Below are positions 1 through 64,000 of a stretch of DNA of 64,000 nucleotides, piece by piece. The stretch is taken from NCBI GenBank assembly GCA_025054835.1, contig JANWZQ010000190.1, positions 1 to 64,000 of the forward strand. The letters run 5' to 3'. The notes under the pieces are model-generated. The model saw only the letters and a program-made list of their open reading frames with translations, was not told the origin of the DNA and searched no databases. The stretch is from Chthonomonadaceae bacterium. Its GTDB lineage: Bacteria; Armatimonadota; Chthonomonadetes; Chthonomonadales; Chthonomonadaceae. Every line of letters begins with the position of its first letter. Within the stretch, counting starts at the first letter, position 1. The translations under genes and the position numbers were made by a program.

Positions 1-571
1 CGCCGCTGTCATAGAGATTGCGAGCCATGTTCGCCAGCGCGCTGAAATAAGGCCCGATTTTCACCGCGATGGGAATGCGCACGCACTGCCGCACGTGCGC
101 CACAGCATCCAGATACATGTACTCGGTGGTCAACCCGGTGATCTCCGGATTGGTCGCGATGTAGTACAGGTTCAACTCCAGCGCGTCGGCACCGGCCTGT
201 TCGATCTGCTGCGCATACTCCATCCAGCCACCCCGGGAGATGCCGTTCAGGCTGGCAATGATCGGAATATCCACGGCCTGCCTGGCAGCGGCGATCAGAT
301 CCAGATACTCCTGCGGCCCGACACCGAAGTCACCCGGGTCCGGAAAGTAACTCAACGCCTCCGAGTAGCTCTCACTGCCGCGCGTCAGGTACTCATCCAG
401 ATGATAGCTCTCCAGAGTAATCTGCTCCTCAAAGAGCGAGTGCAGAACGACCGCCGCCGCCCCCGCATCCTCCAGACGGCGAATACCATCCAGAGTGCGC
501 GTCAGAGGAGACGCGGAAGGCACAATCGGGTTCTTCAAAGAGAGTCCAAGATAGGTCGTGCTCAGATCCAT
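1..571 (-). CDS. Dihydroorotate dehydrogenase-like protein (3' part missing at window edge)
   Basis: The reading frame begins at an ATG four bases after the nifJ stop codon and runs off the left edge, leaving about 190 residues. The translation starts [20 protein letters not shown] and continues with the TIM-barrel pattern of the class 1 dihydroorotate dehydrogenase fold, including [12 protein letters not shown] and [16 protein letters not shown]. Proteins of this type are commonly encoded beside nifJ and are annotated as dihydroorotate dehydrogenase-like. Whether they make pyrimidines or act as flavin oxidoreductases with the POR is not settled. The tight spacing implies co-transcription and translational coupling with nifJ. 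The C-terminal part cannot be judged. Confidence 0.85.
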
Positions 572-575
572 CAGG

Positions 576-3500
576 TCATGCTCCTGCGGCAATGCCCGTT
601 GCCGCCATCTTCTGGTAGATGTTCCACCGCTCCCACACGTCAGCCTGCGCCAGTTTCAGCAGCCGCGCGGCAGCCTCCGGGTCGCTCTGCTGCAACATAC
701 GGAAGCGCCCCTCCGTGTACAGATAGTCCTGTAACGGCAGAGACGGCGGCTTGCTGTCCAGCTGAAAGGGGTTCTCGCCGGCCCGTGCCAGATCCGGATG
801 ATACCGGTACAGAGGCCAGTAGCCCGTCTCCACCGCCAGCTTCTGCTGCTGCAACCCCTTCGCCATGTCGATACCATGCGCAATACAGTGGCTGTAGGCG
901 ATGATCAGCGACGGCCCCTCATAGGCCTCGGCCTCCATGAACGCCCGGAGCGTCTGCTGGTCGTTGGCCCCCATGGCCACCTGCGCCACATAGACGTTGC
1001 CATAGCCCATGATCAGACGCCCGAGATCCTTCTTGGGCCGGGTTTTACCTCCAGAGGCGAACTTGGCCACCGCCCCCCGCGCCGTGGACTTGGACGCCTG
1101 CCCCCCCGTATTGGAGTAGACCTCGGTATCCAGAACCAGCACATTGACGTTGTAGCCACTGGCCAGCACATGGTCCAGCCCCCCGTAGCCAATGTCATAG
1201 GCCCACCCATCACCCCCCACAATCCAGACGCTCCGGCGCACCAGCAGGTCAGCCAGCAAGTGCAGATCCCGGGCACGCGGTTGCGGCAGGCCCTCCAGCC
1301 GCTCACGCAACAGGGCAATGCGCTCCCGCTGCGCCCTGATGGCCCCGTCCGTCGTGGCGTTCGCGTGAGCCAGCAGGGCATCCACCAGCGCCGCCCCGAT
1401 CAGCTCCCGGAACTCCTCCAGCAACCGGTGCACGTAGCGCGTCTGCTGATCCAGCGTCAGCCGCATGCCGAGCCCGAACTCCGCGTTGTCCTCGAACAGG
1501 GAGTTGCTCCACGCAGGCCCGCGTCCCTCACGATTGCGCGTCCACGGCGTTGTGGGCAGGTTCCCCCCGTAAATGCTGGAGCACCCGGTGGCATTGGCAA
1601 TCAGAGCCCGATCCCCGAACAACTGGCTCAGCAAGCGCAGATAGGGCGTCTCCCCGCACCCGGAACAGGCCCCGGAAAACTCGAACAACGGCTGCAACAG
1701 CTGCACATTCTTGATGGTATTGAAACGCAACGTGCCGTCCCGGGGCACGTCCGGAATCCGCAGGAAGAAGTCCCAGTTCCGTGCCTCCTGCGCCCGCAAC
1801 GGGCGCTGTGGCGCCATGTTCAACGCCTTCCGCCCCACGTTGGACCTGTCCCGGGCCGGGCAGACCTCCACGCAGAGCGTACATCCGGTGCAGTCCTCCA
1901 CCGCAACCTGCACGGTGTACCGTTGCCCGGGCAGCTCCCTGAACTTCGCCGCCGCTGACCGGAACGCAGGCGGGGCCGCAGCGAGCAGAGACTCCGGGTA
2001 CACCTTGGCCCGAATGGTCGCATGAGGGCAGACCAGAACACACTTGCCGCACTGAATGCACAGATCAGGCTCCCACACCGGCACCTCCAGAGCGATGTTG
2101 CGCTTCTCCCACTGCGCCGTACCGGTCGGGAAGGTGCCATCGGCCGGCAATGCGCTCACGGGCAGATGGTCGCCCCGCCCCGCAATCATCTCCGCCGTGA
2201 CCTTCCGCACGAACTCCGGCGCATCCTCGGGAACCACAGGAGTCGGAGCCGCCGGCACGTCCACAACCGCATCGGTCGGCACGTCCACCGGGAAGAGCCC
2301 CTCCAGCGCCCGATCGACCGCGGCGCAATTGCGCTGCACCACCGCCTCCCCGCGCTTGCCGTAGGTGCGGCGAATGGCCTCCTTGATCCGGGCAATGGCC
2401 CGATCACGGGGCAGGACGCCACTCAGGGCGAAGAACGCGGTCTGCATCACGGTGTTGATCCGCCGCCCCATGCCAGTTGCTTTCGCCACGCCGTATCCGT
2501 CAATGACGTAGAGCTTCAGATGCTTCTGAACGATCTGCTGCTGCACGGCAGGAGGCAGGTGCTGCCAGACCTCACCCGGAGGGAAGGGGCTGTTGAGCAG
2601 CACGGTTGCGCCGGGCGCGGCCGCGTCCAGCACAGGGTAGCGCGCCAGAAAGTCGAAGTGGTGCACCGCAACAAAACTGGCCTTCTGGATCAGATACGCG
2701 CTCTGTATCGGACGGGGACCAAAACGCAGGTGCGAGATCGTCATGGAACCGGACTTCTTGGAGTCGTACACAAAGTAGCCCTGCGCGTAGTAGTCCGTGC
2801 CCTCGCCGATGATCTTGATCGAGTTCTTGTTCGCACCCACGGTGCCATCCGACCCCAGTCCCCAGAACACCGCGCGAACCGTATCCTCCGGCTCCAGACA
2901 GAAGTCGGGATCGTAGTCCAGACTGGTGTGGGTCACGTCATCGTGAATGCCCACGGTGAAATGGTTGCGTGGCTCGGGCCGACGCAGCTCCTCGAAGACC
3001 GCCAGCACCATGGCGGGAGTAAACTCTTTGGAGGAGAGGCCGTAGCGCCCGCCGATCACCCGGGGAATGGCGTGAAACGGCGCGATCCCGGTAGCAACTC
3101 CCTCGCACACGGCGGTCACCACATCCTGATAGAGCGGCTCACCGGTGCTGCCCGGCTCCTTGGTGCGGTCGAGCACGGCAATGCGCGTGGTTGTTGGCGG
3201 CAGAGCGCGCACGAACGCTTCAACATGGAAAGGACGGTACAGGCGTACCTTGAGCAGGCCGACCCGCTCGCCGCGTTCCAGCAAGTAACGCACCGTCTCC
3301 TCCACAGTCTCGGCGCCGGATCCCATGAGCACGATCACGCGCTCCGCGTTGGGCGCGCCCACGTAGTCGAACAGATGGTACACACGCCCGGTCAGGGCTG
3401 CGAACTGATCCATCGTCTGCTGCACAATCCCGGGGGTTCGCAGGTAGTACGGATTGGCAGCCTCCCGTCCCTGAAAGTAAACGTCCGGGTTCTGCGCGGT

Positions 3501-4151
3501 GCCACGGATCACCGGGCGCTCCGGCGAGAGCGCTCGTTGCCGGTGCGCCGCAACCAGATCCATATCGATCATGGCGCGCAGGTCCTCCTCACCCAGGGCC
3601 TCGATCTTCATGATCTCATGCGAGGTGCGAAAGCCATCGAATACGTGCAGGAAGGGGACACGTGCCCGGAGCGTGCTGGCCTGCGCGATGAGCGCAAAGT
3701 CCATCACTTCCTGCACAGAAGCCGCAAAGAGCATGGCCCATCCGGTGGTGCGGGCGGCCATGACATCGCTGTGGTCGCCGAAGATGGAGAGCCCGTGCGT
3801 CGCCAGGGACCGCGCGGAGATGTGAAACACGGTGCTGGTGAGCTCCCCGGCAATCTTATACATGTTCGGGATCATGAGCAGGAGGCCCTGACTGGCCGTG
3901 AACGTGGTCGTGAGCGCGCCGGTCTGCAACGCGCCGTGGATCGCTCCTGCCGCCCCCCCTTCCGACTGCATCTGCTGGATCAGAGGCACCTGCCCCCACA
4001 GATTGGGCTCCCCTGCTGCCGCCCACGCGTCCGACAGCTCGCCCATCGGAGAGGAGGGCGTGATCGGGTAGACGGCAATCACTTCGCTGGTCTTATAGGC
4101 AACATACGCAGCAGCCTCGTTGCCGTCTATGGTGACATACCTGCGTCCCAT
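576..4151 (-). CDS. nifJ: Pyruvate:ferredoxin (flavodoxin) oxidoreductase
   Basis: Single-chain POR of about 1191 residues, the usual NifJ length. It oxidises pyruvate with CoA to acetyl-CoA and CO2 and reduces ferredoxin or flavodoxin, in the cytoplasm. The N-terminus ([15 protein letters not shown], then ITPSSPMGE) is the alpha domain. A gamma domain lies in the middle. Two 4Fe-4S clusters sit at about residues 697 ([12 protein letters not shown]) and 753 ([12 protein letters not shown]). The TPP-binding beta domain has CSGCGET near 824, GDGWAYDIG near 977 and the downstream [13 protein letters not shown] chose the ATG at 4151 over upstream in-frame starts because it begins at the conserved N-terminus and has a GGAG a few bases upstream. 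The name does not imply nitrogen fixation, since no other nif genes are present. Confidence 0.97.
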
Positions 4152-4368
4152 GCACGCTTCTCCATTTCCCCGGGTATCTTTCCGATGCGCCTCTGGAATG
4201 CTTCTCATTGTACCGATCGACAGGGGCACCTGCATCCGCGTTATGACGGATTCTGATAGCCCCGCCCTGCGCCCGAGGAGGCCCGCGCCGGCGTATGCGG
4301 AACCGGACGGGCGCTGCAGGACGTAACAGGTTTGGTCGCACGGTTGCACATAGGGAGGAGGACAGGAG

Positions 4369-5124
4369 ATGGCAAGGTCTGTACTGGCAGGACTGTGCGC
4401 GATCCTGTTGAGCGCTCCGGTGGCGTCCCGGGCGCAGGAGAGCCGCCCTCTGTGGCGCATTCACCTGGAAACAGGGCCGGTGTGGCAGGGGCGGAACGAG
4501 GTGCAGGTGCCCGGTGACACGGGCACGCGCTTCGGTCTGAACCGGTTGATCGGGGCCGGGCCGTTTGCCAGTGTGCGCCTCAACGCGTTGACCGCGCCGG
4601 ACCGTCGCACCGGATGGCGTTTCATCTACGCGCCGTTCCGCATCGATGGCACCGGCACTCTGGACGGTCCGACCGCTTTTGCGGGCAGTACGTTCGCGCC
4701 CGGCATCCCCGCGCGCGGGATCTATCAGTTCAACTCGTACCGGGTCTCCTACTGGTACCGGTTCCACCGGAGCCAGCGTATGGTCTGGCGTGCGGGCCTG
4801 ACTCTGAAGATCCGGGATGCGCTCATCGCTCTGGAGCAGAACGGGCAGTACGCTTCCGAATATGATCTGGGTCTGGTGCCCCTGATCCACCTGAGTGGCG
4901 AATATCACTTTGCGCCGCGGTGGCATCTGCTGGTGGACTTTGATGGTCTGGCGGCACCGCAGGGCCGTGCGTTCGATCTGGGAGTGCATCTGGGTTATGA
5001 CCTCTCGCCACGCCTGACCCTGACGCTGGGCTATCGTACGCTGGAAGGGGGTGCCGATAATCGCACTGTGTATAATTTCTCATGGTTCAACTACCTGAAC
5101 ACCGGCCTGCTCTACCGGTTCTGA
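4369..5124 (+). CDS. Predicted outer-membrane beta-barrel protein
   Basis: A 251-residue protein starting MARSVLAGLCAILLSAPVASRAQ, a clear signal peptide with cleavage near residue 23. The rest alternates polar and aromatic or hydrophobic residues (for example WRFIYAPFRI, YRVSYWYRFHR, LTLTLGYRTLEGG) and ends in LLYRF. A C-terminal phenylalanine after aromatic beta strands is the standard BAM recognition signature of outer-membrane barrels. A strong GGAGGA ribosome site precedes the ATG. It is divergent from nifJ, and its last codon lies about 65 bp before the parS cluster. The specific function is unknown. Its size would suit a small barrel of 8 to 12 strands. Confidence 0.75.
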   Translation: MARSVLAGLCAILLSAPVASRAQESRPLWRIHLETGPVWQGRNEVQVPGDTGTRFGLNRLIGAGPFASVRLNALTAPDRRTGWRFIYAPFRIDGTGTLDGPTAFAGSTFAPGIPARGIYQFNSYRVSYWYRFHRSQRMVWRAGLTLKIRDALIALEQNGQYASEYDLGLVPLIHLSGEYHFAPRWHLLVDFDGLAAPQGRAFDLGVHLGYDLSPRLTLTLGYRTLEGGADNRTVYNFSWFNYLNTGLLYRF

Positions 5125-5188
5125 TCCTATCGCATCGCTCTGCACAACCGGGGATCGGGGATGCTCCCGGTGCACCGGGCGACAGGAC

Positions 5189-5837
5189 CGTTTCACGTGA
5201 AACGCAGGTGTTGCGCGATCGTATCGGGCACGGAGATCCCTCGGAGGGGACCGACAGGGTTCGTTTCACGTGAAACGCGGGTGGCACAGTCTTGCAGCAT
5301 ACGGCCGAACGCGCGCGTGAGTCCTTCGTGGTGGCACAACCGTTTCACGTGAAACGGTGGCCTATCACGGAAAATTCCTGTTTCGGAAACGCCGCATCCG
5401 TTTCACGTGAAACATCGACCTATCCTGGAAAACTCCGAAGTCGGAAGAACCCGATCCGTTTCACGTGAAACGGGGGATCTGCTGGAGCATGCCGGGATCG
5501 GAACAGGCGCATCCGTTTCACGTGAAACACAGGTGTACTCTCCTGCCTGTCGTATGGCGGCACCACACACCCGTTCGGGAAGCGTTATGTAACCGTTTCA
5601 CGTGAAACGCAGGCGCACATGCTGTGAGGACACCGGGAATGACGAAGGCGAGATTGACGAAAGAACGCTGCGTGACGGTGGCTGATGTTTCACGTGAAAC
5701 GCCGGTGCCACGGATCCTGAGGGTTTCGGGCGCTGTCCACACGGTACTGCAGCGCTACAACCGTTTCACGTGAAACGCAGGCCCCTGTTGCTTGCCTCCA
5801 GGTTGCTTGCGTGGGCGCAGGGGTTTCACGTGAAACG
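5189..5837. repeat. parS: Cluster of ten parS-type centromere sites (ParB/Spo0J binding)
   Basis: Ten perfect copies of the 14-bp palindrome GTTTCACGTGAAAC lie in this gene-free block, at 5190, 5263, 5342, 5400, 5458, 5515, 5595, 5687, 5763 and 5823 (first base of each 14-mer). Start-to-start spacings are 73, 79, 58, 58, 57, 80, 92, 76 and 60 bp. Most copies are flanked C...G, giving CGTTTCACGTGAAACG. Copies at 5400 and 5515 end in A, the copy at 5687 begins with T, and the copy at 5823 begins with G. The core matches the known bacterial chromosomal parS consensus TGTTNCACGTGAAACA, read by ParB for nucleation, CTP-dependent spreading and SMC loading. The block holds no credible gene. Short frames across it merely translate the repeats. 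Confidence 0.92.
5341..5514. repeat. Imperfect tandem ~58-bp units within the parS cluster
   Basis: The third, fourth, fifth and sixth parS sites are 58, 58 and 57 bp apart, and the DNA after each palindrome is also related. Sites three and four are followed by versions of CCTATC(A/C)(C/T)GGAAAA(T/C)TCC, and the units close with (G/A)CATCCG or GATCCG just before the next palindrome. This looks like local duplication of a parS-plus-linker unit, with drift in the linkers and none in the palindromes. A partial palindrome, GTTTCGGAAAC, occurs in the first linker near 5380. Confidence 0.6.
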
Positions 5838-5914
5838 CCGGCGTTCTCCCGGAGTCCCGGATGCAACATGCCCCGATGGCACGGGGCCATGCCTCTGTAG
5901 AAAGGCCAGATAGT

Positions 5915-6817
5915 ATGCAACTGCACCCATTCGACCGGCCCGGAAGGTTCTGGCGTGGTAACCTGCACGGCCATTCCACACGCAGTGACGGCCGGCTCTC
6001 TCCGCAGGAGTACTGCAGGCTGTATCGCGATGCCGGCTATCATTTTGTGGCTCTGACGGATCACTTTCTGGAGCGGTACGACTTTCCCATCACCGATACT
6101 GCTGCCTACCGTACCCCGGAGTTCACCACATTGATCGGCGCGGAGTTGCACACCGGTCGTACCGAGCTGGGGCACCTCTGGCATATTCTGGCTGTGGGTC
6201 TGCCTCTCGATTTTGCTCCCTATCCCCCGGGGGAGACCGGTCCTGCGGTTGCCGCGCGCGCGCTGGCGGCCGGGGCGTTTGTGGCGGCCGCGCATCCGGC
6301 GTGGTACGGCCTGACGGAGCAGGATGTGCGCTCGCTGGGGGCGATCGACGCCATTGAGGTGTTCAACGGCACTGCGGCCGACCATAACGATAAACCGGAT
6401 AGCCTGTACATGCTCGATTTGCTGCTGATGCGTGGCCAGCGCTACACGGCCTGCGCCACGGATGATACGCACAGCTTTCCGGATCGACACGACGCGTTGC
6501 GCGGGTGGGTGTGGGTGAAAAGTGAGACGCTGGCTCCGGATGCGTTGCTGCAGGCGCTTAAAGAGGGCGCGTACTACTCCAGCACGGGCCCGCAAATCCA
6601 TGACATGGCCCTTGTGGGGCGCACACTGCACGTGCGTTGCTCCCCTGCCAGTCGGATCCTGGTTACCGGGTATGGCTATAGCAGCGTCTCGGTGCACGGG
6701 CACGGCCTGACGCAGGCGGAGTTGCCTCTGCAGGAGCTGGGTAACAGCCCCTTTTTCCGGGTGACCGTGCGTGACGCCCACGGAGGGCGCGCATGGTCCA
6801 ATCCATTCTGGTTCTGA
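5915..6817 (+). CDS. PHP-domain metal-dependent phosphoesterase
   Basis: Protein of about 300 residues with the PHP signature motifs. HGHSTRSDG lies at residues 18-26, LTDH at 47-50, a mid-protein GAELHTG, AAHPAW, and DDTH near residue 190. These His and Asp residues bind a metal cluster in PHP phosphoesterases. The C-terminal 70 residues look like a small beta domain, ending in WSNPFWF. I prefer the ATG at 5915 (MQLHPFDRPG) because the fold begins there and AAAGG lies upstream. An in-frame ATG at 5861 would add 18 poorly conserved residues and begins just 24 bp after the last parS site. The natural substrate is unknown. It is probably in an operon with the AAA ATPase that begins ten bases after its stop. 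Confidence 0.8.
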   Translation: MQLHPFDRPGRFWRGNLHGHSTRSDGRLSPQEYCRLYRDAGYHFVALTDHFLERYDFPITDTAAYRTPEFTTLIGAELHTGRTELGHLWHILAVGLPLDFAPYPPGETGPAVAARALAAGAFVAAAHPAWYGLTEQDVRSLGAIDAIEVFNGTAADHNDKPDSLYMLDLLLMRGQRYTACATDDTHSFPDRHDALRGWVWVKSETLAPDALLQALKEGAYYSSTGPQIHDMALVGRTLHVRCSPASRILVTGYGYSSVSVHGHGLTQAELPLQELGNSPFFRVTVRDAHGGRAWSNPFWF

Positions 6818-6826
6818 GGTGCAGCG

Positions 6827-8488
6827 TTGCCGGGCTCCGGCACAGGAGTTCTGGCGTGGGTGGCGCATATGGGCGGGATCTGTGGGAGCAAGTTCCATTC
6901 GCTGTGGCAGGCGGCCCTGCAGGAGCGACCGCCGGATCCGTCTGGCGCGGCGGGCTCGCTGGTGCACGCGATGGGCACCTGCCTGGGCGTGGAGACCGTG
7001 GAGTTCGACCGTGTGGGTCCGGTAGCTCTGTTTCTGCTCGATCTGAGTTCACTGGGCTTCAAGGGGATGGATGTCAATGTGGTGATGATCAGTCATCCCC
7101 CGGCCAGCGAGGAGGAAGCGCGACAGTTTGCCGATCTGATCACGGATTACAAGCACGCGGTCAAATCGGTCGGGTTCTGTTTTCATCTGGTGCTGCAGTG
7201 GGATCCTCCTGCGCCCAATCCTTATATCTCTTCGTATGTGGACCTGATCTATCTGTGTGGTCAGGATCTGGAACGGCTGGCGCATTCCGAGGTGCCGGCT
7301 TCGGTGTTGTTTGCCACCATTCGGCGGCAGGCGCCGCTGCAACGCCTCTGCCCGTTCAATACCACGCGTGAGGCCCGTGGTGGCATGTTCCGGGGCCGCA
7401 AGCGCGAGCTGGATCGGCTGATGCATGACCGGAGCACGCACTATGTGGTGACCGGCGCGCGCCGTATCGGGAAGACGTCGCTGCTGCGGCGGGCGGCGGA
7501 CGCGTTGCGGACGAATCGGGAGATGGCCGATCGGGTGTTCTATTTCGATTGCTCTATCTGGGGCGATTTCTATGACTGCGCCCGTCGATTGACGCACACG
7601 CTCGATGCGCGACGTGAGTTGCGCATTGAGGAGAGTCATCGCAATCTCTCGTACCTGCTGGAGCGCCTGAGTTACAAGGGGAAGCGCCCGCTGCTGCTGT
7701 TTCTGGATGAGTGTGACCGTCTGGTGGATTATGAGAGCCAGACGCAGTGGCCTTTTCTGCGTGCCCTGCACGAGGCTGCTTCCTACAATCACGTTCGCCT
7801 GACCTTTGCTGGCTTCCGTTCGGTGGCTTCTCTGGCGCAGGGCTCGGAGCGCCTTTCGACCTATGGGTCCCCGTTTGATCGCTCTCTGGAGCGGCTGGAG
7901 TTGAGCCCGTTGACTCCGTCGGAAACGGAGGGTTTGCTCTGTGATCCGTTGCGCTCTGTGGATATTCTTCTGCGGGATCGGGAGGCGATGGCGCATCGGG
8001 TGCAGAAGAGTTCGGCCGGGCATCCGTTTCTGGTGCAGTTTTACGGGGAGCGTCTGTTTCAGCGGGCGGTGGAGAGAGATCCTCAGGAGGCCACGCTGGA
8101 CGATGTGGAGGCTATTGAGGGTGGCTTTGAGCTCTCGGATTTCCTGCTGAAGCATTTTCTGAACAACACCATGGAGCGTGGCGAGCCGCAGGTGGAGGAG
8201 CAGATCTGCACGTTGCTGCTGGCGCACGCGGACGCGCCGCACGGCTGGACCGAGCAGGACTTCTGGCAGGCCTGTCAGCGTTATATTCCGGGACTGAGTC
8301 TGAACACCGTGCATCGCTCGCTGGCCAATCTGTTCCATGCCCGCGTTCTGCATTATGAGAACGGGCGTTACACGTTCACTTTTCCTCTGATGTGCCGGGC
8401 GTTGCGCCAGAACTATCCGCACATTGAGGCGCTGGTTGCTGGCATGCGTTCTTTTCTGCGCCTCGATTCTCCGGAAAATCTTGCGTAA
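6827..8488 (+). CDS. AAA/STAND-like P-loop ATPase with winged-helix-like C-terminus
   Basis: 553-residue cytosolic protein. Walker A is GARRIGKTS at residues 210-218 and Walker B is LLLFLDE at 289-295, followed by a sensor-like FAGFRSVASL. This resembles the ATPase class often labelled AAA_16 or archaeal-type ATPase. The C-terminal 130 residues look like a winged-helix segment (YIPGLSLNTVHRSLANLFHARVL). The first 180 residues match no family I recognise. The start is TTG with GAGGT seven bases upstream. An ATG 14 codons later is the alternative. It follows the PHP gene by nine bases, so the two are probably co-transcribed and may act together. Its partner or trigger is unknown. Confidence 0.75.
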   Translation: MPGSGTGVLAWVAHMGGICGSKFHSLWQAALQERPPDPSGAAGSLVHAMGTCLGVETVEFDRVGPVALFLLDLSSLGFKGMDVNVVMISHPPASEEEARQFADLITDYKHAVKSVGFCFHLVLQWDPPAPNPYISSYVDLIYLCGQDLERLAHSEVPASVLFATIRRQAPLQRLCPFNTTREARGGMFRGRKRELDRLMHDRSTHYVVTGARRIGKTSLLRRAADALRTNREMADRVFYFDCSIWGDFYDCARRLTHTLDARRELRIEESHRNLSYLLERLSYKGKRPLLLFLDECDRLVDYESQTQWPFLRALHEAASYNHVRLTFAGFRSVASLAQGSERLSTYGSPFDRSLERLELSPLTPSETEGLLCDPLRSVDILLRDREAMAHRVQKSSAGHPFLVQFYGERLFQRAVERDPQEATLDDVEAIEGGFELSDFLLKHFLNNTMERGEPQVEEQICTLLLAHADAPHGWTEQDFWQACQRYIPGLSLNTVHRSLANLFHARVLHYENGRYTFTFPLMCRALRQNYPHIEALVAGMRSFLRLDSPENLA

Positions 8489-8506
8489 AATGCCGTGGAA
8501 GCACTC

Positions 8507-8535
8507 TTGACAGGGGGGTGCCCCGGTTGTATACT
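8507..8535 (+). promoter_or_regulatory. Sigma-70-type promoter of the RRM protein gene
   Basis: TTGACA at 8507-8512 and TATACT at 8530-8535 are separated by exactly 17 bases. This is the best promoter match on the plus strand near this gene. The expected transcription start is near 8542, giving a leader of about 175 nt before the ATG at 8718. Confidence 0.75.
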
Positions 8536-8541
8536 GAAGAG

Positions 8542-8717
8542 GATGCCTCACGTGCAGTTTGAACGGGTCGAAATCGTCTCAGCGAGTGTTCGGTAGTTCG
8601 TGTTCCGGATTGCCCCCTTGTTTGGATCGTTTCCACTCCGGTTCGACGTGACGTGTGCCATCGGGGATGCGAGGCCCCCTGTCCTCGCGTGTGTATCCGT
8701 TAAGGAGTTTGGGAACG
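8542..8717 (+). promoter_or_regulatory. Long 5' leader with hairpin in front of the RRM gene
   Basis: About 175 nt of untranslated leader is predicted between the promoter and the start codon. A stem GCGAGG (8669-8674) / CCTCGC (8683-8688) with an 8-nt loop lies 15 bases before the ribosome site AAGGAG (8702-8707). Long structured leaders are typical of cold-shock proteins and of small RRM proteins in cyanobacteria. A regulatory role here is inference. Confidence 0.4.
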
Positions 8718-9047
8718 ATGCCGAAACGTATCTATGTGGGCGGTCTGCCCTACTCGGCTACCGAGGAGGATCTGGAGAACCTTTTTGCGACTGCTGGCAA
8801 CGTGAAAGAGGCCGTGGTCGTAACTGACCGCTTCACCGGACAGGCCAAAGGCTTCGGATTTGTCGAGATGGAGACAGACGCGGAGGCCGACATTGCCATC
8901 AGCACGCTGAACGGCGCTCAGATGGGCGGGCGCACGCTGACCGTCAATGAGGCGCGACCCCGTGAGGATCGCGGCGGACGGGGTAACTACGGCGGCGGCT
9001 CTGGCGGGCGCGGCTACGGTGGGCGTGGCGGGCGCGACCGCTACTGA
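8718..9047 (+). CDS. Glycine-rich RRM RNA-binding protein
   Basis: 109-residue protein made of one RNA recognition motif and a Gly/Arg-rich tail. RNP2 is IYVGGL (residues 5-10) and RNP1 is KGFGFVEM (44-51). The tail from residue 82 is RGG-like (GGRGNYGGGSGGRGYGGRGG) and ends RDRY. This is the layout of bacterial Rbp proteins, single-RRM RNA chaperones often induced by cold. The start is set by AAGGAG at 8702-8707 and the conserved MPKRIYVGG beginning; an upstream in-frame ATG at 8655 lies in the leader. It is a single-gene unit with its own promoter and a downstream hairpin terminator. Confidence 0.92.
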   Translation: MPKRIYVGGLPYSATEEDLENLFATAGNVKEAVVVTDRFTGQAKGFGFVEMETDAEADIAISTLNGAQMGGRTLTVNEARPREDRGGRGNYGGGSGGRGYGGRGGRDRY

Positions 9048-9105
9048 TGTCTTCCGTGCCGTTCCACGGGATCCGGGCCAGTACATGTAATCGCTGACAG
9101 TTCAT

Positions 9106-9136
9106 ACCGGAGTGCCACGAAGTGGCCTCCGGTTTC
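9106..9136 (+). terminator. Rho-independent terminator of the RRM gene
   Basis: ACCGGAG followed by TGCCAC, a GAA loop, then GTGGC and CTCCGGT and a short T run (TTTCTT). It lies 58 bases after the stop of the RRM gene. Confidence 0.65.
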
Positions 9137-9174
9137 TTGCATTGCGGCTATGCCCGCACGCTGTGGAAAGCAGG

Positions 9175-9205
9175 ACGGGCGCCAGAGGTTTCTTCTGGCG
9201 CCCGT
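9175..9205 (-). terminator. Perfect 12-bp hairpin downstream of the DUF1559 gene
   Basis: ACGGGCGCCAGA at 9175-9186 pairs perfectly with TCTGGCGCCCGT at 9194-9205 around a 7-nt loop. It is 18 bases past the stop of the minus-strand pseudopilin gene. The T tract is poor, so termination is inferred from position and stem strength. Confidence 0.5.
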
Positions 9206-9223
9206 CTCCCATAGATGCCGGCC

Positions 9224-10021
9224 CTAGTTGCCTGCGGCGAAGGGGTTCCACGGGGTGATGTCGTTGACCACCCGGTTGTAGGGTATGGCCTTGGTGTGCC
9301 CGTCGGCGAACTGGACGTTGATCTGCTCGGAGTGTCGCTGGCGTCCCAGCAGTTCCGCCTCCAGGTCGGAGGGTTCGCTGGCCGGTCCGGTGGGGCTGGC
9401 CCAGCGGAACAGGTAGGAGTTGCCGATGTTCTTCCAGTATCGCTGGTAGGATCCGGTCGGGTTGAAGTCACCGATCTGGATGGGGTTGCGTGGCAGCGCG
9501 CCGTAGTAGGAGCCGTCCAGCAGCACGTAGGTGTTGGCCGGCGCGTTCATGGCTGCGATGGCCAGGCCGAGGTCGGCCGGGAAGCAGTAGTTGTTGGCGG
9601 CGTAGGAGTTCTGGCCTCCGTAGCTGCAGAAGCGGAGCTCGGTGTCGGAGCAGTTGCGCGCGACGTTGACCCATGATCCCGGCTTGGACGGGCAGCGCCA
9701 GACATCGAAGTTCTTGATGTAGGGGTTGAGCAGCTGGTTGAAGAAGGTGCGGTTGACCGACTGGGTATGCCCCAGCGCGCTCAGTTCCGCGGCGAAGGGG
9801 TTGACGTCGCGCGTGCGGTAGGGGAACAGCATCTCGTCGTAGTCCTGTGCATACATCATGGTGGCCTTGCCGATCTGGTTCATGTTCGACAGGCAGGAGA
9901 TCTGTCGGGCTTTGGCCCGCGCCTGTGCGAACACAGGGAACAGAATGGCGGCGAGGATCGCGATGATGGCGATGACGACGAGCAGTTCGATGAGTGTGAA
10001 TGCAGTTGTTCTCCGGTTCAA
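9224..10021 (-). CDS. Prepilin-like DUF1559 (H-X9-DG) protein
   Basis: 265 residues. The N-terminus [29 protein letters not shown] is a type IV prepilin/pseudopilin signal with a hydrophobic helix. It is followed by the family hallmark [30 protein letters not shown]. Near the C-terminus comes [18 protein letters not shown], the H-X9-DG-type box. Such proteins are numerous in Planctomycetota and Armatimonadota, are processed by prepilin peptidase, and are thought to be surface or secretion-system pseudopilins. The start is TTG at 10021 with AGGAGAGG six bases upstream. It is monocistronic, with its own upstream extended -10 promoter. Confidence 0.9.
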
Positions 10022-10064
10022 GATGACCTCTCCTTCTCAGTGCGCCCTGTTACAGTACAGCATA

Positions 10065-10102
10065 CCGGCTGCCGTTGTCTGGCAGCCGGGTTTATTGTAG
10101 CA
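10065..10102 (-). promoter_or_regulatory. Extended -10 promoter and 5'-terminal hairpin of the DUF1559 gene
   Basis: On the minus strand TGCTACAAT (10102 down to 10094) is an extended -10 element, with no good -35. The start would fall near 10087. CCGGCTGCC (10065-10073) and GGCAGCCGG (10081-10089) form a 9-bp stem that would sit at the very 5' end of the mRNA, a position known to slow 5'-dependent decay. On the plus strand the same hairpin is followed by GTTTATT. Confidence 0.4.
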
Positions 10103-10225
10103 CATAGCGGTTGGAAATGTTTCTCTTCGGGTCTTTTCATCCGGTACAAACGAGAAAAATAGCAGTGTGTGCTGTTGATTGTGCTGTGTGCTTTGCAGTG
10201 TATCAGGTGCGATGCTGGCATGCTG

Positions 10226-11824
10226 TTACGGAGCATCCCACTGGCTGGCACCATTGAGATAGTATTGCAGAATGCGTGGATGATCCAGCGTGGACACCTC
10301 TACCTCTGTTTCGGCGGTGTCGTTGCCGAACAGGAAGAGTGTGGGCAGCAGTTGGGTTGTGAGGTATCTGGTCGGGACACGGATCTGCAGGGAGGCGATG
10401 TGCAGGGGGCGGGATGCGGCCAGCACAAATCCCCAGTCTCCGAAGGAGGGTACGTATGCGTGGTAGGGTGCTGTCTGTAACCCGGCGGCCCGCAACGTCC
10501 GGACGATACACCAGAAGGCGTCCCGTGAGAAGAAGGGGGAGCTGGCCTGTGTTACGAACACTCCGGAAGCCGACAGGTGCCTGCGTACCAGGCGGAAGAA
10601 CTGCACCGAGTAGAGTTTGGCCAGCACGTCGGAGTTTGGATCCGGCAGATCGGCGATGATCACGTCGTACTGTGCGGAGGCGCGCTCGAGAAATCGGTAG
10701 GCGTCTTCGTGGATGCGTGTGACGCGGGGGTCGTGCAGCGCGCGCGCGTTGAGCGCGACGAGCGCGGGGAAGGTTCTGCCCAGCCGGGTCATTTCCGGGT
10801 CGATATCGACCAGCGTGATCTGCCGCACTGCGGGATGTTTCAGGACTTCACGCACGCCCAGGCCGTCGCCTCCGCCCAGCACCAGCACGTTCTCGGGTCG
10901 GGGACAGAGCGCCATGGCGGGATGCACCAGCGTTTCATGATAGCGGTATTCGTCCGGTGAGGCAAATTGCAGGTTCCCGTCCAGAAAGAGGCGCATGTCG
11001 CTGCGCCATCGGGTAATGACGATGCGCTGGTAGGGCGTCTGCCGGGTGTAGATGATCTCGTCTTCGTAGAGCCGGCTTTCTGCGAGGCTGACGAGTCCGG
11101 GTGCGAAGCCACAGGTGATCGCCAGCGTCAGGCCACACAGGCCGGACGCTCCGGTCCAGCACAGGGGGGTGGGCAGTTGTGCCGCAAACACGCGTACGTT
11201 CCAGAAGGCCACGCTTACATTGAGCAGACCGACGAGCAGGGCGGTGCGGGCCATGCCGAACGCAGGGAGCAGCACCAGTGGGAAGAGCAGGGAGCCCACC
11301 AGGGCGCCGATGTAGTCGAAGGAGAGTGCCTGCGCGATGATCTGGCGCAGGGTGCCGTAGCGCTTCAGGATCCGGGTGAGGAGGGGCAATTCCAGGCCGA
11401 CCATGGTGCCGATGGCGATCAGCAGAGCGTACAGGCAGAGCCAGTAGGCCGGGCCGGCTGCGTAGGCCCAGAACAGCAGCAGCACGCTCAGGCCTCCCAG
11501 CATACCGATGGCGAGTTCGATGGCGATGAACCCTGTGAGCAGATTGCGATGGAAGCGTTGTGACAGGTGCGATCCGGCTCCCATGGCTCCGATGAACACG
11601 CCGATGGAGACGGAGAACTGGGTGACGCTGCTGCCCAGCAGGTAGGAGGAGACCGTGGCGATCAACAGCTCGTAGACCAGGCCGCAGGCTGCGATCACGA
11701 AGATGGATGCGAGCAGGGTGAGCGCTTCCCGGCGCGCCGTGGCATTGTGGGCGATGGGCGGCGGATCCGTCTGCTCTTCCGGGGTGCTGGTCCCGTCCTC
11801 ATGCCAGTTCACGTGTTCTGTCAC
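10226..11824 (-). CDS. speE: Polyamine aminopropyltransferase (spermidine synthase) with membrane N-terminus
   Basis: 532 residues. Residues about 33-230 form several membrane helices (LLASIFVIAACGLVYELLIATVSS and later). The C-terminal half is a spermidine-synthase methyltransferase fold. RWRSDMRLFLDGNLQFASPDEYRYHE is the substrate-binding strand region, LVLGGGDGLGVREVLKHP near residue 311 is the SAM-binding loop, and ITLVDIDPEM and IADLPDPNSDVLAKLYS carry the acidic residues. The enzyme transfers aminopropyl from decarboxylated SAM to a polyamine. Membrane-fused versions are often found with DUF350 and DUF4178 genes, as here. It is the last gene of the operon, starting ten bases after the DUF350 stop. 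No speD is present in the window. Confidence 0.9.
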   Translation of the reverse strand: MTEHVNWHEDGTSTPEEQTDPPPIAHNATARREALTLLASIFVIAACGLVYELLIATVSSYLLGSSVTQFSVSIGVFIGAMGAGSHLSQRFHRNLLTGFIAIELAIGMLGGLSVLLLFWAYAAGPAYWLCLYALLIAIGTMVGLELPLLTRILKRYGTLRQIIAQALSFDYIGALVGSLLFPLVLLPAFGMARTALLVGLLNVSVAFWNVRVFAAQLPTPLCWTGASGLCGLTLAITCGFAPGLVSLAESRLYEDEIIYTRQTPYQRIVITRWRSDMRLFLDGNLQFASPDEYRYHETLVHPAMALCPRPENVLVLGGGDGLGVREVLKHPAVRQITLVDIDPEMTRLGRTFPALVALNARALHDPRVTRIHEDAYRFLERASAQYDVIIADLPDPNSDVLAKLYSVQFFRLVRRHLSASGVFVTQASSPFFSRDAFWCIVRTLRAAGLQTAPYHAYVPSFGDWGFVLAASRPLHIASLQIRVPTRYLTTQLLPTLFLFGNDTAETEVEVSTLDHPRILQYYLNGASQWDAP

Positions 11825-11834
11825 GGGATATGCA

Positions 11835-12158
11835 TCAGGCCAGAATGGTCAGGGCGATGATGAGGCTGATCCCCAGCATCATTGCGGCGCAGACCAGCGC
11901 GACCGCGACGTTCTGTTTCTCGCAGACCTCGCGTTCCAGGTGGAACGGCGTCAGGGCGTCGAACAGTTTGAAGCCCACGATGGTCAGGATGGTTCCGAGC
12001 AACCCGAAGATGATGGTGGAGACGATGGAGTTGAGCAGGGTCGGCGCGTCCCAGACGGTTCGGGAGCGCTCGCCGACCTGCGCGAACGCTCTGACCGCCG
12101 CGGCGAGCATCATCATACCGCACGCGCTACCGTGCAGGATTGTTGCAAAACGTTTCAC
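11835..12158 (-). CDS. DUF350 family membrane protein
   Basis: 107 residues with three hydrophobic segments: KRFATILHGSACGMMMLAAA, LNSIVSTIIFGLLGTILTIVGFKLFD and VAVALVCAAMMLGISLIIALTIL. The spacing, the conserved GF-LFD-TPF stretch and the paired-helix pattern match DUF350, short inner-membrane proteins of unknown biochemistry. I set the start at GTG (12158) because GGAGG lies nine bases upstream; the longer upstream frame has no such site. It lies between a 61-residue membrane peptide and membrane speE, in an arrangement recurrent in other bacteria. Confidence 0.8.
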   Translation of the reverse strand: MKRFATILHGSACGMMMLAAAVRAFAQVGERSRTVWDAPTLLNSIVSTIIFGLLGTILTIVGFKLFDALTPFHLEREVCEKQNVAVALVCAAMMLGISLIIALTILA

Positions 12159-12181
12159 ACTCGCATTCCTCCCTGTTTGAT

Positions 12182-12367
12182 TTACTTGCCGAAGCCCGGT
12201 CCGCCTCCGTAGTAGGTGCGGGTGTGGAGGCTTCCCATGCGCACGCTTCGCGAGCGCGCCTGCGCCTGTGCTTCCGACGGCACTCCCCAGCCGTAGTAAG
12301 AGGCCAGCCATACCAGCACGAACGCGGCCACCATGACCGCTGTTGCCACGCGATATTTTCCGATCAT
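12182..12367 (-). CDS. Small single-pass membrane or secreted protein (61 aa)
   Basis: Starts MIGKYRVATAVMVAAFVLVWLASYY, one hydrophobic helix, followed by a short basic tail with YYGGGPGFGK at the end. It fits exactly between the DUF4178 and DUF350 genes, 15 bases from the first and 23 bases from the second, in the same direction. The position is the main reason to believe it is translated. I do not recognise the family. The ribosome site (GGAAACC) is weak. Confidence 0.6.
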   Translation of the reverse strand: MIGKYRVATAVMVAAFVLVWLASYYGWGVPSEAQAQARSRSVRMGSLHTRTYYGGGPGFGK

Positions 12368-12382
12368 CGGTCCGGTTTCCGT

Positions 12383-13690
12383 TCAGTCATCTGCGCTCTG
12401 CTGCGTTGCTTTTTCCAGTTTTTCCCACGAGCCCAGCACGAAGAAGAGGATGGCCACGAGGGAGGCACCGATACCGTAGACCAGCAGGTACGATGGGTAG
12501 GTGACTCCGGCCCGCAGTTCGTACCCGGCAGTGCCAAAGGTGCCGGGCGAGGGATCTTTCTCTGCGTACAGGTGCACGAAGTAGGGGCCCGGGTGCTGTA
12601 CTGAGAAGTCGGTCTGTGCGTGCAGATCGCTTTCGTGCCAGTAGCCATCCGCGTCGTAGCCGCTCTCGTCCCAGAAGTCCCTCTGGGTGCCGATCAGTTC
12701 TGTGCCATCGGCGGCCTCCAGCACGCCTGCTACCCATGCGGAGGCGTTGTCCATGGACCCGTTGATCGCCAGTCGGTAGAGGCGTTGTCCCGGGTCCAGT
12801 GTGATCGGGCCGAAGCGCACTCCGTCCGGGCCAATGGCGTCAATCGGCACGGTGTTGCGATCGATCACTCTGCCGGAGGTCAGCGACATGCCGTATCCGA
12901 TGAACGCGAGCAGGGCCAGTACCAGACAGACGGCGGCGAATAGCGTCTGGGACCGGCGTGTTGTCTCTCGCTGATCCATTTCCCGGACGATGTCTTTGAG
13001 GCCGAATGCGATGTAGACATCGCGCTCTGCCAGAGGCATACCACGATAGTATTCGATTTCATCCGCGGTCCACTCTATGGAGTAGAGGCGGTCCAGCCGT
13101 CTGGCATCGGCGTACATTGCGGTTTCGCCAATCTGTGCCCGGTAGGTCAGCTGGCCCTGTATGAACTCGATACGCTTCTGTGCTCTTTCGGTGATCACCA
13201 GTCCCGGCATGCCCATGGGGGGTGTCGTGCCGACCTGGAGCAGGGCCCATGCCTGCTCCGGGGTGAGTGGCTGTGCTGGCTGGAAGGCTTCCATGAGCTT
13301 CCACTCGCCCTCGTCGTATTCCAGAAATAGCACCCGGCCATCCTCGGAGACCAGTTCGAACTCGTCCCAGTAGTAGGTGCCATCTTCTTCCTGCATGCTC
13401 AGGACGACACGTCCGATGAGTTCGTATTGCCGGCCGAAGAAGGATGCCTTCATGCCGGGGCGCAGGGGGGTGCGGTTGGGGTGCGGGGGGAAATCGGGCA
13501 GGGTGGCCGTGTAGGTGAAGGCGCGCGGGATCTCTGCCCGGCAGTCCGGGCAACGGCGTGCCTCCACGCCCCCGGTCAATGGCACCATGCGACCGCATTG
13601 CGGGCATTGCGCTTGCGTGCGTCGCACTCTGTTCCTCCACCAGCGTTTTACGGTCAGGCCGATTATATCATGCATTCTGCGGGTTGACAA
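12383..13690 (-). CDS. DUF4178 zinc-ribbon membrane protein
   Basis: 435 residues. A zinc ribbon (Cys 29, 32, 47, 50) opens the protein. Next comes a DUF4178-like domain (GMKASFFGRQYELIGRVVLSMQEEDGTYYWDEF) and then YDEGEWKLMEAF. A transmembrane helix lies near residues 248-268, a beta-rich extracytoplasmic segment follows, and a last helix spans about 400-422. It is the first gene of the DUF4178 / 61-aa / DUF350 / speE operon. The annotated start is TTG with GGGGAG four to five bases upstream; the ATG five codons later at 13675 is the alternative. The function is unknown. The domain layout suggests a cytoplasmic metal-binding sensor linked across the membrane. Confidence 0.75.
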   Translation of the reverse strand: MSTRRMHDIIGLTVKRWWRNRVRRTQAQCPQCGRMVPLTGGVEARRCPDCRAEIPRAFTYTATLPDFPPHPNRTPLRPGMKASFFGRQYELIGRVVLSMQEEDGTYYWDEFELVSEDGRVLFLEYDEGEWKLMEAFQPAQPLTPEQAWALLQVGTTPPMGMPGLVITERAQKRIEFIQGQLTYRAQIGETAMYADARRLDRLYSIEWTADEIEYYRGMPLAERDVYIAFGLKDIVREMDQRETTRRSQTLFAAVCLVLALLAFIGYGMSLTSGRVIDRNTVPIDAIGPDGVRFGPITLDPGQRLYRLAINGSMDNASAWVAGVLEAADGTELIGTQRDFWDESGYDADGYWHESDLHAQTDFSVQHPGPYFVHLYAEKDPSPGTFGTAGYELRAGVTYPSYLLVYGIGASLVAILFFVLGSWEKLEKATQQSADD

Positions 13691-13802
13691 GCGTCTCCCC
13701 TACGGCGTACGCCATCGGGAAGGGAAGGCTGTACTTCACATCGAACAGGCGTCGTGATATGCTGCATGTCTCTGTACGCGGACTCTTTTCTGGAGGAGCG
13801 CT

Positions 13803-15335
13803 TTGAATTCGAGCCCGGCGACGGAACCGAATGTTTCTGAGGTGGATCCGGGTTGTCTGCCCGCATGGGAGGTGGACGATCTGCCGGAGCCCCGCCCGTT
13901 TCTTGCACGCAATCTGCTGGCGCTGATCGGACCGGGTATTGTGATGGCCGGTGCGTCTACCGGGACCGGGGAGTATATCATCGGGCCGCGCACTGCCGCG
14001 CAGTATCAGGGTGCGATGATGTGGGTGGTGTTGCTCTCGATACTGGCCCAGGTAGTACTGAACACGGAGGTGATGCGCTACACCCTGTGCACGGGTGAGC
14101 CCATCATGACGGGTTATCTGCGTTGCCGGCCGGGCCCGCGTTTCTGGTTGCTGTTCTATCTGTTTCTGGATGTGGCCGGGTGGCTTCCCACGCTTGCTTC
14201 GCTGGCTGCGCAGATCCTGATTGTGCTGGTGCAGGGGCTCACGCCGCAGGACACGATTCCGTCGGATGTTGTGCAGGCGTTGCGTATCGGTATTTTTCTG
14301 GCCTGCGCGGTTCTGGTGCTGTTTGGCGGCAAGGTGTACACCACGCTTCAGATTGTGCTGGGGGGCAAGTTTCTTTTTGTGCTTGTGTTCATGGTGTTCA
14401 GTACAGTTTTCTTCTGTTCGGCGGAGACGTGGTTGCGTATCTGGGGGGGCATGCTGGATCCGACGCGTCTGCCTCTGAATGCGGAGGGGAAGCCGGAGAT
14501 CGACTGGGCGCTGGTGGCCTCGCTGGCGGGATTTGCCGGGGTTGGTGGGCTGGGTAACATTATGGTGAGCAACTATGTGCGTGAGAACGGGTGGGGCATG
14601 GGGCAGAAGGTCGGGGCTATTCCTTCTGCGTTTGGCGGTCAGCAGATTGAGCTGTCGCATATTGGCACGATCACGCGCAATACTCCGGAGAACCGCCGGC
14701 GTTTTGACGGGTGGTGTCGCTATTTGATCGCGGATCAGTATCTGATGTGGGCTCTGGGTTCCCTGATCGGTGTGATGCTGCCCTGTGTGCTGGGGGCGGA
14801 GTATCTGAACATCGATCGCTTGATCGACGCGAAGGACCAGTGGCGGGCTGCTGCAGCTCTGGCGCAGGATTTCGGTGAGGCGCAGGGCGAGGTCTTCCGC
14901 ACGCTCACTCTGCTCTGCGGTCTGGTCATCATGATCCCGGGGCAATTTGGTGTGCTGGAGTCTGTGGCCCGGCGCTGGACGGACGCGTTCTGGTCGGGCA
15001 GTCGCCGTATGCGTCAGCTGGATACCCGGCGTGTCAAGCACGTTTACTACAGTTTTGCGTTTGCCTATGTGGTGTTCGGTGTCTGTTTCTACCTGTTCTT
15101 TCCCAATCTCTCCGGCACCACGATGATGACCATTGCGGGCAATCTGGCCAATTTTGCCATCGCTGTCACGATTTTTCACACGCTCTATGTGAACCGGCGT
15201 TTTCTTCCCCCGCTGATGCGTCCTTCGCGTGGCAAGCAGGTTGCTCTGGTTCTGGCCGGCCTGTTCTTCACTTCTATGTTCGGTCTGGTCTTCGAGCAAC
15301 GTATCTGGCCCATTCTTTCCGGAGGCGGGCGGTGA
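13803..15335 (+). CDS. Nramp-family-related membrane transporter lacking the DPGN motif
   Basis: 510 residues and about 11 hydrophobic helices. Similarity to the Nramp/LeuT fold is seen in LIGPGIVMAGASTGTGEYIIGPR in the first helix, the EVMRYTLCTGEP loop, and GVGGLGNIMVSNYVREN in the sixth helix. Canonical Nramp proteins carry DPGN in helix 1 and a Met-Pro-His motif in helix 6. Both are replaced here (STGTGE and GNIMVSN), so the substrate need not be Mn2+ or Fe2+. The start is TTG at 13803 with GGAGGAG a few bases upstream. It diverges from the DUF4178 gene across a 112-bp gap. Confidence 0.75.
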   Translation: MNSSPATEPNVSEVDPGCLPAWEVDDLPEPRPFLARNLLALIGPGIVMAGASTGTGEYIIGPRTAAQYQGAMMWVVLLSILAQVVLNTEVMRYTLCTGEPIMTGYLRCRPGPRFWLLFYLFLDVAGWLPTLASLAAQILIVLVQGLTPQDTIPSDVVQALRIGIFLACAVLVLFGGKVYTTLQIVLGGKFLFVLVFMVFSTVFFCSAETWLRIWGGMLDPTRLPLNAEGKPEIDWALVASLAGFAGVGGLGNIMVSNYVRENGWGMGQKVGAIPSAFGGQQIELSHIGTITRNTPENRRRFDGWCRYLIADQYLMWALGSLIGVMLPCVLGAEYLNIDRLIDAKDQWRAAAALAQDFGEAQGEVFRTLTLLCGLVIMIPGQFGVLESVARRWTDAFWSGSRRMRQLDTRRVKHVYYSFAFAYVVFGVCFYLFFPNLSGTTMMTIAGNLANFAIAVTIFHTLYVNRRFLPPLMRPSRGKQVALVLAGLFFTSMFGLVFEQRIWPILSGGGR

Positions 15336-15625
15336 GGTTTCTTTGCTTGCAAAGAGAACCCCCTTCCGGGGATGGAAGGGGGTTCGGGGAGAGAGGAGAT
15401 TGGGGCGGGAAGCGCTCCCGTTGGTGCCACACAACGTACCGTGCCGGGCCCGGCCCAGAGCCGTGAGCACGATAGCCCTGCGCCGACGGGCAACAGTTCG
15501 CCAACGCAGTTGCAGAACGCCTCCCAATCCGTTTCTTCCCCTTCCCGGCGCCTCTCTTTACCGGGAAACGCACCGGTTTTGGGGCTCTTTGCCGGATTCT
15601 GGTTCGGGCGGGCAGGGTACCGGCA
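15336..15625. other. Convergent intergenic region with a 12-bp hairpin
   Basis: About 290 bp between the converging transporter gene and the Big-1/OstA barrel gene. GAACCCCCTTCC (15356-15367) pairs with GGAAGGGGGTTC (15374-15385) around a 6-nt loop, 20 bases after the transporter stop, and probably ends transcription, though without a clear T run. I see no gene in the remainder. Confidence 0.5.
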
Positions 15626-17608
15626 CTAGAAGCGTGTGGCCGTCAGGTCCAGGGAAATCCGTTTGAAGAACGTGGAGTAGGTCAGCTGCAGTTCGCGGGC
15701 GCCGATGCGCCGGCCCAGTGTGAACTGTATGTCCCGAAAGCTCTGCCCCTCGAAGGTTTGCAGTGCTGCGGAGGCGATGAAGCGCCAGTTACGGTCGATC
15801 AGGTAGGTTGCATCGGCGAAGAAACTGGCGTCGGGTGCATCCAGAAACGCGCTGCCGAAGAGAGAGACTTCGAATCGGCGCTCTTTCACCAGGCTGTACA
15901 TGATCCCCAGTCGGTGTGCTCCGGTGGAGATGAACTGGCCGGCAGGCTGGCGCACAAAGTCGTAGGTGAGGCTGAGGGTGCCCCCTCCCGGGATGGTGTG
16001 GTCCAGCGACAGATTGGCCAGCGTGGTGAGCCCGTTGCGCCGGTTGCTGGACCAGAGATGGCCCACGGAGAGCGAGGTGGCCAGGGTGGTTCGGGCGTCC
16101 AGAGCGATTGGTCTGGAGAACGCGCGCCACGTTACCGTCTGTGTGGTCTCGCTGATCAGGCCAATATCGCTGTTGCTGCTGCTGACGCGGGTGGATGCGA
16201 AGCTGGTGCCGATGGTTTGCAGGAAGTGCTTCGAGCCCAGCAGGTGGCGCGGCTGGGTTTCCCAGTAGACGTCGCCGCGGGTGCTGGTATCCTGTGTGCT
16301 GGAGAACGTGCGTCCGTAGGAGAAGTTGGCTCCCCAGCGGACCTTGCGCGACTGCTGGTTGAAGTTGCTGGTGGTGAACACCCCGTTGTGCTGCGGGAAG
16401 TCCAGATAAAAGGTGCCCTGTGACCCGATGTTGAATTCATGGTTGTGGGTCCAGCGGAAACTCCAGTCCCCCCGTGTCAGGCCGATGAAGCCGTACGCGC
16501 CCTCGTATCGTTGATTGCCCTGCTGGGAGTAGTCCTCGACGACATCCAGTGCCCAGCCGGGGTTGAAGGCGAAGTAGCCGCGTCCCAGGTTCTGCTGGTG
16601 GCGCAGGTAGACGATGCCGCGCTTGCGTGGCGAGAGCGCGTAGTACACCGGCAACTCCAGTCCGAAGCCGTTGGTGCCGATGCTGATGAACTGGTCCGAG
16701 AACAGCTCTTCGGAGTTGTATGGCAGCTCGTAGAACGGCAATGACAGGATCTGTACCTGATCCTGGAAGAACCTCGGGCGCCGGAACTGCAGGCGGTCGC
16801 CGGGGAAGTAGGTGATGCTGCGCGCTACAATCACCAGCTTTACCTGCAGCTCCGGGAGCATCATGTATGAGCTTGGAATGGGTGTGGGGCTGGGCACAAC
16901 GCGCAGTGTTTCTCCGCTCACGTACACGTTCTGCAACCTGCCTTCCAGCTCGGCGAGCGCATACCCCTGTCCGGATTGCAGGCTGTAGTAGAGCTTGACC
17001 GCCCGGAAGGTTTTGCCGGCGCGTTTGAGGAGCACGTTGTGGTGTGCACGCACGATGTTGTCATCGCACCGGAGTTGCATCCGATCTGCGGTGATTTCGA
17101 CGTTGCGGAACGTGATCCGCGCGCCTCCGTCCCGGCCATTGGCTTCGATCACCCGGTCGGTTGCGCTGTACGCCAGGTAGCTCGTACCGGTGACCGTGAT
17201 GTAGGCGTTTCCCTGGAAGGTCGCTTCCGGGTCATCGGTGAAGACGATCTCAACCGGCGCGCTCCATCCGATGCCCGGCGCAAAGGCGGATACCTGCGCG
17301 ACTCCGGTTACCACGCTGGTCAGGCGGGTGGTGGCCCGTCCGCCGAACGTCTGTGCGCTGGTCACCGCGAGCGTTCCCCGGTTGGTCTGGAACTGAATGA
17401 GGATCGGGCGATCGATCTGACGGCCTCCGGGATCCCGCACATCGGCGATGATCTCCGCCGCGTCATTCCCATTGGCGAGCAGTACGTTCCGGTTGGCCCG
17501 CAACACCACCACGCCCTGCCCCTGCGCACCTGCAACGCAGGGGAGCAGCGCTATCGCCATCCCGATGATGACCGGTAACGAGAGTGTAACTCGCAGCAAC
17601 GCCTTCAT
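15626..17608 (-). CDS. Big-1 / OstA-like / outer-membrane barrel fusion protein
   Basis: 660 residues with a signal peptide (MKALLRVTLSLPVIIGMAIALLPCVAGAQ). Residues about 33-120 match an invasin/intimin Big-1 Ig domain (VVVLRANRNVLLANGNDAAEI, then a later TSVVTGVAQVSAFAPG). Residues about 150-230 look like an OstA/LptA/LptD-N beta-jellyroll (VEITADRMQLRCDDNIVRAHHNVLLKR). The rest is a predicted transmembrane barrel with many aromatic strands, ending SLDLTATRF with a C-terminal Phe. It is reminiscent of LptD with an Ig domain added in front. A role in lipid or polysaccharide transport to the surface is plausible but unproven. It lies 37 bases after the CsgG-like gene, in the same direction. 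Confidence 0.65.
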   Translation of the reverse strand: MKALLRVTLSLPVIIGMAIALLPCVAGAQGQGVVVLRANRNVLLANGNDAAEIIADVRDPGGRQIDRPILIQFQTNRGTLAVTSAQTFGGRATTRLTSVVTGVAQVSAFAPGIGWSAPVEIVFTDDPEATFQGNAYITVTGTSYLAYSATDRVIEANGRDGGARITFRNVEITADRMQLRCDDNIVRAHHNVLLKRAGKTFRAVKLYYSLQSGQGYALAELEGRLQNVYVSGETLRVVPSPTPIPSSYMMLPELQVKLVIVARSITYFPGDRLQFRRPRFFQDQVQILSLPFYELPYNSEELFSDQFISIGTNGFGLELPVYYALSPRKRGIVYLRHQQNLGRGYFAFNPGWALDVVEDYSQQGNQRYEGAYGFIGLTRGDWSFRWTHNHEFNIGSQGTFYLDFPQHNGVFTTSNFNQQSRKVRWGANFSYGRTFSSTQDTSTRGDVYWETQPRHLLGSKHFLQTIGTSFASTRVSSSNSDIGLISETTQTVTWRAFSRPIALDARTTLATSLSVGHLWSSNRRNGLTTLANLSLDHTIPGGGTLSLTYDFVRQPAGQFISTGAHRLGIMYSLVKERRFEVSLFGSAFLDAPDASFFADATYLIDRNWRFIASAALQTFEGQSFRDIQFTLGRRIGARELQLTYSTFFKRISLDLTATRF

Positions 17609-17645
17609 TACGCAGCTATTGCTCCCCGGAAGCCAGCGTTCCCCC

Positions 17646-18383
17646 CTACGGCTTCTGCTCGGAGGGCTCCTGTGGTTTTTGCTCGGATGCCGGTTTTGCG
17701 GGCCGCAGCAGCTCGTTGATCATCTTCTCTGTCAGGGCCCGTGCGGCTTCCAGAGCGACTTCCAGTTGTTTCTTCCCCTTCGGTGCCTCCGGTCCTGTGA
17801 TGCTCTCCCCTACTGCGCGGATGGCCTTCTTTTCCGGCGCGAAGTCGATCAAGCGTGCGCTCATCACCAGAGTGACCTGGTTCTTCTCCGGATCGTACTG
17901 GTAGTCATCGATGGAGGATACCAGCACGAGATCATGTCCTGCCAGCTGCGCGAGTTTTCTCACTTTTTCATCCGGGGAGAAGGGCCTGTCTGCTTCCGCA
18001 GTTGTCAGCGTGCCTTCGATGACCGCCCTCCGGATGGTCGGCAGCCCGCGCGAGTAGTAGACGGTTCGGTACCCGCCGACCGACTTCAGCCGGCTCTGGA
18101 TCACGTCCACCACGATGTCCGTTAATTGCTCTGGATTGAACCCGTCGTCCGAGGTCTCGGCATTGGCGACATCGGGGGGAAACACCAGCACCACACGACG
18201 GGGCGCTTCCTCCGCCTTGCCGGACTTTTTCTGGCGGGATTTGCCCTGCGCATGCGCGGGATGGGACGGCAGGGCAACAGCGCCCGCAAGGACCAGTGTG
18301 AGCACCACCCCGATGGCCAGCAGACCTCGCCCGAGGAGGCCCGCGTTCCGGGGTTGCAGATTCGGGGGGAAAACAGCCCGCAT
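17646..18383 (-). CDS. Secreted CsgG/TolB-N-like protein of unknown function
   Basis: 245 residues. A long N-terminal hydrophobic segment (LLAIGVVLTLVLAGAVALP, ending HPAHAQG) is a signal peptide or anchor. The body RRVVLVFPPD, then LTDIVVDVIQSRLKSV, DRPFSPDEKVRKLAQLAGHDLVLVSSIDDYQY and VTLVMSARLIDF has the alternating strand-helix pattern seen in CsgG, TolB-N and related periplasmic nucleotide-free Rossmann-like domains. The C-terminus is Lys/Pro/Glu-rich. I use the ATG at 18383, which starts the signal region and has GGAG upstream, instead of the ATG at 18443. It is probably co-transcribed with the barrel gene downstream. Family assignment is tentative. Confidence 0.55.
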   Translation of the reverse strand: MRAVFPPNLQPRNAGLLGRGLLAIGVVLTLVLAGAVALPSHPAHAQGKSRQKKSGKAEEAPRRVVLVFPPDVANAETSDDGFNPEQLTDIVVDVIQSRLKSVGGYRTVYYSRGLPTIRRAVIEGTLTTAEADRPFSPDEKVRKLAQLAGHDLVLVSSIDDYQYDPEKNQVTLVMSARLIDFAPEKKAIRAVGESITGPEAPKGKKQLEVALEAARALTEKMINELLRPAKPASEQKPQEPSEQKP

Positions 18384-18411
18384 GGATCTTTTTCTCCGTT
18401 GCTGGAAGCTA

Positions 18412-18440
18412 CCGGGTTCTCGCGCTGTGCGAGAACCCGG
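18412..18440 (-). terminator. 12-bp hairpin between secreted-protein genes
   Basis: CCGGGTTCTCGC (18412-18423) pairs perfectly with GCGAGAACCCGG (18429-18440) around a 5-nt loop, directly after the stop of the 1003-residue secreted protein on the minus strand. There is no T run, so it may instead stabilise the upstream mRNA. Confidence 0.45.
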
Positions 18441-18450
18441 CATGCGATGA

Positions 18451-21400
18451 CTAACGGGTCAGTATGTAGGGACGGACCTGTCGGGTCGTCTGCCCGCTTT
18501 CGCCGACGACAATCAACTCCACGTTGTAGACGCCGCCGGGTAGCGAGACACCCTGCTGGTCACGCAGGTCCCAGACCACACTGCCGTTGTTACCACTGTC
18601 GGCTGCGCGGGTTCCGGCGGCCAGATTGCGCACCGTACGCCCGCGCCCGTCGCGAATGATCACCCGGGCTTCTGCGGGTTGCGAGAGCGTGTAGTTGATG
18701 GCCACGCTCGTCTCCGCACGCCCGCGCGTCCGGTTGGGCACCACGTCGAACGCCGTGATCTGGACACGGCCTGCGTTGCTGACAGGCTCCGCGATGATCT
18801 GCAGTCGCCGGGTGCCGCTCGTGCCCGTGTTGAACACGTAGGAAGACGTGTTACGCAGGTTGCGGCGGGCATTGGTGTCCAGGTCGACCAGTGTCAACTG
18901 GTACTGTCGCGGCACACTGGCGGCAATCTCCGGCCATGAGAGCGTCACTTCCTCATTGGCTCTGGGGGAACGGACGATCAGGTCCCAGACTTTTCTGGAG
19001 AGCGCGGGCGCGCGCAGGTCCTGCGCCAGGCGCGTTCCGGCCTCCGGCCCGTCGGTGCGCACGATGTCCAGTGTCAGCTTCTCGTGGATCATCGGGGGCT
19101 TGTCGTACTTGTAGATATCCATCCCGTCGGTCGCCCGGGGCGCAACGCCGATGTAGTTGGATAGATCGTTGCCCGAGGCACTCCGCGCGGCGATGCGCAG
19201 TCGCCAGTTGTCCACGGTTGCACGACCGAGGGTCGCCCCGGGGCCGCCCCCTGCCAGCACCGACCGGGTGACGGAGCCACCGGGTGTGTCCGCTCCGGGA
19301 TAGATGAAGGTGAGCCCGGGGCGCAATACCCGGATCCAGTAGCCCTCGTACGGTTGCATCACGTAGCCGAAGTTGTCCAGCAGGTCATAGTCCTGCGTGA
19401 TCGGGTTCCACCGATAGATGGCCGGGGAGACCCAGCGCCGCAGGTTGTCTGCTGCCTCGCTCAGGTAGTAGATCTGGAAGGTCTCCTGATCGAACACCTG
19501 GATCTCGGAGAAGCGGATGCCGTAGACGTAGGGGTTACCGATCTGGTTCCATCCTCGCGGGTAGTTGACCCGGAAGGTATCCGCGTTCGGCTGTGTTTGA
19601 TTGGCCAGAGGCGGGTATTGCGCGGGATTGATGGTGCGGCGCACGTTATTCGGCAGATTGCTCAGGAACCAGTAGGCGAACCCCGGCTCAAACGTATTGA
19701 CCGGCTCGTACTGTCCGGCCACCGGGTTGTAGCGTACCAGCTGGAAGTCCGGCGGGTTGTCACGCAGCCCGAGGATGGTCGAGGGCCGGGCGTTGCCGAA
19801 AACCAGCGGGAACGAGAGCATCTGATACAATCGCAACGGGTTATTTGTGGTGCCTACCAGCTCGATTGCGGGCGGTGCCGGCACCTCGATATCCCGCGTC
19901 ACTGTCTTGCCGGATCCCAGGTTGCCCGCGACCGATACCGCAAAGCGGAGGGTGCCTGTTTTCTCTCCCGTCGGCACGACGTTCCACGAGACGCTGCCCT
20001 CGGCACCGGGGGAGATCCGATCCAGCTGTTTGGTCATCGTCTCGTTGGGCGCCAGTGCCAGCCCCTGCGGCAGGTTAATGGAGAAGTTGACAGGCCCGAT
20101 GCTGAGTCCACCCGTTGGCAACAGATCTGTCAGGTTGGAGGCGTACGCGGTCACCTGGAACGGGTTGGGCACCGCTACTCCCTGATTGTTGTTCCGGTCG
20201 GTCTGGAAGCCGAGCGCGCTGGGCGCACTCACGCTCAGCGACAGAGGCGGGGTGAAATCGTTGTCGGTTGTGGAACGCCCGATCAGCGTGACGATGGTCC
20301 GGGTTGCGCTGGCCGGTACAATTTGCTCACTCCAGTAGAGCGCCACACCGGCATCCGGGGCCTGCACCGGACTGGTCAGCAAGATGCTGCTATCCGGCGT
20401 GTAGTTCCAGATCTGCTGGAAGTCATGCTGGATGGGGCCCTGCGCCTGCCCGTTGACGGGAGGAGGCGATGGATTGTACCCGTTCAAGCGCTCGACACGC
20501 GCGTAGGCAAATCGTGTGGGTGGCGTGGGTTCGCTCTGTGCAGAAGCGAACGGCCGTAACGTGCCCCGCAGGGAATGGATGGCGGCCGGCGCCGTCTGGG
20601 TTGCTGCAGCGACCTGATAGAACGTCTCCCATGTGGAGGGCACGAGACCGCCCGACAGCACGGTCTCGCGGCGCAGATACGGGTAGTTGGGAATGCGCAG
20701 GGGGCCATCGGCCGCCTGAGGCGGTGTCGCTCCGCCGACCATAATGGCCGCCAGGTTTGCCGGCGAGGTGTTGGGCGCCGCGACGATGTTCTGCACCATC
20801 GCCAGGCCGACGTTGTGCGCGCGTCCGGGGTTGCGGTTGGTGATGTTGAACTGCAGGCGCAACGTGTCGTGCACGAACGAAGCGATCATCTCGATCTCGA
20901 TGCGATGATCGATGGTTACAGTGGTAGAACCACCGCCACCGCCGCCACCGCCGCCGACACCGCCACCACCACCGGTACCACCACCGGTGCCCTGTTTCTC
21001 GGTTGGCAGCGTGCGCCACCGCGCAACCAGGCGATTGCCGATGACAGTGGGCGGTTGCACCCATGTGCCGTTCCCGCCGTCTGTGCCGTCCCCATCGTCC
21101 TGCTGGTCACCGAAGATGTAATCCAGTCCGTTGCCCGCGGACCCGCCATCCACGCGCACGTAGATCCGGGTTCCGAAGTCCGGGGCGTCGTTGGCAGGCC
21201 GGATGGGCCCGGTAATCAGCAAGGGCCTGCGGGCATCCGGAGTGTTGCCACCCAGCGTGGCCAGTGCGATCCCTCCTGCCACATTGTCGCCCACCCCTAC
21301 CAGCAGGTACAGGTAGTTGTTGGAAAGGCCCCGGTATAGATCATCGCCTGTTCCAACATCCTGCGCGCGGGCAGGCGTCGGGACCAGCGACATGCCCCAG

Positions 21401-21462
21401 ACGACCGCCGCCAGCACGCCAAGAACTCTGGCACGTATTTTCATGGTTGTGTTCCACCCCAT
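18451..21462 (-). CDS. Large secreted protein with shared C-terminal FlgD-type module
   Basis: 1003 residues. Signal peptide MKIRARVLGVLAAVVWGMSLVPTPARAQ. The N-terminal part is beta-rich and unknown, with a long Gly-rich linker (TGGGTGGGGGVGGGGGGGGG) about 170 residues in. From about nucleotide 19860 to the end is a module shared with two neighbouring giants: an IGNPYVYGIRF strand region, GYWIRVLRPGLTF, a TDG(M/D)D(I/L) block, a VTLSWPEI segment, and a final FlgD-like Ig domain ending VRPYILTR. The start at 21462 has AGGGAGGA eight bases upstream; the longer open frame does not. It is likely surface-exposed or released. The ligand or substrate is unknown. Confidence 0.75.
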   Translation of the reverse strand: MGWNTTMKIRARVLGVLAAVVWGMSLVPTPARAQDVGTGDDLYRGLSNNYLYLLVGVGDNVAGGIALATLGGNTPDARRPLLITGPIRPANDAPDFGTRIYVRVDGGSAGNGLDYIFGDQQDDGDGTDGGNGTWVQPPTVIGNRLVARWRTLPTEKQGTGGGTGGGGGVGGGGGGGGGSTTVTIDHRIEIEMIASFVHDTLRLQFNITNRNPGRAHNVGLAMVQNIVAAPNTSPANLAAIMVGGATPPQAADGPLRIPNYPYLRRETVLSGGLVPSTWETFYQVAAATQTAPAAIHSLRGTLRPFASAQSEPTPPTRFAYARVERLNGYNPSPPPVNGQAQGPIQHDFQQIWNYTPDSSILLTSPVQAPDAGVALYWSEQIVPASATRTIVTLIGRSTTDNDFTPPLSLSVSAPSALGFQTDRNNNQGVAVPNPFQVTAYASNLTDLLPTGGLSIGPVNFSINLPQGLALAPNETMTKQLDRISPGAEGSVSWNVVPTGEKTGTLRFAVSVAGNLGSGKTVTRDIEVPAPPAIELVGTTNNPLRLYQMLSFPLVFGNARPSTILGLRDNPPDFQLVRYNPVAGQYEPVNTFEPGFAYWFLSNLPNNVRRTINPAQYPPLANQTQPNADTFRVNYPRGWNQIGNPYVYGIRFSEIQVFDQETFQIYYLSEAADNLRRWVSPAIYRWNPITQDYDLLDNFGYVMQPYEGYWIRVLRPGLTFIYPGADTPGGSVTRSVLAGGGPGATLGRATVDNWRLRIAARSASGNDLSNYIGVAPRATDGMDIYKYDKPPMIHEKLTLDIVRTDGPEAGTRLAQDLRAPALSRKVWDLIVRSPRANEEVTLSWPEIAASVPRQYQLTLVDLDTNARRNLRNTSSYVFNTGTSGTRRLQIIAEPVSNAGRVQITAFDVVPNRTRGRAETSVAINYTLSQPAEARVIIRDGRGRTVRNLAAGTRAADSGNNGSVVWDLRDQQGVSLPGGVYNVELIVVGESGQTTRQVRPYILTR

Positions 21463-21663
21463 GAGCAAAGTCCTCCCTGTAAACCGGGAAATTGTGATTG
21501 ACGTGGCCGGGGGAGCCATAACGCCAGAACCGGGGGGGACAGGAATGGTCCCGTGCGTTTCCACGATCGGCAATTCGCCACCTGTGTTATCCCTGTGTGC
21601 TGGTGGTGGGGGAGAGTGCGACAGAGCATCGGCCCTGCCGCACTCCCACGCTCCTGTGAGCAC

Positions 21664-24600
21664 CTACCTTCCCGTCAGCACCAGAGGCCGCACCTCGCGC
21701 GTCACCTCACCCTCTGCAGTGATCGCTTTGATCTGCAGGATATAGGTGCCTGCGGGCAGTTCGCGCCCGGCGCTGTCCCTTCCGTTCCAGACCACACGGT
21801 TGTCCCCGCTGGGCACCGAGCGCGTGGGCGCGACCTGCGCCAGCATCCGACCGCCGAAGCTCAGGATCGCGACCTCCACACGCACGTCCTGTGAGACCGT
21901 GTAGCCGATCTCATAGACGGACGCGCTGCGCCCGTTTGCGGACCGTGCCGGGTTCACAAAGATGTTCGACACCACAGCACGCCCGGTGAGTCCTGTCGGC
22001 CGGGCAGTCAGTACGAACTGGCGTGGGCCTGCGCTGCGGCCCGTGTTGTACCGATAGGAGCTCTGATTGCGCAGGTCGATCGTCTGGCCCGTCGCTCGAT
22101 CCGTGAGTGTCAGGCGATAGTTACGCGGCACCGCCCGCACGTCCGGCCACGAAAGCGTCACCTCCGCATTCGGCTGATCTGTATTGACCACCAGGTCCCA
22201 CGTCCGCGTTCCCCCGATGGGTCGCAGGTCCTGCGCGTACAACCCCAGACCGTCGGGTGCGTTGGGTCGGGAGATGCCCAGCGACACGAACGGGGAGGGC
22301 AGGGGTGGCTTCGGCACTTTGGTGAGGTCGTCACCATCGGTAGCGCGTGTGGTCATGCCCACGAAGTTCTGGCTGTCCGTCAGAGATCCCACGCGGGCCT
22401 CCAGGCGCAACGCCCAGCTTCCCGGCCCGCTCACACCGGGTCGTGCGGATGTCACCCACTGGGTCGGCGATTCTGTGGAGGAGCCTGCAGAACGTCCCCG
22501 TGTGGTCGTACCGGCTCGTGTTGGCGTGAAGATGAGCGTCAGTACCTTGTTGGTCCGGATAACGCCCGACGTGCGTGGCCGCACAAAGATCCAGTGCCCC
22601 TCCCACGGAGCGAAGATGCCTCCGGGCAGTTGCTGCACCGTGTACTCCCCGCCGATGAAGCGGTAGACGTACGGCAGGATCAGCTTCTGGTCCACGGCCT
22701 GTTGCGCGGTGAGTCGCTCGCCCGTAGCTGTCTCCACCAGCACTGTATTGAACGAGACCGGGTAGGGGTAGGGATCACCGACCATATTCCACCCCTCGTG
22801 CAGGGGCACACGCACCTCCTGTCGGGACAGGTCGCGTCCGTGCGTGGCCACTGGAACGGCCACAGGGGTACGCACGAAGTAGGCCAGTCCCACCGGACGC
22901 ACGTCGGAGATCGCTCCGGGCGCCCCCGCGGATGTTACCGCATCGACGGCCTGGAACTTCGCGTTGTCCGGGAATTCGCTGCCAGTAGCGGCCAGCACTG
23001 CATAGCGTCCTGCGGCGGTGGGCACGCTATCGCTGGCAACCGGCGTGTAGATCCAGCGGAACAGCGTGGCGTCGGGTCCGAGCAGCTGGAGCGCTTCCCG
23101 GAACTGTCCGGTCGGCGAGTCCGTGGCGCTCTCAAAATAGGGAATCGAGATGAAAGAAATTCCAGCTGGCACGACGTGTGGCGATATCACGAAGCGGATC
23201 TGGTCCTGCTGTGTGATACTGGTGTTCGGGTTCGTGCCACGCACCACGATGGTGTGCTCCCCGGTCCGGCGGAACTGTGCCGGCAGGCGGAATGCCAGCG
23301 TGTACTGCGGGAAGGCGCCGGTCGTCGTTCCGGACTCCACGCTGTTGAGGAGCAGACTCTCGGGTTGCTGCACGCCATCAATGGTGACAATCAGGTGTTC
23401 CGCATTGTCGGATGCCGACAGGGGCACGTTGCTGATCTGCAGGCGGATCATGGGCGCGAGCGTTTCGACCGGTTGCGTGCTGCCACCGGGATCGTTGGGA
23501 TTGCCCTGCGCATCCGTTCCGAACGGTTCCAGCACTTTCACGCCTACCGAGACACGCAGCACCGAGTTGTACACGTCGAGACGCCCGTACCCGTACCGGG
23601 GATCCGGAACCACAGCCAGCCCGGTTCGATTGGCTCCCTCATACAGAGCGCGCAACGCCTGCTGGGCGGTGACACCGGGAATGGAGCGGATCATTGCGAT
23701 TGCTGCGGTAACATGTGGCGCCGCTTGCGAGGTGCCTTCCACCCGGATGTAGGTACCGTTCGGGTTGTTGGCGTCGGGCGGCCCCAGTGTGAGAATGCCT
23801 CCCGGATCGTTCGGGTTGTTGGGATCGGCGATCTCGCCGCCGGGAGCCGACATCTCGATCTTGCCAGTATCCGAATAGGTAGTGACGATTCCGTTGTTGT
23901 TGAGCGCAGAGACTGCCACCACGAACGGATACGCACCCGGCAGGATCTGCCGGTTGCTCCCGCCATCATTACCCGACGCTGCCACCGGGATCACCCCGGC
24001 ATCTGCCAGAGCCCGGATCGCCACGTAGTCGGGCCGGCTGGTGTCGTTCGGGTCACCTGCTCCACCGTAACTCATGTTGACGGCAACGATGTTGAGCGTT
24101 CGGTAGTTGGCAAGAATGTAGGCGTAGGAGTCGAGCAACGCGGTGAAATCGTAGTCACCACTCTGCGCCGGGCTTGCTTTCAGCGCCAGAACCTGCACGC
24201 CCTCCCAGCAGACGGCCGCCATGCCGATGCCGTTGTTGGTCGTCGCGTTGATGATCGCCGCGACGCCTGTGCCGTGGTCCGAGGTCTCATCCGTCACATC
24301 GTTGTCATCTCCGACCATATCGCGGCTCTCCGGCAGGAAGCGTCCGCGCGAGTCCTCGTGCTGGGGGCGGAAACCGGTGTCGATCACGGCCACATTCACA
24401 CCCGGACGGCCCCGGGTGATCGCCCACGCCTGTGGCATGTTGATCGCCCGCAGGTTCGGTTGATCGCCTGCCTGATACCGGGGATCATTGGGCTCGGACC
24501 GTTGCTGGAAGGCCTTGAACAGGTAGTTGGGTCCCACCCAGCGCACCCGCCGATCCATTTTGAGCCGGGTGACCGTTTCCAGAGTCTCCGCATTGTTGCG

Positions 24601-24840
24601 CCTGGCCTCTGGCAATGTCAGCTTGTAGCAGTCTGTCAGCAGCAGAGGCTTCACCTGCGCCTGAACGGAGTTCGCCAGGGCGTCCACATCGGCCCGTGGC
24701 GTTCCGGGGTGCATGTAGAGCACGATCTGCCCGGGAACGAACTCCGCCTGCGCCTGCACGCGCGCAGCGAAAAACACTCCGAAGCACACTATGAAGGACA
24801 GCACCCGGCCTGCGTGCATAAGCCTGGGCAAGTAGTTCAT
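21664..24840 (-). CDS. Secreted subtilisin-family (S8) serine protease with shared C-terminal module
   Basis: 1058 residues. The signal peptide ends near residue 31. An inhibitor-type propeptide follows (FVPGQIVLYMHPGTPRADVDAL). The catalytic domain has Asp154 (VAVIDTGF), His189 (DHGTGVAAI), the oxyanion Asn291 (AASGND) and Ser371 (EGTSQAAPHV), all present. After that come about 150 residues of beta-sandwich and then the module shared with the other two giants, ending in a FlgD-like Ig domain and VRPLVLTGR. A strong GAAGGAG site precedes the ATG. It is predicted to be an active extracellular protease, perhaps processing neighbouring surface proteins. Confidence 0.92.
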   Translation of the reverse strand: MNYLPRLMHAGRVLSFIVCFGVFFAARVQAQAEFVPGQIVLYMHPGTPRADVDALANSVQAQVKPLLLTDCYKLTLPEARRNNAETLETVTRLKMDRRVRWVGPNYLFKAFQQRSEPNDPRYQAGDQPNLRAINMPQAWAITRGRPGVNVAVIDTGFRPQHEDSRGRFLPESRDMVGDDNDVTDETSDHGTGVAAIINATTNNGIGMAAVCWEGVQVLALKASPAQSGDYDFTALLDSYAYILANYRTLNIVAVNMSYGGAGDPNDTSRPDYVAIRALADAGVIPVAASGNDGGSNRQILPGAYPFVVAVSALNNNGIVTTYSDTGKIEMSAPGGEIADPNNPNDPGGILTLGPPDANNPNGTYIRVEGTSQAAPHVTAAIAMIRSIPGVTAQQALRALYEGANRTGLAVVPDPRYGYGRLDVYNSVLRVSVGVKVLEPFGTDAQGNPNDPGGSTQPVETLAPMIRLQISNVPLSASDNAEHLIVTIDGVQQPESLLLNSVESGTTTGAFPQYTLAFRLPAQFRRTGEHTIVVRGTNPNTSITQQDQIRFVISPHVVPAGISFISIPYFESATDSPTGQFREALQLLGPDATLFRWIYTPVASDSVPTAAGRYAVLAATGSEFPDNAKFQAVDAVTSAGAPGAISDVRPVGLAYFVRTPVAVPVATHGRDLSRQEVRVPLHEGWNMVGDPYPYPVSFNTVLVETATGERLTAQQAVDQKLILPYVYRFIGGEYTVQQLPGGIFAPWEGHWIFVRPRTSGVIRTNKVLTLIFTPTRAGTTTRGRSAGSSTESPTQWVTSARPGVSGPGSWALRLEARVGSLTDSQNFVGMTTRATDGDDLTKVPKPPLPSPFVSLGISRPNAPDGLGLYAQDLRPIGGTRTWDLVVNTDQPNAEVTLSWPDVRAVPRNYRLTLTDRATGQTIDLRNQSSYRYNTGRSAGPRQFVLTARPTGLTGRAVVSNIFVNPARSANGRSASVYEIGYTVSQDVRVEVAILSFGGRMLAQVAPTRSVPSGDNRVVWNGRDSAGRELPAGTYILQIKAITAEGEVTREVRPLVLTGR

Positions 24841-25159
24841 GGTAGCAACTCCTTCAACGAGACGGCCCTGCAGACCGCCCGCTCGAGTCTCCGGCGTCGC
24901 GTGCGGAGGTGCGCAGCACGACGGTTACACCAGCACACGTCCTCAACAGGAAGATGGCACCTGGATCTATCAGAAAAGTGACCACATCAGCTCTCAAGAG
25001 TTACCGGTAACAGCGCCCTGCATGCAATGGCACACTATGCGCGTCGCTGTTGATCGTCACCCGGACTCCACAGCAGGATCTACCAGCCTGCGGGGAGGAA
25101 GGGAAGAGCGCGCATTACCTGCACCGATTCCCTTCCTCACACCTCAGAACGATTGCACG
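24841..25159. other. 319-bp intergenic region with an 11-bp inverted repeat
   Basis: Lies between two minus-strand secreted-protein genes. GAGGAAGGGAA (25095-25105) and TTCCCTTCCTC (25128-25138) form a perfect inverted repeat with a 22-nt spacer, 20 to 60 bases past the stop of the CsgG-like glycine-rich gene; it may be its terminator. The stretch nearest 24840 must hold the subtilase ribosome site and presumably its promoter. I see no convincing -35/-10 pair and no gene. Confidence 0.5.
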
Positions 25160-27508
25160 CTACTGCCGGTTGCGTCCGCGCCCGGTCAGGATATCCTGAA
25201 TGGAGGGCACGCGATCACGCGGGGTCGCCATGCCGCTGGCCGTCTGACCGGGAACAGGCAGTGGCGCGTTGCGCGAGCGCAGACGCGTCCGCTCACGGTT
25301 CAGCAACGCCGCAGAACGGCCCCGTCCGGCACCGGGGTTCTGCGGAGGCCGCTCGGTACCCACAAAGCGGAACACGCGGCTGTACACGAAGCGGAACGCA
25401 CGGTTACCGTCACCGGCATTGCGTGTGAGCCAGTTCAACGGCCCCGGCTGATCCGCATCGCGCCGCGCACCGATACGCCAGTAGATGGGCGGTGACGGTG
25501 TGCCACTGAAGATGTAGCTGGCGAACGCCGGGTCGTTGAGCAGCTCGGGCACCTGCGACAGATCAATCGGCGCATCGAGATTCTGCGGCGCCTCACCGTT
25601 CGGTGAAGTGGAGAGGACCTGCCGCCGGAAGATCAGGTTCGGGTTGGTGAAGGTGCGATCGGTCGAAATCTCCAGCTGGAACAGGTCCGCACCGGCCCGG
25701 CTGATCCATGTCGGATTGAACTGCGTGATGTTGATGGTCTGGTTATCGGTGGGCGTGGAGAGCAGAACGGGCGTGATCGGCGTGGCCTCGCCACTGGGTA
25801 CCGGATCCGTCTCGATGCACTGCACCGCGGAGCCACCGGCGCCGACTCCACCACCGGCGAAGCCGCCGCCACCAATGCCACCACCGCCGATGCCACCGAA
25901 GCCGCCGCCACCAATGCCACCAAAACCGCCACCGCCAATGCCGCCGAAGCCGCCGCCCAGACCGCCGCCCAGACCGCCACCCAGACCGCCACCAACGCCA
26001 CCGGTTGTGGACTGCACCACCTGCCGCAGCACGATCGCAGTCACCAGGTACTGATAGGTCCGTCCGGGCGTGAAGCCGGTATCCAGAGCGTCATCGGGGT
26101 CGAGTGTGCCACAGTTGGAGTTGGCCACACCGCCCTGACCGCCGCCAGCACCACCGCCGATACCGCCGCCGGCACCACCGCCGACACCGCCACCCAGGTT
26201 CGAGCCAGAACCAACCTGCCCGGTAAGTACCGTGGCACCGTTCAGGTAGGGGAAGAACGGCGACGGCCGGTCCACAAACTGGCGGATGTTGCCCGGGCTT
26301 GTGCCGATGGGCGCGCCAGCCACACCACCACCACCGCCTCCGGCACCACCACCGGCGCCGCCACCCACGCCCTGCCCGGTTCCGAGAGTCGGGCTGTACG
26401 GGAAGTCCGGGTTGCGGTAGATCTTGTATTGCAGGACGTTGGCCTGTCCGAAGATGTTATCGCCCCAGGTGATCCGCACCACCGGCACATCCCCTTCTGC
26501 GGCCGGCTCCGCAGTCACGTTGGTAACGGAAGTCTGCCCGCCACGCCCTGCGACAGCCAGCAACACGCCCAGGCCAATCACGCCCAGCGTACGCCCAACC
26601 GCACTGAAGTTGAACGAGCGCGTCTGTGTGGTAGGTGCCGTGCGTCCGGGCAGGGTGAGCACTGCTGGAGCGCGATAAACGACGCGCGCGGTGTCCTCGG
26701 GCCGGATACCGGCTCCCACATCCATGATCTCCGCTTCGGAGTCGGTTGCATACGCGCGCACAATGCGGATGCGTCCCTGCCGGGAGCGGCCCCCATTCGG
26801 CAGGTCCCGTGAGACAACCAGCTCGTCACCTACCTTCAGGCCATCACGAAGCCCGCGGTTCAGGACCACCACCTCGCTCACGATATTCAGGACGGTGGCT
26901 CCCACCAGCTGGCGCTGTACCGCCTGCTGCACTACCTTGGTAGCGACTTCCTCAATGGCACGTGTCTGCAATTCTTCTGGATCCGGGCTCTCACCGGGGC
27001 GAGCTTTCGCCTCTGCGTAGGCGATGCCGCCGTTGATGGGCTCCTGCGAGGCCACGTCGAGGAATGTGATGCTGATCCCCACAGAGACGGGCTTGCCGGC
27101 CACCAGCGGTCCCGAGCTCACCTCGCCCTGCACAATCGCATCCGCCCCCAGATTACGCGCGATGCGCAACAGGTCCGTCAGAGTGAAGTTAGCCGGCTGG
27201 CCCGGCACACTGGGCACGCGGATACCCAGCGTACGCGCCTCGGCCAGCACCTCGGAGGGCTGAAATACGTTGAAGCGGGCCCCTCCTGCATTGACCAGTT
27301 CATTGTAGACGGCAGCGGTCGCTGTATTGGCCAGGGCATCTACCGTGCCGGTCTTTTTATTTACCAGATCCGCCATGATCACCCGGAGCACCTGCTGGGG
27401 TTGTGCGCTTGCCGGGCCCCGCCCGATCGCCAGCAACGGGGCCGTCAGCGTCAGAGTCACCAGCCAGGCGATGGCGCGGGCGGCCGGGCTCCTGCGAAAT
27501 GCTTTCAC
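25160..27508 (-). CDS. Secreted CsgG/TolB-like protein with glycine-rich repeats and an Ig-like domain
   Basis: 782 residues with a signal peptide (ITWLVT-like hydrophobic stretch, ending PASAQ). Residues about 40-190 (VLRVIMADLVNKKTGTVDALANTATAAVYNEL, then LRIARNLGADAIVQGEVSSG) resemble CsgG/TolB-N proteins. A FlgT-C-like segment (GLRDGLKVGDELVVSRD) follows, then a membrane-like helix (VIGLGVLLAVAG). The central part is a fibronectin-like domain broken by three Gly-rich inserts, including repeated GGFGGIGG units. The C-terminus is a beta domain and a basic tail. The start is GTG at 27508 with AAGGAGG upstream. Function is unknown; a surface or cell-envelope structural role is plausible. Confidence 0.65.
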   Translation of the reverse strand: MKAFRRSPAARAIAWLVTLTLTAPLLAIGRGPASAQPQQVLRVIMADLVNKKTGTVDALANTATAAVYNELVNAGGARFNVFQPSEVLAEARTLGIRVPSVPGQPANFTLTDLLRIARNLGADAIVQGEVSSGPLVAGKPVSVGISITFLDVASQEPINGGIAYAEAKARPGESPDPEELQTRAIEEVATKVVQQAVQRQLVGATVLNIVSEVVVLNRGLRDGLKVGDELVVSRDLPNGGRSRQGRIRIVRAYATDSEAEIMDVGAGIRPEDTARVVYRAPAVLTLPGRTAPTTQTRSFNFSAVGRTLGVIGLGVLLAVAGRGGQTSVTNVTAEPAAEGDVPVVRITWGDNIFGQANVLQYKIYRNPDFPYSPTLGTGQGVGGGAGGGAGGGGGGVAGAPIGTSPGNIRQFVDRPSPFFPYLNGATVLTGQVGSGSNLGGGVGGGAGGGIGGGAGGGQGGVANSNCGTLDPDDALDTGFTPGRTYQYLVTAIVLRQVVQSTTGGVGGGLGGGLGGGLGGGFGGIGGGGFGGIGGGGFGGIGGGGIGGGGFAGGGVGAGGSAVQCIETDPVPSGEATPITPVLLSTPTDNQTINITQFNPTWISRAGADLFQLEISTDRTFTNPNLIFRRQVLSTSPNGEAPQNLDAPIDLSQVPELLNDPAFASYIFSGTPSPPIYWRIGARRDADQPGPLNWLTRNAGDGNRAFRFVYSRVFRFVGTERPPQNPGAGRGRSAALLNRERTRLRSRNAPLPVPGQTASGMATPRDRVPSIQDILTGRGRNRQ
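25845..26005 (-). repeat. Glycine-codon tandem repeat inside the CsgG-like gene
   Basis: Near-identical short units rich in GCC ACC and GCC GCC triplets encode GGIGGGGFGGIGGGGF and then GLGGGLGGGLGGG. Related Gly-rich stretches lie at about 26110-26200 and 26320-26370. They are in frame and length variation by slippage is likely. Confidence 0.7.
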
Positions 27509-27620
27509 TCTTTGGTCTCCTCCTTAACAGATGCCTTTGTCCTGCCCAGAGACATCTTATGTTGCAAAGCGATTGCGCGTTGCCCGGCAGGAAGAGCCCC
27601 ACCGGGCACAGCGGATGATG

Positions 27621-30600
27621 TTAGCGCGAGATCAGCAGTGGCGTCACACGGCGCACCGTGTTGCCCTGCTCGTCGGTTGCCTTGATTTCCACCAGATACT
27701 GATCGGCTGGCACGGGCGCTCCCTGATCTGTACGCAGATCCCACGTCACGCTTTCAGCGGAACCGGCGGAACGCCGGCGCCCCGGGTCGACGGTACGAAT
27801 GCGTCGCCCACGTTGCAGGATGTTGACCTGCACGCTGGCGTCTGCCGTGACGCGATACGAGATCGATGCCGAGGTCACCGCACGTCCGGGACCGCCCGCA
27901 TTGACCACAGCCGCCACATCCAGGATCTCCAGTTTCTGGCGGGTCGCGCGGCTGACCTCCAGTCGGAAGCGACGTGCGGTTACACCCGTAGCGTCCGCCG
28001 GGATAACGTAGTTCCCGCGCGTGCGCAGGTTGAAGGTCGTTTTGTTGTCCAGATCCGTCAGGATCAGGTTATGCTTCCCGGGCACCGTGGCCACGTTCGG
28101 CCAGGTCAGCGTGACCGGTGTGTTCGGCACGCTGGAGGTGACCGTGAACTCCCAGACGTGGGTTGCCGTTCCGGCCGAGCGCACATCCACGCTGTACTTG
28201 CCGGACCGATCGCCCCAATCGTTATGCTCGAACGCGAGGTTCACGCTCCGCGTGCCGACGGACGGGGGCGTCTCCAGTTTGAACCGGTCGTAGCCGTTGG
28301 TTGCGCTCTGTGCCACTCCCAGCGTGCCCGGAACTGCCGAGAATTCTCCTGCACGGGCGATCAGATCCAGCTTCCAGCCATCCCCGCGCCCGTTGGAGAT
28401 GTTCAGGGCGCGCGTCGCGGGATCCAGTCGTGCGCTCCGGTCCTGCCGTGCCCCCGGAGTGACGATCAGGGTGACGGGTCGGAACGCCCGGATCCAGTAG
28501 CCGCGCCACGGATCCATGGTGTAGGAGACCAGATAGCCGCCGTTCTCGTAGGCCCAGAGTGCGCCCCCGATTGCCGGGTTGTTCCCCCCCTGCGCATTGA
28601 CGATATCGCGTACCGTGCCATCCGCCTCGCGAACCTTCAATGCAAGGAAGTTCACCGGGAATCGGAATGGCGTGCCAATCAGGTTCCATCCGGCCTGCAG
28701 GGGTATCTCGAAATTGACGTTCTCATCGGCCGCCGTGCCGCGCTCGGTCAACGCGAGCGTCAGACTCGGGTCGGACGCCTCCATGAAGTAGCCCCGTCCC
28801 AGGCGGAAGGTGTCCGCAGGAGGCGTCGGAACCGACAGGTACCGCGACCCATCCCAGGTGACGAACAGGAATCCGCCACTGCTGACGCTGCCGGGTGGCA
28901 CGTTGAATAGCTCGGTTACCGGCCGTGTGTAGTTGTACGGCGCGGACACCAGCGACAGCTGCCGGCTGAACGTAAACTCCGGATTCAGTGTGAAGTTGAC
29001 GTTCCGGGCCTCGTTCTGCGACGGCACTGTCACGGTCACCGGGGGCGAGGGATCTGGCTGGAAGCCATCCCGACGGGCACGCACCTGTACCTGTCCCCCT
29101 GCCGGCACCCCGGTGATCCGATAGTTGAACCGGTAGCCGCTTTCGTTCTGCTCCGGTCCGGTCGTCACCACAACCGGATTGCCGTTCGCATCCCGGATCG
29201 GGTTGCCGTTGACATCGGTCAGAGTCACCGTGGCACCGATGATGGCCTGATCGTTGCCAGTGCGCACCAGACCGGAGATGCTACCGGGCGGGATGGGCAG
29301 CAGCTCAAAGTTGATGTTTGGCGTGTCCTGATTGCTGACAACGACCGCCGATACCGACGCGCTGGCGCCGAAGCCTACTGCGCTGGCCACCACGCCGTAG
29401 GTGCCGGGAACCACTCCGGTGATCTGGTAGTTGCCGTTCGCATCGGTCGTTGCCTGGAAGGACAGGCTGCCGGAGGTAGCTACCACCAGAGCACCCTGTA
29501 TCGGCGCGCTGGTATCCCCGCGGATAACGCGTCCGCTGATGCTTCCGGGCAGTGGCCGCAACTGGAAGTCCACCCCCACGACGTCCTGGCTCGGTCCCAC
29601 CTGTACGGCAGGCCTGGCGCCCGGTTCTCCACCACCGTAGCTGGGCGGGATGCTGCTGTCGTAACCCAGCTGGGCCAGATTGGTGACACGCACGATGTAT
29701 CCGGCCTGACTGTTCGGGTCCGACGGGTCACTGATCACCGGAACGTTGCGAATGGTGTAGTTGCCCGCTGTATCGGTAGTAGCCGAGTACTGCTCGTTGG
29801 TCACCGGGTCGGTTGCCGTGACCACCGCGCCGGCCACCGGTTGCCCGCTGTCCTGCAGGGTCACTCTGCCGGAGATGCTACCGGCCTGCGCAGGCGTCAG
29901 GAACACATCGATGCGCCCCTGATAGCCCCCGTGGAACAGGGTGGCCTGCAGGTGCAGTGTGAAGAAGCCGGCGCGGAACGCATCGATGATATAGAGGCCA
30001 TGCGCATCCAGTCCATTGAGCATGTAGGAACCATCGGACTGGCTGATGGCCGTAGCCGCCGTCTGTCCGGACACGGTGTCCACCGCCCGGATGAACACAC
30101 GTCCGATGGGCGTGGCTCCGTTGATGCTGCGCACAAATCCGTACAACCGACCGGTACGCAGGTAGTCCCCCACGTTGTGCACCATCTCGGTGCGGCGGTT
30201 TTTGAGCGCGATGACGTTGTTGCCCGCGCTGAAGGACTCCGGATTGATCCCCTCCCAGCCGAAGGGTGAAAAGACGATCTTGCCCCGGGTCGTGGGGTTA
30301 TCCAGCATCCACATGATCGCCTCGTTGGGCTCGGAGGTCTGCGAGGCGTAGCGCGCATCGATCCCCGCGGTCTTCGGGTTCGTACCTGCGGGCACGAACT
30401 CGGCGCCCTGCGGCACCGCGGTGAAGTCCACCACATCATAGGTGTCCTGATTGGGGCACATGAAGTTGCGCGTTGTGGAGGTGGTGCTGCCCAGATAGAT
30501 CGCTGCGGAGGACGGCGGGTCGTACGGGATCGCGCCCGGATAGGAATGGAAACCGCCGTTGTACCACGACTGCGTGGAGATGGGGTGCGAGCCCTCCGCA

Positions 30601-33494
30601 CGGAGCATGTTGATCTGCCGGAAAGTGGCCGGGTCCTGAGTGGGGAAGTCCTGCACGTAGTTGACCCGGAGCACCTGGCTCAGGAATGCGTTGGGTGCGC
30701 CGCCGCCAAGCGTGAGCCCCCAGGCTACATCCTGTCCGTTCACGAACAGGCGCCCCCCGCGTGCGACGAAGTTGCGCAGCTGATTCTGCACGCTGGTATC
30801 GAGCAGGGTGCCCGGTCCGACGAACAGGTCACCGGTGTAGGGCGCGTGCCAGATCACACACCGTTCTGCTACGACCTGCTGGCGGGGCGAGCTCCCTCCA
30901 CTCAGCACATCCGGGGGTTGCACCTCGATGCGCGCGCCATACTGGTTCAGGATCGAGTCGGGAATGGGCCCGCGGCAGATGATCCGCCAGATGTCGTAGC
31001 GCCCGGTGACCGGGATGTTGGTACCATCGTCCGTCAGGCCGTCGGCGTAGGAGTTCTGCCCCAGCGTGGTGAGCACGTTGACCAGCGCGCCCAGCGTCAT
31101 GTTCTGCTGGTAGGCGGTGGGCAGCAGGGCCTGATCCATCTCCGTCATCCAGCTCTCCGTGGGCCATGCGGCAAACGACTGACCGAAGCCGAACTGGGTT
31201 CCTGCACCGAAGTGCGTCAGAAAGAACTTCTGCCCGTGGTCATAGTCGCCCACGTAGAGGATCTGTCCGCGGGACTGGAATGGCTGGGTGGTGAACCCCC
31301 AGATATTGTCGTAGATCTTCCAGTTGGTGGTGATCTGCGGGTCGAACGGGTTGATCGCTCGATCGCGCACGATCACGTCCACAATCCAGTCGGAGGGCAG
31401 GCTGGCCGGTGTGCGCCATGCCCGGGTGTAGATCCCGTCACCCTTCCTTTCACCAGAGGGCTCATTACCCCGCTGGGTCGGGTCCGGATCGTCGAACGCC
31501 CCGTCATCGTAGAGCTGGAGCCAGAAATCGGGGTCCGGCGGGTTCAGGTGACCGGAGAAAGCCAGTTCATCGTCGATGCCCGGCACGTAGAGGTTCCATC
31601 CGGGCCATTCGGCGGGGATACTGCCGAAATGGGCGTAGGCTCCCGGGAAGCCGGGTTCCCGCCAGGTTGGCAATTCCAGGTTCGGGTTGATCGCCTGTGC
31701 ATCCCACTCGTAGGGCGCGTTGACTGCGATGGTCGTCTGGTCCAGCGCACCGGGCCCGACAAAGTACACCTTGTGCTCCCGTCGGTCGAAAGACTGGGGC
31801 GCGCTGTTGGGGTTTTTGATCTGAATGTAGGCCGACTCGATGCCCGTCTCGTAGTCGACGAGGCGTACCCGGAAGCGGATCACATCGCCGGGCGAGAACT
31901 CGCGCTGCGGGATGTTCGGCGTGGCGTCGCGGCTCACCCCGATGATCTCATTGGTGTTGGGGTTGTACTTGAGCAGAGTCGGGGCATGAATATCGAAAAT
32001 GGTGGACGCCCAGATGTTCAGGTTGGGCGGGTTTCCGGCAACGATCCGATCGCTCTGGAACGCGATGCGATAGTGCGAGATGTACTGCGGCCACGTCGGA
32101 TAGTCCTCGTTGGAAGTATGGTTGGGGTCAAACGCGCGCGTGACCTCCGTGGCATCGATAGCGGTATCCGGCGTGCTGGTCTGCAGTTTCAGCGCAGGGT
32201 TACCCGGGGACTCCGGGGTGGTAACGGTGTAGGACCCGGGGGACGAGGGATCGGGGGCCACAGTAGCCCGCATCCAGTAGATGTCGAACGTGTTGACGAC
32301 GGTATCCGGCACGTTGTCGTTGTTGGTGTCGGCGCGGTTGCTGGCAAAAGCGATCAGCTGGCGGGATGCACTGTTGCCGTTCGGGTCCGGATCGGTAGGC
32401 ACGATCTGCAGGGGATCCGGCCGCAGGGTGGACCATGCCGGGTTCTTATTGCTGCTGTTCACCCCACCAAACGTTGCGCCAGTGATCTTCCTCCAGTTGG
32501 GTCGGAAGGGGTTGGGCGAGATGATGAAGATGTCGTCGTTGCTGGCGATGCCGGTCGGGGTGACAGGTCCCGCTCCCGAGGAGTATCCGGCGGCATTGGA
32601 GGTGAAAGCGATCAGATTGCCATCGGGCGACCATGCCGGGGCGTACTCGTTGGCGTTGCCGGAGGTCAATCGGGTGATCACACCGGTATCGGTGTTCACC
32701 ACAAAAATGTCGTACGGCTGACCGGCTCCCAGCTGACCGGCGAAAGCGATCTGGCTGCCTCCCGGCGAGAATGTCGGGTGGCGCACGTCGGTGAAGGCAA
32801 ACCCGGAGGGATTCACCCGGGTCAGGCTGCGCACCTCGCCGGTGTTGAAGAACAGCAGGAACAGCTGGAACCCGCTGGTGGTCGGGTTGGCCTGTCCGGG
32901 AGTGGTGATGGTGCCCCCGGCCACATACGCCAGACGGGAACCATCGGTGGAGACTGCCGGTTCGATTTTGTTCTCTGCCCCGGTGGTGATCTGGGTGACT
33001 CCAGAGCCATCCGGAAACATGCGGAAGATGTTGAACGCGCTGTCCGGGCGCGGGTTCGGACTGGTGTCGCTGATGCGGTTGCTGGAGAAGAAAATGAAGC
33101 GCTCGTCACTGGTCCAGAAGGGATGCTGGTCGTGAGCGGGCGCGGGATCCTGCGAGAACTGCTGCGCGGGGTTGCGCTTGGTGAGCAGGATGGTCTGCCG
33201 GGGCACCACGCTATCACCGGGCACACGCGTGCGTCCCCGGCCCAGACCGGTTTTCGGGTGGTTCGGATCCCACCGGCGGAGGGTGACTTCCCGGGGTACC
33301 GCGGTCATCGTCGTCGGGTCCCGGAACACATGTTGCTGCGGGCGCGCGGCACGAGTGCGGGACGTGAGCTTTGCGAACAGTCCGTTCGGGTCGCGCGCAG
33401 CATTTTGCGCGGAGGCCGTGACACAGGCCAGAAGCACTGCCAGCGCAGACAGCAGCGCGTGCAGGACGACGTGGATGGATCTGGCTCTCTTCAA
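27621..33494 (-). CDS. Giant secreted beta-propeller protein with carboxypeptidase-regulatory-like repeats
   Basis: About 1957 residues. Signal peptide KRARSIHVVLHALLSALAVLLACVTASAQ. The first third carries TolB-type PD40 repeats (FWTSDERFIFFSSNR, SRLAYVAG, PTFSPGGSQIAFAG, PAWSPDGNLIAFTS). The middle has a flavodoxin/GATase-like stretch (CVIWHAPYTGDLFVGPGTLL, then FVARGGRLFVNGQDVAWGL). At least three carboxypeptidase regulatory-like domains follow (GSISGRVTLQDSGQPVAGAVVTA and similar). The last 450 residues are the module shared with the subtilase and the 1003-residue protein, ending VTPLLISR. I set the start at TTG 33494 because AGGAGGT lies ten bases upstream and the signal peptide starts there; an ATG at 33527 is the alternative. 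Confidence 0.85.
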   Translation of the reverse strand: MKRARSIHVVLHALLSALAVLLACVTASAQNAARDPNGLFAKLTSRTRAARPQQHVFRDPTTMTAVPREVTLRRWDPNHPKTGLGRGRTRVPGDSVVPRQTILLTKRNPAQQFSQDPAPAHDQHPFWTSDERFIFFSSNRISDTSPNPRPDSAFNIFRMFPDGSGVTQITTGAENKIEPAVSTDGSRLAYVAGGTITTPGQANPTTSGFQLFLLFFNTGEVRSLTRVNPSGFAFTDVRHPTFSPGGSQIAFAGQLGAGQPYDIFVVNTDTGVITRLTSGNANEYAPAWSPDGNLIAFTSNAAGYSSGAGPVTPTGIASNDDIFIISPNPFRPNWRKITGATFGGVNSSNKNPAWSTLRPDPLQIVPTDPDPNGNSASRQLIAFASNRADTNNDNVPDTVVNTFDIYWMRATVAPDPSSPGSYTVTTPESPGNPALKLQTSTPDTAIDATEVTRAFDPNHTSNEDYPTWPQYISHYRIAFQSDRIVAGNPPNLNIWASTIFDIHAPTLLKYNPNTNEIIGVSRDATPNIPQREFSPGDVIRFRVRLVDYETGIESAYIQIKNPNSAPQSFDRREHKVYFVGPGALDQTTIAVNAPYEWDAQAINPNLELPTWREPGFPGAYAHFGSIPAEWPGWNLYVPGIDDELAFSGHLNPPDPDFWLQLYDDGAFDDPDPTQRGNEPSGERKGDGIYTRAWRTPASLPSDWIVDVIVRDRAINPFDPQITTNWKIYDNIWGFTTQPFQSRGQILYVGDYDHGQKFFLTHFGAGTQFGFGQSFAAWPTESWMTEMDQALLPTAYQQNMTLGALVNVLTTLGQNSYADGLTDDGTNIPVTGRYDIWRIICRGPIPDSILNQYGARIEVQPPDVLSGGSSPRQQVVAERCVIWHAPYTGDLFVGPGTLLDTSVQNQLRNFVARGGRLFVNGQDVAWGLTLGGGAPNAFLSQVLRVNYVQDFPTQDPATFRQINMLRAEGSHPISTQSWYNGGFHSYPGAIPYDPPSSAAIYLGSTTSTTRNFMCPNQDTYDVVDFTAVPQGAEFVPAGTNPKTAGIDARYASQTSEPNEAIMWMLDNPTTRGKIVFSPFGWEGINPESFSAGNNVIALKNRRTEMVHNVGDYLRTGRLYGFVRSINGATPIGRVFIRAVDTVSGQTAATAISQSDGSYMLNGLDAHGLYIIDAFRAGFFTLHLQATLFHGGYQGRIDVFLTPAQAGSISGRVTLQDSGQPVAGAVVTATDPVTNEQYSATTDTAGNYTIRNVPVISDPSDPNSQAGYIVRVTNLAQLGYDSSIPPSYGGGEPGARPAVQVGPSQDVVGVDFQLRPLPGSISGRVIRGDTSAPIQGALVVATSGSLSFQATTDANGNYQITGVVPGTYGVVASAVGFGASASVSAVVVSNQDTPNINFELLPIPPGSISGLVRTGNDQAIIGATVTLTDVNGNPIRDANGNPVVVTTGPEQNESGYRFNYRITGVPAGGQVQVRARRDGFQPDPSPPVTVTVPSQNEARNVNFTLNPEFTFSRQLSLVSAPYNYTRPVTELFNVPPGSVSSGGFLFVTWDGSRYLSVPTPPADTFRLGRGYFMEASDPSLTLALTERGTAADENVNFEIPLQAGWNLIGTPFRFPVNFLALKVREADGTVRDIVNAQGGNNPAIGGALWAYENGGYLVSYTMDPWRGYWIRAFRPVTLIVTPGARQDRSARLDPATRALNISNGRGDGWKLDLIARAGEFSAVPGTLGVAQSATNGYDRFKLETPPSVGTRSVNLAFEHNDWGDRSGKYSVDVRSAGTATHVWEFTVTSSVPNTPVTLTWPNVATVPGKHNLILTDLDNKTTFNLRTRGNYVIPADATGVTARRFRLEVSRATRQKLEILDVAAVVNAGGPGRAVTSASISYRVTADASVQVNILQRGRRIRTVDPGRRRSAGSAESVTWDLRTDQGAPVPADQYLVEIKATDEQGNTVRRVTPLLISR

Positions 33495-33641
33495 GGCGAG
33501 TCCTACCTCCTGGTGAAACTCTGGCACGCTCTGGGGGGGAAACCTGCACGCCGGAAGGGGGGAATTCTACCGGCAGTTCAAGGGTGCGCGTCTCAGAACT
33601 CTCTCGGCGCGGTGTCCGAAGGCACCTTTAAACCATTGACG

Positions 33642-33670
33642 ATTATAGCATAACGCGTGGCAGAGCGCAA
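33642..33670 (-). promoter_or_regulatory. Promoter of the giant beta-propeller gene
   Basis: On the minus strand TTGCGC (33670-33665), 17 bases, then TATAAT (33647-33642), preceded by TGC (extended -10). The expected start is near 33635, giving a leader of about 140 nt. Confidence 0.7.
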
Positions 33671-33743
33671 GGTTTTTTCTGTTTTTCGCGCCGGATTTCC
33701 CGACGCACGCAACGGTTTCTGTGTCAGGAGATCCGGGCGCATT

Positions 33744-34406
33744 CTAAGCCACAGGCCCTCCTGATTGCACAGGCAGTTTCCCGGGTCTGGTGGACGCCCG
33801 GATGTGTGCGATGAACGCGTCTACCGCAGCAGCCAGTTGCTCTGGCGCACCGTCGTTTCGGATCACGTGGTCTGCGCGGGCCTCTTTGTCCTGCAGGGGC
33901 CACTGCGCCGCGATCCGCTGGCGAGCCTCTGCTTCCGTGAGGCCGTTCCGGGCCATCAGACGGGCGATCTGTACCGGCTCCGGAGCGCTCACAACCAGAA
34001 CGGAGTCGAACCAGTCTGAGAGACCTGCTTCGTACAGCAGGGGCACTTCCACCGCGACCAGCGTGTCACCGGGCAGGTCCACCGTCGCCGCATCGATCTG
34101 TGCTCGTAGAAGTCGCAGCACAGGCGGATGCGTGATCCGATTGAGCGTCTGGCGCGCCTGCGGGTCCGCGAAGACCTTTTCGCCGAGGCGCTTGCGATCG
34201 AGGTTGCCATCGGGCAGAAGAACCTCGGAGCCGAAAGCTCCAGCGATGGCTTCCAGAACTTCCGGCGTGAGGGTTGCGCGGGCCGCCTCATCCGCACTGA
34301 ACACGGTCACACCGCGCGCCTTCAGAAGGCGCATCACGGTGCTTTTGCCCGTTGCTACTCCACCGGTTACTCCCAGGATGTACGGTCGACACGGCGCAGC
34401 AGCCAT
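33744..34406 (-). CDS. coaE: Dephospho-CoA kinase
   Basis: 220 residues, the usual CoaE length. It phosphorylates dephospho-CoA at the 3' hydroxyl to give CoA, the last step of CoA synthesis. The P-loop GGVATGKST is at residues 15-23. FSADEAARATL matches the DAD-like region, and the CoA-domain signatures NRITHPPVLRLL and VAVEVPLLYEAGL and the lid MARNGLTEAEARQRIAAQ are all present. It lies 14 bases downstream of rpsA and is probably co-transcribed. The ribosome site is weak. Confidence 0.95.
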   Translation of the reverse strand: MAAAPCRPYILGVTGGVATGKSTVMRLLKARGVTVFSADEAARATLTPEVLEAIAGAFGSEVLLPDGNLDRKRLGEKVFADPQARQTLNRITHPPVLRLLRAQIDAATVDLPGDTLVAVEVPLLYEAGLSDWFDSVLVVSAPEPVQIARLMARNGLTEAEARQRIAAQWPLQDKEARADHVIRNDGAPEQLAAAVDAFIAHIRASTRPGKLPVQSGGPVA

Positions 34407-34420
34407 GACATTCGGGCACG

Positions 34421-36169
34421 CTAGCGGCCTGCCTCTTCTTCGGGCACATCCGACTCGACCTCTGTGATCTCGACATCCAGTTCGGCCTCGTCGAAAGCTT
34501 CCTCCTCGCGCTCGGCGTAGCGCTGGGCGCGGCGGCGCTCCTTCTCGCGGCGGCGTTGCTCGGCCAGCTGCTCACCGAGTACGTCCCCGATAGTGAAGCG
34601 CGGCTCATCCGCAATGTAGCGCGTGTAGTCGTCATCCTCCTCACGCTCCGCGCTCCTGCCGCGCGCACGCCGCCCGCCTTCACGTCCGGGACGTGTTTCT
34701 TTAGGCTCACGGGGCTCGCGGGGTGCGACCTCCTCAACCGGCTGCAGGGCGCGCATGGACAGGGTCATCTTACGCTCTTCGGGCTTGAGACCGATGATTT
34801 TAACCTGCACTTCGTCGCCTACATTGACGCTCACTGTGCCCCGTCCCCCCGGCTGGCGCGGCAGCTCCGAGTTGGGGATAATCCCTTCGATCCCTCCATC
34901 GACCTGCACGAAGGCACCGAACGGCACGATACGGGTGACCGTGCCAGTGATCACATCGCCCTCGCTGTAGCGGTTGGGGATCTCCTGCCAGGGATCCGGC
35001 AGGATCTGCCGCAACCCCAGCGAGACCCGGTCGTTCTCCAGATCCAGCTTCAGGATGATCACATCGATCTCCTGTCCTTCCCGCACGACTTCCCGGGGAT
35101 CGTTGATGCGCGTCCACGACATCTCGGAGATATGCAATAATCCGTCGATGCCACCGAGGTCGATGAAAGCGCCGTAGGGGGTGATGCGCCGCACGATGCC
35201 GGTACGGATCTGTCCGACTTCCAGACTGGCGCGGGTTTCTGCGCTTCTTCTAGCGCGGATTTCCTGCTCTGCCAGTTTGTTGGAGAGCACGACCTTGCGC
35301 CGTTCCTTGTCTACTTCAATGACTTTCAGGGGGATCGACTGGCCGACGTAGCGATCCAGGTTGTTTTTGGGGCTGCCGCTGCCGACGTGGGAAGCGGGCA
35401 CAAACCCGCGAATGCCCAGGTCCACCACGAGACCGCCCTTGATCCGATCCTGCACCATCGCCATGATCGTCTCGTTGTTTTCTTTGGCCTGGAGGACCCG
35501 CTCCCACGCCTGCTCAAAGTCCGCGCGCTTCTTGGAGAGCACCGGGATGCCATCCTGATTTTCGGCCTCCAGCACATAGACCCGGATTTTTTCCCCGACC
35601 TTGACGATGTCCTCAATCGGGACATTCGGATCGCGGGAGAGCTCGTTCAGACGAATGATCCCTTCGGACTTGGCGCCGACGTCCACCATGACACCCTCGC
35701 GTTTATCCACCCGCATCACGATGCCTTCGATAACATCTCCCTCCTGCAGGCGGCGAAAGGACTCTTCGTAGTGCTGGCCCATGTCGCCCTGCCCGAGGTT
35801 CTGCATCGCCTGCTCGAACATTGCCTGATCCGAAACCCCGGCGCTTGTTTCCGGTGCTGCCGGGGTCTCGTTGACAACGGAAACGTCCTCTTCCGGACCA
35901 GAGGCAGGCTCTCCCGGGGCCACGGATCCGGTTGCACACTCCGTTTCGGCGGTGACTGCAGCGACAGGTTCGTCAGGGAACGTGTCGGCCACCGCATCCG
36001 ACGCGACGGGCAGGTCCGGGGGGGATTCCGGGGTTGTGCCCGGGTCGGACTGGGAAGAAGCGACGCTTCTGGAGGTTATGCCATTGTCAGGGTGGAGATC
36101 GCCCGGAGGCTCGCTGTCTGGCATGACCGCCGTCACGTCCTGCTTCTCCTGAACCATGTCGTCAGACAT
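34421..36169 (-). CDS. rpsA: 30S ribosomal protein S1 (four S1 domains)
   Basis: 582 residues. An acidic, low-complexity N-terminal stretch of about 130 residues is followed by four S1 RNA-binding domains, at roughly 143-212 (GDVIEGIVMRVDKREGVMVDVG), 228-297, 315-384 (RTGIVRRITPYGAFIDLGGIDG) and 401-474 (GTVTRIVPFGAFVQVDGGIEG). The charged tail ends EVESDVPEEEAGR. It recruits mRNA to the 30S subunit. The start at 36169 (MSDDMVQEKQ) has AGGAG upstream; a longer open frame lacks support. The predicted promoter lies about 340 bp upstream, implying a long leader. Confidence 0.92.
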   Translation of the reverse strand: MSDDMVQEKQDVTAVMPDSEPPGDLHPDNGITSRSVASSQSDPGTTPESPPDLPVASDAVADTFPDEPVAAVTAETECATGSVAPGEPASGPEEDVSVVNETPAAPETSAGVSDQAMFEQAMQNLGQGDMGQHYEESFRRLQEGDVIEGIVMRVDKREGVMVDVGAKSEGIIRLNELSRDPNVPIEDIVKVGEKIRVYVLEAENQDGIPVLSKKRADFEQAWERVLQAKENNETIMAMVQDRIKGGLVVDLGIRGFVPASHVGSGSPKNNLDRYVGQSIPLKVIEVDKERRKVVLSNKLAEQEIRARRSAETRASLEVGQIRTGIVRRITPYGAFIDLGGIDGLLHISEMSWTRINDPREVVREGQEIDVIILKLDLENDRVSLGLRQILPDPWQEIPNRYSEGDVITGTVTRIVPFGAFVQVDGGIEGIIPNSELPRQPGGRGTVSVNVGDEVQVKIIGLKPEERKMTLSMRALQPVEEVAPREPREPKETRPGREGGRRARGRSAEREEDDDYTRYIADEPRFTIGDVLGEQLAEQRRREKERRRAQRYAEREEEAFDEAELDVEITEVESDVPEEEAGR

Positions 36170-36595
36170 ATTGCGATCTGCTCCTCTCGGCATGGTGACG
36201 CGCAACGGGCTTCTGGCCTTTGCTGCCACGCCATGCCCGGTTGACGATGACGATGCCCGGATACACACAGGCGTTTCGGGAGAGTGATCCCGCGCATATT
36301 CGTCTCTATGCGATCGTTACCGTGATGGGAATGAGGGCCTGCCCGACACGCCTGCTTGCACTGGTATTTCTTACGAGCTGCAGGCGAGGGTGGGGTAAGG
36401 TTCACCTTATGTTATCGGAGTTCCTCCGTTTTTCCTGCCGCCACGTGTGAATTTTTCGGGAAAACAAGGGGCTTTCAGGGGGCCATACCAGCACTCCCCC
36501 TGCCTTCGCTATTATAGCATAATCGGAAGGGCCATACACAGGGGCGCAAAAATCCCGGCGTTGTCCTGCCCGGTACGGAACCGGCTCGCGCGAAC
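36170..36595. promoter_or_regulatory. Long rpsA leader with extended -10 promoter
   Basis: About 425 bp separates rpsA from the end of the AI-2E-type gene. On the minus strand TGCTATAAT (36519-36511) is an extended -10 with no good -35. The same TTATGCTATAAT string occurs at the propeller gene promoter. A start near 36504 gives a leader of about 335 nt before rpsA, a place where S1 autoregulation could act. No gene is seen. Confidence 0.5.
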
Positions 36596-37882
36596 TCACT
36601 CCATGGTTCTGTGCAGGCTCAGAGGCACCTTCTCGCGTTCCGGGGTCAACGCAGCGTGGCTCCTGCGCATTCCGGGACTTCCGGGACGCACCCGGAGCCA
36701 GTAGCGCCGGATCAGCACCCGGGCGATCGCTGCCATCGGGGCTGCGAAGAACATCCCCAGCAACGCGCCAATCTGCCCTCCGATCAGAACGCTTCCGACT
36801 TCCCCTCCCACGATCAGCACGACGATGATGACCACCGGATGCAACTCCATGCGATCGCCGATCAACAGGGGCATGATGAACTTGCTCTCCACGAAATGCA
36901 GCAGCGTGAAGAAGCCCAGCACAGCCAGCGCAACCGGCATCCCCTGACTGAGCCACGTGAGCAGAATGATGGGGATCCCCCCGATAATCGGTCCCACGAT
37001 GGGAATAGCACGCGTGATCCCGGCCAGCAATCCCAGGATCAATGAGTAGGGCACCCGCAACCAGGCCAGGCCAACCCCGACCACCACGCCAGCCAGCAGA
37101 CACAGGATGAACTGCCCGGCAACGAAGGAGCGCATGATCAGATTGAACTCATGCAGTACTCGCACCGTCTCCCGCAGGCGATTGCGTGGTACCAGTCCTA
37201 CAAACTCGCGCTTCAGTTTGTGCCCGTCAATCAGAAAGTAGAAGGCGAGCACAGGTAGCAGCACAATCTCCACGATGTACTTCAGACTGTGCAGGGCCTT
37301 CTCACCGGTCTCGGTAGCGGTCTCCTCCAGACTGTCGATGAACTTCGACTCAACCAACCACTTCTCGATCCGGGCGGACGAGGCCCACTCGGGCGCAGAG
37401 GCATCGTAACGCTGCCGCATGGTGGCGATACGTTGCTGCAACTCCTGCTGACCGGCCTTGCTGGTCATCGCGCGAAACTGCGCCACAAACGGCGTGACCA
37501 CCAGCTTACCACCGTACCACAGAAGCAGTCCGGCCAGAATAAACACGTACAGGGTCGCGTAGGTCCGCACGGCATGACGTCGCAGACGCACCTGAAGCGC
37601 CGGTGGAGAGGGGCGGCCCAGCACAACCTGCCGGTAATACCTCTGGAACGCCACTACCATGCTGGCCATGAAGGAGTGTAAACGCACAAAGGACGGGCGC
37701 CGGCAGAGCCACTCCACGATCGGGTCGAACACGTAGGCGAAGATGGCCGCGGCGATGAGCGTCGCGATCACGGAGCGCAGGCGATACCCTGCGTAGACGA
37801 TGACAGCTACCAGCACCAGGCGACCCAGCAATCGCCAGATGACGTTTACGGTTCCCTCCGCACGCCCCATCCACACAGACAT
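36596..37882 (-). CDS. AI-2E family (TqsA/PerM-like) membrane transporter
   Basis: 428 residues with the family layout: two N-terminal helices (VIWRLLGRLVLVAVIVYAGYRL, LIAAAIFAYVFDPIVEWL), a long soluble insert, then a cluster of helices with YIVEIVLLPVLAFYFLIDG, GQFILCLLAGVVVGVGLAWL, ITRAIPIVGPIIGGIPIILL and FVESKFIMPLLIGDRMELHPVVIIVVLIVGGEV. The last two are the most conserved family segments. The substrate of such exporters is not safely predicted. I chose ATG 37882 (MSVWMGRAEG), which starts near the first helix. It is preceded by a plausible promoter at 37907-37935. Confidence 0.88.
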   Translation of the reverse strand: MSVWMGRAEGTVNVIWRLLGRLVLVAVIVYAGYRLRSVIATLIAAAIFAYVFDPIVEWLCRRPSFVRLHSFMASMVVAFQRYYRQVVLGRPSPPALQVRLRRHAVRTYATLYVFILAGLLLWYGGKLVVTPFVAQFRAMTSKAGQQELQQRIATMRQRYDASAPEWASSARIEKWLVESKFIDSLEETATETGEKALHSLKYIVEIVLLPVLAFYFLIDGHKLKREFVGLVPRNRLRETVRVLHEFNLIMRSFVAGQFILCLLAGVVVGVGLAWLRVPYSLILGLLAGITRAIPIVGPIIGGIPIILLTWLSQGMPVALAVLGFFTLLHFVESKFIMPLLIGDRMELHPVVIIVVLIVGGEVGSVLIGGQIGALLGMFFAAPMAAIARVLIRRYWLRVRPGSPGMRRSHAALTPEREKVPLSLHRTME

Positions 37883-37906
37883 GCCCCGTGACCTCTGCTC
37901 TGCATA

Positions 37907-37935
37907 CTTATAGTATCTGAATGACGAACGACCAA
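37907..37935 (-). promoter_or_regulatory. Promoter of the AI-2E-type gene
   Basis: TTGGTC (37935-37930), 17-bp spacer, TATAAG (37912-37907) on the minus strand. The -35 overlaps one arm of an inverted repeat (ACGACCAACG at 37928-37937, CGTTGGTCGT at 37951-37960), which may also serve the end of secDF. Confidence 0.5.
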
Positions 37936-37988
37936 CGCGGAATGTTGTCACGTTGGTCGTCCGTTACGCTCTGTGCCTGCCCGACCTG

Positions 37989-40538
37989 TTACATGCGCCG
38001 TCGACGCTGCGGATGGCGCCGTGGCGCCGACGGTCTGGAAGATGTGGCCCGTGGTGCAGGCGTCTGCACCGGGGCCCCCTCCACGTCCTCACCGTCTGAC
38101 GCTTCCGTGGACTGTACAGGAGTTGCCGTCGGGGTTGCCGGGGCCACCAGAGGACGGTCACCCGGGTCGGTTTTCAACGTCCGTGTCGGGGCCGCACGCC
38201 CGGTCAGCGTTCCTCCACCGGCCACAGCCAGCCCCATATCCCGCTGCTTCCACAGCACCAGCAGCACGCTGGCGTTGAAAATCGACGAGTAGGTGCCACT
38301 GATGATACCGATCAACAACGCGCCAGTGAACTGGTGCACCGTCGGGCCACCAAAAAGAAACAGTGCCAGCAACGTGAGCACGACGGTCAACGATGTGTAC
38401 ACCGACCGCTTGAGCGTCTGGTCAATGGACCGATCCGCGATATCACTGAAGCTTTCATCTTTCTGTCGGTGGCTCAGGTTCTCCCGGATCCGGTCGAACA
38501 CGATGATCGTATCGTGCACCGAAAAGCCGATGATGGTCAACATCGCGGTAACGAACAGGCCGTCTACCTGCCAGTTAGCCACCGCCCCCAGAATGGCAAA
38601 GGATCCCAGCACCACCAGAACGTCATGGATCAGGGCGATCACCGCACAGGTGCCATACTTCAGACCTTCCACAAAACCGCCAATGGCGAACCGGAACGCC
38701 AGGTAGAGCACAATCAGTACGGAGGCCAGGATCACCGACGTGAACGCATCCCGCACCAGCTCGCTGCTCACGGTCCCGCTCACGTTGGAGTAGGCAAACT
38801 GCTTGGTTCCCCCTCCCGGCGCAGGAGCCAGTGGCCCTACCCGGCTCACCAGCGCCTGCTCCACAGCAACACGCTCCGCATCGGTCAACTGTTTCATAGT
38901 GATGAACGCGGTCGACTCCGTGGATCCTGGCTCCGTAGAGACCACCACGCGACTATCCCTGTATGCCGGGTTGAGCGAGGTGAGTACACGCTGAATGCTG
39001 TCGGCAGAATGCCGTGTGGCAAATGGCGCCACAATCTCTGTGCCTCCACGGAAATCGATGCTGGGCTTGAGACCGCCCATCCCCACCGCGATCAGGCCGA
39101 TCAGCACCAGAGTGCCAGAAAGCCCGAGCCAGAGCCATTTGCGCTTCATGACCTGCAGGCGGATTGGAGGCTTCCGGCTCAGGCCATAGAGCGCCGGGTT
39201 GGTCGCCCACGACATGCCCACCAGTGAGAAGAGGAAGGTGCGCGTCACGGTGATGGCCGTGAACATGCTGATCACGACACCGATGCCCAGCGTCAACGCA
39301 AACCCGCGGATCGGGCCCGTGCCATAGTTGAACAGGATCACGCAGGTCAGGATCGTACAGACGTTGGAGTCGAAGATGGCCGTGAATGCACGCTTGAAAC
39401 CGGCGTCGATCGCAGCCCGCAGCGTCTTACCCGACAGGAGCTCCTCGCGCATGCGCTCGAAAATCAGAATGTTGGCATCCACGGCCATGCCGATCGAGAG
39501 GATGAATCCGGCGATACCGGGCAGGGTCAACGTAATCGGCACCAGCTTGAAGACCGCGAGGGAGAACACCGTGTAGAGCGCCAGCGCCACGTTGGCCAGG
39601 AACCCCGGCAGACGGTACCAGAGCAGCATGAACAGGACAACCAGCCCGAGACCGATCAGGCCGGCACGCGTGGTGGCGGCCACCGCTTCCTTGCCCAGTG
39701 TCGCCTCCAGCTTGCGGATCTCGATCTCCTCCAGTGGCACGGGCAGCGCGCCCGCGTTCAGCTGATCCGCCAGCATTTTGGCAGACTCCAGCGTGAAGTT
39801 CCCTTCGATCACTCCGCGATTGGAGATCACCGCGTTGATGGTCGGGGCGGTGAGCAAACGCTTGTCCAGAAAGATTGCCAAGTGTTTGCCCAGATTGGCC
39901 CGGGTGGTCTCCTCAAAGACACGCGCCCCCTCGGCATTGAACTCGAATTCAATCACCGGTTCGCCTGTGCCCGGGCTCAACACCACCTGACACCGGGGAA
40001 GCAGATCGCGCCCGGTCACAATGGGATCGCGACTGAAAATGGCGACCTCCATCTCCTCCGGGGTCAGGGGCTTGCCGGTCTCCTTGTTGATCAGCTCGTA
40101 CCCCTGCCCATCTTTAGAGGGAACGAGATCCCAGATGGCCGGTGCCGAACCGTCTTTGCTGCCCAGTTGCGGCAGCAAATAGAACTCCAGAGCGGCCGTG
40201 GTTTTGATCTGTTCGCGTGCCTGATCGATGTTTTTCAGGCCGGGCAGCTCCACAACGATCTGATCCGGGGCTTTGGTGAGGATAGTCGGTTCGGCGACGC
40301 CCATCGCGTTGACGCGGTTCTCCATGATGCGTCGCACCGCTTCGAGGTTTTCGGCTCGCCACGGTTTCTTCTCCCGCTTCTCATACTCCTCCGTCCTGGC
40401 GCGCAGGGTCACTCGCAAACCACCCTGAATGTCCAGTCCGTAGTAAGTGCGGATCCTCGGATTGAACGTCACATAGGTGGCGGCGACTGCCAGCGCAAGG
40501 ATGAACAGAAGCATCCAACGGTTCTGAATACCGGTCAA
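37989..40538 (-). CDS. secDF: Fused protein translocase subunit SecDF
   Basis: 849 residues, SecD followed by SecF in one chain. It uses the proton gradient to help pull exported proteins through SecYEG. The SecD half has the first helix at residues 9-24, YGLDIQGGLRVTL, periplasmic NIDQAREQIKTTAALEF, and the D4/D5 signature GMAVDANILIFERMREEL. The SecF half has SIDFRGGTEIVAPF and TIIGFSVHDTIIVFDRIREN. About 12 helices are expected. A Pro/Thr/Arg-rich tail follows the last helix. The start is TTG at 40538 with AGGAGG seven bases upstream, placed just before the first helix; the ATG-started longer frame would add about 140 residues of no known domain. It is preceded by a consensus promoter. Confidence 0.95.
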   Translation of the reverse strand: MTGIQNRWMLLFILALAVAATYVTFNPRIRTYYGLDIQGGLRVTLRARTEEYEKREKKPWRAENLEAVRRIMENRVNAMGVAEPTILTKAPDQIVVELPGLKNIDQAREQIKTTAALEFYLLPQLGSKDGSAPAIWDLVPSKDGQGYELINKETGKPLTPEEMEVAIFSRDPIVTGRDLLPRCQVVLSPGTGEPVIEFEFNAEGARVFEETTRANLGKHLAIFLDKRLLTAPTINAVISNRGVIEGNFTLESAKMLADQLNAGALPVPLEEIEIRKLEATLGKEAVAATTRAGLIGLGLVVLFMLLWYRLPGFLANVALALYTVFSLAVFKLVPITLTLPGIAGFILSIGMAVDANILIFERMREELLSGKTLRAAIDAGFKRAFTAIFDSNVCTILTCVILFNYGTGPIRGFALTLGIGVVISMFTAITVTRTFLFSLVGMSWATNPALYGLSRKPPIRLQVMKRKWLWLGLSGTLVLIGLIAVGMGGLKPSIDFRGGTEIVAPFATRHSADSIQRVLTSLNPAYRDSRVVVSTEPGSTESTAFITMKQLTDAERVAVEQALVSRVGPLAPAPGGGTKQFAYSNVSGTVSSELVRDAFTSVILASVLIVLYLAFRFAIGGFVEGLKYGTCAVIALIHDVLVVLGSFAILGAVANWQVDGLFVTAMLTIIGFSVHDTIIVFDRIRENLSHRQKDESFSDIADRSIDQTLKRSVYTSLTVVLTLLALFLFGGPTVHQFTGALLIGIISGTYSSIFNASVLLVLWKQRDMGLAVAGGGTLTGRAAPTRTLKTDPGDRPLVAPATPTATPVQSTEASDGEDVEGAPVQTPAPRATSSRPSAPRRHPQRRRRM

Positions 40539-40670
40539 GACGAAACCTCCTGAGCGAACCTCATGATTGCAGCCAGCGGGGTTGACAGCGTGTCCTCGAC
40601 GACCTGCAATACGCGTGACACACCAATAAGCGCGAGGGCACTCTCTGCCCCGCGCGCAAAACATCGTTCT

Positions 40671-40700
40671 ATTATAGGGTGCGAGGCTCGGGAATGTCAA
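40671..40700 (-). promoter_or_regulatory. Consensus promoter of secDF
   Basis: TTGACA (40700-40695), 18-bp spacer, TATAAT (40676-40671) on the minus strand. The predicted start near 40664 gives a leader of about 125 nt. Confidence 0.8.
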
Positions 40701-40848
40701 GCATGCTCCGCCACTGGAACCAGCCTCCAACAGCCTGATCACAATTCGGCGAACCTTGCGTGATATACGTGCAAAGAAAGACGACAAGGAAGGGGGGAAC
40801 GTGCTGTCTAATTCTAAGCGCCGATCGTCGGAAAGCGAGAAGCATCGC

Positions 40849-41577
40849 ATGAGTGCCACGCCTTCCCCCCTGTCCATTGCTGTGCTGGTCTCGGGTACCG
40901 GCCGGGGGTCCAATCTGGGTGCGTTGATCGACGCCTGTGCGCATGGTGAGATCCATGGCAAGATCGTTCTGGTCATTGGAACACGCCGGGACGCACCGGC
41001 TCTGGAGCGAGCGGACGCCGCCGGAGTTCCTGTCGCGGTGGTCTCACCCCGGCAGTACGCTGACGATGAGGAGGGCTACGCGAACGCCCTGTTGCGTCTG
41101 CTGGATCGCTCTCAGGTCGACCTGATCTGTCTGGCCGGCTACCTGCGCAAACTTCCCGCGAAGGTGGTGACCGCCTACGCCGGACGCATTCTCAACATCC
41201 ATCCCTCGCTCCTGCCTCTGTTCGGCGGACAGGGCATGTACGGCCTGCACGTGCATCAGGCGGTGCTGGAGAGCGGTATGAAAGTGTCCGGTTGCACCGT
41301 GCACTTTGTGGACGAGCACTACGACACCGGGCCCATTGTGATCCAGACTCCGGTCCCTGTTCTGGACAACGATACCCCGGAGACACTGGCGGCACGGATC
41401 CTTCCAGAAGAACATCGTGCCTATGTGCGGGCTGTACAGCTGTTCGCGGCAGGCCGATTGCGCATCGACGGACGGCGTGTGCGCATCCTCCCGGAGACGC
41501 AGGCAGCACAAAGCGCCGATGAGCTTGAGATTGCAGCATATCAGGAACCGACAGTATCGGAAAGAAGGAAACCATGA
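40849..41577 (+). CDS. purN: Phosphoribosylglycinamide formyltransferase
   Basis: About 242 residues. It transfers a formyl group from 10-formyl-THF to GAR in purine synthesis. The fold begins IAVLVSGTGRGSNLGALIDAC; the GART motif region NIHPSLLPLFGGQGMYGLHVHQAVL and the active-site stretch SGCTVHFVDEHYDTGPIVIQ follow, with the catalytic Asn, His and Asp in place. I report the ATG at 40849 (MSATPSPLS), which is closest to the conserved start. A GTG at 40801 with AAGGAAGGGG upstream is an equally possible start and would add 16 residues. The stop overlaps the next ATG by four bases. Confidence 0.93.
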   Translation: MSATPSPLSIAVLVSGTGRGSNLGALIDACAHGEIHGKIVLVIGTRRDAPALERADAAGVPVAVVSPRQYADDEEGYANALLRLLDRSQVDLICLAGYLRKLPAKVVTAYAGRILNIHPSLLPLFGGQGMYGLHVHQAVLESGMKVSGCTVHFVDEHYDTGPIVIQTPVPVLDNDTPETLAARILPEEHRAYVRAVQLFAAGRLRIDGRRVRILPETQAAQSADELEIAAYQEPTVSERRKP

Positions 41578-42218
41578 GGAATCAACGCCTGTGGGCCGTC
41601 GCTTTCAGTCTTGTGTTGCTGGTCGGGGCAGGGACGCTCGCGGTGCGCGCCCGTGACAACACCCCCTCATCCCCGGTCATGGCCATGGTGGACATGAACC
41701 GGGTCTTTCAGGCATCCGATGCGCCTCAGAAACTGGCTCAGAAAACAGCGGAACTGGAGCAACAGGCCCTGCAGAAACTCCAGCAGATCGACAACGCGGC
41801 CTTCTTGCCTTTGCCAGAACTGCAGGAGTTGATTCGATTGCTGGCCCGAGCCACTCCCGGCCCGGAGGAACAGACCCGGCTGAAACAACTCCAGGAGATG
41901 GCAGACCGCCATGCGCGCCGTTTTCAGATGCTCACAGATCGGGGAGCGCTGAGCGATGCGGAGCGCAAAGAACTGGCGGACCTGACAGCTCGCCAGAGAC
42001 AGATGGCACAGGTCCTGCCGCGCATCCGCGAGGATCTACAGGCGGATGTCGCCGCACGAGTTGACGCTGTGCGGCGGGACCTCTATGCCCGATTGCGCGA
42101 GGTGGTAGGCCAGGTTGCCCGCGAAAAGGGGGTCACACAGGTCTTCTCTGCGGAGGCTCTGGTCTACTCGGTCAACGACCTGACGCCACAGGTGATCCAG
42201 AAGCTGAAGAAGCCGTAA
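41574..42218 (+). CDS. OmpH/Skp-like periplasmic chaperone
   Basis: 214 residues with a signal peptide (LWAVAFSLVLLVGAGTLAVRA). The body opens with MAMVDMNRVFQASDAPQKLAQKTAELEQQALQKL and ends DVAARVDAVRRDLYARLREVVGQVAREKGVTQVFSAEALVYSVNDLTPQVIQKL. The pattern of a short beta edge, a long coiled coil and a final ALVYS...DLT motif is that of OmpH/Skp, which shields unfolded outer-membrane proteins in the periplasm. A pair of predicted coils spans about residues 50-165. It overlaps purN by ATGA and so is translationally coupled. Confidence 0.85.
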   Translation: MRNQRLWAVAFSLVLLVGAGTLAVRARDNTPSSPVMAMVDMNRVFQASDAPQKLAQKTAELEQQALQKLQQIDNAAFLPLPELQELIRLLARATPGPEEQTRLKQLQEMADRHARRFQMLTDRGALSDAERKELADLTARQRQMAQVLPRIREDLQADVAARVDAVRRDLYARLREVVGQVAREKGVTQVFSAEALVYSVNDLTPQVIQKLKKP

Positions 42219-42293
42219 CCCGGAGCGGCACCTTCGCCGTACACTCTCCTGCTGTCAGGGATCCAGTGCGAAAAGGCCAGTGCGCGGAGAGCC

Positions 42294-43472
42294 ATGTGGA
42301 TATCAGAAGACACCCTGCGCGTTCTGCGTCAGCATCGAGACCTGCTCTGTGACCTCTGGGTCACTGCGGCGCAGATGCAACTGCCGCATCTGGAACCCCG
42401 TGCGCTGCGGAGACGGGGCGCGCTCCGCCGCTGCGTGAGCAACACGCTGACAGCGCTCTGCAAAGCCCACCGGGAACCACGCACCATGCAGCGTCAGGCC
42501 CGGGTTACAGCCCGTTGCGACGCGTGTGCAGCGCAGTGGGCCGCACTTCCGTTGCCCTGGCCGGAACTGCATCGTCTGCATCAGCTTCTCGCCGATATCT
42601 TGCAGGATCATCTCTCCACGCAGGGCGCCAGCCCCCCGGATCTGATAGCCATCGCGGGCTTTCTGAACCATCTGGAGGCGCAGGCCGCCGGTCTGCGCCT
42701 GACAGAGCTGGAGCAACAGGCACAGAGCCGACGTGACGAGAACCTGGCAGGCCACTACCTGGCCGGCCGCTTCCTCGCCAACGCTTCGCATGAGTTACGT
42801 ACCCCGTTGACCGTGATCCTGGGCTTCGCAGATCTGCTGCTGGAAGAGACCTATGGCCCGCTCTCCGTGTCACAGCGCGCTATTATCGGCCACATCGAGA
42901 ACGCAACACGCAACCTGCAGGAGATCGTGAACAATCTGCTGGACCTGCTGAAGGTACGCACGGGAGAACTCCAGCTCTTCTACCGGCCCGTCGAGGTAAT
43001 GCAACTGATCCATGAGATGTACTATCTTCTTTCCCCGCTGGCCGCTCGCAAGCGGGTGCGCTTCGAGATCGTCAATGGCGCTCCTGTCGGCCACATCCGG
43101 GCTGATGAGAACATCCTGCGTCACATCGTCTACTATCTGCTGACCAGCTCACTGCGTGCCACGCCGGCCGATGGTCTGGTAGAACTCGGCGCACTGCGTC
43201 AGGAAGACACCGTCACCATTCTCATCCGGGACACGGCGCTGCACCTGCCCCCGGAAGTGCTGACCACTCTGAGCGATCCCTTTCCCCGTCTGGAGAACTC
43301 GCCGGCCCGGGGGTATGAGGGCTGGGAGGTAGGGCTTCCGCTGGTGCATCGCTACGTGGATCTGCACGGCGGCCGACTGGAAATTGATAGCCTGCCGGGC
43401 AGTGGTACTACCTTCCGCGTGATCCTGAACGCCGGCATGCAGCATCACCCCGTGGCACACCCCGGCGCTTGA
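42294..43472 (+). CDS. Cytosolic histidine-kinase-like protein with degenerate ATPase domain
   Basis: 392 residues with no membrane helix. The first 155 residues are helical and unknown. The HisKA box is FLANASHELRTPLTVILGFADLL with His166. The ATPase part is unusual. The N-box position reads DENILRHIVYYLLTSSLRAT, with neither expected Asn. The G1 box reads RDTALHLP where DxGxG is normal. The G2 region is GWEVGLPLV. ATP binding is therefore doubtful, and a phosphotransfer or scaffold role is more likely. The start is ATG at 42294 with GGAGAG upstream. It is co-directional with purN-ompH, and the tRNA promoter overlaps its last codon. Confidence 0.85.
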   Translation: MWISEDTLRVLRQHRDLLCDLWVTAAQMQLPHLEPRALRRRGALRRCVSNTLTALCKAHREPRTMQRQARVTARCDACAAQWAALPLPWPELHRLHQLLADILQDHLSTQGASPPDLIAIAGFLNHLEAQAAGLRLTELEQQAQSRRDENLAGHYLAGRFLANASHELRTPLTVILGFADLLLEETYGPLSVSQRAIIGHIENATRNLQEIVNNLLDLLKVRTGELQLFYRPVEVMQLIHEMYYLLSPLAARKRVRFEIVNGAPVGHIRADENILRHIVYYLLTSSLRATPADGLVELGALRQEDTVTILIRDTALHLPPEVLTTLSDPFPRLENSPARGYEGWEVGLPLVHRYVDLHGGRLEIDSLPGSGTTFRVILNAGMQHHPVAHPGA

Positions 43473-43497
43473 CACCCCCGGCAGAACACGGTACAAT
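43469..43497 (+). promoter_or_regulatory. Promoter of tRNA-Val
   Basis: TTGACA (43469-43474), 17-bp spacer, TACAAT (43492-43497). It overlaps the stop codon of the kinase-like gene, and the predicted start is about 7 bases before the tRNA. Confidence 0.85.
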
Positions 43498-43510
43498 GTT
43501 GTCGTTGCGC

Positions 43511-43582
43511 AGGCGGTTGGCTCAGGGGTAGAGCGCTTCCTTGACACGGAAGAGGTCAGTGGTTCAAATCCACTACCGCCTA
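43511..43582 (+). tRNA. tRNA-Val (anticodon GAC)
   Basis: 72 nt cloverleaf. The acceptor AGGCGGT pairs with ACCGCCT, followed by discriminator A. The D arm is GCTC/GAGC. The anticodon stem CTTCC/GGAAG encloses TTGACAC, giving anticodon GAC. The T arm AGTGG/CCACT encloses TTCAAAT. CCA is not encoded. Confidence 0.96.
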
Positions 43583-43766
43583 TTCCTCTCCTCAAACGGC
43601 TCTCCCCACCGGAAGGCAACGCCTCATGCCCACACCCTCTCACAGACCAGCGCGCGCTCTGCCTGTTCTCATCAGGAACAGACTCCCTTCATTGCCTCTA
43701 TCCCGGGCGTGCGTACTCTCATTCCCCTCCACTGCAGAGCCGATCACACGGAAGCGCCCGGCGCTC

Positions 43767-44606
43767 TCATAAACGTGCGACGAGCTTATCCACATACATT
43801 CTGGGGCCAACGATAACCGCCATGCCCTGATACAACTGAACAGAAATGCGCCCTGCCATCCATCCCGCCTGAAAAGAGGGCCTGTAGGTGAAAAAGCTGT
43901 GAGACCGGGTAGCGGGATGATAATCCAGTTGAGACAATGCCACATTCAGCCGGGCCATGAACGCTTCGCTGTTTGAAAATCCAACATGCACCGTTTCTTC
44001 CCTGAGGAACAACGCCGCCAGTAACCCTGTTAGCAGGCCGAAAACGAAGCCAGCGGAAAGCCCGAACGGAACCACCTCTCTCAACGGCCGGTTCTCCGCT
44101 ATGCTGTGCAACAGGGTCCAGCCAATGGCGAACGCCAGTCCGGTATGACTGCCCACAGCGATCGTTGTGCCGAGATACCCCCGGGGCTCCGGTACCAGAG
44201 ACGCCAGAGCAGATCGGCATGCCGGAGCACGCTGGTAATCCTGTGGCGGTGGCGCAAGGGACGCGTACGCCGATGGCAGTACAATGGCCTGCGTTTGATC
44301 TGGGTTGAACTGCGCGTGGAACGGATGACCGCACTGAGTGCAGACGGCCTCCGTAGGCGCCTGAGGCGTCTGACATCGCGGGCAGATTACCTTCCCGGTG
44401 TTGATATCGAATTGCAACGTGCTCTGCGGTTGCGGCGTAGCCCCCTGCTGCAGGAAATGAGTGGGGCCCTGCATTGCCTCCGCGTGACAGCGAGCACAGA
44501 GGTCATTCATTTGCTGGAGGATCGCGCGTGGCGTGTGCGTGCGACACCGACGACAGTAGAGAGGATTGATCCTGTCTTCATCGGTAAAGGCTGGTAACGG
44601 GATCAT
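43767..44606 (-). CDS. Zinc-ribbon membrane protein of unknown function
   Basis: 279 residues. Two Cys4 clusters lie in the first 95 residues: CRRCRTH...CARCH at 18-40, and CPRCQTP...CTQCGHPF near 75-95. A Pro/Gln-rich linker follows, then two membrane helices (GLAFAIGWTLLHSI, FGLSAGFVFGLLTGLLAALFL) and an alpha/beta C-terminal domain ending AVIVGPRMYVDKLVARL. I do not recognise the family. It converges on the tRNA and diverges from the lipoprotein operon across about 420 bp. The ribosome site (AGGT) is weak. Confidence 0.7.
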   Translation of the reverse strand: MIPLPAFTDEDRINPLYCRRCRTHTPRAILQQMNDLCARCHAEAMQGPTHFLQQGATPQPQSTLQFDINTGKVICPRCQTPQAPTEAVCTQCGHPFHAQFNPDQTQAIVLPSAYASLAPPPQDYQRAPACRSALASLVPEPRGYLGTTIAVGSHTGLAFAIGWTLLHSIAENRPLREVVPFGLSAGFVFGLLTGLLAALFLREETVHVGFSNSEAFMARLNVALSQLDYHPATRSHSFFTYRPSFQAGWMAGRISVQLYQGMAVIVGPRMYVDKLVARL

Positions 44607-45024
44607 CGGTTTCTACCTGTGTGCCGTCGCGGGAGAGCACCCGCAGAGAAGCGCAGGAGGCAACAGACACATGGCCCCGAACTACGACAGGGTTCGACGT
44701 AGAAAGCAGCATTCCTTCATAGATTGCTTTCAGAACGGTACTGCCTTTGACTGAAAGCAATCCCGGCACGGAGCGCTCATACACCGGGCATCCGCCACGG
44801 TGCAGGTGCACGCAGGTTCCAGGGTTGCTTGCCGCGCGCCAGACCGTTGCAAGAACAGGCAAACCGGCACGGTTTTTGCAACAGATCACGAGCGTGCAGA
44901 GTCAGGATGCCTCTGCGCTTCGCGACAACCGATACCGGTGCCGGGAGGAGCCCTCCGACCCACCACCGGCAGAACAGCTTTCCTGGCCGCAGCGCCAGCT
45001 CCCTCACGCAATCAGGAGGTCCCC
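44607..45024. other. 418-bp intergenic region with a perfect 12-bp inverted repeat
   Basis: Between a minus-strand membrane gene and a plus-strand lipoprotein operon. GATTGCTTTCAG (44722-44733) and CTGAAAGCAATC (44751-44762) form a perfect inverted repeat with a 17-nt spacer and no T tract. A second, bulged inverted repeat, GCAAACCG/CGGTTTTTGC, lies near 44860. I see no gene. Reading frames here are short and of atypical composition. Confidence 0.6.
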
Positions 45025-46224
45025 ATGCGGTATCGCATCCTGCAACACGCCCTGATCCTTGCGCTCGCGCTAGCGAGCACTGGCTGCCCTGACTCCTCTG
45101 CGCCCGTTCCTGAAACGGTGGTCAGGCCCGATGTTCTGGTCCTGCAGACCGGAGGGAACGCGCCCCCGCCGACCATCGAGCCAGACCGACTGATCTTCGA
45201 TACGATCCCGGAAGGCCTGCGCGCCGGTACGGTGCTTGTCTCTGAGCTCGGCGGAGGAATACTCCGCCGCGTTGTTTCTGTGGGGCAGGAAAACGGCCGC
45301 ACTGTCGCCCGCACGGAATCGGCCTCCCTGACCGACGTATTCGAGCGCGCCCGCATCCGCGTGCAGATCCCTGTCGGCCCCGATGATATCCAGGACATCG
45401 AGCCACTCCCTCCAGGCGTCGAGCTTGTTCCGGAGGGGCGTAACCAGGGCAAATGGACCGTTCGCCTCAACAACCTCGCCCTCGCTGCGGGCGCCGGGGT
45501 CGGGGAACAGGGTGGTGCCGTGGTTGGCACGTTGAACGGCACCCTGTCGGTCATATTGAACATCGATCTCCAGATCGATATCGATGGATCGGATCTGAAG
45601 TTCTTCCGTCTGGTCCCCACTGTCGGGGCGGGCGTCAACCTGCAGGTCAACGTCACCGGTCTGCGCGGCAGCCAGATGATCCGACGATTCAAAACCCGGC
45701 CCTTCACGGTCACGGTAGGTGGGATCCCGGTCGTAATCGACGCAGTCTTCCTGCTGGAGGCGAAACTGGCTGCGGAGGCAACCGGCCTCGAGTTCCGCAA
45801 GGCGTTCGAAGCGTCCGTCGGGGCCGGCGTGGAGTACCGCAACGGAAGCCTCACCGGCGTCGGCGAGAGCCGGGTGGAAAACACCACTTTCTCTGCGCAA
45901 CTCCCCCCGCAGCAGCAGTTCCAGCTCGGGTTCACCCCGCTCTCGGCAGAACTCCAGATACGCCTGTATCAGGCACTCGGCGCGTATACAGTGATCGACT
46001 CCCCCTTCCTGCCGCTCAAATACCAGCGGGTCACCACGCCCTCCGACGGGGCCCGCGTACAACTGGAAGCCGTTGTGCAGGGCACGGGGGGTGTCCGGGC
46101 TTCTGTCTGGGACGGTGATCTGGTCCTGGGCGACATATCGCTCGACCCCTGGCGATTCTACGAGGTCACAGTGTTTGACCGCTTCATCCCCGACACGGGC
46201 GCAGTGGAGGTGACAATTCGATGA
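45025..46224 (+). CDS. Lipoprotein of unknown function (first of a pair)
   Basis: 399 residues. The signal ends LALASTGCPDSS, a lipobox with Cys21. The mature protein is beta-rich and includes EQGGAVVGTLNGTLSVILNIDLQIDIDGSDLKFFRLVPTVGAGVNLQVNVTG, which looks like a repetitive beta-sandwich. I see no enzyme motif. The ATG at 45025 has AGGAGG six bases upstream; the longer upstream frame lacks support. It overlaps the next lipoprotein by ATGA, so the two are coupled and probably act together at the cell surface or periplasm. Confidence 0.8.
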   Translation: MRYRILQHALILALALASTGCPDSSAPVPETVVRPDVLVLQTGGNAPPPTIEPDRLIFDTIPEGLRAGTVLVSELGGGILRRVVSVGQENGRTVARTESASLTDVFERARIRVQIPVGPDDIQDIEPLPPGVELVPEGRNQGKWTVRLNNLALAAGAGVGEQGGAVVGTLNGTLSVILNIDLQIDIDGSDLKFFRLVPTVGAGVNLQVNVTGLRGSQMIRRFKTRPFTVTVGGIPVVIDAVFLLEAKLAAEATGLEFRKAFEASVGAGVEYRNGSLTGVGESRVENTTFSAQLPPQQQFQLGFTPLSAELQIRLYQALGAYTVIDSPFLPLKYQRVTTPSDGARVQLEAVVQGTGGVRASVWDGDLVLGDISLDPWRFYEVTVFDRFIPDTGAVEVTIR

Positions 46225-47873
46225 CACGGCGCTGGCTTCTCAGAACGCAGGTTCTTTTCGTTACGCTGACGATCCCGGTCCTCTTCGGATGCGGCGGTGC
46301 ATCCCGTGCACCCTCGACCGGGGCGGTGGATGGTCGGGCTGCCATTGAACTCCGGGTGGACTGGCCGGAACGCTCACGCCTCATCCCGAGCGGTGCCAGT
46401 AGCATCAAGGTGTTTATCCGGCGGGGTGATGTGCCTGTTCGCACCGTCGTGGTGAGCCGACCGGGTCCCGGACAGTCCACCCGGCAGGTGCTGATCGAAG
46501 GCCTTCCAGCAACCGTATTAACGCTGGACGTAACCGCGCACCCGGATGACGCCGGGCAGGGAACGCCGCAGGCCTTCGGATCGACCTCGGTGCGTACCGA
46601 GAACGACACCGTGGTACGCCAGTCGATCACTCTGGAGTCCACCATCGAGCGCGTGGAACTCTCCCCGGCCGGGGTCGCTGCCGAGGTCGGACAGGAAGTG
46701 GAGGTCGTGGCGACCGCGTTCGACCGCGAGGGAAGGGTCGTGCTGGTCGGACCGGATGCGTGGTCGTGGCAGATCCAGAATCTGGCCGTCGCGCAGATCG
46801 TCTCCGGCGGCAACGGCCCCACCGCAGTGGTCCGGATCATGAGCGCAGCCGACGGGAACACGGTGCTTACCTGCATCGACTTCGAGTCGCGCAAGTCCCG
46901 CACCATTGAAGTGACCCCCCTCTCCAATCTGGGTATCGGCCGCATTGAAGTCGCCGACCTGCAGCAGATCGCCACCGGGCATGCAGCGCGCCTCGGTTTC
47001 AACGCGTTTGACCCCGGCGGATTTCTCATCGAGATTAATCCGGATCTGGTATCCTTCGAGAGCCTCAATCCGGATATCCTGGAGGTGCGCGAAGGCCGCT
47101 GGGGGTTCGGGAGAGCAGCAGGCACCGCACAGATCCGCGCACGCGTGGGCTCCATCGTGTCCGATCCCCGCCCCGTCACCGTGAGCGATGATCCCCGGAA
47201 CCGCCTGCACCGGTACCTGCACTTCGAGCCCGGAATTGGCCCGGTTACTGCGGCAACACAGATCCAGAACACCAATGTCTTCTTCCCGTATGTGGAGGGC
47301 CTGGGCTTCGAACAGGTCAGCAACTGGTTCTCCCCCGGGGGCGTTACCGGACCGGCCGGTGGCGTGGGCGTCTGGAAGGTGCGTTTCCTGGAAAACGGGC
47401 AGGTCCGGGGAGAGGGCAGCGCAAGCCGGTTCAACGGCGAGTACCAGAACTTCTTCCTCATCGGAGAGCATGTAGGCCCGGATGGCCTGCCAGCACGCGT
47501 GCTGGCAGTGAACGCGATGGATGGCGATGCAGCGCTCGGTTACATGGTTCTCTACGTTGTGGTGAACTCGCCTGTCCGGGAGGACCTTGCGGTCGGCATC
47601 GTCGATGCGAACAACGACAACGAGGTGTTCTCCGCGGACAGGTTCATACGCGGCGGGCGTGGATATCAGGACTACGGCATCGGACGGACCTCGTTGTCCA
47701 GCAGCAGGTGCAGGGTGGTTCTCCGGCGGGGCACCAGCTGGGAGTACAGCACAGACACCGTGTTCACGTCCCCACCAATTGATATCGAACCGGGACGCTC
47801 TCAATTCCTGGTGATCTACGGTTCCGGGTCAGGCTGGAAATCACGCCTGCTCCCGGCAACCCCTTCGAACTAG
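46221..47873 (+). CDS. Lipoprotein of unknown function with Ig-like repeats (second of a pair)
   Basis: 550 residues. A lipobox (PVLFGCGG, Cys24) anchors it. AIELRVDWPERSRLIPSGASSIKVFIRRG opens a beta domain. Further Ig-like segments follow (ELSPAGVAAEVGQEVEVVATAFDREGRVV, then EVADLQQIATGHAARLGFNAFDPGGF), resembling bacterial Ig-like (Big-type) domains. The C-terminal 200 residues are beta-rich and unknown. It starts inside the upstream stop (ATGA) with GGAGG ten bases upstream. Confidence 0.75.
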   Translation: MTRRWLLRTQVLFVTLTIPVLFGCGGASRAPSTGAVDGRAAIELRVDWPERSRLIPSGASSIKVFIRRGDVPVRTVVVSRPGPGQSTRQVLIEGLPATVLTLDVTAHPDDAGQGTPQAFGSTSVRTENDTVVRQSITLESTIERVELSPAGVAAEVGQEVEVVATAFDREGRVVLVGPDAWSWQIQNLAVAQIVSGGNGPTAVVRIMSAADGNTVLTCIDFESRKSRTIEVTPLSNLGIGRIEVADLQQIATGHAARLGFNAFDPGGFLIEINPDLVSFESLNPDILEVREGRWGFGRAAGTAQIRARVGSIVSDPRPVTVSDDPRNRLHRYLHFEPGIGPVTAATQIQNTNVFFPYVEGLGFEQVSNWFSPGGVTGPAGGVGVWKVRFLENGQVRGEGSASRFNGEYQNFFLIGEHVGPDGLPARVLAVNAMDGDAALGYMVLYVVVNSPVREDLAVGIVDANNDNEVFSADRFIRGGRGYQDYGIGRTSLSSSRCRVVLRRGTSWEYSTDTVFTSPPIDIEPGRSQFLVIYGSGSGWKSRLLPATPSN

Positions 47874-47939
47874 AGACGCAACCGTCCGGGTAGCAGGCCA
47901 CACACGCCGGTCCTGCTGCCTGAACAGCACGGTTGTACT

Positions 47940-47988
47940 GGGCGGCTCCGATGCGATGCAGACGCTGGAGCCGCCCCACATCGTTTTT
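47940..47988 (+). terminator. Strong terminator after the lipoprotein pair
   Basis: GGGCGGCTCC (47940-47949) pairs with GGAGCCGCCC (47967-47976), followed by a T5 run at 47983-47988. Confidence 0.8.
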
Positions 47989-48155
47989 GCTCCGGCCCCA
48001 TCGACACCCCGGCACGTATTGCGCAGCTTCTGTTTTCCGGTTCCCCTCCCGCTCCCGCCAGTATTCCCTGCATCAGGCGCAGCGCGAAAGTCCTGATGGC
48101 AAACGTGTGCATCCGGGACCCGCGCATGATCCGCACGTACACCGGGAGGACGATC

Positions 48156-48380
48156 ATGTTGTGGAAGCCGTCTGAAGCGTACATCCGCCGGTGCCGCTCG
48201 AAACGCCGGTACCAGACCAAAAAGCAGGCCCTGATCGCCCTGTCCTATCACCTGCAGTACCACCCGGAGTATTCGGAGGGCCTTCAGATCTACCGGTGCC
48301 ACTGGTGCCGTCGGCTGCATCTGGGGCACCGGGGACAGGTGCAACACGCGCAACCGGAGCCGGAGCCCCTGCCCGCGTAG
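48156..48380 (+). CDS. Small Cys/His-rich basic protein (74 aa)
   Basis: Starts MLWKPSEAYIRRCRSKRRYQTKKQAL and has a later YRCHWCRRLHLGHRGQ. The Cys-X2-Cys plus two His residues suggest a zinc-binding fold like small phage or plasmid DNA-binding proteins. The start at 48156 is set by GGGAGGA upstream; the in-frame ATG at 48096 is less likely. It lies between the terminator after the lipoproteins and the GNAT gene. No family is recognised. Confidence 0.55.
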   Translation: MLWKPSEAYIRRCRSKRRYQTKKQALIALSYHLQYHPEYSEGLQIYRCHWCRRLHLGHRGQVQHAQPEPEPLPA

Positions 48381-48487
48381 CACTGCTGGCACGCCCCCCG
48401 AAGGTAAGGCCAGAGCATCCCTGTACAAGGAAACACCGTGCGCAGAGGCGAACAGGTTCACTGTACATCCTGCTCCAGAGGCGTGCT

Positions 48488-49537
48488 GTGGCCGACCTGA
48501 GGTTCTCACCGGATGCAATGCAGATACCCCTGCCCCGTGGCATTCGCCTGCGGCGAGGCACCGACAGCGATGAGTTCGCTACGTTCGACGTGATGCGCAG
48601 GGCCATGGGGTGCGAGATGACATGGTCGCACCACGCGGCCATGCGCGCGCACCTGCGTACCTCCCCGCAGTGCAGCTTCTGGGTGGCAGAGGAGGTGTCT
48701 CGTGCCGGCCGGGCGCGCCCGGTCGGCTACGCCCGGAGCACCGTGCGCGAACGCGTCTGGAACCTGAACGAATTCTTTCTGCTGCCAGAATACCAGCGAC
48801 GGGGTATCGGTGGGGCCCTGCTGGCGTGCTGTCTGGCCGACGGAGACAGCGCCAGCGCGGAGACCCGCTACGTGCTCGCCTCGCAGAATGCGCGCGCCGA
48901 TGCCCTCTACATCCGCCGTGCCGGCTGCTTCCCGCGTATTCCCATGCTGCTGCTTGCCGGCTCCCTGCAAAGCCTCGTAGCCCCTGCCGGCTGCCAGATA
49001 CAGGACACACGGCTCACGCTCCCCACACGCCGCGCGCAGCACAACGGGGCCACATTGCTGGCCGAGCCCCTCTTCTTCGAGGGGGAAGCCGCCGAGGCGA
49101 TCAATGCGCTGGATCGCCGCATCGTCGGATACGCACGCCCGGAGGAGCACCGGCACTGGGCCCGGGAAATGGGGGGACCGCAGGGAAGCGCGCGGATCTT
49201 CCGTCGCAGGTCTCCGGACACGGGCGCAGGAGGGCCGATCGCTGGCTACGCGTATCTGGGCCCGCACGCCAGTGGCCCCATACTGGCCGAGGACCCAAGC
49301 GATCTGCCCGGGATGATCGCGCACATCGCCGCGGTGCACTGCGCTCTCCCGGCCTCCCGGGGGGACTTCGACCCGTCACCGGAGCACCACTTCGCCGTAC
49401 CCGGCACCAACGAGCAGGTGCTCCGCTGGCTTCTGGAGTGCCGCTGGCAGATCGTCTTTCAGTACCTGTTCATGAGCTCGCGCCCCTTCGGCGCATTCGA
49501 GCATTATGTCTGCCACAATCCCCTCTACACGCTGTAA
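48488..49537 (+). CDS. GNAT-family N-acetyltransferase
   Basis: 349 residues. The acetyl-CoA site, GNAT motif A, is FFLLPEYQRRGIGGALLACCLADG about 90 residues in. The N-terminal part (MQIPLPRGIRLRRGTDSDEFATFDVMRRAMG) is the usual first strand-helix, and the second half could be a second, divergent GNAT domain. The substrate is unknown. I report the GTG at 48488 because AGAGG lies six bases upstream. The ATG at 48518 is the alternative, and a longer frame from 48191 is not supported. Confidence 0.8.
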   Translation: MADLRFSPDAMQIPLPRGIRLRRGTDSDEFATFDVMRRAMGCEMTWSHHAAMRAHLRTSPQCSFWVAEEVSRAGRARPVGYARSTVRERVWNLNEFFLLPEYQRRGIGGALLACCLADGDSASAETRYVLASQNARADALYIRRAGCFPRIPMLLLAGSLQSLVAPAGCQIQDTRLTLPTRRAQHNGATLLAEPLFFEGEAAEAINALDRRIVGYARPEEHRHWAREMGGPQGSARIFRRRSPDTGAGGPIAGYAYLGPHASGPILAEDPSDLPGMIAHIAAVHCALPASRGDFDPSPEHHFAVPGTNEQVLRWLLECRWQIVFQYLFMSSRPFGAFEHYVCHNPLYTL

Positions 49538-49641
49538 CTCCCCCTGCGCAGAGCCCCCCGTTACCACGCTCCGTTGCAGGATGCACCGCCGGGAACTTCC
49601 GGCCAGAAATCCCCCGTAACGGAAGGTGAGGGAGAAACCGG

Positions 49642-50244
49642 ATGGACTGTGCTGCTCTGGTCGCAGGCGTTCTGCGCAACGATCGCCGGGAATTCGACGC
49701 GCTGGTGAGCCGCTGTCACCGGCAGGCCTACAACATCGCCTATCGCCTGACCGGCAATCGCGCGGACGCGGAAGACCTGACCCAGGAGTCCTTCCTGCGT
49801 GCGTACCGATTCTTCGACCGCTATAATCGGGAGATGCCCTTTGAGAACTGGCTCTATCGCATCATGTCACGAGTCTTCATCGACGAACTTCGCAAACGCC
49901 CGAAGTTCAAAGCGCACTCGCTGGATCAACCGCTTCATGCTGGCGACCCCGGCGATGCGGAGGTTCTCCTGGAGATACCGGACTTCGAAAGCAACCCGGA
50001 ACGTCAACTGCTCGACAGTGCGCTGGAAGAGTCCCTGCAGTCCGCTCTGGAAGCTCTTCCTCCCGAGTTCCGCGTCGCTGTCGTTCTGGCCGACATCGAA
50101 GGGCTCTCCTACGAAGAGATAGCGGAAGCTATGAACTGCTCGCTGGGAACCGTGCGCTCCCGGCTCCATCGGGGTCGCAAACTGTTGCGTCAGATGCTGC
50201 GCATGGCGCCACCATCCGCTCTGGCCGTGCGTGGCACGCCATGA
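49642..50244 (+). CDS. ECF-type RNA polymerase sigma factor
   Basis: 200 residues. Region 2 is GNRADAEDLTQESFLRAYRFFDRYN with the adjoining FENWLYRIMSRVFIDELRKR. Region 4 is ALPPEFRVAVVLADIEGLSYEEIAEAMNCSLGTVRSRLHRGRKLLRQML. Both are clear, and region 3 is absent, as expected for ECF sigma (RpoE/SigW-like). GGAAGGTGAGGGAG lies upstream. The next gene is a zinc anti-sigma factor and the third is HtrA, a classical envelope-stress cassette. Confidence 0.95.
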   Translation: MDCAALVAGVLRNDRREFDALVSRCHRQAYNIAYRLTGNRADAEDLTQESFLRAYRFFDRYNREMPFENWLYRIMSRVFIDELRKRPKFKAHSLDQPLHAGDPGDAEVLLEIPDFESNPERQLLDSALEESLQSALEALPPEFRVAVVLADIEGLSYEEIAEAMNCSLGTVRSRLHRGRKLLRQMLRMAPPSALAVRGTP

Positions 50245-50348
50245 TCCCGACCCTGCCCGTAGAGCCGGGCTCCGCCGGGCCTCGTCAAACACACAGGCCC
50301 CGGTCAGGCTGCTAGCGGAAAGTCTGCATGATGTTCAGGAGATTGAGT

Positions 50349-50990
50349 GTGAACTGTCGTTACGTGCAACAGCGCCTCTCCGCTTACATTGACGGTGAGC
50401 TGAGCGGTTTCGAGCACCGCATTGTCCGCCAGCATCTCTCTGGCTGCCCGGAATGTGCCGCCGAACATCAGGGGCTCCTGACAACCAAGCGGTTGATCAG
50501 CTCCCTGCGTGCGCATGAGCCGCCCCGGGAACTCCCGGAGCGCATCTTCTCCGCGATTGCAGCGGAAGAGGCGGCTCTGGCCCGAAATCGATCAGCATCA
50601 GTCTGGGAGCGCTTCTTCCGGCCGTTGCGCGAAACACTCCCCTCGCCGCGTCTGATGCTCTCCGGAGCCGTTGCCGGCGTGGCCCTCGCGTTCGTTCTGG
50701 CCCATACCATCGCACCGCACGAGGATGACCGGATGGAGTGGTCCCGACCTGTCGCCGCACAGACCAGCGTTCTACCCTCTTCGCCGTTCCCGGCGCCAAC
50801 CGATAGCTTTCTGTTCCGCAACGAACCCACCACAGCAGGGATCGCGATCGGCCCATCGGCGCTTCCGTCACGCTACGGCTACACACCGGCACAGTACATG
50901 TCAGCCTCTCTGCTCTCGTCACAACCATATGCATCGCCGCATCTCTACGAAGGAGTAGACTTGCGTCGAGGGTGGTATCGCACACACTGA
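50349..50990 (+). CDS. Membrane anti-sigma factor with zinc finger (zf-HC2)
   Basis: 213 residues. The zinc finger is His29-X3-Cys33-X2-Cys36, after NCRYVQQRLSAYIDGELSGFE, the family consensus. One membrane helix is LMLSGAVAGVALAFVLAHTIA. The extracytoplasmic tail has no enzyme motif. I set the start at GTG 50349, whose AGGAG lies seven bases upstream and which gives the conserved start; ATG at 50328 would add seven residues. It lies 104 bases after the sigma gene. It presumably holds the sigma factor at the membrane until stress. Confidence 0.9.
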   Translation: MNCRYVQQRLSAYIDGELSGFEHRIVRQHLSGCPECAAEHQGLLTTKRLISSLRAHEPPRELPERIFSAIAAEEAALARNRSASVWERFFRPLRETLPSPRLMLSGAVAGVALAFVLAHTIAPHEDDRMEWSRPVAAQTSVLPSSPFPAPTDSFLFRNEPTTAGIAIGPSALPSRYGYTPAQYMSASLLSSQPYASPHLYEGVDLRRGWYRTH

Positions 50991-51040
50991 GCTCAGACAC
51001 ATCAAGACACTTCTTCACTTCCTCCGAAGAAAGCGCACTG

Positions 51041-51068
51041 GCCCGACCTTCAGGTCGGGCTTTTTTTT
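51041..51068 (+). terminator. Rho-independent terminator after the anti-sigma gene
   Basis: GCCCGACC, TTCA loop, GGTCGGGC and then eight Ts: a textbook terminator. It separates the sigma/anti-sigma pair from htrA. Confidence 0.97.
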
Positions 51069-51270
51069 AGTAGGAAGCGCCCCCACTTCTACCGAAAACA
51101 TAAAGAACATTCCGGAGCGGGCCTCCCATGCCTCACACAACGCCGTGCATCATGCGGCCCGTGTGATCGTATAAAGAGACATCCATACCTTCCCGGAGCA
51201 CCCGATCCCCCGGCGCGACACCGGCGAGACCGATCCGGGACACATGCGATTGAGAAGGAGACCCTAGTCC

Positions 51271-52728
51271 ATGCGGAGAGAGACCAGCGAGCAAGACAGG
51301 CCCCGCGCCCGGCGCTACCCCTCCTGCGCAGTCACCCTGCGCGTAGCCGGGCTGCTGTGTACCGTCCTGCTATCCAGTACAGCAGGAGCGCAGGAAAAAA
51401 CAGAGCGCACTGGCACCACACTCGCCGTGCTCCATGAGCTGCAGAACGCGTTCAGCGAAGTTGCAGAACGGGTAGAACCCGCTGTCGTCACCGTTCTCAG
51501 CTCCCGGGTGGAAGACAACGAAAATCAAAGGCGTTTCTCCCCGTTCCGGCGTAACCCGCGCCGCGCCGCCGGCACCGGCTCCGGCGTGATTATCCGCCCG
51601 GAAGGCTGGGTGCTGACCAACGACCATGTCGTCGGCGGAGCAGACCGGGTCACCGTACGTCTGTACGACGGGCGTGAATTCGTGGGGAAGGTGCGGCGAG
51701 ACTTCCGCAGCGATCTGGCCCTGGTTAAGATCGACTCCCCTACCCCCCTGCCCTGTGCACAGCTGGGAGACTCCGATACCGTGAAAGTCGGCCACTGGGC
51801 CATCGCCATCGGTAGCCCCTACCGCTACGAAGGATCCTTCTCGGTCGGCGTGATCAGCAGCCTGAACCGCCGTCAGGAAATACAGGACGCCGACAACCCG
51901 ACCCGTGGCCGCTTCTACCCCTCCATGATCCAGACCGATGCGGCGATCAACCCGGGCAATTCTGGCGGGCCACTCTGCAACCTCAAGGGGGAAGTCATCG
52001 GGATCAACACTGCCATAGAGAGCGACGGGGGAGGCAGCATCGGCATCGGCTTCGCCATCCCGATCAACGCAGCCAAATTCGTCATCGACCAGCTCCTGGA
52101 AAAAGGAAAAGTCAGCTACGGCTACCTGGGAGTCCAGCCGACCAACGTGACCCCCCGCCTGGCCTCCACCCTGAAAGTCGAACGCGGCGCCCTGATCGAA
52201 CTGGAACCGGATCCGGGCACCCCTGCTGCCGCCGCAGGACTGCAGGCCGGTGACGTGGTTATCGCCATCAACGACAGGCCGGTGCGCAACGAGCTGGACC
52301 TCCGGACCATCGTCGCGCAAACCCCCCCGGGAACTGTGATCGAGCTGCGGATCGTGCGAGACGGCAAAGAAAAACGCCTTACAACAACACTGGAAGAGGC
52401 ACCCGACATCACGCCACAACGGGAACGGCCTGCACGCCAACCCGGACTCGGCATCCAGGTGCAACCATTAACACGGGAACTCCGCACGCGCTATCGCCTG
52501 CCAGCAGAGGCAAATGGCGTGGTAGTCAGATCGGTAGAACCCACATCCTCCGCATACGACATTGAAGAGCTGACCGAAGGCACCCTCATTCTCCGGATCA
52601 ACGACCGGGAGATCCAGACCACGAAAGACTTCGAAGAGGCAACTGCCGGCCTGAAAGCAGGCGACAGGGTCAAACTGCTCTTCCAGACAGGCAACATCAA
52701 AAAGTTTGCTGTCGTAGAGGTGAACTGA
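51271..52728 (+). CDS. Periplasmic trypsin-like serine protease (DegP/DegQ/HtrA family)
   Basis: 485 residues with a signal peptide (CTVLLSSTAGAQ). The catalytic triad is His119 (TNDHVV), Asp148 (RSDLALVK) and Ser231 (NPGNSGGPL). Two PDZ domains follow (YGYLGVQPTNVTPRLAS...LQAGDVVIAINDRPVRN, and LTRELRTRYRLPAEANGVVVRSVEP...). It degrades or refolds misfolded envelope proteins. Its placement after an ECF sigma and a zinc anti-sigma fits a sigma-E-like stress response, though a separate promoter is expected because a terminator lies between them. A 17-bp hairpin ends the transcript. Confidence 0.96.
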   Translation: MRRETSEQDRPRARRYPSCAVTLRVAGLLCTVLLSSTAGAQEKTERTGTTLAVLHELQNAFSEVAERVEPAVVTVLSSRVEDNENQRRFSPFRRNPRRAAGTGSGVIIRPEGWVLTNDHVVGGADRVTVRLYDGREFVGKVRRDFRSDLALVKIDSPTPLPCAQLGDSDTVKVGHWAIAIGSPYRYEGSFSVGVISSLNRRQEIQDADNPTRGRFYPSMIQTDAAINPGNSGGPLCNLKGEVIGINTAIESDGGGSIGIGFAIPINAAKFVIDQLLEKGKVSYGYLGVQPTNVTPRLASTLKVERGALIELEPDPGTPAAAAGLQAGDVVIAINDRPVRNELDLRTIVAQTPPGTVIELRIVRDGKEKRLTTTLEEAPDITPQRERPARQPGLGIQVQPLTRELRTRYRLPAEANGVVVRSVEPTSSAYDIEELTEGTLILRINDREIQTTKDFEEATAGLKAGDRVKLLFQTGNIKKFAVVEVN

Positions 52729-52751
52729 AGCCCCACGCCCGAACATACCGA

Positions 52752-52791
52752 ACACGGGAGGCGCCCGGGAATTTCCGGGCGCCTCCCGTGT
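52752..52791. terminator. Perfect 17-bp convergent hairpin terminator
   Basis: ACACGGGAGGCGCCCGG (52752-52768) pairs perfectly with CCGGGCGCCTCCCGTGT (52775-52791) around a 6-nt loop. It sits between the converging htrA and hlyD genes; TTTCT follows on the plus strand. Confidence 0.85.
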
Positions 52792-52812
52792 TTCTGCCCC
52801 GTCGCAACACAG

Positions 52813-54387
52813 CTACCGTTCGCTGACCTGCTGTGGCGCACGACCACCGGCCACCACATCGATCGTGTCGCCGTCGCGCACCTGAGCCTGCCCCGTGGTG
52901 ATCACCTGCTCCCCGGGACGCACCCCTTCTACGATCTCGACCATTCCCCCCTGCACCACACCCGTGCGCACACGCCGCTCCTCCACTCTGTTTCCCCGGG
53001 CAACCATGACACGACCGGATCGCCGATCGTAATCGAGTAGCGCATCCCGGGGTACCACCACAGCGTTCGGGCGCGTTGTTAGCCGGATCTCGCCCCGCGC
53101 GAACATCTGCGGGCGGATCAACCGGTCCTGATTCTGGATCGCGATGCGCACTGTAAAGGCACGGGCCGTCGCAGAAGCTACCGGAAAGATCTTTGCGACA
53201 CGCCCCGCAAACGTCCGCCCGGGCAGGGCATCGATGCGAATAGTGACAGGCATACCGACCCGAACCCGGGCATACTGCGTCTCGGAAAGCTGCGCATCGA
53301 AGTAGATCGAGTCCAGATCCACAATGCGCATCACATCGGGCTTCGCCGTGGAGAGAGGCGTTCCCGGCTCCGCCTTGCGCTCGGCCACAACCCCGTGGAT
53401 CGGGCTCACGATGGCCGTGTCGCGCAGAGCCTGCTCGGCCAGTCGCAGAGAGGCCTGCGCCTGCTGCAGGGCCGCCCGCGCCTGTTGCACACCGGCCACA
53501 GCAGAACGTACCCCGGCACGTGCGTTCTCCAGATCCGCCTGCCGCAATTGAACCTGATCCCGACTGGCAACCGCAGCAGCCAGCGCCTCCTTCGCCTGCT
53601 CCACCTGCGCCTGCGCACGGCGACGCTCCTCCTGACGTGCCCCCTCCTTGATCAGACTCAGGGCCTGCACAGCCGCATTGTAGCGTGCGTCTGCCGCATC
53701 GGCAATCGCCTGCGCCTGATCCAGCTGCTGGGCTGAAATCGCCTGCTCGCGGTACAGCGCCTGGTAACGCTTCAGGTCTGCCCGCGCCTTATCCCGATCC
53801 GCACGGGCTGCGGCAACGTTCTCCTCCGCCTGCTGGCGCTCCTGCGGCCGCGCCCCCTCTTCCACAATGGCGGCCTGCTGCTGTGCGGCAACGAGACTCG
53901 CCTCCGCCTGCTTCACCGAAGCCCGGGTCTGCTCATCCGTCAACCGCAGTGTTGTGCGCGCACTCTGCTCCGCCACCCGCGCCTGCTCCAGTCGAGCCTG
54001 CGCCAGCGCCAGGTTGGCCTGCGCCTGATTGACCTGCGCGCGCGCCGCATCCACCTGCGCCTGCAGATCCACCGGATCCTGCTGCGCCACAACCTGACCG
54101 GCGCGCACCACATCCCCCTCACGGAAGTATGCGGCAGCCAGCCGCCCACCCGCCTTGACACCCACCGTCACATCGCGCAGCGCACTCAACGCGCCGGTGA
54201 CCTCCAGTACCTCGGAGACCGGTTGCACACGCGCCGGAGTGACCGCCACCTGTACGGCTGCTACCGACGCTCTGGCCTGCGCGGACCCCGCGCTCGCCGA
54301 TCCACCGCCACGCTGGCATCCGGTCACCCAGACACCTCCTGCCGCCAGCACTAGAAGAACAAACTGCCCTGTTCGCATATTGCTCAT
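52813..54387 (-). CDS. HlyD-family periplasmic adaptor of an efflux pump (lipoprotein)
   Basis: 524 residues. Lipobox WVTGCQRGG, Cys24. EVLEVTGALSALRDVTVGVKAGGRLAAAYFREGDVVRAGQVVAQQD is the biotinyl-like barrel-sandwich domain. A very long hairpin coiled coil follows (about residues 110-320, Ala/Gln/Glu-rich heptads). The second half of the lipoyl domain, IVSPIHGVVAERKAEPGTPL, and a beta-barrel (FAGRVAKIFPVASATARAFTVRIAI) close it. It bridges an inner-membrane transporter to TolC. Last gene of the operon; it overlaps tolC by four bases. No pump gene is in the operon. Confidence 0.93.
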   Translation of the reverse strand: MSNMRTGQFVLLVLAAGGVWVTGCQRGGGSASAGSAQARASVAAVQVAVTPARVQPVSEVLEVTGALSALRDVTVGVKAGGRLAAAYFREGDVVRAGQVVAQQDPVDLQAQVDAARAQVNQAQANLALAQARLEQARVAEQSARTTLRLTDEQTRASVKQAEASLVAAQQQAAIVEEGARPQERQQAEENVAAARADRDKARADLKRYQALYREQAISAQQLDQAQAIADAADARYNAAVQALSLIKEGARQEERRRAQAQVEQAKEALAAAVASRDQVQLRQADLENARAGVRSAVAGVQQARAALQQAQASLRLAEQALRDTAIVSPIHGVVAERKAEPGTPLSTAKPDVMRIVDLDSIYFDAQLSETQYARVRVGMPVTIRIDALPGRTFAGRVAKIFPVASATARAFTVRIAIQNQDRLIRPQMFARGEIRLTTRPNAVVVPRDALLDYDRRSGRVMVARGNRVEERRVRTGVVQGGMVEIVEGVRPGEQVITTGQAQVRDGDTIDVVAGGRAPQQVSER

Positions 54388-56168
54388 GGATTACCACCCC
54401 CGCTGGAATGGCCCAGCACCTTCCCGGAAGGAGGCGCCGGGTACCCCGGCCCGTTATTCACAAACGCGTACCGCCCCACAGCCCGATCGAGCCGCGCGCG
54501 CGCGTTGTTGTAGTCATACAACGCATTGATCTGGTTGGACTGTGCCTGCACGAGCGCCGTCTGCGCGTCACTCAGCTCAATCTGTGGCGAGACCCCGGCC
54601 ACTGCGGTGACCCCGGCCTCGTAGCGCACACGCGCCAGACGGAACGCTTCCTGCGCCTGCGCCAGCGCCTGATTGGCCACCGCAACACGATCGCGTGCCT
54701 GCAGCAGGTTCAGATACGCCTGCCGCACCTCCAGAACAATCTGATCCACCACCGCACGCCGGTTCGTCTCCGCAGTCGCGACATCCGCACGCGCCTGACG
54801 ACTGCGCGCACGGGCCAGACCACCATCGTACAGCGGGATGGTGACCTGCGCCACCGCCTGCCATGTGGTGATGATCGGCGCGAACCCCGCCGTGTCCGGC
54901 GCATAGTTCAGGTTCCACGACAGACCAAATGACGGCAGAACACTGCGCCGCGCCAGCACAATGCCCTTCTTCGCCGCGGCAATGTTGGCGTCCGCCTGCA
55001 TGATCTCCGGCCGCAACGCAAGCGCCTCATCCCGCAACGTCTCAAACAGCTCGTCCCCCGGCAGAGGGTCAGCCGCCACAATCCGGTCCGCCGGCGACAG
55101 CGCCGTCGCATCTGCCGGCGGAGCGCTCTTATCGGGCGTACCCTGCTTGCCCGCAACCGCCAGTTGCAACCCGGAGGGCAACGCGAGCCCGGTAATCGGC
55201 GGCGCCGGGATCGTGCTGCCCGGTGGCGCAACCCCTGGCGGCGTCTCCACCGCCCCCTCCGCCGTGAGCGTGATCGGAGTGTTGATGTCGATCCCCATCG
55301 CGTTATTGAGCGCGGCAAGGCTCAGGCTCAATGTGTTGCGCGCCTGTATCCACTGCTGCTGCGCCTGCGCAATATCGGTCTGCGCCCGGATCACGTCAAA
55401 ACGCGCCACCGTTCCCGCACGCAGCTTCTTATCCGCCTCCTCATAGCGCGCCACCGTGTTGCGCAGGTTCGCCTCCGCTACTTCCACCAGCGCCTGCGCG
55501 CGCAGAGCATCGTAGAAAGCAGTCTTGACATCCAGAACAATCTGATTGCGCACCCGATTGATATCGAGCCGGAGCGCCACCTCCTGAAACCTGGCCTGAT
55601 CGTTGGCAGCACGCAACAATCCGGCCAGATCGATCGGCAACGTCGCCTGCACCCCGATCTGCCGTTGCGAGTCATTGAGCAACGGAATGACCTGCGTCTG
55701 CCCCGGGTTATTAACGTCAGGAAACTCAATGCTGTTGGCCTGATTCAGGCGCAAATACGTGAGCGTGGCCGCCAGCGTCGGATTGAACGCAGAGCGCGTC
55801 TCCAGCGTCCGGCCCTGTGCCCGCAACAGCGCCTCACCGGCCAGCGCCAGCGTGCGATTGGTCGCCAGAGCAATGGCGACCGCATCCTGAATCGTCAACG
55901 GACGCTTGCGCAGAGCAGCCGGCAACGCATCCAGCCCCGGCGAGACACGATCCGGTTTCTCCGGTGAGGGAATACGCAGCGCCGGAGCCGGCAACGGGGC
56001 CTGTGGCCCCACAGGAGGCAGGGCCTGAGGGAGAGGCGTAACCCCCGGGGGCAACGGCAATGGCGTCCCCTGCCCGATCGCCACGGCCGGACAAACGCTC
56101 GCTAGCAGCACTGTTATGGCTGTGATAATTCGCTTCCGGGCGCACACCCGGATCGTTCCATGCGTCAT
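54384..56168 (-). CDS. TolC-family outer-membrane efflux channel
   Basis: 594 residues with a signal peptide (IITAITVLLASVCPAVAIGQG). It has the two TolC repeats: RPLTIQDAVAIALATNRTLALAGEALLRAQGR...FNPTLAATLTYLR, and the later LRPEIMQADANIAAAKKGIVLARRSVLPSFGLSWNLNYAPD. They are separated by a Pro-rich insert of about 70 residues (APPGSTIPAPPITGLALPSG). The periplasmic coiled coils are also clear. The start at 56168 has AGGAG upstream; the 56303 frame is not supported. It overlaps tetR (ATGA) and hlyD (ATGA). Confidence 0.93.
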   Translation of the reverse strand: MTHGTIRVCARKRIITAITVLLASVCPAVAIGQGTPLPLPPGVTPLPQALPPVGPQAPLPAPALRIPSPEKPDRVSPGLDALPAALRKRPLTIQDAVAIALATNRTLALAGEALLRAQGRTLETRSAFNPTLAATLTYLRLNQANSIEFPDVNNPGQTQVIPLLNDSQRQIGVQATLPIDLAGLLRAANDQARFQEVALRLDINRVRNQIVLDVKTAFYDALRAQALVEVAEANLRNTVARYEEADKKLRAGTVARFDVIRAQTDIAQAQQQWIQARNTLSLSLAALNNAMGIDINTPITLTAEGAVETPPGVAPPGSTIPAPPITGLALPSGLQLAVAGKQGTPDKSAPPADATALSPADRIVAADPLPGDELFETLRDEALALRPEIMQADANIAAAKKGIVLARRSVLPSFGLSWNLNYAPDTAGFAPIITTWQAVAQVTIPLYDGGLARARSRQARADVATAETNRRAVVDQIVLEVRQAYLNLLQARDRVAVANQALAQAQEAFRLARVRYEAGVTAVAGVSPQIELSDAQTALVQAQSNQINALYDYNNARARLDRAVGRYAFVNNGPGYPAPPSGKVLGHSSGGGNP

Positions 56169-56869
56169 GGCTCCTTTTCTCCTCTCGATCGCGTGCACAA
56201 CGAGCCCCGGAACTGTGGACACACCCCCTGCCATGCCACCCTGTAAGTCGCGTCGATCACATCGTGCAGGGTCGCATGCGCATCCCCCATGGCCCACCGG
56301 CACAACGCGAGAAAATAAATACCGAACAGAAACTCCGTCAGCTCCTCCGGAGTCAGGTCATTCCGGAGCTGCCCCGCCTCCTGCGCGGCACGTACCGCCT
56401 CACGAAACGTGCCGATCACCTTGGTGCGAATGTTGATATGTGCCTCACGCACCTTCTCATTGGTGAACGTCAACGCAATCAACGTGCGGGTGAGATTACG
56501 GCTCCGCCCGCTTCGATCTGCCAGGCGATGCGCGACCGCCCGCATCTGAAGCCAGAGCGGATGCTCCCCCTCCGCAGACACCTCGGACGCGGCAGCGGCC
56601 AGTATCGCGGGCATCGCCTCTGTGAGCACCTGCACCTGCAACTCAAAGAAGTGCTCAACCACAGCCTCCTTGCAGGGAAAGTAATTGAAAAACGTCCCCT
56701 TGGCCAGATTCGCCGCCTCGGTGATCATCTCCACAGTGACCGCATCGAACCCCTTCTCCGAAAAGAGCTGCATCGCCGCCTCGAACAACCGCTCCCGGGT
56801 CTCATGACGCCGCCGATCGCGACGCGACGGCACCACAACCGCATCCGAAGTCTGCACATCTGCGGACAT
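56165..56869 (-). CDS. TetR/AcrR-family transcriptional regulator of the efflux operon
   Basis: 234 residues. The N-terminal HTH is RRHETRERLFEAAMQLFSEKGFDAVTVEMITEAANLAKGTFFNYFPCKEAVV, the TetR family consensus. The ligand domain is divergent. The start at 56869 has AGGAGGGAGCGAGG upstream; the frame to 56914 runs into the operator palindrome and is not needed. First gene of a fully overlapped tetR-tolC-hlyD operon; a symmetric operator-like site lies 14 bp before the start, so it likely represses itself and the channel. Confidence 0.92.
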   Translation of the reverse strand: MSADVQTSDAVVVPSRRDRRRHETRERLFEAAMQLFSEKGFDAVTVEMITEAANLAKGTFFNYFPCKEAVVEHFFELQVQVLTEAMPAILAAAASEVSAEGEHPLWLQMRAVAHRLADRSGRSRNLTRTLIALTFTNEKVREAHINIRTKVIGTFREAVRAAQEAGQLRNDLTPEELTEFLFGIYFLALCRWAMGDAHATLHDVIDATYRVAWQGVCPQFRGSLCTRSRGEKEP

Positions 56870-57201
56870 CCTCGCTCCCTCCTGACCGACGGTCACAAAA
56901 TGACCCGCAGTCACAACCGACTACGAACAGCTCCCCTACCCGGTTCCCCCGGAATTGACCATATGCCACAGGTCCAGACACACGCAGGGCACCAACAACC
57001 CTGCGAACAGCTGTGACATCTACCGGGAAAGCGCGTCAGACAATACCGGGGATAAGCGGGTTAAAGCAGGAACACAGGCCGAAGACTTCTAAATTCTTTA
57101 CGGAAAAACACGGTACCGATTGTGTGTGGCACACACGGGGTAAGCGGTCGGTACTCCGAAGACACCGCACACACCGTCCCGCAGAACAACAGGAGTGCGC
57201 G
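56870..57201. promoter_or_regulatory. Intergenic region with TetR-type operator palindrome
   Basis: About 330 bp between the divergent tetR operon and the DUF2227 gene. TGACCG-A-CGGTCA at 56883-56895 is a perfect 13-bp palindrome 14 bases before the tetR ATG, overlapping the ribosome site. A TGACC half-site repeats at 56901 and a related AGTCA lies at 56909, so the operator may be composite. No convincing -35/-10 or gene is seen in the rest. Confidence 0.6.
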
Positions 57202-57717
57202 TTGCCGAATGCACGCACCCACGACACAGTCAATCTGATCACCGCAGCAGCGGCCAATGTGGCCTACTTCACACTGGCCCCTCGACCCGACGTCACGCTG
57301 GCCGCCCTGTTCACCGGATCGTACCTGTTCGCCGGATACGCCTGCGCAGGAGACCTTGACCTCGACTCCAGAGAGTACCGCCGGTGGGGCCGCCTGCGGT
57401 TCCTCTGGTGGCCCTATCAAAAGCTCATCCCGCACCGGTCACGTCTCTCGCACGGGCTCCTGCTCGGAGGCGTGGTGCGTGCCTGCTACCTGATGGTCCT
57501 CTGCACCCTGATCCTCTGGGTCACACTGTGGGCCCTCAGCCTGCTGGAACCGCGCGTGGACCCCGGAGCAATCACCCGCCAGCAGTGGGCCAGCGCCCTG
57601 AGTTTCTTCCGCTCCAGACCGGAGCACACAACCGCCCTGCTGTCCGGGTTCATCCTGGCAGGAACCACGCACTCGCTGACGGATATGATCGCGACATGGT
57701 TCAAACGCCGCTTCTGA
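57202..57717 (+). CDS. DUF2227 metal-binding membrane protein
   Basis: 171 residues. It begins MPNARTHDTVNLITAAA and has conserved KLIPHRSRLSHGLLLGG and THSLTDMIATWF, the pattern of DUF2227 (putative metal-binding) proteins; the paired HD, SHG and THS motifs probably bind metal. Two or three hydrophobic helices are predicted. The start is TTG at 57202 with AGGAG six bases upstream; the longer ATG frame at 57013 runs through the intergenic region and lacks support. Function is unknown. Confidence 0.85.
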   Translation: MPNARTHDTVNLITAAAANVAYFTLAPRPDVTLAALFTGSYLFAGYACAGDLDLDSREYRRWGRLRFLWWPYQKLIPHRSRLSHGLLLGGVVRACYLMVLCTLILWVTLWALSLLEPRVDPGAITRQQWASALSFFRSRPEHTTALLSGFILAGTTHSLTDMIATWFKRRF

Positions 57718-57781
57718 TCCCGATCGACTACCGGCAGCACCGGCTGCCCTGTCACATACACCATGATCAACGGAGGATGCC

Positions 57782-58600
57782 ATGCTGTTTGTCCGCACTC
57801 TGCAGAGGGGAACGCTCCCCCTCGTCCTGCTCGCCGCGGTAGCACTGACCGGCACCGAGGCTGATGCCAAGCCGGCCTTCGCAATGAAGGAACGCGTTGA
57901 CTGCCTGTACTGCCACGTACAGCCCGGCGGGCCCCGGAACTTCCGCGGCCTCTACTACGATGCCAACAAGTACTCCTTTGCCAACTTCGACAACGAGTAC
58001 GAGGCGAAGGCCGCCGGAGTGGAGCCGGACAGCAAAGGAGCCGATGCCGTGCCAAAGAACAAAAACTACCCCAACGTCCCCGTGCCAAAAGCCCTGAACT
58101 TCACCCTGAAAAACATCGACGGCAAGCCCGTCAAGCTGGCCCGCTACGCCGGGGACGTCATTCTGGTCGTGAACGTCGCCTCCAGGTGCGGCTACACCCC
58201 CCAGTACGCCGATCTGCAGAAACTCTACGACGAGTACAAAAAGAAGGGCCTCGTCGTGCTCGGCTTCCCCTCCAACGACTTCGGCATGCAGGAACCGGGT
58301 ACCGAGGCCGAGATCAAAGAGTTCTGCACCACAAACTACAAAGTCACCTTCCCGATGTTCTCCAAGATCGCGGTCAAGGGCGATGGACAGGTCCCGTTCT
58401 ACAAGTTCCTGACCAGCAAAGAGACCAACCCGAAGCACGCCGGCGACATCCAGTGGAACTTCGAGAAGTTCCTGATCAACCGCAAGGGCGAAGTCGTCGC
58501 GCGCTTCCCATCGAAAGTCAAGCCAACCGATCCCGAAGTCATCAAGACAGTAGAGAAACTGCTGGCAGAACCCCGCCCCGGAGCCACAGCAACCGAGTAA
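57782..58600 (+). CDS. Secreted glutathione-peroxidase-like protein with N-terminal CxxCH motif
   Basis: 272 residues with a signal peptide (TLPLVLLAAVALTGTEADA). Residues 41-45 are CLYCH, the haem c attachment motif. From about residue 105 it is a thioredoxin-fold glutathione peroxidase: catalytic Cys136 (NVASRCGYTPQY), GFPSNDFGMQEPGT, a resolving-type Cys182 (EFCTTNYKVTFP) and Trp in IQWNFEKFLINRKGEVVARF. It would act on peroxides in the periplasm, probably with thioredoxin-like reductants. The single-haem-like segment is unusual. GGAGG precedes the ATG. A 9-bp hairpin follows. Confidence 0.88.
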   Translation: MLFVRTLQRGTLPLVLLAAVALTGTEADAKPAFAMKERVDCLYCHVQPGGPRNFRGLYYDANKYSFANFDNEYEAKAAGVEPDSKGADAVPKNKNYPNVPVPKALNFTLKNIDGKPVKLARYAGDVILVVNVASRCGYTPQYADLQKLYDEYKKKGLVVLGFPSNDFGMQEPGTEAEIKEFCTTNYKVTFPMFSKIAVKGDGQVPFYKFLTSKETNPKHAGDIQWNFEKFLINRKGEVVARFPSKVKPTDPEVIKTVEKLLAEPRPGATATE

Positions 58601-58633
58601 TCGTAACCGAACGCTCCACAGACGTATCGCACA

Positions 58634-58662
58634 CAGGCCGGCCCGATCATCGAGCCGGCCTG
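58634..58662. terminator. Hairpin between convergent genes
   Basis: CAGGCCGGC (58634-58642) pairs with GCCGGCCTG (58654-58662) around an 11-nt loop, between the peroxidase and the asparagine-synthetase-like gene. No T run is present. Confidence 0.5.
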
Positions 58663-58692
58663 CAACACATCACAGATCCTGCGTCCGTCCGC

Positions 58693-60465
58693 TTACAGAT
58701 CCTCCTGCACCCGCAACCAGACCTCCAGCGTCAGCAACAACCAGAGCTTGACCCCATAGCGTGACCAGACGTCCCCGCGATACTCCAGCCACTGCCGCAC
58801 CGTATCCGAATTCAGGTACGGGCGTGTGCGTGCCCGACGATCCAGCAACAGGGCACGCGCGTAACTGTTCAGCTCACGCCGGAACCACCCCTGTACCGGT
58901 ACCAGCATCCCGCTCTTCGGGCGCGCAAGAATGGCCTGTGGCAGCAGATCCGCCACCGCCGCTTTCAACACCACCTTCTCAGTAGCCCCGGACAGCTTGA
59001 ACGCCGGAGGCACAGCGAAGCTCGCCTCCACAATCCGCGGATCAAACAGTGGCGAATGCCCGACCAGCCCGCAGGCACGCGTCAGATTGTTCACCTTGGT
59101 CAGAATGTGGTCGGCCCCCTTCAGGCGCACGTTGATGTGCATCAGCCGGTTCAGATACGCGGGCATGCGCGGGTTGCTGAAAAAGGGCTCCAGCAGAGCC
59201 GATTGCGGAGGCGCATCGCGCAGGGCACGTTGCACTTCCGGCGTCAACAGCTCCGGCAGATCATCATAACACTTCTGGTAGGAGCGAAAGTAAGCGTCCT
59301 CTTCCGACTGCGTGGCACCGTAGAGCGCGTGCAACAGCATCGGCTGGTTCTTCGGCCCACCAAAACAGGGATCGCCCCCCTCACCATTCAGTACGACAGA
59401 TGTCTCCTGAAACGCCGCCCGCCCCAGCAACAGGTTGGGCGTCGTCAACGGATCACCGATCGGATCATCCAGCAACGCCAGCGTCTCGGGCAGATGCTCC
59501 CGCACCACCTCCGCGCGCAACTCCAGCACATGATGCTCCGTGCCGCAATGGCGCGCCACCAGAGCCGAGAACTCCAGCTCATTGGGATACTCCGGCCCGA
59601 AATGAATGGCAAAGGTGTGCACAGCACCGGGAGCATACCGCGCCGCCAGCGCAGTCACCAGACTGCTGTCCAGCCCCCCGGAAAGATAGACGCCGACCGG
59701 GCCGGACGCAGGCAGGCACTGCTGCACCGCATCCTCCAGCAGCGGACGCAGACATCGCGCGTAAAACGGCAGGGGCGCCTCCGGGTCCCACTCCCCCTGC
59801 ACAGGCTCCCAGTACAGAATACGCCTGTCTCCTGGAAATACATACGCCGTCCCGGGAGCAAGCTCCTGTGCGTCCCGCCACATCGTCTCCTCCCCGGGAA
59901 CAAACGCACAGGAAAGGTAATGACGCAACGCCGTCAACGAGAGCGCACAGGACACCGCAGGCGTGCGCCGCAACACCGACAGACGATCGGCGAACCAGCA
60001 GAAACTGCCCTGACGTGCATGGTACAGCGTACGTGCCCCGACCGCATCCCGCAGCAGAACCAGCTCGCGCTCCGGCTCCCTCCAGATCGCCACGGCAAAC
60101 ATCCCGCGCGCCTGTCGGGCTCCCTCAGCAACCCCGTAGCGCCGCACCAGCTCCGCCAGAATTTCACCGTGCGCACGCGCAGAGCACTGCAGCTGTGCCT
60201 GCAGAGAAGCCACGTTGTAGAGAAGCACATCCCCGCAGACCACCACATGGCCCGTCGTGTCCGTCCAGACCGGAGCCCCTCCAAACGCCACCTCCGCATT
60301 GTGCCACACCGGCTCAACACCCGCATGCCGCAACGCGTGTGCCGGATCCCGGGAGCCGTAAACGCCACACAGGCCAGACGCAACCCGGAAACCCGCCGGG
60401 AGCGCGCACACCCTTCTGCCTCCAGACCACGTCCGCATGGCACGCACCGTCCCCGAAACCATCAC
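58693..60465 (-). CDS. Asparagine-synthetase-like enzyme 1 (degenerate glutaminase half)
   Basis: 590 residues. The C-terminal synthetase domain looks intact: PPi loop SGGLDSS at 262-268, LLDDPIGDPLTTPNLLL, NGEGGDPCFGG, and ILARPKSGMLVPVQGW. It would activate a carboxylate with ATP. The N-terminal Ntn-glutaminase half is degraded: the usual N-terminal Cys2 is not there (Cys33 in SGLCGVYG is the nearest), and the NGEIYN box is replaced by CGDVLLYN; the Asp of the glutamine pocket is also missing. It therefore probably uses free ammonia or another amine. The ATG overlaps the upstream stop (ATGA). It is the last gene of the operon. Confidence 0.88.
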   Translation of the reverse strand: MMVSGTVRAMRTWSGGRRVCALPAGFRVASGLCGVYGSRDPAHALRHAGVEPVWHNAEVAFGGAPVWTDTTGHVVVCGDVLLYNVASLQAQLQCSARAHGEILAELVRRYGVAEGARQARGMFAVAIWREPERELVLLRDAVGARTLYHARQGSFCWFADRLSVLRRTPAVSCALSLTALRHYLSCAFVPGEETMWRDAQELAPGTAYVFPGDRRILYWEPVQGEWDPEAPLPFYARCLRPLLEDAVQQCLPASGPVGVYLSGGLDSSLVTALAARYAPGAVHTFAIHFGPEYPNELEFSALVARHCGTEHHVLELRAEVVREHLPETLALLDDPIGDPLTTPNLLLGRAAFQETSVVLNGEGGDPCFGGPKNQPMLLHALYGATQSEEDAYFRSYQKCYDDLPELLTPEVQRALRDAPPQSALLEPFFSNPRMPAYLNRLMHINVRLKGADHILTKVNNLTRACGLVGHSPLFDPRIVEASFAVPPAFKLSGATEKVVLKAAVADLLPQAILARPKSGMLVPVQGWFRRELNSYARALLLDRRARTRPYLNSDTVRQWLEYRGDVWSRYGVKLWLLLTLEVWLRVQEDL

Positions 60466-61610
60466 CCGAAGCTATCCGTTACCAGCACATCGGCATCCCG
60501 CCGGGAGTCGGTCGTGTCCACCCAGACGTACGGAGCGTCCATCCAGAAGATCACATCGGGCGCCCCGCCCACCTCCTCAACCGTATCGGCACGACCGGCC
60601 TGCGCAAACCCGCGATAAATCGCGCGCATCAGCCGGGCCGGGCGCAACGCAGCCAGCTCCACCATATACCCGCGCTCCAACCAGTCAGCCTCCTGCGGCG
60701 TCAGGAACTCCCGCAGCTCCCCGGGCACCTGACAGGGTGCCTGCTGCACCACGTTCAGGCGCAGGGCCTGCGCGCTCTGCGGGCGCAACCCCAGATCATA
60801 AACCGGAACAGACAGATCGGGAAACCAGTCCGGACCACGCAACTGCCGGGCCAGACGCAACCCCGGCACAGAAGCGTCGTGCAGCGCGAACACCTTCAAC
60901 TGCGGATTGCGCCGGAGCATCTGCCGCACCGTGTCCAGCCGCCCGAAAGGATAACCATCGATGCTGAGAATCGCACAGTTGTTCTCGAAATGAAAGTTAT
61001 TGGCCACCAGCATGGCCGCCATGTCTGCGTCCTGCACCACCAGCGCGCGATCAAAACTGTAGGCCGTCACGTCCGGGGCGATCCCGGCCTCCACGGGAGC
61101 CGCGTTCCGATCAGGCGGCACAAGCAGCCTCTCCGGCCGCCCGTGCACAGACACCCACACGCTCAGATACCTGCGCTGAAATTCGTCCCACGTGAGATGC
61201 ACCGCATGGGTCTGCTCTGCCCGCGCACGCTGGTTGCGCCACACACCGTACGCGGCGCCACCGCCCCCGAGCACCAGCGGGATCACCCCGAAAGGCCCCA
61301 CAAAAAACAACGGAACCGCAACGGCAATCCCCCCGGTGATCGACAGAAAGGTCACCCACCCCCACGGATCACGCCAGTACGCGCGATGAACCAGCCGGCG
61401 ATCCCACTCATAGAACAACTGCCGCTCCGTGAAGTACAACCGGTCGTTCCCGGAGAGATCCCGCAGCACCTTCTGAAACAGCCCATCGGTAATCCCGGGG
61501 GTGTCGGGATTTCTGGGCTCAAACGCGAAAGGATGCAGACAGTGTGCGCAACGCCTGGAGAACTGACGCGCCCGATACGGCGTGTCCCCACCACAATGAA
61601 TGCACTTCAC
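60462..61610 (-). CDS. Zinc-ribbon membrane protein with a TOPRIM-like segment
   Basis: 382 residues from a GTG start whose GTGA overlaps the upstream stop; GGAGGAGG lies upstream. A zinc ribbon (Cys 3, 6, 21, 24) opens it. Helices at about 82-125 cross the membrane twice (WGWVTFLSITGGIAVAVPLFFVG, IPLVLGGGGAAYGVW). The C-terminal part has FENNCAILSIDGYPFGRL and LKVFALHDASVPGLRLARQLRG, reminiscent of a TOPRIM or related Rossmann-like domain, which I cannot confirm. It lies between the two asparagine-synthetase-like genes and is coupled to both, so it probably works with them at the membrane. No family is recognised. Confidence 0.75.
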   Translation of the reverse strand: MKCIHCGGDTPYRARQFSRRCAHCLHPFAFEPRNPDTPGITDGLFQKVLRDLSGNDRLYFTERQLFYEWDRRLVHRAYWRDPWGWVTFLSITGGIAVAVPLFFVGPFGVIPLVLGGGGAAYGVWRNQRARAEQTHAVHLTWDEFQRRYLSVWVSVHGRPERLLVPPDRNAAPVEAGIAPDVTAYSFDRALVVQDADMAAMLVANNFHFENNCAILSIDGYPFGRLDTVRQMLRRNPQLKVFALHDASVPGLRLARQLRGPDWFPDLSVPVYDLGLRPQSAQALRLNVVQQAPCQVPGELREFLTPQEADWLERGYMVELAALRPARLMRAIYRGFAQAGRADTVEEVGGAPDVIFWMDAPYVWVDTTDSRRDADVLVTDSFG

Positions 61611-63250
61611 GCGACCGCCTCCTCCCACCCCGTCCTGTGCAGGCCATGCGCCTCACGATAAACAGCCAGCATGACCAGCAACCAGAGCTTCTCACCCTGC
61701 CGGCGTTGCCGGAACTCAGCAGCCTCCTCGGTCCCACGGATCAGGCCCGTCACATACTCCGGATCGAACCACCCGTCACGCTTCAGACGGCGCGGCGCAA
61801 GCAGACCCGCAACAGTCCGCCGCAGGCCCCTCCGGCACCACTCCGTCGTCGGAACCCCCATCCCGCGCTTCTCTCGCCAGACGATCCCGGCAGGCAGATA
61901 AGCCTCCGCCACACGCTTCAGCAGATACTTCTCACAGGCCCCCTGCAGAAACCACTCCGACGGCACCCCGAAGCTCCACTGAGCCAGAACCGGATCAAAG
62001 AACGGGGAGCGCACCTGCAACCCGTGCGCCTCCGCCAGCTGCCGGGCCCGTGGCGCAATGTTCTGCGCCCCCTTGTGAGCCAGATTGGCCGCCCGCAGGC
62101 GATGCAACAACGTGCGAAACCCCTCACGCTCCAGCGCATGTCGGACCCACGCACCCGCATCCACCCGGCGCAGCACGTCCCGAGCCCGTGGGGCATACAG
62201 GCGATCCGTCAACCCGTAGAAGCGATGAAACGTCGCCAGATAAGCGGCCTCCCGCCCGCAACCGGCACCCGCGTAGAGCTCGGCAGCCACCATCGGCTTG
62301 TTGTTCCACCCGCCGAACAACTGATCGCCCCCCTCCCCGTTGAACACCACCCCGCTCACCTGCGCGGCAGCACGCCCCAGCAGATACAGCGGCACCGTCA
62401 CACCGTCCCCGAACGGTTGCTCCATGGCCGCCGCCGTCGCCCGCAACGCCCCCTGCACCTGCCGTTCCCCGCAGGGCACCACATGCAGAGGCCGACCCAG
62501 ATGCGCCGCCACCTGCCGCGCATAACCGAGCTCCCCGTTGTACGGCGGGCCAAAATCCAGCGTGAACAGATGCACACGCACCCCCGCTTCCGCCAGCAAC
62601 GCAGCGATCAGACTGCTGTCCAGACCTCCGGAGAGAAAAACGCTCGCCTCACACAGGTCGCTCGCCTGCTCCTGCACGCTCTGCCGGAGCAGAGCACGCA
62701 ACTGCGACACCGCGGCCTCCTGATCGAACACCCCGACCGGCTGCTCCCGCCACTCCACCGTCTCCATCAGAGTGCAGCGTCCCCGGGCATCCACCTGCAG
62801 GCAACCCCCTGCCGGCACAACACCAGCGTCACAGAGCACGGAGCGTGGCGCAGGCACGTAGGAAAAGCAGAGATAACCGTGCAGGCTGATCGGATCCAGA
62901 CGGGCCTCATGATCCAGAAGACGGCGCAGGACCCGCAGGTCGGAGGCAAACCAGAACGCACCCTCACGGCGCAACGTGTAGAGCGTGTGGATCCCGAACG
63001 GATCCACACGCAGAGACAGCAGGCAGGTAGCCGGATCGTAGCGCACGCAACACCCCGCGCGCGCCACCGCGCCCACAGAAGCCTCCACGACCCCATCGGC
63101 CATCACCTGCAGGACCGCGCGCGCACCGCCCGTGTTCGCGACCCCGATCGTGAACGCCGCGCCCGAATGCACGCAGGCGCCAGCACCCAGAAGCGCGCGC
63201 AGCGCCTGCTCCGCAACCGGACCCATGCCCCCTGCCAGCAATCCCATCAC
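61607..63250 (-). CDS. Asparagine-synthetase-like enzyme 2 (N-terminal glutaminase nearly lost)
   Basis: 547 residues. The synthetase half is intact: SGGLDSS at 207-213, MEQPFGDGVTVPLYLLGRAA, NGEGGDQLFGGWNNKP, and IVWREKRGMGVPTTEWCRRGL. The N-terminus is MMGLLAGGMGPVAEQAL with no catalytic Cys and only a late remnant of the glutaminase half (RVDPFGIHTLYTL...WFASDLRVLRRLL). It starts at GTG (63250) overlapping the stop of the upstream gene; the ATG at 63247 is an equal option. With its paralogue it may form a heteromer, as the two share layout and operon. Confidence 0.88.
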   Translation of the reverse strand: MMGLLAGGMGPVAEQALRALLGAGACVHSGAAFTIGVANTGGARAVLQVMADGVVEASVGAVARAGCCVRYDPATCLLSLRVDPFGIHTLYTLRREGAFWFASDLRVLRRLLDHEARLDPISLHGYLCFSYVPAPRSVLCDAGVVPAGGCLQVDARGRCTLMETVEWREQPVGVFDQEAAVSQLRALLRQSVQEQASDLCEASVFLSGGLDSSLIAALLAEAGVRVHLFTLDFGPPYNGELGYARQVAAHLGRPLHVVPCGERQVQGALRATAAAMEQPFGDGVTVPLYLLGRAAAQVSGVVFNGEGGDQLFGGWNNKPMVAAELYAGAGCGREAAYLATFHRFYGLTDRLYAPRARDVLRRVDAGAWVRHALEREGFRTLLHRLRAANLAHKGAQNIAPRARQLAEAHGLQVRSPFFDPVLAQWSFGVPSEWFLQGACEKYLLKRVAEAYLPAGIVWREKRGMGVPTTEWCRRGLRRTVAGLLAPRRLKRDGWFDPEYVTGLIRGTEEAAEFRQRRQGEKLWLLVMLAVYREAHGLHRTGWEEAVA

Positions 63251-64000
63251 TCGAATGCCAGACGGTCGATGATCACCTCACCGCGCGCACTCACGTCGTT
63301 AACAAAGTCCCCGGTCTTGATCGACAGGCGCTCCACCCGCCCCGGCTTGCGGTACTCCTGCCTGCGGAAACGGTCGTCAACCCGTGCGCGGGTCAGACGC
63401 TCCAGCTGATCCAGAGGCAAACGGACCTCCTGCGCCTGCGGCGTGACCGGGATCAGGGCCGAACGCCACCGCTCCAGCGGCCCATTCTCCAGATAGAGGC
63501 GCACATAGGGCAGACCGGAACCGCGCACCCGGAATCGCACGGAGCGGTACGCCCCCAGATCCGGCACCTGATAGGTATCGGCGTTGGCAAAATAGGTGCC
63601 CTTGCCATCCGGAGCGAACCGGTCCACCCGGAGGATCACCGCGCTATCTTTCACGGTCACAGAAGCGCGCGTCTCCCGGTTGAACTGCCCGACCCACCCC
63701 TCCTGCGCATGGAGCTGGTACGGGGCCGGGCGTGTCACCGGTCGATCCAGGGTGCGCACCCCCGCCAGGGTGATGCCGAACAGAGCCAGCACTCCCGTCG
63801 CAGCCAGCAGGCCATTGCGCCACCGACGCCTGCGGCGTACCTGCTCCACCCGCCGCGCATGCACCTCGGCGGCAGCACGGTGCAGATACTCCTCGGGGAG
63901 CCCGACCTCCTCGGCAGCCCGTATGGCCGCCTGCCGTTCCTGCGCCTCGCCCTGCCTCTCCAGATCGCGCTGATACATCTCGGATGCAACACGCACGACC
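63247..64000 (-). CDS. Membrane-anchored protein with a jellyroll-like extracytoplasmic domain (may be partial)
   Basis: About 249 residues visible; the frame is open to the window edge, so the true start may lie outside (GTG 63996 is the last start here). An N-terminal helical, charged segment (EMYQRDLERQGEAQERQAAIRAAEEVGLPEEYLHRAAAEV) precedes a membrane helix (GLLAATGVLALFGITLAGV), then a beta-rich domain (SVTVKDSAVILRVDRFAPDGKGTYFANADTYQVPDLGAYRSVRFRVRG) that resembles a carbohydrate-binding jellyroll. Its stop overlaps the second asparagine-synthetase-like gene (GTGA), so it heads or belongs to that operon. Function unknown. Confidence 0.7.
   Translation of the reverse strand, partial: VVRVASEMYQRDLERQGEAQERQAAIRAAEEVGLPEEYLHRAAAEVHARRVEQVRRRRRWRNGLLAATGVLALFGITLAGVRTLDRPVTRPAPYQLHAQEGWVGQFNRETRASVTVKDSAVILRVDRFAPDGKGTYFANADTYQVPDLGAYRSVRFRVRGSGLPYVRLYLENGPLERWRSALIPVTPQAQEVRLPLDQLERLTRARVDDRFRRQEYRKPGRVERLSIKTGDFVNDVSARGEVIIDRLAFE

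Follow-up and report, generated by a model that had tools for sequence, protein, structure and literature searches.

What is the function of two asparagine-synthetase-like enzymes whose genes are coupled to that of a membrane-anchored zinc-ribbon protein? Such an arrangement lies at the end of the window, the whole stretch of 64,000 nucleotides of Chthonomonadaceae DNA that was analysed. A sequence-only reading had described four genes in a row with 4-base overlaps, and all four ORFs are indeed found, on the minus strand, spanning 58693 to 64041, so that the operon extends 41 bases past the window. GTGA overlaps join the genes at three junctions: g1/E1 (63247-63250), E1/Z (61607-61610) and Z/E2 (60462-60465).

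63247..64000 within the window, minus strand: g1, 264 amino acids; start outside the window, at contig position 64041
61607..63250, minus strand: E1, AsnB-like ATP-pyrophosphatase, 547 amino acids; GATase remnant without Cys nucleophile; signature GEGGDQLFGGWNNKP
60462..61610, minus strand: Z, with a zinc ribbon of 4 Cys at the N-terminus, a membrane hairpin of two helices, a degenerate Topo-VI-A-like Toprim domain and a D/G/S-rich tail, predicted to be disordered, that ends DSFG-COOH
60462..60476, minus strand: codons of the conserved C-terminal tetrapeptide DSFG of Z, plus stop, which overlaps the GTG start of E2
58693..60465, minus strand: E2, AsnB-like ATP-pyrophosphatase, 590 amino acids; degenerate GATase domain; signature GEGGDPCFGGPKNQPM; obligate partner of Z

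The start of Z is assigned to the GTG at 61610 (VKCIHC...), not to the longer ORF start at 61628, because the former agrees with Z homologues. Beyond position 64000, g1 is completed at 64041 and is preceded on the contig by genes for a quinone oxidoreductase and a TauE-like protein and by ispG; no polysaccharide or RiPP cluster is present upstream. The g1 product is a single-pass membrane protein with a cytoplasmic helical N-terminus, a transmembrane segment at about residues 76-96 and an extracytoplasmic CBM/CIA30-like jellyroll. This last assignment had been guessed previously; CBM11/CBM4 and NDUFAF1 are the fold matches that support it, obtained with a structure model whose pLDDT is only 65.7.

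Two AsnB-like enzymes that lack glutaminase motifs

E1 and E2 both match Pfam Asn_synthase (E 1.1e-73 and 1.8e-63), and their PF00733 scores of 249 and 216 bits, relative to a cut-off of 21, place them in the AsnB-type ATP-pyrophosphatase superfamily. As had been proposed, both retain the motifs of this core: SGGLDSS, GEGGD and a late R-x-K are present, and the PP-loop, the GEGGD glutamate and the late lysine are conserved at 95% or more in E1 and E2. The putative amide-forming or adenylating activity suggested for them earlier fits this conserved core.

The glutaminase was also said to have been lost, which holds for its function but not for the whole domain. Its marks (N-terminal MCG, RGPD motif and NGE motif) are absent from all 122 E1 and E2 proteins, and a GATase-like start occurs in 0/70 E1 and 0/52 E2 sequences, apart from a chance VCA in the E2 of the window, but a degenerate N-terminal domain of GATase type can still be discerned (PF13537 matches E2 with 51.5 bits). 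E1 proteins of Armatimonadota relatives (437-439 amino acids) are entirely without this domain. A functional N-terminal Cys in the window's E2 ("GLCGVYG") was considered and rejected, since CTG is the codon that precedes the Cys, and E2 lacks the other glutaminase motifs.

Neither enzyme reaches any curated NCBIfam equivalog cut-off. For asparagine synthetase B (TIGR01536), E2 scores 221.1 and E1 168.1 bits, compared with a cut-off of 267.1. The two proteins form two clades, each spread across phyla and separate from the other AsnB-like proteins sampled. Other AsnB descendants, such as the beta-lactam and carbapenam synthetases BLS and CarA, likewise lack glutaminase activity. They and the hydroxyamidotransferase 7ylz, which is the closest solved chain at low similarity (E 8e-29 at best), share the core motifs of E1 and E2, but have small-molecule substrates, a different genomic context and low similarity to the enzymes studied here.

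A membrane protein with an invariant Phe-Gly terminus

Z matches no Pfam or NCBIfam family at cut-off. Its most specific clue to function is its end: Phe-Gly forms the last two residues in 91/94 homologues of at least 230 amino acids that were collected regardless of their tails, and also in 8/8 further loci, even though the identity of these proteins to the Z of the window is only about 30-40%. The linker ahead of Phe-Gly varies in sequence and in length (22-62 amino acids) and is predicted to be disordered, and the tail contains hardly any lysine (0.1%, compared with 4.6% in the body). Conservation of the tip is not explained by an overlapping reading frame, because Cyanobacteria carry E2 convergently on the other strand. 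Tips include ESFG, DSFG, QSFG, GGFG, DDFG, SDFG and FSFG; these place no side-chain carboxylate at a fixed position, and the C-terminal carboxylate is therefore the only one common to all Z proteins. The substrate suggested earlier, an envelope polymer or a peptide, may be either; the invariant terminus points to a peptide, which would be the partner's own tail. Repeats of the tip within Z, such as multi-core precursors have, were dropped from consideration, as a DSFG copy is found only in locus L134.

The soluble domain of Z has a conserved fold with invariant His, Asn and Tyr residues, and resembles the Toprim domain of topoisomerase VI A and Spo11 (PF21180) in fold and sequence pattern. However, Z is membrane-anchored, matches only the Toprim part, and has not kept the metal site of Toprim nucleases and topoisomerases (Glu plus DxD): the position of D251 is Asp in 41/54 sequences, and the second Asp is present in 1/54. 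A nuclease function of Z was rejected on account of this loss.

LysW, a zinc-ribbon protein of lysine and arginine biosynthesis, carries an amino acid as an amide on its conserved C-terminal tip. Z is similar in its zinc ribbon and conserved tip, and in having a LysA-type partner in part of the cassette lineages. It differs in its membrane location and its Toprim domain, and in giving no match to the LysW model, and the ligase of the cassette is AsnB-like rather than ATP-grasp. The sequence-only reading had missed the Phe-Gly C-terminus, the Toprim domain and the LysA-like fifth gene.

Distribution of the cassette

Genes ordered g1-E1-Z-E2 or E1-Z-E2 are found again in other Armatimonadota, in Planctomycetota and in Betaproteobacteria, and recurrence of the four genes together across phyla is what had been named beforehand as support for a novel system. 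Among 146 cyanobacterial genomes, 18 encode both Z and E2, 1 and 3 encode one of them alone, and 124 encode neither (p about 5e-19). Of the genomes in which E2 is not close to Z, 19/19 encode it elsewhere. The minimal core is E2 with Z. E1 is dispensable in a few genomes (G251, G302, G308 and G336), and where Z-E2 stands alone, both g1 and E1 are absent. The enzymes had been described as a pair; the two synthetase-like genes are indeed non-identical, but they are not strictly paired. The cassette is neither unique to one genome nor explained by a polysaccharide or RiPP cluster upstream, and these observations support the earlier view of a dedicated, recurring and undescribed system. No description of such a cassette was found in the open-access literature searched. 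Occurrence together across at least five phyla, with near-perfect co-occurrence of the core, implies one defined job. A role in defence was rejected, as the PADLOC anti-phage models gave no match of note, the only one being a weak QueC match of E1.

A LysA-like protein without its PLP lysine

In Cyanobacteria and Acidobacteriota, a LysA-like gene sits inside the cassette, in the order g1-E1-(LysA-like)-Z-E2. The cyanobacterial protein belongs to the LysA fold family (PF02784/PF00278), and scores 235.4 bits with the diaminopimelate decarboxylase LysA model, below the cut-off of 297.9. The lysine that forms the PLP Schiff base (YAxKAN) has been lost: F.FA[SCT]VTN.[NS] is found in 66/69 LysA-like proteins by motif (3 were not scored), and two divergent members both read YA[VI]VCN at this site. 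A hidden copy of this pseudoenzyme elsewhere in the window's genome was rejected, the one weaker match having a score (134 bits) like that of ordinary LysA proteins in other genomes. An E1/LysA-like fusion in G421 (L140) was discounted as evidence of interaction, as the joint lacks the E1 end and the LysA-like start, which suggests a deletion in a copy that is decaying.

Proposed modification of, or docking on, the Z tail

Together, these sequence features suggest an undescribed system whose ligases modify, or dock on, the tail of Z. A conserved and patchily distributed protein-tail modification, in which E2 (with E1) would adenylate the terminal glycine carboxylate of Z and form an amide, is the explanation we prefer, being quite possible, if short of probable. 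The two-helix hairpin would hold Z at the cytoplasmic face of the membrane, where it would expose a flexible tail with almost no lysine and with [acid/Gln]-Ser-Phe-Gly at its end. E2 might bind this tip and use ATP to adenylate the glycine alpha-carboxylate by AsnB-type chemistry, with release of PPi, and then transfer the activated carboxylate to an amine, yielding an amide. The amine could be free ammonia, though an amino acid or a diamine is more likely; it is presumably not ammonia made in place from glutamine, because no glutaminase is left. In genomes that have E1, this enzyme would carry out another step of that kind. In Cyanobacteria and Acidobacteriota the LysA-like protein, unable to form the usual PLP aldimine, might supply or bind an amino-acid-like substrate, and g1 may couple the complex to the outside. 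In this proposal the tail as substrate, the identity of the amine and the parts played by E1, the LysA-like protein and g1 are all conjectural, and the choice of the terminal carboxylate as the site is argued from conservation. A fuller version, in which an AsnB-family ligase attaches an amine or amino acid to the C-terminal glycine of the membrane-anchored zinc-ribbon/Toprim-like Z, with a former LysA as accessory, would constitute a new protein-conjugation or carrier system, and we put it forward only tentatively.

Several observations count against modification of the tail. An invariant C-terminal tip is also to be expected of a docking motif, the N-terminal domain of E2 is full-length, though degenerate, and the conserved folded domain of Z is left without a role. 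Z might instead be a membrane scaffold or sensor: its flexible acidic tail, with the Phe-Gly tip as a short linear motif, would bring E2 (and E1) to the membrane to form amides on something else, for example a lipid-linked or envelope glycan marked by the CBM-like outer domain of g1. Docking through a disordered acidic tail with a conserved, hydrophobic C-terminal end is common, as exemplified by the SSB tail, and Z also carries a folded, conserved domain. The carbohydrate-binding-module matches of the outer domain of g1, and the fact that an exosortase-A/EPS amidotransferase gives the best or second-best score of E1 and E2, far below cut-off, are consistent with a glycan substrate. However, glycan genes are not recurrent neighbours of the cassette in 80 loci, the outer domain of g1 is different in Cyanobacteria, g1 and E1 are missing from stand-alone Z-E2 loci, and docking motifs seldom demand an absolutely invariant terminal glycine. 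We regard docking as the main rival, doubtful but serious.

It is improbable that E1, E2, the LysA-like protein and the Toprim domain are former enzymes that serve as ligand binders and signal the level of an amino acid or nucleotide across the membrane. The lost PLP lysine, Toprim DxD and glutaminase residues would suit such a sensor or regulatory complex, as would a weak anti-sigma-factor match of g1, but retention of the PP-loop, the GEGGD glutamate and the late lysine of E1 and E2 at 95% or more is unexpected for dead enzymes.

Ordinary asparagine or amide biosynthesis, a lasso-type RiPP, or exosortase-A polysaccharide genes adjoining by chance are very improbable: E1 and E2 belong to the Asn_synthase superfamily and find their best NCBIfam matches among such proteins, but they miss every equivalog cut-off and form clades of their own, Z belongs to no family at cut-off, and no exosortase, EPS, precursor or leader peptidase gene recurs (82 neighbourhoods for the lasso precursor and leader-processing genes, among clustered ORFs of at least 70 amino acids).

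The lasso cyclases McjC and LasC nevertheless share with E1 and E2 an AsnB-fold ATP-pyrophosphatase without a working glutaminase, and McjC acts on a peptide carboxylate (PMC4979651), a precedent for the action on a peptide proposed for E2. Unlike lasso systems, the cassette has two paralogues and no short precursor or leader peptidase, and its presumed substrate is the C-terminus of a membrane protein of 340-490 amino acids. Scores with the cyclase models are 95.5 and 54.8 bits for NF033535 (cut-off 525) and 91.4 and 75.1 bits for NF033561 (cut-off 300). Exosortase-A/PEP-CTERM loci combine an AsnB-like amidotransferase 1 (TIGR03108) with a LysA-fold PLP decarboxylase (TIGR03099), a likeness to the cassette that is offset by its lost LysA-like lysine and by the lack of recurrent exosortase or EPS genes. 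E1 and E2 score 204.4 and 178.5 bits with TIGR03108 (cut-off 816.9), and the LysA-like protein 105 bits with TIGR03099 (cut-off 478).

If the ligases do act on the Z terminus, activation of a protein C-terminus would be built on asparagine synthetase instead of on E1-like or ATP-grasp enzymes. With docking alone, the cassette would still encode a membrane-tethered complex that forms amides and has not been described. In both cases the invariant Phe-Gly tip opens the system to direct tests with peptides and mass spectrometry. The cassette is present in many cultivated Cyanobacteria.

Organization and distribution of the cassette

The operon encodes a membrane protein with a jellyroll resembling carbohydrate-binding modules (CBMs), two AsnB-like ATP-pyrophosphatase enzymes, and a zinc-ribbon membrane protein with a tail ending in Phe-Gly (FG). 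The four genes had been claimed to be coupled by 4-base overlaps, and the sequence GTGA indeed occurs at all three junctions of the following features:

63247 to 64041 (contig coordinates; 41 bases past the window end), minus strand: g1, CBM-like membrane protein
61607-63250, minus strand: E1, AsnB-like enzyme
60462-61610, minus strand: Z, zinc-ribbon membrane protein
58693-60465, minus strand: E2, AsnB-like enzyme

The sequence-only reading had pointed to the DNA beyond position 64000 as informative; it contains ordinary upstream neighbours, namely a quinone oxidoreductase, a TauE-like protein and ispG. Convergent to E2 is a gene for a glutathione-peroxidase-like protein with an N-terminal extension bearing CxxC (57782-58600, plus strand). 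An ordinary-looking RND-type efflux set (52813-56914, minus strand) includes a TetR-like regulator, a TolC-like outer membrane protein and an HlyD-like adaptor.

Among 60 close relatives, Z is present in the window's genome only. Elsewhere in Armatimonadota, Z was detected in four species that belong to a single genus of a different family, and in one further genome. Where the contigs reach far enough, the four-species group keeps the entire g1-E1-Z-E2 operon and the further genome has Z-E2 alone. Scanning the Z alignment against genome contigs detected 146 relatives, and 80 loci were retained, most of them in Cyanobacteria, with others in Armatimonadota, Acidobacteriota (Blastocatellia), Planctomycetota and Betaproteobacteria. 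Gene maps of these loci bear out the expectation that the cassette genes recur together across phyla. In Cyanobacteria and Blastocatellia the genes run g1-E1-LysA-like-Z and E2 is convergent to them; in the other groups, E1-Z-E2 are all transcribed in one direction. No further family recurs beside the cassette in more than 13 of 82 loci.

In an even sample of the cyanobacterial phylum (146 genomes), both Z and E2 were present in 18 genomes, only Z in 1, only E2 in 3 and neither gene in 124 (Fisher p about 5e-19, uncorrected for relatedness). The E1/LysA-like locus of the sole Z-only genome is decayed, and one of the three E2-only genes is interrupted by a stop. All 19 genomes without E2 found near Z carry it elsewhere. 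No E1 could be recognised in four genomes that carry both Z and E2 (G251, G302, G308 and G336), and the minimal core is therefore Z with E2. The obligate partner of E2 is Z; E1, g1 and the LysA-like protein are not.

Accessory proteins

The LysA-like protein is a member of the LysA fold family, but carries FASVTNGN or YA[VI]VCN at the PLP-lysine site, versus YAxKAN in LysA. The window operon lacks this gene, and any match in the window's genome is weaker than the cassette members. The g1 protein begins with a helical cytoplasmic region, crosses the membrane with one helix and ends in an outer domain; in Armatimonadota this domain is a jellyroll whose closest matches are carbohydrate-binding modules and NDUFAF1/CIA30 (moderate-confidence model). 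Cyanobacterial g1 follows the same general plan with another outer domain, and the two are putatively homologous on the basis of position and plan.

The Z protein and its invariant tip

The four zinc-ribbon cysteines are invariant or nearly so among Z homologues. An AlphaFold model (54 sequences, pLDDT 83.6, pTM 0.83) consists of the ribbon, a two-helix membrane hairpin (88-110, 112-139) and an alpha/beta domain, with the end disordered from about residue 350. Basic residues flank the hairpin on both sides, so both soluble parts should be cytoplasmic. The alpha/beta domain resembles the topoisomerase VI A Toprim domain both in sequence (PF21180, just under the cut-off) and in fold (best PDB matches 9o7o, 9o0g and 1d3y, with E about 3e-3 to 5e-3 and probability 1.0). 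Since the second Asp of DxD is lost, Z should not be a nuclease.

Of the 94 Z homologues that are 230 amino acids or longer, 91 terminate precisely in Phe-Gly, usually as [E/D/Q]-S-F-G; the exceptions are a tandem copy, a fragment and a copy with an altered end. The FG terminus is likewise present at all eight additional loci, of which five are divergent. The 22 to 62 residues preceding the tip are rich in Asp, Gly, Ser and Tyr, and Lys is nearly absent (0.1%), as counted in sequences pre-selected for FG ends, a selection that does not affect the 91/94 count. The tail is mostly retained in tandem Z copies, including copies without the zinc ribbon.

The E1 and E2 enzymes

Both enzymes are AsnB-like synthetases; among solved structures, those nearest to them are a hydroxyamidotransferase, AsnB, CarA and beta-lactam synthetase. 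E1 and E2 each fall into a clade of their own (SH-aLRT support 98 for each), and the phyla follow largely the same order in both. At the site of GEG(G/S)DE in ordinary members, E1 has the fixed signature GEGGDQLFAGWTNKP and E2 has GEGGDPCFGGPKNQPM. The proposed loss of the glutaminase holds throughout: it is dead in 122 of 122 E1 and E2 proteins, with the N-terminal MCG, RGPD and NGE all absent. Both enzymes retain the PP-loop, together with the late R-x-K lysine. Superfamily and retained motifs together argue that E1 and E2 activate a carboxylate.

One of the closest relatives of E2 outside the cassette is an AsnB-like protein with an intact MCGI...RGPD glutaminase (L165 6178-7995, genome G172), which possibly gives a picture of the E2 ancestor. 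Another tandem AsnB-like pair, full length at 658 and 639 amino acids, resides on a different contig of the window's genome (G000:C175:6883-11573).

Possible functions

The enzyme superfamily is already known; for the assembly, the Z family and its invariant tip we found no matching known system. Membership tests did not place E1 or E2 with AsnB, lasso cyclases or the exosortase-A amidotransferase, the LysA-like protein with LysA, Z with LysW or Toprim nucleases, or the cassette with defence systems. The literature search, which covered open-access papers, found no description of such a cassette. Judged by enzyme chemistry alone, an AsnB-type peptide amide ligase would be an alternative classification.

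The C-terminus is the only carboxylate at a fixed place in every Z and Z is the obligate partner of E2, so we tentatively favour activity at the Z terminus: the C-terminal carboxylate of Z would be activated, and an amide would be formed there. Nearly as good, if somewhat doubtful in its own right, is the explanation that the Z tail is a docking element recruiting the enzymes to a different substrate. A sensor complex that only binds is improbable.

Decayed and duplicated loci

Another Armatimonadota genome contains a frame-broken E2 remnant, 69% identical at its end and without Z (L164, G076:C86, 7872-8515), which shows cassette decay. A lost cassette is also seen in a genome of the cyanobacterial phylum, where a short E2 relic adjoins a 44-residue Z relic (L142, G419:C1:1660000-1672000). 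In Okeania sp., Z and E2 are separated by a series of Z copies that are broken or truncated (L113 11405-16542), reflecting repeated duplication and decay of Z at a locus where E2 is single.
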